12,840 bases of DNA from Gammaproteobacteria bacterium (GTDB lineage: Bacteria; Pseudomonadota; Gammaproteobacteria; Pseudomonadales; Azotimanducaceae_A). The notes below the pieces were generated by a model. It was not told where the DNA came from. It was given only the letters and a program-made list of their open reading frames with translations, and did not search any database. Below, piece by piece: positions 1 through 12,840 of this stretch. Each line of letters opens with the position of its first letter. The first letter of the stretch is position 1. The DNA is taken from positions 1 to 12,840 of the forward strand of contig DUAT01000164.1 in assembly GCA_012960755.1 (NCBI GenBank), written 5' to 3'. The position numbers and the translations under genes were made by a program.

Positions 1-677
1 CGTCGACTCATCGATGCCTTCAAATTGTTTGCTCGTAAGAATGCCAGGTAGTCTGCACTGCCGTACTGGCTCCCTTGATCACTGTGAACCAACACAGGCT
101 TTTTAGGTTGGCGGGACCAGACAGCCATCATTAATGCCTTAATCACCAAGTGGCGATCGATGTTTTTGTCCATGGACCAACCGACAAACCGGCGGGAAAA
201 TAAATCGAGAACCACAGCCAGATATAAAAAGCCCTCATGTGTTCTGATATAAGTAATGTTACTCACCCAAAATTGATTCGGGGCCGCTGGGCTAAACTCT
301 CGATCCAGTACATTGTCGGCAACTGTGGCCAACTTCCCACCCTTCATGTATCGGCGTTTATAACCAATTTGCGCCTTCAATTTGTTTCGCCGCATTATCT
401 TGGCCACACGATGTACGCTACAATTTTCGCCTGCATCCTTTAAATCTCGATGAACCCAGGGACTGCCGTACGTGGCTCCGCTGTCGATGTAGGATCGTTT
501 GATGAGCTGCAACAAACGTTGATCCTCTAGTGCACGATCAGACAATGGTTTGTTCAGCCAGGCGTAGAACCCACTACGATGCAACTTCAATACTCGGCAC
601 ATCGTCTTAATTGAAAACAAATCGCGATGGGCCAAGATGAAGGCATACTTTACTCGGATTGACCGGCAAAGTACTTT
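1..677 (-). pseudogene. IS3-family transposase OrfB (rve integrase domain), 3'-truncated by window edge and disconnected from orfA
   Basis: Reading the minus strand from about 677 gives an uninterrupted frame with IS3 OrfB landmarks. These are the HTH_21-like segment VKYAFILAHRDLFSIKTMC, then LHRSGFYAWL, SYGxxW-like TYGSPWVHRDL, RRNKLKAQIGYKRRYM and the integrase-core strand VLDREFSPAAPNQFWVSNITYI. The second catalytic Asp is present in VHSDQGSQYGS, near 70-95. The third catalytic Glu would lie beyond the left edge. The first catalytic Asp, normally in WVSDITYIRT, is Asn here (AAC, minus strand, at 258-260), which should abolish DDE chemistry. No initiation codon of its own is expected, because OrfB is made as an OrfAB fusion by -1 frameshifting and the IS30 insertion has removed that connection. 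Confidence 0.85.
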
Positions 678-679
678 GC

Positions 680-704
680 GGTGAGTTCAAGCCGTCAGTG
701 CAAC
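680..704. repeat. IS30 terminal inverted repeat, left copy
   Basis: It matches the reverse complement of 1885-1909 at about 20 of 25 positions and begins GGTGAGTTCAAG. The transposase stop codon (687-689) lies inside this repeat. The adjacent target duplication is GC at 678-679. Confidence 0.9.
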
Positions 705-1847
705 GGTATCATTCAGTGTATCTCCTGGCGTTCGATAACCCAAAGTTTTACGTGGCCGTTGGTTAAGTCGCTTGGCTACTTTGTTTAGCTCAGCCTGTGT
801 GTGAACCGCCAGGTTCGTTTTCTTTGGGAAGTACTGTCGCAGTAGTCGGTTCGTGTTTTCATTGGTACCACGCTGCCAGGGGCTTTGTGGATCGCAAAAG
901 TAAACTTTTGTTTCAGTCGCCATAGTGAATGTTTTGTGGTCTGCGAGTTCCATGCATCGATCCCAGGTCAGCGATTCACGTAAATGCCGGGGCAGTTTTT
1001 TTACATGTCTAGTCAACGCCGACACAACAGAATTTGTGTCCTTGCCAGCTACTTTGACCAGCATCGTAAAGCGAGACTGGCGCTCGACCAGTGTCGCGAT
1101 ATGTGTGTTACCCGATCCACTGATTAGATCACCTTCCCAATGACCCGGAACAGCTCTATCCTCAATCTCTGGCGGGCGATCGGCGATTGAGATAGCGTCG
1201 ATGATGCCACCCCGTGCATTGCCGCGGGTGTTGTTTGTTCTTGATTGACGAAAAACGCGTTGAGTACGTAGATGCGCCTGAAGTTCTCTTTTCAACACTC
1301 CACGGGATTGAACGAACAAACTTTTGTATATCGTCTCGTGTGACACACGCAAAGACTCGTTATCTGGGTAGGTAACTGATAGCCAACCAGAAATTTGCTC
1401 TGGTGACCACTCCTGTGAAAGTTTAGCGGCCACAATAAAGCGAAGTCTGCCATTGAGGGCTAATGCACAGAGCTTCGGTCGGCGCGCGCGTTCCCACGCT
1501 CGTGCATCTGCAGTTGCTGCTCTATATCGGGCCACACCACCATTTTTATTGACCTCACGGCTAATCGTAGAAGGTGATCGATTGAGCTCCGCCGCAATTT
1601 GACGCATTGAGTGATCACTAGCGAGACCTCGTGATATCGCCTCGCGCTCCAGGGAACTCAACGAACTTGCACGTCTTACTCGCTGAGTGGGTTGGTATCC
1701 GCCAAATAGTCGTAACACACCGAAAATCGAGGCAGGGTGTTTCTCTAGCACTCTCCCAATATCACTTAGCGACTCTCCTTCATGCCAACGTCTCCAAGCC
1801 TCTGCTTTCTCATCATCGCTCAGTCCAGGCCTTCCTAATCGAGCCAT
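687..1847 (-). CDS. IS30-family DDE transposase
   Basis: This is a 386-residue transposase that catalyses cut/join of its element. The N-terminal half has two helix-turn-helix regions: about residues 5-50 (LSDDEKAEAWRRWHEG...) and about 60-105 (LSSLEREAISRGLASDHSM...STISREV). The C-terminal half has the DDE core: first Asp in GHWEGDLISG, second Asp in LTWDRCMELADH, and Glu in SPWQRGTNENTNRLL. Length and motif order match full-length IS30 transposases. The ATG at 1847 has a good ribosome site, GGAGGT, seven bases upstream on the minus strand. One oddity is Cys where the family normally has Gly in TWDRGME, next to the second catalytic Asp, so activity is uncertain even though the frame is open. 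Confidence 0.95.
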   Translation of the reverse strand: MARLGRPGLSDDEKAEAWRRWHEGESLSDIGRVLEKHPASIFGVLRLFGGYQPTQRVRRASSLSSLEREAISRGLASDHSMRQIAAELNRSPSTISREVNKNGGVARYRAATADARAWERARRPKLCALALNGRLRFIVAAKLSQEWSPEQISGWLSVTYPDNESLRVSHETIYKSLFVQSRGVLKRELQAHLRTQRVFRQSRTNNTRGNARGGIIDAISIADRPPEIEDRAVPGHWEGDLISGSGNTHIATLVERQSRFTMLVKVAGKDTNSVVSALTRHVKKLPRHLRESLTWDRCMELADHKTFTMATETKVYFCDPQSPWQRGTNENTNRLLRQYFPKKTNLAVHTQAELNKVAKRLNQRPRKTLGYRTPGDTLNDTVALTA

Positions 1848-1884
1848 TGCTCACACCTCCGTAATCTTTCATCGAGTATTGTGT

Positions 1885-1909
1885 GTTGCATTGACCAGTT
1901 GAATTCACC
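1885..1909. repeat. IS30 terminal inverted repeat, right copy
   Basis: This is the inverted partner of 680-704. Read on the minus strand it starts GGTGAATTCAACTGGTCAAT. It is followed on the plus strand by the second copy of the GC target duplication at 1910-1911. Confidence 0.9.
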
Positions 1910-1911
1910 GC

Positions 1912-2160
1912 GGCCTTTTTTAGAATGTCGCGTTCCTCCGTGACGCGACGCAACTCACTCTTCAGCTTAGTAATCTCGGCTTGTTCATCTAGCTTCATTG
2001 TCTGTCGAGGATTTGATTCGCCATATCGCTTTAGCCAGGCATAAAGGCTGTGCGTTGTTGTACCCAATCTTTTTGCAACTTCAGCAACAGAGTAACCACG
2101 TTCAGTCACCTGTTTAACTGCTTCCTGTTTGAATTCTTCTGTGTATCGCTTGCTCTTCAT
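1912..2160 (-). pseudogene. IS3-family transposase OrfA, interrupted near its 3' end
   Basis: OrfA is the DNA-binding half of IS3 transposase. Visible features are the HTH segment (residues about 3-45: KSKRYTEEFKQEAVKQV...YSVAEVAKRLGTTTHSLYAWL) and a leucine-zipper-like coiled coil (EITKLKSELRRVTEERDIL). I take the ATG at 2160 because GAGGGG lies just upstream; an in-frame GTG two codons earlier would sit too close to that site. Homology stops at ILKKA, where the IS30 copy enters. The frame then runs on into IS30 and stops at 1813. The last codons (AKYFAGQSE and the TAA at 650-652) lie on the far side of the IS30 copy. Confidence 0.9.
1915..1921 (-). promoter_or_regulatory. IS3 programmed -1 frameshift heptamer (A-AAA-AAG)
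   Basis: On the minus strand the orfA frame reads CTA AAA AAG, the classical A6G slippery heptamer. Slipping back one base, with the IS30 copy removed, gives a frame that runs directly into the orfB sequence KVLCRSIRVKYAFI. This confirms it as the OrfAB fusion site. The IS30 insertion begins only five bases downstream, so slippage now leads nowhere useful. Confidence 0.8.
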
Positions 2161-2223
2161 AAACACCCCTCATAGAGTTAGATTTTAACGCTATTTGGTG
2201 TCTAGCAAACTCTGGGAAGTCCA

Positions 2224-2708
2224 TTCTTGGCCAGTTGGTTAATCTTCTTTTTCAGCTCACCTGCGACTTCTGCGAGCTCTAATATCTCGATCAGTTCCAA
2301 CGCTGTCACAAACATGACCTTGTAGCCCGCTTCGATGGCTTTCACAGCGATACCGGTGGTCAGGTGTGTTTTACCGACACCCGGTGGTCCAATAAACACC
2401 AGATTCTGACGTTGTTCTATAAATGTAAAATCCAATAGCGCATTGATCTGCCGTTTTGTCACGGTGGTCTGTATCCGGTAATCAAATTCTGAGAGTGCCT
2501 TGTGTAGTGGGAACCCGGCTCGACGCATATTCTGCGCTGTACGTTTGGTATCCCTGTGACTCATCTCGTGGCTAACCAATTGTTCAGCAAACTGCAGATA
2601 GGTCAGTTCATTGGCTTCTGCCTGGCTGATCAGGCGTTCCAGGGCCTCGGCGATATGGCTAAAACGTAAACTTCGATATTGTGAGGTAACTTGATCCAGG
2701 CTGCTCAT
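2224..2708 (-). pseudogene. istB: IstB-like AAA+ ATPase helper of IS21 transposition, truncated
   Basis: IstB is the ATP-dependent helper that works with the IstA transposase. The reading frame shows the IstB N-terminal region, RAGFPLHKALSEFDY, and an intact Walker A motif GPPGVGKTH near residue 108. It stops being IstB-like after KKKINQLAK, just before the expected Walker B strand (LLIIDE). The frame runs a few codons into the IS3 end and stops at 2202. About 160 of the roughly 250 residues usual for the family remain. The start ATG at 2708-2706 overlaps the istA stop codon, which indicates former translational coupling. Confidence 0.9.
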
Positions 2709-3460
2709 GTTGCCACCTCCGGTCTGTTCGTCAGACTGGCATATTGTGACAGCAGTTCCGGGGAGGCCGGTACGTGCTCACCTTCGTCCCGATCCAGGGC
2801 ATCTGGGTGTTTCTCGAACGTCTCAACATGATTTTTGAGTTGCGTTGCAGTTAATCGCGGCCGCTCGATCATGCGTGTCATCAAACGAGTATCGATATAC
2901 TCCAGCTTACCGAGAATCTGAATGACACCAGCGAGTTGATCTTTATAGATTTTCGGCGAAGTTTGTTTGATGAACTGACACAGTTGTGCGCCGGTACTTT
3001 CTCCGACTAATGCCCGGATACTTGCTTCATAATCAGCAATCCGTGCACTGACATCACGATAGTGATCGGTATTTTTGATCACGTGCCCTTTCCCTAAAAC
3101 AATGGTGTGTCAGGCAATCTCATTTTTCTGAAGCGTGTCCAGAATCAACAATTGGCCATCCTTGGCTTCAACCAGTACCGTACTTTATTGGTAGGCCATA
3201 GGGACCGAGTATTTGTTTGCCTTGAATGAGATAAGCCCGGTTTTGTCGGCCTTGCGTTGTGATTGTTCAGCGGGCATATCAACCGCAATGTACGCATCAT
3301 CTTGGCTTGCTCACGCGTGTCATAAACCAGCCGTGGCACTTCCCCAGTTGTGCCATGAGTACGGACATTGGCAACATCAGCTAACCAGGATTGCACATGT
3401 CGCTGGCCATGTAAGAGTGGGTTAAAAGAATGTTTACTGCCGCGCGGCAATATCAGAATA
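2705..3460 (-). pseudogene. istA: IstA transposase of IS21 family, C-terminal remnant with nonsense codons and a frameshift
   Basis: The upstream part, around 3300-3430 on the minus strand, reads HVQSWLADVANVRTHGTTGE, a hallmark of IstA. Near 3290-3300 the homology jumps frame to YIAVDMPAEQS...KTGLISFKANKYSVPMAYQ. It then meets a TAA (3185-3187), continues as STVLVEAKDGQLLILDTL, meets a TGA (3110-3112, probably from an Arg codon) and continues to the end at 2705. The final 125 codons are open. The catalytic core of IstA is missing. The protein would be non-functional. Confidence 0.8.
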
Positions 3461-3482
3461 AAAGTACGAGGCAATTTCCATG

Positions 3483-3542
3483 TCGATTTTTGGTTTTGTC
3501 TTGGCAAATTGATAGATATTTTTGTTTTGCAAACCAAATCGA
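3483..3542. promoter_or_regulatory. Candidate activator-binding region upstream of the first sigma-54 promoter
   Basis: Two boxes resemble the palindrome TTTGCAAA: TTGGCAAA at 3501-3508 and an exact TTTGCAAA at 3526-3533, with centres 25 bp apart. The exact box ends about 65 bp before the -24 element. The region is bracketed by an imperfect inverted repeat (TCGATTTTTGG at 3483 and CAAACCAAATCGA at 3530-3542). Similar box pairs lie upstream of the other two sigma-54 promoters. Binding by an enhancer-binding protein is inference. Confidence 0.45.
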
Positions 3543-3596
3543 TATTTTTTCCGCCCGTTGCGACGTTGATAACTGGATTTTACGTAGGTTTAACAG

Positions 3597-3613
3597 TTGG
3601 CACGACTGATGCA
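3597..3613 (+). promoter_or_regulatory. Sigma-54 (-24/-12) promoter of the repeat-protein gene
   Basis: The sequence TTGGCACGACTGATGCA matches the sigma-54 consensus TTGGCACG-N4-TTGCA with one mismatch in the -12 box. The GG and GC doublets (3599-3600 and 3611-3612) are at the required spacing. Transcription is predicted to start near 3624, giving a leader of about 83 nt. The -12 element lies in a small inverted repeat (TGCAG 3610-3614, CTGCA 3622-3626). Confidence 0.8.
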
Positions 3614-3628
3614 GTTTGACCCTGCATG

Positions 3629-3666
3629 CCTTCTCCTCACTTCGATAAAACAGCGAGGGGTGAAGG
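3629..3666 (+). other. Leader hairpin before the repeat-protein gene
   Basis: CCTTCTCCTCAC (3629-3640) can pair with the run ending GGGTGAAGG (3655-3666) with two mismatches and one G-U pair. It is within the predicted 5' untranslated region, about 40 nt before the start codon. There is no following T-run, so a terminator is unlikely; an mRNA-stability or translational role is possible. Confidence 0.4.
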
Positions 3667-3706
3667 GGGTTCACTAAAGTAACTTAATATTTCTTAGGAG
3701 AAAGAC

Positions 3707-5710
3707 ATGAGTAAGATGTACACACAAAAAACTGTTAGCTTACTGCTCTCAGGATTACTGGTAGCTCCGGTGTACGCTGGACCTAAGGTGTCCGGAGGGA
3801 TCAGTAATACATCTGCGATTAGTAATGCCATCAACAACGCAATTAACGCAAGTAGAGCAAATGCAGGTTCGGTAGATATCGTCGGTGAATCTATCATCAG
3901 CGAGACTGGCCTCATATTCAATGATTCAACATTAGATGAAACGACGAATATGGCGCAAGACGGCAGCGAGGTTTTCCTGGGCACCGTCTCGATGAATAAT
4001 GCAGAGCTTAGAGATGCGATTGTTAACAAGAATGAAGTGAGACAGTCAGTTAATACTGCCACTGCTGACAGTACAGCTGTAATCGGCTCAGTGTTGGTAG
4101 GAAACTCTATGTTAACGGAAGGGTATTCGGGCGAAGATCCACAGAGTTTTCCTGTGGGAGAAGAGGAAATAGTTATCCGTGGTGGTGTATTCAACCGCAA
4201 CACGGTAACAAACGCAACGAACACCGCAACCGAAGGCAGTTCTGCTGCGACTGGATCAGTATTGATAGCAGAGGGTAGTGAAATTTCCGGTGGGGGGCAT
4301 ATTTTTAATCATCAAAACAGTATTAATCTGACGGACAACTCTGCCGCGATAAGCAGTGAAGCCAACCTTGGTACTGTGCGAATGGTTAACTCCAAGGTAT
4401 CTGGGGAAGGCAGCGGAATTGCTCAATTTGGCAATAACATTGGCAGTTCGATGAATAGTGCATCAGAATCCAGTCAAGCTAACATGGCTACTTACCGGAT
4501 CAGTGACTCGGCATTGTCCTCACCTAAATGGTCAGGCAACTACGAAAACACTATTGATGGGTCAACCAACAGAGCGGTAAACGGTAGCAGCGCAAATTTG
4601 GTATCTGTAGGGATCAGCGAATCTTCCGCGGTTAACGGTCTGATTGACAATGGATTCATCACCGTTACAAGCTCAGACAATTTGTCTGAGGATTCTGCCA
4701 CGGCAAACTTGGCATCGCTTCAGGTGAAAAGTTCATTGCTCGACGCCAACCTTGAGAATGATCTTCACGCAATCTCTGATTCGGCCAACTTCGCCCTGTC
4801 CAGCACAGCTAATCTAGCCTCGATTCAGGTAAGCGGTTCAACTGTGAATGCCAGTCTTGATAACGAATTTCATGATATCATCAGTTCTGACAATTTGGCT
4901 GAATCTGGCAGTATTGCCAACTTGGCCTCAATCCAGGTGTTGGAATCAACTAGAAATGGACTTATCAGCAGTAAAGATCATGTCGTTGACTTATCCACCA
5001 ATATCGCAAAGAATGGAAGCGTATCTAACTTAGCCTCCGTACAAGTTGTTTCCTCTCACGGCGACGTACAGATAGAGAGCTATGCCAACTCCGTCAAAGA
5101 GTCTAACAACCTTGCAGAAGGTCCTCTGAGCACTGCCAATATGGCTTCTACTCAGATACTTCTCTCTGGTAGTGGTAGTGGGGCGTCTGACAACAGTGGT
5201 CATGACATCGTCACTACAGACAATACCGCCCAGGATGGAAGTACTGCGAATCTGGCATCGGTGCAAATCTCCGGTCTGGAAGGTGGTGGTGATATGTGGG
5301 TCTTGAATGATTCCAATAAAATTGAGTGGTCAAGTAACATGGCTACAGGGTCCAGTACTGTGAATGTCGGTGCCGTCCAGTTAACGGGTAGTATAGTGGA
5401 GGGCGATATCTACAACAGTCAAAACTCTGTAGTTAATTCCACCAATACGGCTATGGGCAGCAGTCTCACCAATATCGCCTCTATTCGTTTTGAGGGTGTG
5501 TTGATGAGTGGTGAAATGAGCAATAGTTTCAGTGTTGCTGAGGTCACCAATTTGGCTGAAGCAGGAAGTACTAGCAATGTTGGTTCCATCGATGTCTTCG
5601 GTTCCGACATCCACGGGAACAGCCATAACTCAGGTAGCATCACAAACACTGTCAATGTGGCAAAAAACGATAGTATCGCCAACACGGGATCGATAGTAAT
5701 TGGTCGTTAA
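3707..5710 (+). CDS. Secreted repeat protein, 667 aa, 16 units of about 38 residues; candidate beta-solenoid or matrix fibre subunit
   Basis: The family is not recognised. The ATG has a clear ribosome site (AGGAG, eight bases upstream). A Sec signal peptide covers residues 1-24 with likely cleavage at VYA-GP. Residues 25-80 hold a conserved lead module, GPKVSGGISNTSAISNAINN, shared with the protein at 10607. From residue 81 to the end the protein consists of tandem units with the pattern N-x-A-x-x-[GS]-S-x-[AS]-N-[LMV]-[AG]-[ST]-[VIL]-x-[VIL], followed by a variable stretch ending in a short hydrophobic strand. No cysteine was seen. The composition is rich in Ser, Asn and Ala, and the protein ends inside a half unit. 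No autotransporter barrel, LPXTG, PEP-CTERM or two-partner secretion domain is visible. The pattern of polar turns alternating with beta strands recalls curli- or Fap-like subunits, but the repeat differs from both. An adhesin or matrix amyloid role is inference. Confidence 0.85.
   Translation: MSKMYTQKTVSLLLSGLLVAPVYAGPKVSGGISNTSAISNAINNAINASRANAGSVDIVGESIISETGLIFNDSTLDETTNMAQDGSEVFLGTVSMNNAELRDAIVNKNEVRQSVNTATADSTAVIGSVLVGNSMLTEGYSGEDPQSFPVGEEEIVIRGGVFNRNTVTNATNTATEGSSAATGSVLIAEGSEISGGGHIFNHQNSINLTDNSAAISSEANLGTVRMVNSKVSGEGSGIAQFGNNIGSSMNSASESSQANMATYRISDSALSSPKWSGNYENTIDGSTNRAVNGSSANLVSVGISESSAVNGLIDNGFITVTSSDNLSEDSATANLASLQVKSSLLDANLENDLHAISDSANFALSSTANLASIQVSGSTVNASLDNEFHDIISSDNLAESGSIANLASIQVLESTRNGLISSKDHVVDLSTNIAKNGSVSNLASVQVVSSHGDVQIESYANSVKESNNLAEGPLSTANMASTQILLSGSGSGASDNSGHDIVTTDNTAQDGSTANLASVQISGLEGGGDMWVLNDSNKIEWSSNMATGSSTVNVGAVQLTGSIVEGDIYNSQNSVVNSTNTAMGSSLTNIASIRFEGVLMSGEMSNSFSVAEVTNLAEAGSTSNVGSIDVFGSDIHGNSHNSGSITNTVNVAKNDSIANTGSIVIGR
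3947..5707 (+). repeat. Tandem protein-level repeat array (15 full units plus a final half)
   Basis: Units start at each N-x-A motif, for example NMAQDGSE, NTATEGSSA, NLAESGSIAN, NIAKNGSVSN, NTAQDGSTAN, NLAEAGSTSN and NVAKNDSIAN. Mean unit length is about 38 codons. The second unit is longer, about 56 residues, because of an acidic insertion. Units seven to eleven are the most alike (ANLASxQV core). At DNA level the copies differ mostly at synonymous positions: the ANLAS core is written gcaaacttggcatcg, gctaatctagcctcg and gccaacttggcctca. The duplication is therefore old and kept by selection on the protein. Confidence 0.85.
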
Positions 5711-5749
5711 GTACCACGTCTCTAGATTGACAAATGAGATGTGAACAAA

Positions 5750-5788
5750 GTGATGGGCAGGGGTAGTCCCTTGTTCATCACTGTTTTT
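5750..5788 (+). terminator. Probable intrinsic terminator of the repeat-protein gene
   Basis: GTGATG (5750-5755) pairs perfectly with CATCAC (5776-5781), and a GGG/CCC pairing is possible inside. The stem is followed at once by TGTTTTT. It lies 40 bases after the stop codon of the repeat gene. The loop is long, so efficiency is uncertain. Confidence 0.5.
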
Positions 5789-5884
5789 ACCGTAAGAGAT
5801 TCTAATTTACACCAGGATATCACTCCCACTAACCCTCGACTTATTCAGGTTGTTTTCAGAATCACCCAGTCACAAAACCCCGCC

Positions 5885-6100
5885 AGTTTTTTCTTTTATT
5901 CAATCAGTATTACACCAAAAATCGATACACCAGAAGTATTAAAAGCCTACATGGCTAAATTTGATATTGGACCAGGCTGGAGTTTCCTGACCGGTAAGGA
6001 AGATGAAATTCTTGATCTAAGAAGAAAGCTGGGTCTATACATTGAAGGCATTCACTGTGATCGAACCAACCCCGACGATCATAATCTGAGTTTCCTTTAA
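5885..6100 (+). pseudogene. Fragment of an SCO1/SenC-type copper chaperone gene
   Basis: The frame reads FFYSISITPKIDTPEVLKAY, then KFDIGPGWSFLTG, LRRKLGLY and NPDDHNLSF. These match the latter half of SCO1/SenC thioredoxin-fold proteins, which deliver copper to cytochrome oxidase: the VDPxxDTPE, GPGWxFLTG and NH-containing segments. The CxxxC copper-binding region that should lie upstream is absent. The sequence before 5885 in the same frame has no SCO character and runs through the terminator hairpin. The frame stops at 6100 before the normal C-terminus. It is best read as a relic about 70 codons long, not a functional gene. Confidence 0.7.
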
Positions 6101-6274
6101 TATAGCTCCTTACAGCAGGAAAAAAGTGTGTCTTGAGGGTAATATCCACAATAGTCTTTCCATGTAAATCCGCCGCTGGTTATGCACTTGCTATTATCAC
6201 GGCACAAAAAGGGTTCCGAGTAATGCCACATCTGTCTGGAGGTTTCGGTTAATTCCAAATTAGTACAAATTCTG

Positions 6275-7828
6275 GTGATTGGTACAGGCACAATGTTGTC
6301 ATGCTTCAGTGCATGGTCGCTTTTCCAGGTCGAAGAGAGGGCCATAACAAGTGAGTTTCAAAACGATACCCAAGAACGTGCGACTTCACTGTATCGCCAG
6401 ATGGATATCAATTTCGAAGCATTGCGATCACTCGCCATAATATTTAATAGAGAAGGTGTGCCTGAGCCAGAGCTCTTCAATCTTGAAGCTAGAAAAATTA
6501 TCGTTCGCCATCAGGCAATTCAAGCACTTGAATGGATTCCCCGCATCAAGCACTCAGAACGGTCAAAGTACGAGTCCGATCGGCGTCTTCAATTTTCAGC
6601 ATTTGAGATAACAGAACAAAAAACGCAAGGACATATGTTGACGGCATCGGAAAGAGCTGAATATTTCCCAGTCTACTATATTGAACCACTGACCGGTAAC
6701 GAGACGGCGTTCGGTTTCGACCTCGCCTCTAGTGCTATCCGACTACAAGCGCTTGAGCAGTCCAGAGATTCAGGTTTACCTCAGGCAACTGCCAGTATCA
6801 CGTTGGTGCAGGAGCATTCAAATCAGCTGGGTTTTCTGGCATTCTTGCCCATCTATTCTGGATTTCCATTGACTGTTGCCACTCGCCAGGAACAACTGAA
6901 GGGATTTGTACTCGGCGTGTATCGGATTAATGATATCTTTGCTAGTTCCGCACTAAATGGCGAGTCACCGGAACTGAGCTTTCGAATTGTGGACGAGACA
7001 GATTCTAACAGTCACGACATTCTGCACATTGATCCGCCGAAATCCCCTTTCATACTTCATCCAACGATCAGCCATAGAGTCCAGCTGTCGGATATCTGGG
7101 GTCGAAAGTGGAGTCTGATAACTTCACCGTCATTAAATTACATCTCATCCAGGAGAGATGTGTTGCCATTGCTTACGTTTTTAACTGGCATCATATTTAC
7201 ACTCTTCATTACCATGTACCTGCACATTACTTCAAGACGCGCTGCGATAATTGAGAGTATCGTAATTCAAAAGACTAACGAGTTAAATGAGGCTAACGAA
7301 AAGCTGGAATCACTCTCTCGTACTGATGCACTAACCGGAATCCCTAACAGAAGGTCTCTCGATGAATTCATTGAGCTTGAATGGCTTCGTGCAATCAGAA
7401 ACAGATCCAGTCTGTCTACAATTCTTATCGATATCGATTATTTTAAGAACTACAACGATAACTACGGCCATATCAAAGGAGACGAATGCCTGCGAATAGT
7501 TGCCACCCGGCTAAACAGTCTCGTTCACCGACCAGGAGATTTAGTCGCGCGATATGGGGGTGAGGAGTTCATTCTGATTCTTTCAGATACCGAGGACGCC
7601 GATCAGGTTGCCGATCTCTGCTGTCAATCAATTGAAGATTTACAGATCCCACATGAATTTTCAGATGTGACCAGTGTCGTCACCATCAGTCTTGGTTTAT
7701 GCACAACGACACCAGAAAAAGGCACGGATCCGAGTTTGATCATAGATAATGCCGATAAAGCATTGTACAAAGCTAAATCAGCGGGACGGAACAGGGTTGA
7801 AACATATGTTAGCTCTTCTCGACCGTAA
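6275..7828 (+). CDS. Membrane diguanylate cyclase with periplasmic CHASE-like sensor domain
   Basis: It makes c-di-GMP from two GTP at the inner membrane. A short hydrophobic N-terminus (residues about 2-19) leads into a periplasmic CHASE-type domain, roughly residues 45-250, with QAIQALEWIPRI and the FPVYYIEP-GNE region typical of CHASE. A second membrane helix (about 295-318) and a coiled coil (TNELNEANEKLESLSR) precede the GGDEF domain (about 345-510). The active site is GGEEF at 428-432. A product-inhibition I-site, RPGD, lies at 419-422, exactly five residues upstream. LTGIPNRR and IDIDYFKNYNDNYGH are also present. The start is uncertain: the GTG at 6275 is the only reasonable in-frame start after a stop near 6230, the ribosome site GGAGGT near 6239 is too far away, and the first membrane helix looks short. 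The CHASE ligand is unknown. Confidence 0.9.
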   Translation: MIGTGTMLSCFSAWSLFQVEERAITSEFQNDTQERATSLYRQMDINFEALRSLAIIFNREGVPEPELFNLEARKIIVRHQAIQALEWIPRIKHSERSKYESDRRLQFSAFEITEQKTQGHMLTASERAEYFPVYYIEPLTGNETAFGFDLASSAIRLQALEQSRDSGLPQATASITLVQEHSNQLGFLAFLPIYSGFPLTVATRQEQLKGFVLGVYRINDIFASSALNGESPELSFRIVDETDSNSHDILHIDPPKSPFILHPTISHRVQLSDIWGRKWSLITSPSLNYISSRRDVLPLLTFLTGIIFTLFITMYLHITSRRAAIIESIVIQKTNELNEANEKLESLSRTDALTGIPNRRSLDEFIELEWLRAIRNRSSLSTILIDIDYFKNYNDNYGHIKGDECLRIVATRLNSLVHRPGDLVARYGGEEFILILSDTEDADQVADLCCQSIEDLQIPHEFSDVTSVVTISLGLCTTTPEKGTDPSLIIDNADKALYKAKSAGRNRVETYVSSSRP

Positions 7829-8027
7829 AACGATTTCGTTTTTGCTTGTTTGAAGCTTCTAAGTAAATAGTGGATTCGTTCGAATAGTCCTCGGGGTGTT
7901 CAAGCTTTCTCAGCGAGCCTCCAAGCGGACTCCCCGGGTAAAATCACCAATCATTACAGTGTGGACATACTTCAGTTACAGACGGTGGCTAAATTCCAGA
8001 TTCCATAAATTGGTTTGATCCTTGGTC

Positions 8028-8252
8028 ATGAAGTTCAATCAGACGCTAGAGTTATCAGTGTTAGCCGCCCTCATAGTGATGGGCGCGGCTGCGACAGTCT
8101 GGAACGGCTACTATTGGACAATTTTGGCCCTGATCTGGTTTGGGCTAGGTGTTTGGATTGGCACACGTTCCGTGAAAATGTTGATGTGTGTCACTACATT
8201 CAAACGACACCGTGTTCCTAAACAAAGCGATGATTCTCTGCAAAGTTCATGA
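8028..8252 (+). CDS. Possible small membrane protein, 74 aa
   Basis: The family is not recognised. The product would have two hydrophobic segments, about residues 8-22 (ELSVLAALIVMGAAATVW region) and 26-45 (YYWTILALIWFGLGVWIG). A basic C-terminal tail (KRHRVPKQ) follows, which fits a small inner-membrane hairpin protein with a cytoplasmic tail. The start could be the ATG at 8028 or a TTG two codons earlier. No good ribosome site precedes either, which is the main reason for doubt. It stands alone between the cyclase gene and the TPR gene, on the same strand. Confidence 0.4.
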   Translation: MKFNQTLELSVLAALIVMGAAATVWNGYYWTILALIWFGLGVWIGTRSVKMLMCVTTFKRHRVPKQSDDSLQSS

Positions 8253-8696
8253 TTTTTAATGGGAAATCCGGCGTGGTTACTTCTTGCACCCAGCAAACTT
8301 CCGCACCTGTACTTGGTCCAAACGAAGCTGAGCAATTACCTGTAGACATCGTTATCGATATACGCGGTAGTACGTTTTTGGTTTAACAATTAATTGCTAT
8401 TAACGGGTGTAAGATCAGGTATCACAGCGATCCCCGATAGCGAACATCACCACCAAGCGTTTCTCACTTTGCAAAAGCATTTTCTGATTTGCAACAAAAA
8501 GTTATACCAAACAATCCAAATGTCGTGAACCTTTCGGTTAACTCGAATATCAATCGTATGCGCTAACTGACTAGCCCTCCAGGTGACACGATTGCCCGCT
8601 ATTGCTGTTCTGGTGGCGTTCACGCCAACGGTCACCGGGCGAACTTACCACCAAATTACATGCATAACTCAAGCGGTCATGGCTTCTTTGAGAGGC
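8253..8696. other. Long intergenic region with candidate regulatory sites
   Basis: No convincing gene is seen here. It holds two TTTGCAA boxes: TTTGCAAAA at 8468-8476 and ATTTGCAAC at 8487-8495, with centres 20 bp apart and about 205-225 bp before the -24 element at 8697. It also holds a compact perfect palindrome TGGCGT-TC-ACGCCA (8614-8627), set inside GGTGAC (8582-8587) and GTCACC (8631-8636). This arrangement suits an upstream activator region for the sigma-54 promoter that follows, but that is inference. Confidence 0.4.
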
Positions 8697-8712
8697 TGGC
8701 ACGACACATGCT
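8697..8712 (+). promoter_or_regulatory. Sigma-54 (-24/-12) promoter of the TPR-TonB gene
   Basis: TGGCACGACACATGCT has GG at 8698-8699 and GC at 8710-8711 at the exact sigma-54 spacing, and is almost the same sequence as the promoter at 3597. The predicted transcription start is near 8723, giving a leader of about 140 nt. Confidence 0.8.
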
Positions 8713-8731
8713 TAGTAGTAAAGCATGTGTC
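8703..8731 (+). repeat. Perfect 11-bp inverted repeat overlapping the -12 promoter element
   Basis: GACACATGCTT (8703-8713) and AAGCATGTGTC (8721-8731) are perfectly complementary, with a 7-base spacer. The left arm contains the -12 GC doublet and the right arm covers the predicted transcription start. It could be an operator able to block sigma-54 polymerase. There is no T-run, so it is not a standard terminator. Confidence 0.6.
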
Positions 8732-8824
8732 TCAGAATTAGTAACAGAATCGCTACAGTTGTTCGCGAATTACCATCGACAAGAAAAGTTGGGGGTGTAG
8801 TGAAGGCTACATAACATAGCAATT

Positions 8825-8849
8825 CGGGTGATTGTTGTTCCATCACCCG
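8825..8849 (+). other. Leader hairpin adjoining the ribosome site of the TPR-TonB gene
   Basis: CGGGTGAT (8825-8832) pairs perfectly with ATCACCCG (8842-8849) around a 9-base loop. The stem ends one base before TAAGGAG, the ribosome site of the gene starting at 8864. It could influence translation or mRNA stability. Confidence 0.5.
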
Positions 8850-8863
8850 TTAAGGAGACGAAA

Positions 8864-10402
8864 ATGAACCGGCGAAACATGAAACTATCGATATTGGTTG
8901 TCGCATTCACCGTCCTTTGTGCAAGTCAGTCGTTCGCTATGGACAATGACAGAATCGCTCCACATGACAATCAGTTACAGAAAAAAATTGAACCCACAAT
9001 GAAGGATTTTCAGCACTCGTTGGACGCACAGGATTACCCGTCAGCTTTAAGCAACGATCGTAAGATAATCACGCTCGTTGACAACGGAAAACAATCAAAA
9101 GGTCATGCACAAGCGTTGCATAATCTTGCAAAAGTGCAGCCGGTAGTGGGCTTGCATGTGAAGTCCGCCGAGAGCTACAAAAGCAACATTGATCTTGTTG
9201 AAAGGCAGCACGGAATATTCGCTCCTGATCTACTACCATTGCTCACAGAGTTGAGTTCATTATATTACAACCGTGCAGACTATGAACTCGCCATGAACAC
9301 CTTACGCAGAGCACAGCACATCACCCATAGAAACGAAGGTGTCTATTCACTGGAACAGCTCACGTTGATCGATTCGCTGACCATGCTAGAAATTAAAACC
9401 GGTCGAATAGAAAATGCTGACACGCAGCAGAGATTTTATTATTCCATCAATTTGAAAAATTACGGTAAAGATGATCAACGAATTCTACCGGCCATCAACA
9501 GAATGGCAGAGTGGTTCAGCGCTTCAGGCCAGCTTGACAAGTCTTTGAGGTTCTATAAGAAAGCGCTGGACGTGATTAATAAACTTGAACTAGGTGAAGC
9601 TGAAAAACTACGGCCACTACGCGGTCTTTCAACGGTGAAATATCTCAAAGGTTTCTGTTGCATTGATGAACATCTCAGAGAGGCGTTGCGGATCATCATG
9701 ACGCATCCAGGTTCTGATCATGTTGACAAACTCGACGCGCTTGTACATCTAGCTGATATGCATATGATCAACAAGAAAAGACGTATCGCCAATCAATACT
9801 ACCAGGATGCCTGGAATAGGCTACGCTCCGGTAATCCAGCCACTCAAGCACTCTTTAACTCACCTGAGCTACTGGGGGTCAGCGGGGTCGAAGACGTACA
9901 CAAGGCCTACTACCTAACTATCGAAGGTCCAATTCTAATGGACAAGAAAGTGTACCTGTCCAAAAACAGCGGACAGTCATCACTTCAGGTGAATATTGGT
10001 CAAAAACGAAAACCCGTGCACACGCCAATCATCGGAGAACCGCTCTCTCTTTGCCATTCTCAAGTACTGGAACTAGCCCGCACCAATAGCACCGAAGACC
10101 TAGGACAGTACTTTGTCGACCTTAGCTTTACCGTTACCAGTGGGGGAAGCGTTAGAAATGTATCTCTGCTCGATAGTAATGCACCCAGTCGACTACAGCG
10201 TTACGTCACCAACACACTTCGCCAAACCCGATACCGGCCGACTTTCTGGCAAGGCGAGGCCATTGATTCAAAAAATTTGAAGATACGGCAGACGTTTTCA
10301 GGTGACAGAGCCACTCAGGAGTCGCGAACTCCGTTTAGTCGCACAAACGCTGATGGAAAGCGCGCGACTACACTGGGCTGTCAGTTACTCGCCTCTCGTT
10401 AG
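8864..10402 (+). CDS. Exported TPR protein with TonB-like C-terminal domain, 512 aa
   Basis: The ATG at 8864 is chosen because AAGGAG precedes it by six bases and a signal peptide starts there (NRRNMKLSILVVAFTVLC, likely cleavage SFA-MD after residue 25); an upstream in-frame GTG at 8828 lies inside the leader hairpin. Residues about 45-340 are helical and TPR-like (YPSALSNDRKIITLVDNG; YYNRADYELAMNTLRRAQ; ASGQLDKSLRFYKKALDVI). Residues about 405-480 resemble a TonB C-terminal fold: YFVDLSFTVTSGGSVRNVSL, a Pro-containing loop, then LRQTRYRPTFWQGEAID. In true TonB this domain contacts outer-membrane receptors. There is no N-terminal TonB anchor or proline-rich linker, so the domain may instead mediate protein binding in the periplasm. 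It has its own sigma-54 promoter. The last 33 residues are unlike any domain I know. Confidence 0.8.
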   Translation: MNRRNMKLSILVVAFTVLCASQSFAMDNDRIAPHDNQLQKKIEPTMKDFQHSLDAQDYPSALSNDRKIITLVDNGKQSKGHAQALHNLAKVQPVVGLHVKSAESYKSNIDLVERQHGIFAPDLLPLLTELSSLYYNRADYELAMNTLRRAQHITHRNEGVYSLEQLTLIDSLTMLEIKTGRIENADTQQRFYYSINLKNYGKDDQRILPAINRMAEWFSASGQLDKSLRFYKKALDVINKLELGEAEKLRPLRGLSTVKYLKGFCCIDEHLREALRIIMTHPGSDHVDKLDALVHLADMHMINKKRRIANQYYQDAWNRLRSGNPATQALFNSPELLGVSGVEDVHKAYYLTIEGPILMDKKVYLSKNSGQSSLQVNIGQKRKPVHTPIIGEPLSLCHSQVLELARTNSTEDLGQYFVDLSFTVTSGGSVRNVSLLDSNAPSRLQRYVTNTLRQTRYRPTFWQGEAIDSKNLKIRQTFSGDRATQESRTPFSRTNADGKRATTLGCQLLASR

Positions 10403-10446
10403 AGACTCATCCTTGGTTCGAGTTGCAGTTGATTGGCAGCACTTCC

Positions 10447-10480
10447 GTTGCAAATTAAAAATCAATTCGCAATTTGCAAA
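10447..10480. promoter_or_regulatory. Paired TTTGCAAA-like boxes upstream of the third sigma-54 promoter
   Basis: GTTGCAAATT (10447-10456) and AATTTGCAAA (10471-10480) form a perfect 9-bp inverted repeat (TTGCAAATT / AATTTGCAA) with centres 26 bp apart. The downstream box lies about 67 bp before the -24 element at 10547. That is nearly the same distance as for the exact box upstream of the promoter at 3597. The stem is AT-rich with no T-run, so I prefer a protein-binding site over a terminator. Confidence 0.5.
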
Positions 10481-10546
10481 CCTGATCCCACCCCGTCCTG
10501 TCTCAACAAAGAAGCTATCCCATTGTATTTATTGTATATATCTACA

Positions 10547-10562
10547 TGGCATGATTGATGCT
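10547..10562 (+). promoter_or_regulatory. Sigma-54 (-24/-12) promoter of the paralogue/Sel1-SPOR operon
   Basis: TGGCATGATTGATGCT has GG at 10548-10549 and GC at 10560-10561 at the exact spacing. It differs from the promoter at 3597 by two C-to-T changes and the last base. Transcription is predicted to begin near 10573, giving a short leader of about 34 nt. Confidence 0.7.
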
Positions 10563-10606
10563 TCTTCAACAAGGGCCCCAAACACTTTTTTATCGGGATT
10601 CATGCA

Positions 10607-11629
10607 ATGACAGAACCATTCGTGAGTAAATCCGTCGGCGTCCTGTTTATAAGCTTGTTCACGCCAGCCGTACTGTTTGCGGGACCCAAGGTGTCCGGAG
10701 CTATCAGTAACACAGACGCAATGAGTCACGCGATCAGTATTGCGGTTAACATCCGCCGTGTGAATGCCGGGTCAACAAGGTTCACAAATAAATCGATAAC
10801 TCCCGAACCCGGGAGTCTTGTTGTTAGTGCACCGATGGATGCAACCGAGGCGCTTGAAGCCCGAAACGGTCGTGCTTCATACATTACTCCAAAGAGCAAT
10901 TCAGACCGGAGTGACAACCCTGTTGACACTAATACAATGATCCATTCACAAACCGCTGCTAAAAAAGCCAGCAATGCAACCTTGACCACTGAAGTGGCTG
11001 CGCAGTCAGGTGTTCCAGAGAAAGACAAAGGAAAAGAATCGCAAGGTTCCCCTGAAGCAGAAGACAACGTCATCATCCAGAACGACGATAGAAACGTCAA
11101 AACGACTACCAGTACTTTGACGGATATTTCGGTTTCCAGTGGGTCGGATATTTTTGAAAACCGCATTGACGGGGGTACTGGCATTGACTTCATTTGGCAG
11201 GTAACTTCCACGCTGAGCGACAGTACTTTCAACGAAGCCATTGATATCACCACTTATAAAAATCTGACTGGCAGTGATTACATTACCAACATGGCTTCCA
11301 GTCACGAGGTGCGCAATATTGAACATGGTGCGATTGTCGGTAACAAAACACATGGAGATTGGCATTCGTCCAGCATCGCAGTGAAACGTGACGAGACCTT
11401 GACTAACATTAACTTAAAACGGATGATGTTCAGTGACTCTTCAATCTTTAATGAATCTATTGATGACATTATTTTTGATGAGGACACCGGGTACGGCCTT
11501 GAGGATAGTCACGGCGCCTTCAATCCACCAGATACTCAGATGCTGAATTCCATTACTCGCAATAGTGAAAATCAAAGTGGCATCTATTTTTCTGGCGGTA
11601 CGACAAACACTATCGATGCGGCAGAATAG
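10607..11629 (+). CDS. Secreted protein, 340 aa, paralogous at its N-terminus to the 667-aa repeat protein
   Basis: The family is not recognised. A signal peptide is predicted with cleavage after residue 25 (LFA-GP). The mature protein begins GPKVSGAISNTDAMSHAIS, matching GPKVSGGISNTSAISNAIN of the 667-aa protein, and continues RxNAGS in both. Residues about 85-170 are a charged, low-complexity linker (KDKGKESQGSPEAEDN). The C-terminal half has weak repeats around GSDIFENRIDGG, SDSTFNEAIDI and SDSSIFNESIDDI, reminiscent of the strand part of the larger protein (YENTIDGSTN). No cysteine was seen. The ribosome site before the ATG is weak; a GTG at 10622 is an alternative start. It forms an operon with the Sel1-SPOR gene 12 bases downstream. 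A minor subunit, nucleator or cap for the same surface structure is a guess. Confidence 0.75.
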   Translation: MTEPFVSKSVGVLFISLFTPAVLFAGPKVSGAISNTDAMSHAISIAVNIRRVNAGSTRFTNKSITPEPGSLVVSAPMDATEALEARNGRASYITPKSNSDRSDNPVDTNTMIHSQTAAKKASNATLTTEVAAQSGVPEKDKGKESQGSPEAEDNVIIQNDDRNVKTTTSTLTDISVSSGSDIFENRIDGGTGIDFIWQVTSTLSDSTFNEAIDITTYKNLTGSDYITNMASSHEVRNIEHGAIVGNKTHGDWHSSSIAVKRDETLTNINLKRMMFSDSSIFNESIDDIIFDEDTGYGLEDSHGAFNPPDTQMLNSITRNSENQSGIYFSGGTTNTIDAAE

Positions 11630-11641
11630 AGGTCTCGTCAC

Positions 11642-12586
11642 ATGAATCTTGAAAAGCAATCAGCTTTAACCAACGAATGCTCAAAATTATCTATCGCCCT
11701 TCTTTTCTTCGTTGGATCTCTTTCCTTTCCAGTGAATGCTGATTTTGGAGACGGAATTAATGCATTCCGCAATAGTGAGTACGAAACGGCAATACGGGAG
11801 TGGCAACCCTATGCAGAACAGAATGATCCACGCGCGCTTTACAATCTTGGCCAGATTTACCGCAGGGGATTGGGTGTTGAACCCGATTTAGCCGTCGCCG
11901 AACAATACTATCGACGCGCAGCAGAGTTGGGTCATCCTCATGCGCAGGGTAACCTGGGATCTATTTATTATTCTCGGTCACCGGTTGATATGGACCAGGT
12001 GCTCTACTATTGGCAAAAAGCAGCCGAAGGTGGTGACATCCAGTCCCAGTATTTGTTGGGTATACAATACTCCCAGGGTAAACACATAAAGCAAGATCAT
12101 TTGTTCGCTTACGCCTGGGTGAAACTGGCAATTGATTCAGGGTTGGAGAATGCAAAATATGCCCTGGATGTCCTCTCCCTGTCTCTGAGTGAAAACGATA
12201 TCAAACGAGGTGATGAGCTTGCCAGGCAGTTTTCCGAAGAAACGAGAACTGGTATGCAGCGACAAAGTCCAGAACGGGTGGCGCACTCTGGCGCACCAGA
12301 CTCTCGCTCCACACCTGATCCACTAACTGATGTATTCCGCATTCAGATTGCTTCGTTAAGTAGTATGAAACAAGCCCGATTCTATCTAGAACGGGAATCT
12401 AAGCAAATGCTTGGTGTGTTGGAAGACGCCACCTACTACATTGCAGAAGCAGATCTGGGGGAACGTGGTATCTTTTATAGACTGCAACTTGGCAATTTTA
12501 CTAAGCGCGAAAAAGCGTCTTCTTTTTGCGACCAGCTGAAGAAAACAGGCCTCGACTGCTACGTCGTTTCGTCATTGGGCATCTGA
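11642..12586 (+). CDS. Exported Sel1-repeat protein with C-terminal SPOR domain, 314 aa
   Basis: A signal peptide ends near residue 33 (VNA-DF). Residues about 62-175 carry three to four Sel1-like repeats: ALYNLGQIYRRGLGVEPDLA, AEQYYRRAAELGHPHAQGNL and QYLLGIQYSQGKHIKQD are clear. A linker rich in Pro and Ser leads to a SPOR domain, residues about 232-310, beginning FRIQIASLSSMKQARFYL and ending FYRLQLGNFTKREKASSFCD and CYVV. SPOR domains bind peptidoglycan glycan strands lacking stem peptides, and Sel1 repeats bind proteins, so the protein probably tethers partners to the cell wall in the periplasm. The ATG has AGAGGT upstream, overlapping the stop of the preceding gene by a base, so the two genes are co-transcribed from the promoter at 10547. 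Confidence 0.9.
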   Translation: MNLEKQSALTNECSKLSIALLFFVGSLSFPVNADFGDGINAFRNSEYETAIREWQPYAEQNDPRALYNLGQIYRRGLGVEPDLAVAEQYYRRAAELGHPHAQGNLGSIYYSRSPVDMDQVLYYWQKAAEGGDIQSQYLLGIQYSQGKHIKQDHLFAYAWVKLAIDSGLENAKYALDVLSLSLSENDIKRGDELARQFSEETRTGMQRQSPERVAHSGAPDSRSTPDPLTDVFRIQIASLSSMKQARFYLERESKQMLGVLEDATYYIAEADLGERGIFYRLQLGNFTKREKASSFCDQLKKTGLDCYVVSSLGI

Positions 12587-12599
12587 TCAACCCCTTCAC

Positions 12600-12782
12600 A
12601 TAGAGTTACAAGACGCTCACAAACTCGATACCCCGGTGCTCATAAATGGCAAGCGCAGCGCGCCTGTAGGCACCGACAACGCTGGCAACGGTTATGTCGA
12701 CCTTAGCCAGTTGATCCGGGGCATTGCGCTTGAACGGGTCGAGGTAGTGAAGGACGGTGCGTCTCCCCCTGTGTCAGAGTAG
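12600..12782 (+). pseudogene. Fragment of a TonB-dependent receptor plug domain
   Basis: The plus-strand frame reads TPVLINGKRSAPVGTDNAGN, then GYVDLSQL and LERVEVVKDGASP, followed by a stop at 12780-12782. This corresponds to the plug of TonB-dependent outer-membrane receptors (VLINGKR ... YVDLNxIPxxAIERVEVLKDGASAxYG). The signal peptide, TonB box and barrel are all missing, and the frame ends where IYGSDA would follow. It is a relic of about 55 codons lying 30 bases after the Sel1-SPOR gene. Confidence 0.75.
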
Positions 12783-12840
12783 TTGTCGCCTCAGTTAATT
12801 ACACATTTGGGGTGGTTTTGGAATATTTTTTGAAAAGGCA

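Follow-up and report, generated by a model that had tools for sequence, protein, structure and literature searches.

Three sigma-54-type promoters with shared upstream palindromes precede exported-protein genes and may form a LuxO/SypG-type regulon

Results

The window, a stretch of 12,840 nucleotides of gammaproteobacterial DNA, contains four plus-strand genes for proteins that are probably exported, an assignment made by eye from signal-peptide-like N-termini. Gene 1 (3707-5710) encodes a 667-aa Ser/Asn/Gly/Ala-rich protein built from a repeat of about 36 aa. It is followed by a terminator-like hairpin and T run (5749-5782, + strand) with a 15-pair stem, the longest of its kind found, among 7 such hairpins against a shuffle mean of 8.0. 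Unit 1 is probably monocistronic. Gene 2 (8864-10402) encodes a 512-aa TPR protein whose TonB_C match falls short of the Pfam cut-off, and it has TPR-TonB relatives at 55-59% identity. Gene 3 (10607-11629) encodes a 340-aa protein with an N-terminus like that of gene 1; the two share AGPKVSGxISNT in this region and match at 32% over a 170-residue alignment. Gene 4 (11642-12586), which encodes a Sel1-repeat/SPOR protein, begins 12 nt after gene 3, and genes 3 and 4 are probably co-transcribed. A TonB-receptor-like fragment suspected by eye at 12612-12779 had no Pfam match.

No relative of gene 1 reached E <= 0.001 among 7991 candidates scored from the protein database, and its N-terminal region gave none at E <= 10 among 413. 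Relatives of gene 1 were also absent from 195 relatives of G001, from 369 genomes of its class and from plasmids, in a search that had no known positive as control. Gene 3 had no match in 195 genomes, and the viral contigs searched gave no match. The AF2 models of gene 1 (all-beta, pLDDT 41) and gene 3 (pLDDT 31) were both too poor for structure searching.

A sigma-54-type promoter stands before gene 1 (promoter A, TGGCACGACTGATGCA, 3598-3613, predicted start 3624), before gene 2 (promoter B, TGGCACGACACATGCT, 8697-8712, predicted start 8723) and before gene 3 (promoter C, TGGCATGATTGATGCT, 10547-10562, predicted start 10573). All three are on the + strand, exactly where an earlier, sequence-only reading of this DNA had placed 16-mers at 3598, 8697 and 10547 before exported-protein genes, and our predicted starts are the same as those it gave. 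The -24/-12 spacing that it described is also present at 3/3 sites, with GG and GC 10 bp apart in a TGGCAYG-N4-NTGCW context. From predicted start to ATG the distance is 83 (A), 141 (B) and 34 nt (C), and the sites lie 5′ of the genes, outside coding sequence; an 83-aa ORF that contains site A and a 102-aa ORF that contains site C were both judged spurious. With both strands counted, A, B and C are the window's only occurrences of TGGCA-N7-TGC. The looser TGGC-N8-TGC adds one site only, at 406 (- strand).

The sigma-54 consensus used for scoring was TGGCACG-N4-TTGCW. With scores out of 12, GG and GC obligatory and 200 shuffles as control, the two best sites reached 11/12 (shuffles: mean 0.075, largest 1). 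Promoter C scored 10/12, a level also reached at 5588 (- strand) inside the repeat gene, and the window holds four sites with at least 10/12 versus a shuffle mean of 0.745 and a largest value of 4. Thus, promoter C taken alone is not beyond chance, and the evidence for the promoters is the set of three and their placement. The pattern fitted to the three sites, TGGCAYG-N4-ATGCW, had 8 matches in three genomes other than the source's own (about 10.6 Mb, or approximately one per 1.3 Mb; reversed-pattern control 4), 3 of them inside ORFs of at least 90 aa and 5 outside such ORFs. At this frequency about 0.01 matches would be expected in the window, where 3 were found.

In E. coli, sigma-54 binds mostly at sites within genes (PMC4591121), so a sequence match does not by itself establish a promoter, and A, B and C might be functionless chance sequences. 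We consider this very unlikely given the rarity of the fitted pattern, the position of all three sites before genes, and the paired palindrome that accompanies each of them, as described below. The rpoN gene was present in one copy in each of the three other genomes searched. Folds of the leader RNAs had z-scores of -1.93, -1.93 and +0.98, none significant.

The sequence-only reading had called ATGC an unusual -12 form and had taken it as the mark of a regulon, and this part of its interpretation falls away. In the same three genomes, 8 ATGC matches were found against 7 TTGC matches (controls 4 and 3), making ATGC as common as TTGC there, and ATGC is also seen at NtrC-dependent-looking promoters in other genomes. 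The first t of tTGCt is in lower case in a printed consensus (PMC4641369).

The window contains exactly three copies of the 8-mer TTTGCAAA. Each promoter has one of them upstream, and every copy has a one-mismatch partner 20-26 bp away. Candidate enhancer pair A (3501-3538) consists of TTGGCAAA (3501) and, 64 nt before promoter A, TTTGCAAA (3526); its 3521-3538 segment is a near-perfect palindrome. Candidate pair B (8461-8495) joins TTTGCAAA (8468), approximately 221 nt before promoter B, to TTTGCAAC (8488). Candidate pair C (10447-10480), made of GTTGCAAA (10447) and TTTGCAAA (10473, 66 nt before promoter C), is a perfect dyad, TTGCAAATT-N14-AATTTGCAA. Pairs of this type, 8-30 bp apart with one mismatch allowed, number three in the window, one per promoter and none elsewhere, versus a mean of 0.17 and a largest count of 3 in 300 shuffled windows, for a motif found post hoc after inspection of the upstream regions.

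TTTGCAAA is the only 8-mer common to the three 250-bp and to the three 300-bp upstream regions, and the three 150-bp regions have none in common. Some common 8-mer arose in 3.0% (250 bp) and 5.1% (300 bp) of 2000 shuffles; when 5000 triples of non-overlapping windows were drawn at random, 114 and 187 had one. None of the 2000 shuffles, and none of another 3000, produced a common 8-mer that was palindromic; among the 5000 triples the counts were 0 and 3. In the portion of the literature on TTTGCAAA as a binding site that was available, the bacterial work was chiefly on mycobacterial PrpR. Genes, promoter motifs and shared pairs are all read directly from the DNA. Because the same rare promoter type and paired palindrome copies recur at each, one activator probably turns on all three genes together. 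The proposal of a common activator, already made in the sequence-only reading along with the three sigma-54-type promoters, thus survives and gains a paired palindrome upstream of every promoter that the reading had not described.

LuxO-family proteins act in Vibrio quorum sensing through small RNAs. The fixed positions of the LuxO-type UAS TTGCAWWWTGCAA are matched 9/10 by TCGCAATTTGCAA at 10467-10479, 67 nt before promoter C, 8/10 by 8462-8474 upstream of B, and 7/10 at A, with membership set by our own choice at 9/10 or more. A's 7/10 is equalled by 25% of random segments and B's box by 6.6%. Judged by these letters, the LuxO box is strong at C, moderate at B and weak at A. Scoring all 12,828 positions with a matrix built from 19 outside boxes placed 10467 at the top with 19.5 bits, against 11.3 for the runner-up; 8462 came fourth and 10448 fifth, and these ranks were unchanged after removal of one training box identical to 10467-10479. 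The pair A stretches ranked 18 and 20 with this matrix, and 9 and 11 with one restricted to V. cholerae sites. In that second matrix, from the five published V. cholerae LuxO sites only, the six upstream stretches ranked 1, 2, 4, 6, 9 and 11, and the top eleven of 12,828 positions thus include stretches upstream of all three promoters. The SypG UAS motif of V. fischeri, TTCTCANNNTGMDWN, whose sites overlap LuxO sites (PMC10162802), has a single fit in the window, at 8461-8474 in pair B.

The declining box strength, C over B over A, could also mean that the sigma-54 promoters answer to different activators, with a LuxO-type protein acting only at C and perhaps B, and TTTGCAAA at A a chance or decayed copy. 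The spacing at B (221), unlike those at A and C (64, 66), would fit such an arrangement. We regard it as improbable, since exactly one pair lies upstream of each promoter, with none elsewhere, and 3501-3535 is the window's best ungapped match to pair C (21/35, reached at 1 of 12,735 positions, with 20 as the second-best score).

A search of 393 genomes for one TTTGCAAA copy followed 50-80 nt later by a sigma-54-like site yielded 31 places, spread over 28 genomes, against 6 for the reversed control; 30 of these places had a locus, with 26 inside ORFs of at least 110 aa and 4 outside. Paired TTGCAA with a sigma-54-like site gave 11 matches in 10 of the 393 genomes (reversed control 0), in a search whose pattern itself favours LuxO-like boxes and whose reversed control differs in composition. 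Eight of the 10 distinct places overlap an ORF of at least 110 aa, and three of those ORFs were judged spurious. In an exopolysaccharide locus of genome G029 (L143), a 13-mer identical to 10467-10479 stands before a sigma-54-like site, LuxO-type boxes precede 5/6 sigma-54-like sites, and a LuxO-like activator is encoded. A locus of G354 with a LuxO-like activator has a box at 1/7 sigma-54-like sites, namely the site through which the locus was picked. LuxO-like activators are encoded in G029, G354 and G225 (partial), all with such boxes. No such promoter was found at TPR-TonB genes at the four loci examined in other genomes (L001, L044, L045, L046), and the fetched loci held no proteins with repeat or GPKVSG motifs near the TPR-TonB gene, so the functional tie of the three units is drawn from this window only.

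The three promoters may instead share one activator from another enhancer-binding family that recognises TTTGCAAA, making the LuxO likeness at C a coincidence. All three have the half-site TTTGCAAA in common rather than a complete LuxO box, and other genomes also hold several activators of other kinds. This explanation seems rather unlikely to us, as 10467 held matrix rank 1 under every training set tried and its identical 13-mer recurs in a LuxO-like activator's own locus.

Discussion

We favor, with a probability of roughly 0.58, a reading in which A, B and C are sigma-54 promoters of one small regulon under a LuxO/SypG-type activator that drives exported, possibly biofilm-matrix proteins. 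The three sigma-54 (RpoN) promoters would be served by one enhancer-binding protein, which would bind the TTTGCAAA-type half-site pairs 64 to approximately 221 nt upstream. DNA looping would then bring the bound protein into contact with the sigma-54 holoenzyme, where it would hydrolyse ATP to open the promoter. A response regulator of the LuxO/SypG type is the most likely activator because the best site in the window fits the LuxO box; both the binding and the identity of this activator are what we infer from the motifs. The regulon would comprise two N-terminally related proteins (one repeat-built), a TPR-TonB-like protein and a Sel1-SPOR protein, all predicted to be exported. On the same reading these products are most likely components of the envelope or the biofilm matrix, and they would be expressed together, along with exopolysaccharide.

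The layout of the promoters resembles that of the PEP-CTERM box, in which an activator motif, a spacer averaging 62.8 nt and a sigma-54 motif are followed by the start codon after an average of 71 nt (PMC1569441). The PEP-CTERM/PrsK-PrsR regulon of proteobacteria likewise has several exported-protein genes, each with an activator motif, a spacer of about 63 nt, a sigma-54 motif and a long leader (PMC1569441), and the spacers here are 64 (A) and 66 nt (C). In contrast, the 17-nt motif 1 of PrsR ends in TTTACA, whereas the element here is TTTGCAAA, and the four proteins end, by eye, without a PEP-CTERM segment. No PEP-CTERM model appears among the NCBIfam matches. TTTACA occurs in the window at 1000, 5806, 7196, 7639 and 11838, in no case upstream of the promoters, and TGTAAA is also missing there. 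The NtrC dyad is TGCACCA-N-TGGTGCA. The ATGC form, noted above at NtrC-dependent-looking promoters, would be in keeping with an NtrC regulon, but neither half of the dyad lies upstream of any of the three promoters; TGCACCA is absent from the window and TGGTGCA is found only at 6804. Because these activator motifs are missing, TTTGCAAA is ruled out as a PrsR or NtrC site, and an already described sigma-54 regulon of either type is extremely unlikely.

The preferred LuxO/SypG-type reading has parallels in Vibrio. As in the Vibrio LuxO regulon, where the UAS precedes sigma-54 promoters of qrr genes, TTGCA/TGCAA dyads lie upstream of sigma-54-type promoters. The targets here differ in being exported-protein genes, and the boxes at A and B are partial. 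At E up to 0.5 the window had no match to Qrr or any other Rfam family. SypG controls a polysaccharide locus. The V. fischeri SypG/syp regulon also relies on a sigma-54 activator with LuxO-overlapping sites (PMC10162802), and 8461-8474 fits its motif, but the fit here is at one of three promoters, and no polysaccharide genes were recognised in the window.

It is tempting to speculate, on a tentative footing, that a non-Vibrio branch of LuxO-like sigma-54 activators, without Qrr sRNAs, directly drives exopolysaccharide loci and scattered exported matrix-protein genes via TTGCA-N3-TGCAA, and that the window holds such a regulon with orphan repeat proteins. If true, a few short DNA motifs would link one activator and the biofilm matrix to proteins of unknown function, and the LuxO family elsewhere would seem to run exopolysaccharide and matrix genes directly. 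Any genome that has a LuxO-like gene could be searched for a box with a sigma-54 site approximately 50-110 nt downstream, which would offer a direct route to the members of the regulon. In a limited search, which is no proof of novelty, the literature on LuxO in polysaccharide control that surfaced was Vibrio work only. Vibrio VpsR and other NtrC-family proteins control biofilm matrix, and VpsR appeared as a distant match in the activator comparisons of other genomes.

Sigma-54-type promoters of the window

The sighting of three sigma-54-type promoters in the window is real. The 16-mers of promoters A (3598-3613), B (8697-8712) and C (10547-10562, all on the forward strand) stand in the sequence as first read, and TGGCA-N7-TGC occurs nowhere else on either strand of the window. 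The sigma-54 consensus is TGGCACG-N4-TTGCW, and we scored 12 of its positions, demanding the invariant GG and GC. Promoters A and B matched at 11 of 12, a level with a mean count of 0.075 over 200 shuffles, and promoter C matched at 10 of 12, where the shuffle mean was 0.745 and the largest count 4. Because the level of promoter C was also met in shuffles and by an extra site at 5588 on the reverse strand, within the repeat-protein gene (gene 1), the strength lies in the set of three. A pattern fitted to A, B and C had 8 matches in about 10.6 Mb of three other genomes (control, 4) and therefore 0.01 expected in the window, an expectation somewhat flattered by the fitting.

The sequence-only reading had treated the ATGC form of the -12 element as an unusual mark of one regulon. 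ATGC is not a regulon signature, because it is as common as TTGC in the same three genomes (8 matches with a control of 4, versus 7 with a control of 3) and because the first t of tTGCt is weak in the consensus, printed as tGGcacg and tTGCt (PMC4641369). Five of the eight ATGC matches lie outside ORFs; three of those five precede one related exported-protein gene and have GCAC/GTGC dyads upstream, NtrC-like as read by eye. Among the seven TTGC matches, three are outside ORFs, and two of these three precede pilin-like genes.

A palindrome shared upstream

The proposal of a single activator for all three promoters had rested on the likeness of the promoters themselves, ATGC included. It is better supported by a pair of TTTGCAAA-type sites before each promoter. 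The palindromic TTTGCAAA is the sole 8-mer common to the 300-bp regions upstream of A, B and C, and likewise at 250 bp; the 150-bp regions have no common 8-mer, because the copy at B is 221 nt off. There are exactly three copies in the window, at 3526, 8468 and 10473, with one-mismatch partners at 3501, 8488 and 10447 at a distance of 20 to 26 bp. The spacer from TTTGCAAA-type site to sigma-54 site is 64 nt at A, 221 nt at B and 66 nt at C. Copies with at most one mismatch number 13 in the window, and the three upstream pairs are the only pairs among them; shuffled windows held on average 9.9 such copies and 0.17 pairs, and none had more than 3 pairs.

The motif was found after looking, without prior prediction. 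Any common 8-mer arose by chance in 3.0% (250 bp) and 5.1% (300 bp) of 2000 shuffles, and in 114 and 187, respectively, of 5000 non-overlapping random window triples. A common palindromic 8-mer arose in 0 of 2000 shuffles, in 0 of 3000 further shuffles, and in 0 (250 bp) and 3 (300 bp) of 5000 random window triples. The pair at C forms a perfect dyad, TTGCAAATT-N14-AATTTGCAA, and the A stretch is the window's best ungapped match to the C stretch, at 21 of 35 positions (next chance match, 20).

Promoter B also carries a perfect 11-bp inverted repeat, GACACATGCTT-N7-AAGCATGTGTC (8703-8731), over the -12 element and start, which could be an operator. By eye, ATGCAG-N7-CTGCAT at promoter A (3609-3627) lies in the same register, where promoter C has no inverted repeat.

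Likeness to known activator sites

PEP-CTERM genes have the same layout as the window promoters, an activator motif followed by a sigma-54 motif, with a mean spacer of 62.8 nt; their motif 1 ends TTTACA (PMC1569441), and unlike them the window has no TTTACA upstream of A, B or C. Nor is there an NtrC half-site upstream of the three. LuxO, a sigma-54 activator of Vibrio, has the enhancer box TTGCAWWWTGCAA (PMC10162802), and its ChIP-seq sites in V. cholerae include ttgcaaatcgcga (PMC10328515). The motif of SypG, another Vibrio activator, is TTCTCANNNTGMDWN (PMC10162802), and its sole fit in the window is at 8461-8474, upstream of B.

We infer the identity of the activator from other genomes. 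Support for a LuxO reading is strong for C, moderate for B and weak for A, because of matrix ranks, a 13-mer shared with another genome and the SypG fit at B. The matrix was built from 19 outside boxes, picked by consensus likeness and one of them identical to the window's site at 10467; with it, 10467-10479 (TCGCAATTTGCAA, upstream of C) ranked first of 12,828 positions (19.5 bits; next, 11.3). The sites at 8462 (B), 10448 (C) and 8482 (B) ranked fourth, fifth and tenth, and those at A only 18 and 20. Random segments scored as well in 25% of cases for A, 6.6% for B and 1.7% for C, and ranks were nearly unchanged without the identical training box. A matrix from five V. cholerae sites alone, which were not of our choosing, gave the six upstream stretches ranks 1, 2, 4, 6, 9 and 11 and thus brought in A as well. 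An identical copy of the 13-mer at C precedes a sigma-54-like site in locus L143 of genome G029; there it is oriented opposite to the promoter and is 72 nt from it, versus 67 nt in the window. A second copy in L143 has the window's orientation and a different last letter.

LuxO-type boxes in other genomes

The closest TPR-TonB gene of the genome collection (52% identity) sits in the Gammaproteobacteria MAG A5-S04_187 (G001), and the relatives searched are genomes near it, with kinship measured to G001 and not to the window. A search of 393 relatives for a pair of TTGCAA copies with a sigma-54-like site after them gave 11 matches in 10 genomes; a reversed control gave 0, an imperfect control since the reversed pattern differs in composition. 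The 10 distinct places include two outside ORFs of at least 110 aa (L105, L106) and three that overlap only ORFs judged spurious (L108, L110, L111); the other five lie within ORFs. In L105, L106, L108, L110 and L111 we found TTGCA-N3-TGCAA, either in full or with a single mismatch, which is the LuxO enhancer box and the form toward which the search pattern itself leans.

The match in G029 falls within an exopolysaccharide locus (L143), with genes for an SLBB/Poly_export/OmpA protein and for WecG-type, family 2 and group 1 glycosyltransferases. Five of its six sigma-54-like sites (at least 10/12) have a LuxO-type box 20-180 nt upstream; one boxed site was the reason for picking the locus, which leaves 4/5 as the independent count. 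The L143 activator scored 629 bits against the NCBIfam LuxO model, below the curated cut-off of 800; the next model gave 387.5. Among solved structures, LuxO (5ep0) is the closest to it. Since a sigma-54-like site with a box (9 of 10 positions) stands in front of its gene (337-1870 of L143), this LuxO-like activator may control its own expression.

G225 encodes a partial LuxO-like activator with 59% identity to that of G029. An Alg14-like gene lies in its locus L146, where boxes stand before 3/3 sigma-54-like sites; two of the three sites face the same boxes, and the locus had been picked for one of the three. A second LuxO-like activator, in G354, scored 655 bits, also under the cut-off; its locus has polysaccharide genes by eye and boxes at only 1/7 sites, namely the one that brought it in. 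The boxed sites of L145 (1/1), L149 (1/2), L155 (1/1) and L156 (1/1) each brought their locus in. L144 (G181) has a box at 1/3 sites, and that site was not selected for a box. Boxes were found at 0/10 sigma-54-like sites of the comparison loci (L044, L046, L047, L092, L094, L097, L100, L002, L003), and none of 10 of the 15 strong activator places of G001-G003, including all six of G003, had a LuxO-branch score.

A near-identical sigma-54-like site, TGGCACAGCGCTTGCG or TGGCACAGGCCTTGCG, recurs in L144, L155 and L156 (G181, G299, G372), each time 66 nt downstream of a LuxO-type box. It has the look of a conserved promoter of this kind, and the protein encoded after it in G299 (L075) begins like a signal peptide. 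Separately, a sigma-54 activator of ~961 aa with an N-terminal receiver domain by eye is encoded in G003 (L092, 5872-8757) and G001 (L093, 2177-5065); on the G003 contig, an exported-protein gene also has an ATGC-type sigma-54-like site in front of it.

Genes of the window

Gene 1 (3707-5710, after promoter A) encodes 667 aa, rich in Ser/Asn/Gly/Ala, with a ~36-residue repeat. No relatives were detected in the protein database, 195 relatives of G001, 369 genomes of its class or plasmids, and a single-sequence model predicts an almost all-beta fold at very low confidence (pLDDT 41). The gene 3 product (10607-11629, after promoter C) has an N-terminus similar to that of gene 1, and gene 4 (11642-12586), with Sel1 and SPOR domains, starts 12 nt past gene 3. 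Gene 2 (8864-10402, after promoter B) encodes a TPR protein with a TonB_C match under the Pfam cut-off and has 25 relatives in the protein database, itself not counted. Its alignment was matched in 54 of 97 relatives of G001, many perhaps via the TPR part alone, and by eye its relatives in L044-L047, L049 and L050 have unrelated neighbours. Between units 1 and 2 lies a CHASE-GGDEF gene (6275-7828) without its own TGGCA-N7-TGC site, the product of which is likely a diguanylate cyclase. An envelope or matrix role for the window's gene products is consistent with these observations but not proved by them.

A short frame at 12612-12779 resembles a TonB-dependent-receptor plug by eye; a Pfam search gave no match. 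The left flank (3-3440, reverse strand) is a pile of insertion-sequence genes that ends shortly before promoter A. Its IstB-like ATPase fragment (IS21-like) is followed by pieces that are partner-like by eye but have no Pfam or plasmid match. The flank also holds frames with HTH_Tnp_1 and with HTH_21/rve, which we take to be IS3-like, and an HTH_38/rve transposase (IS30-like).
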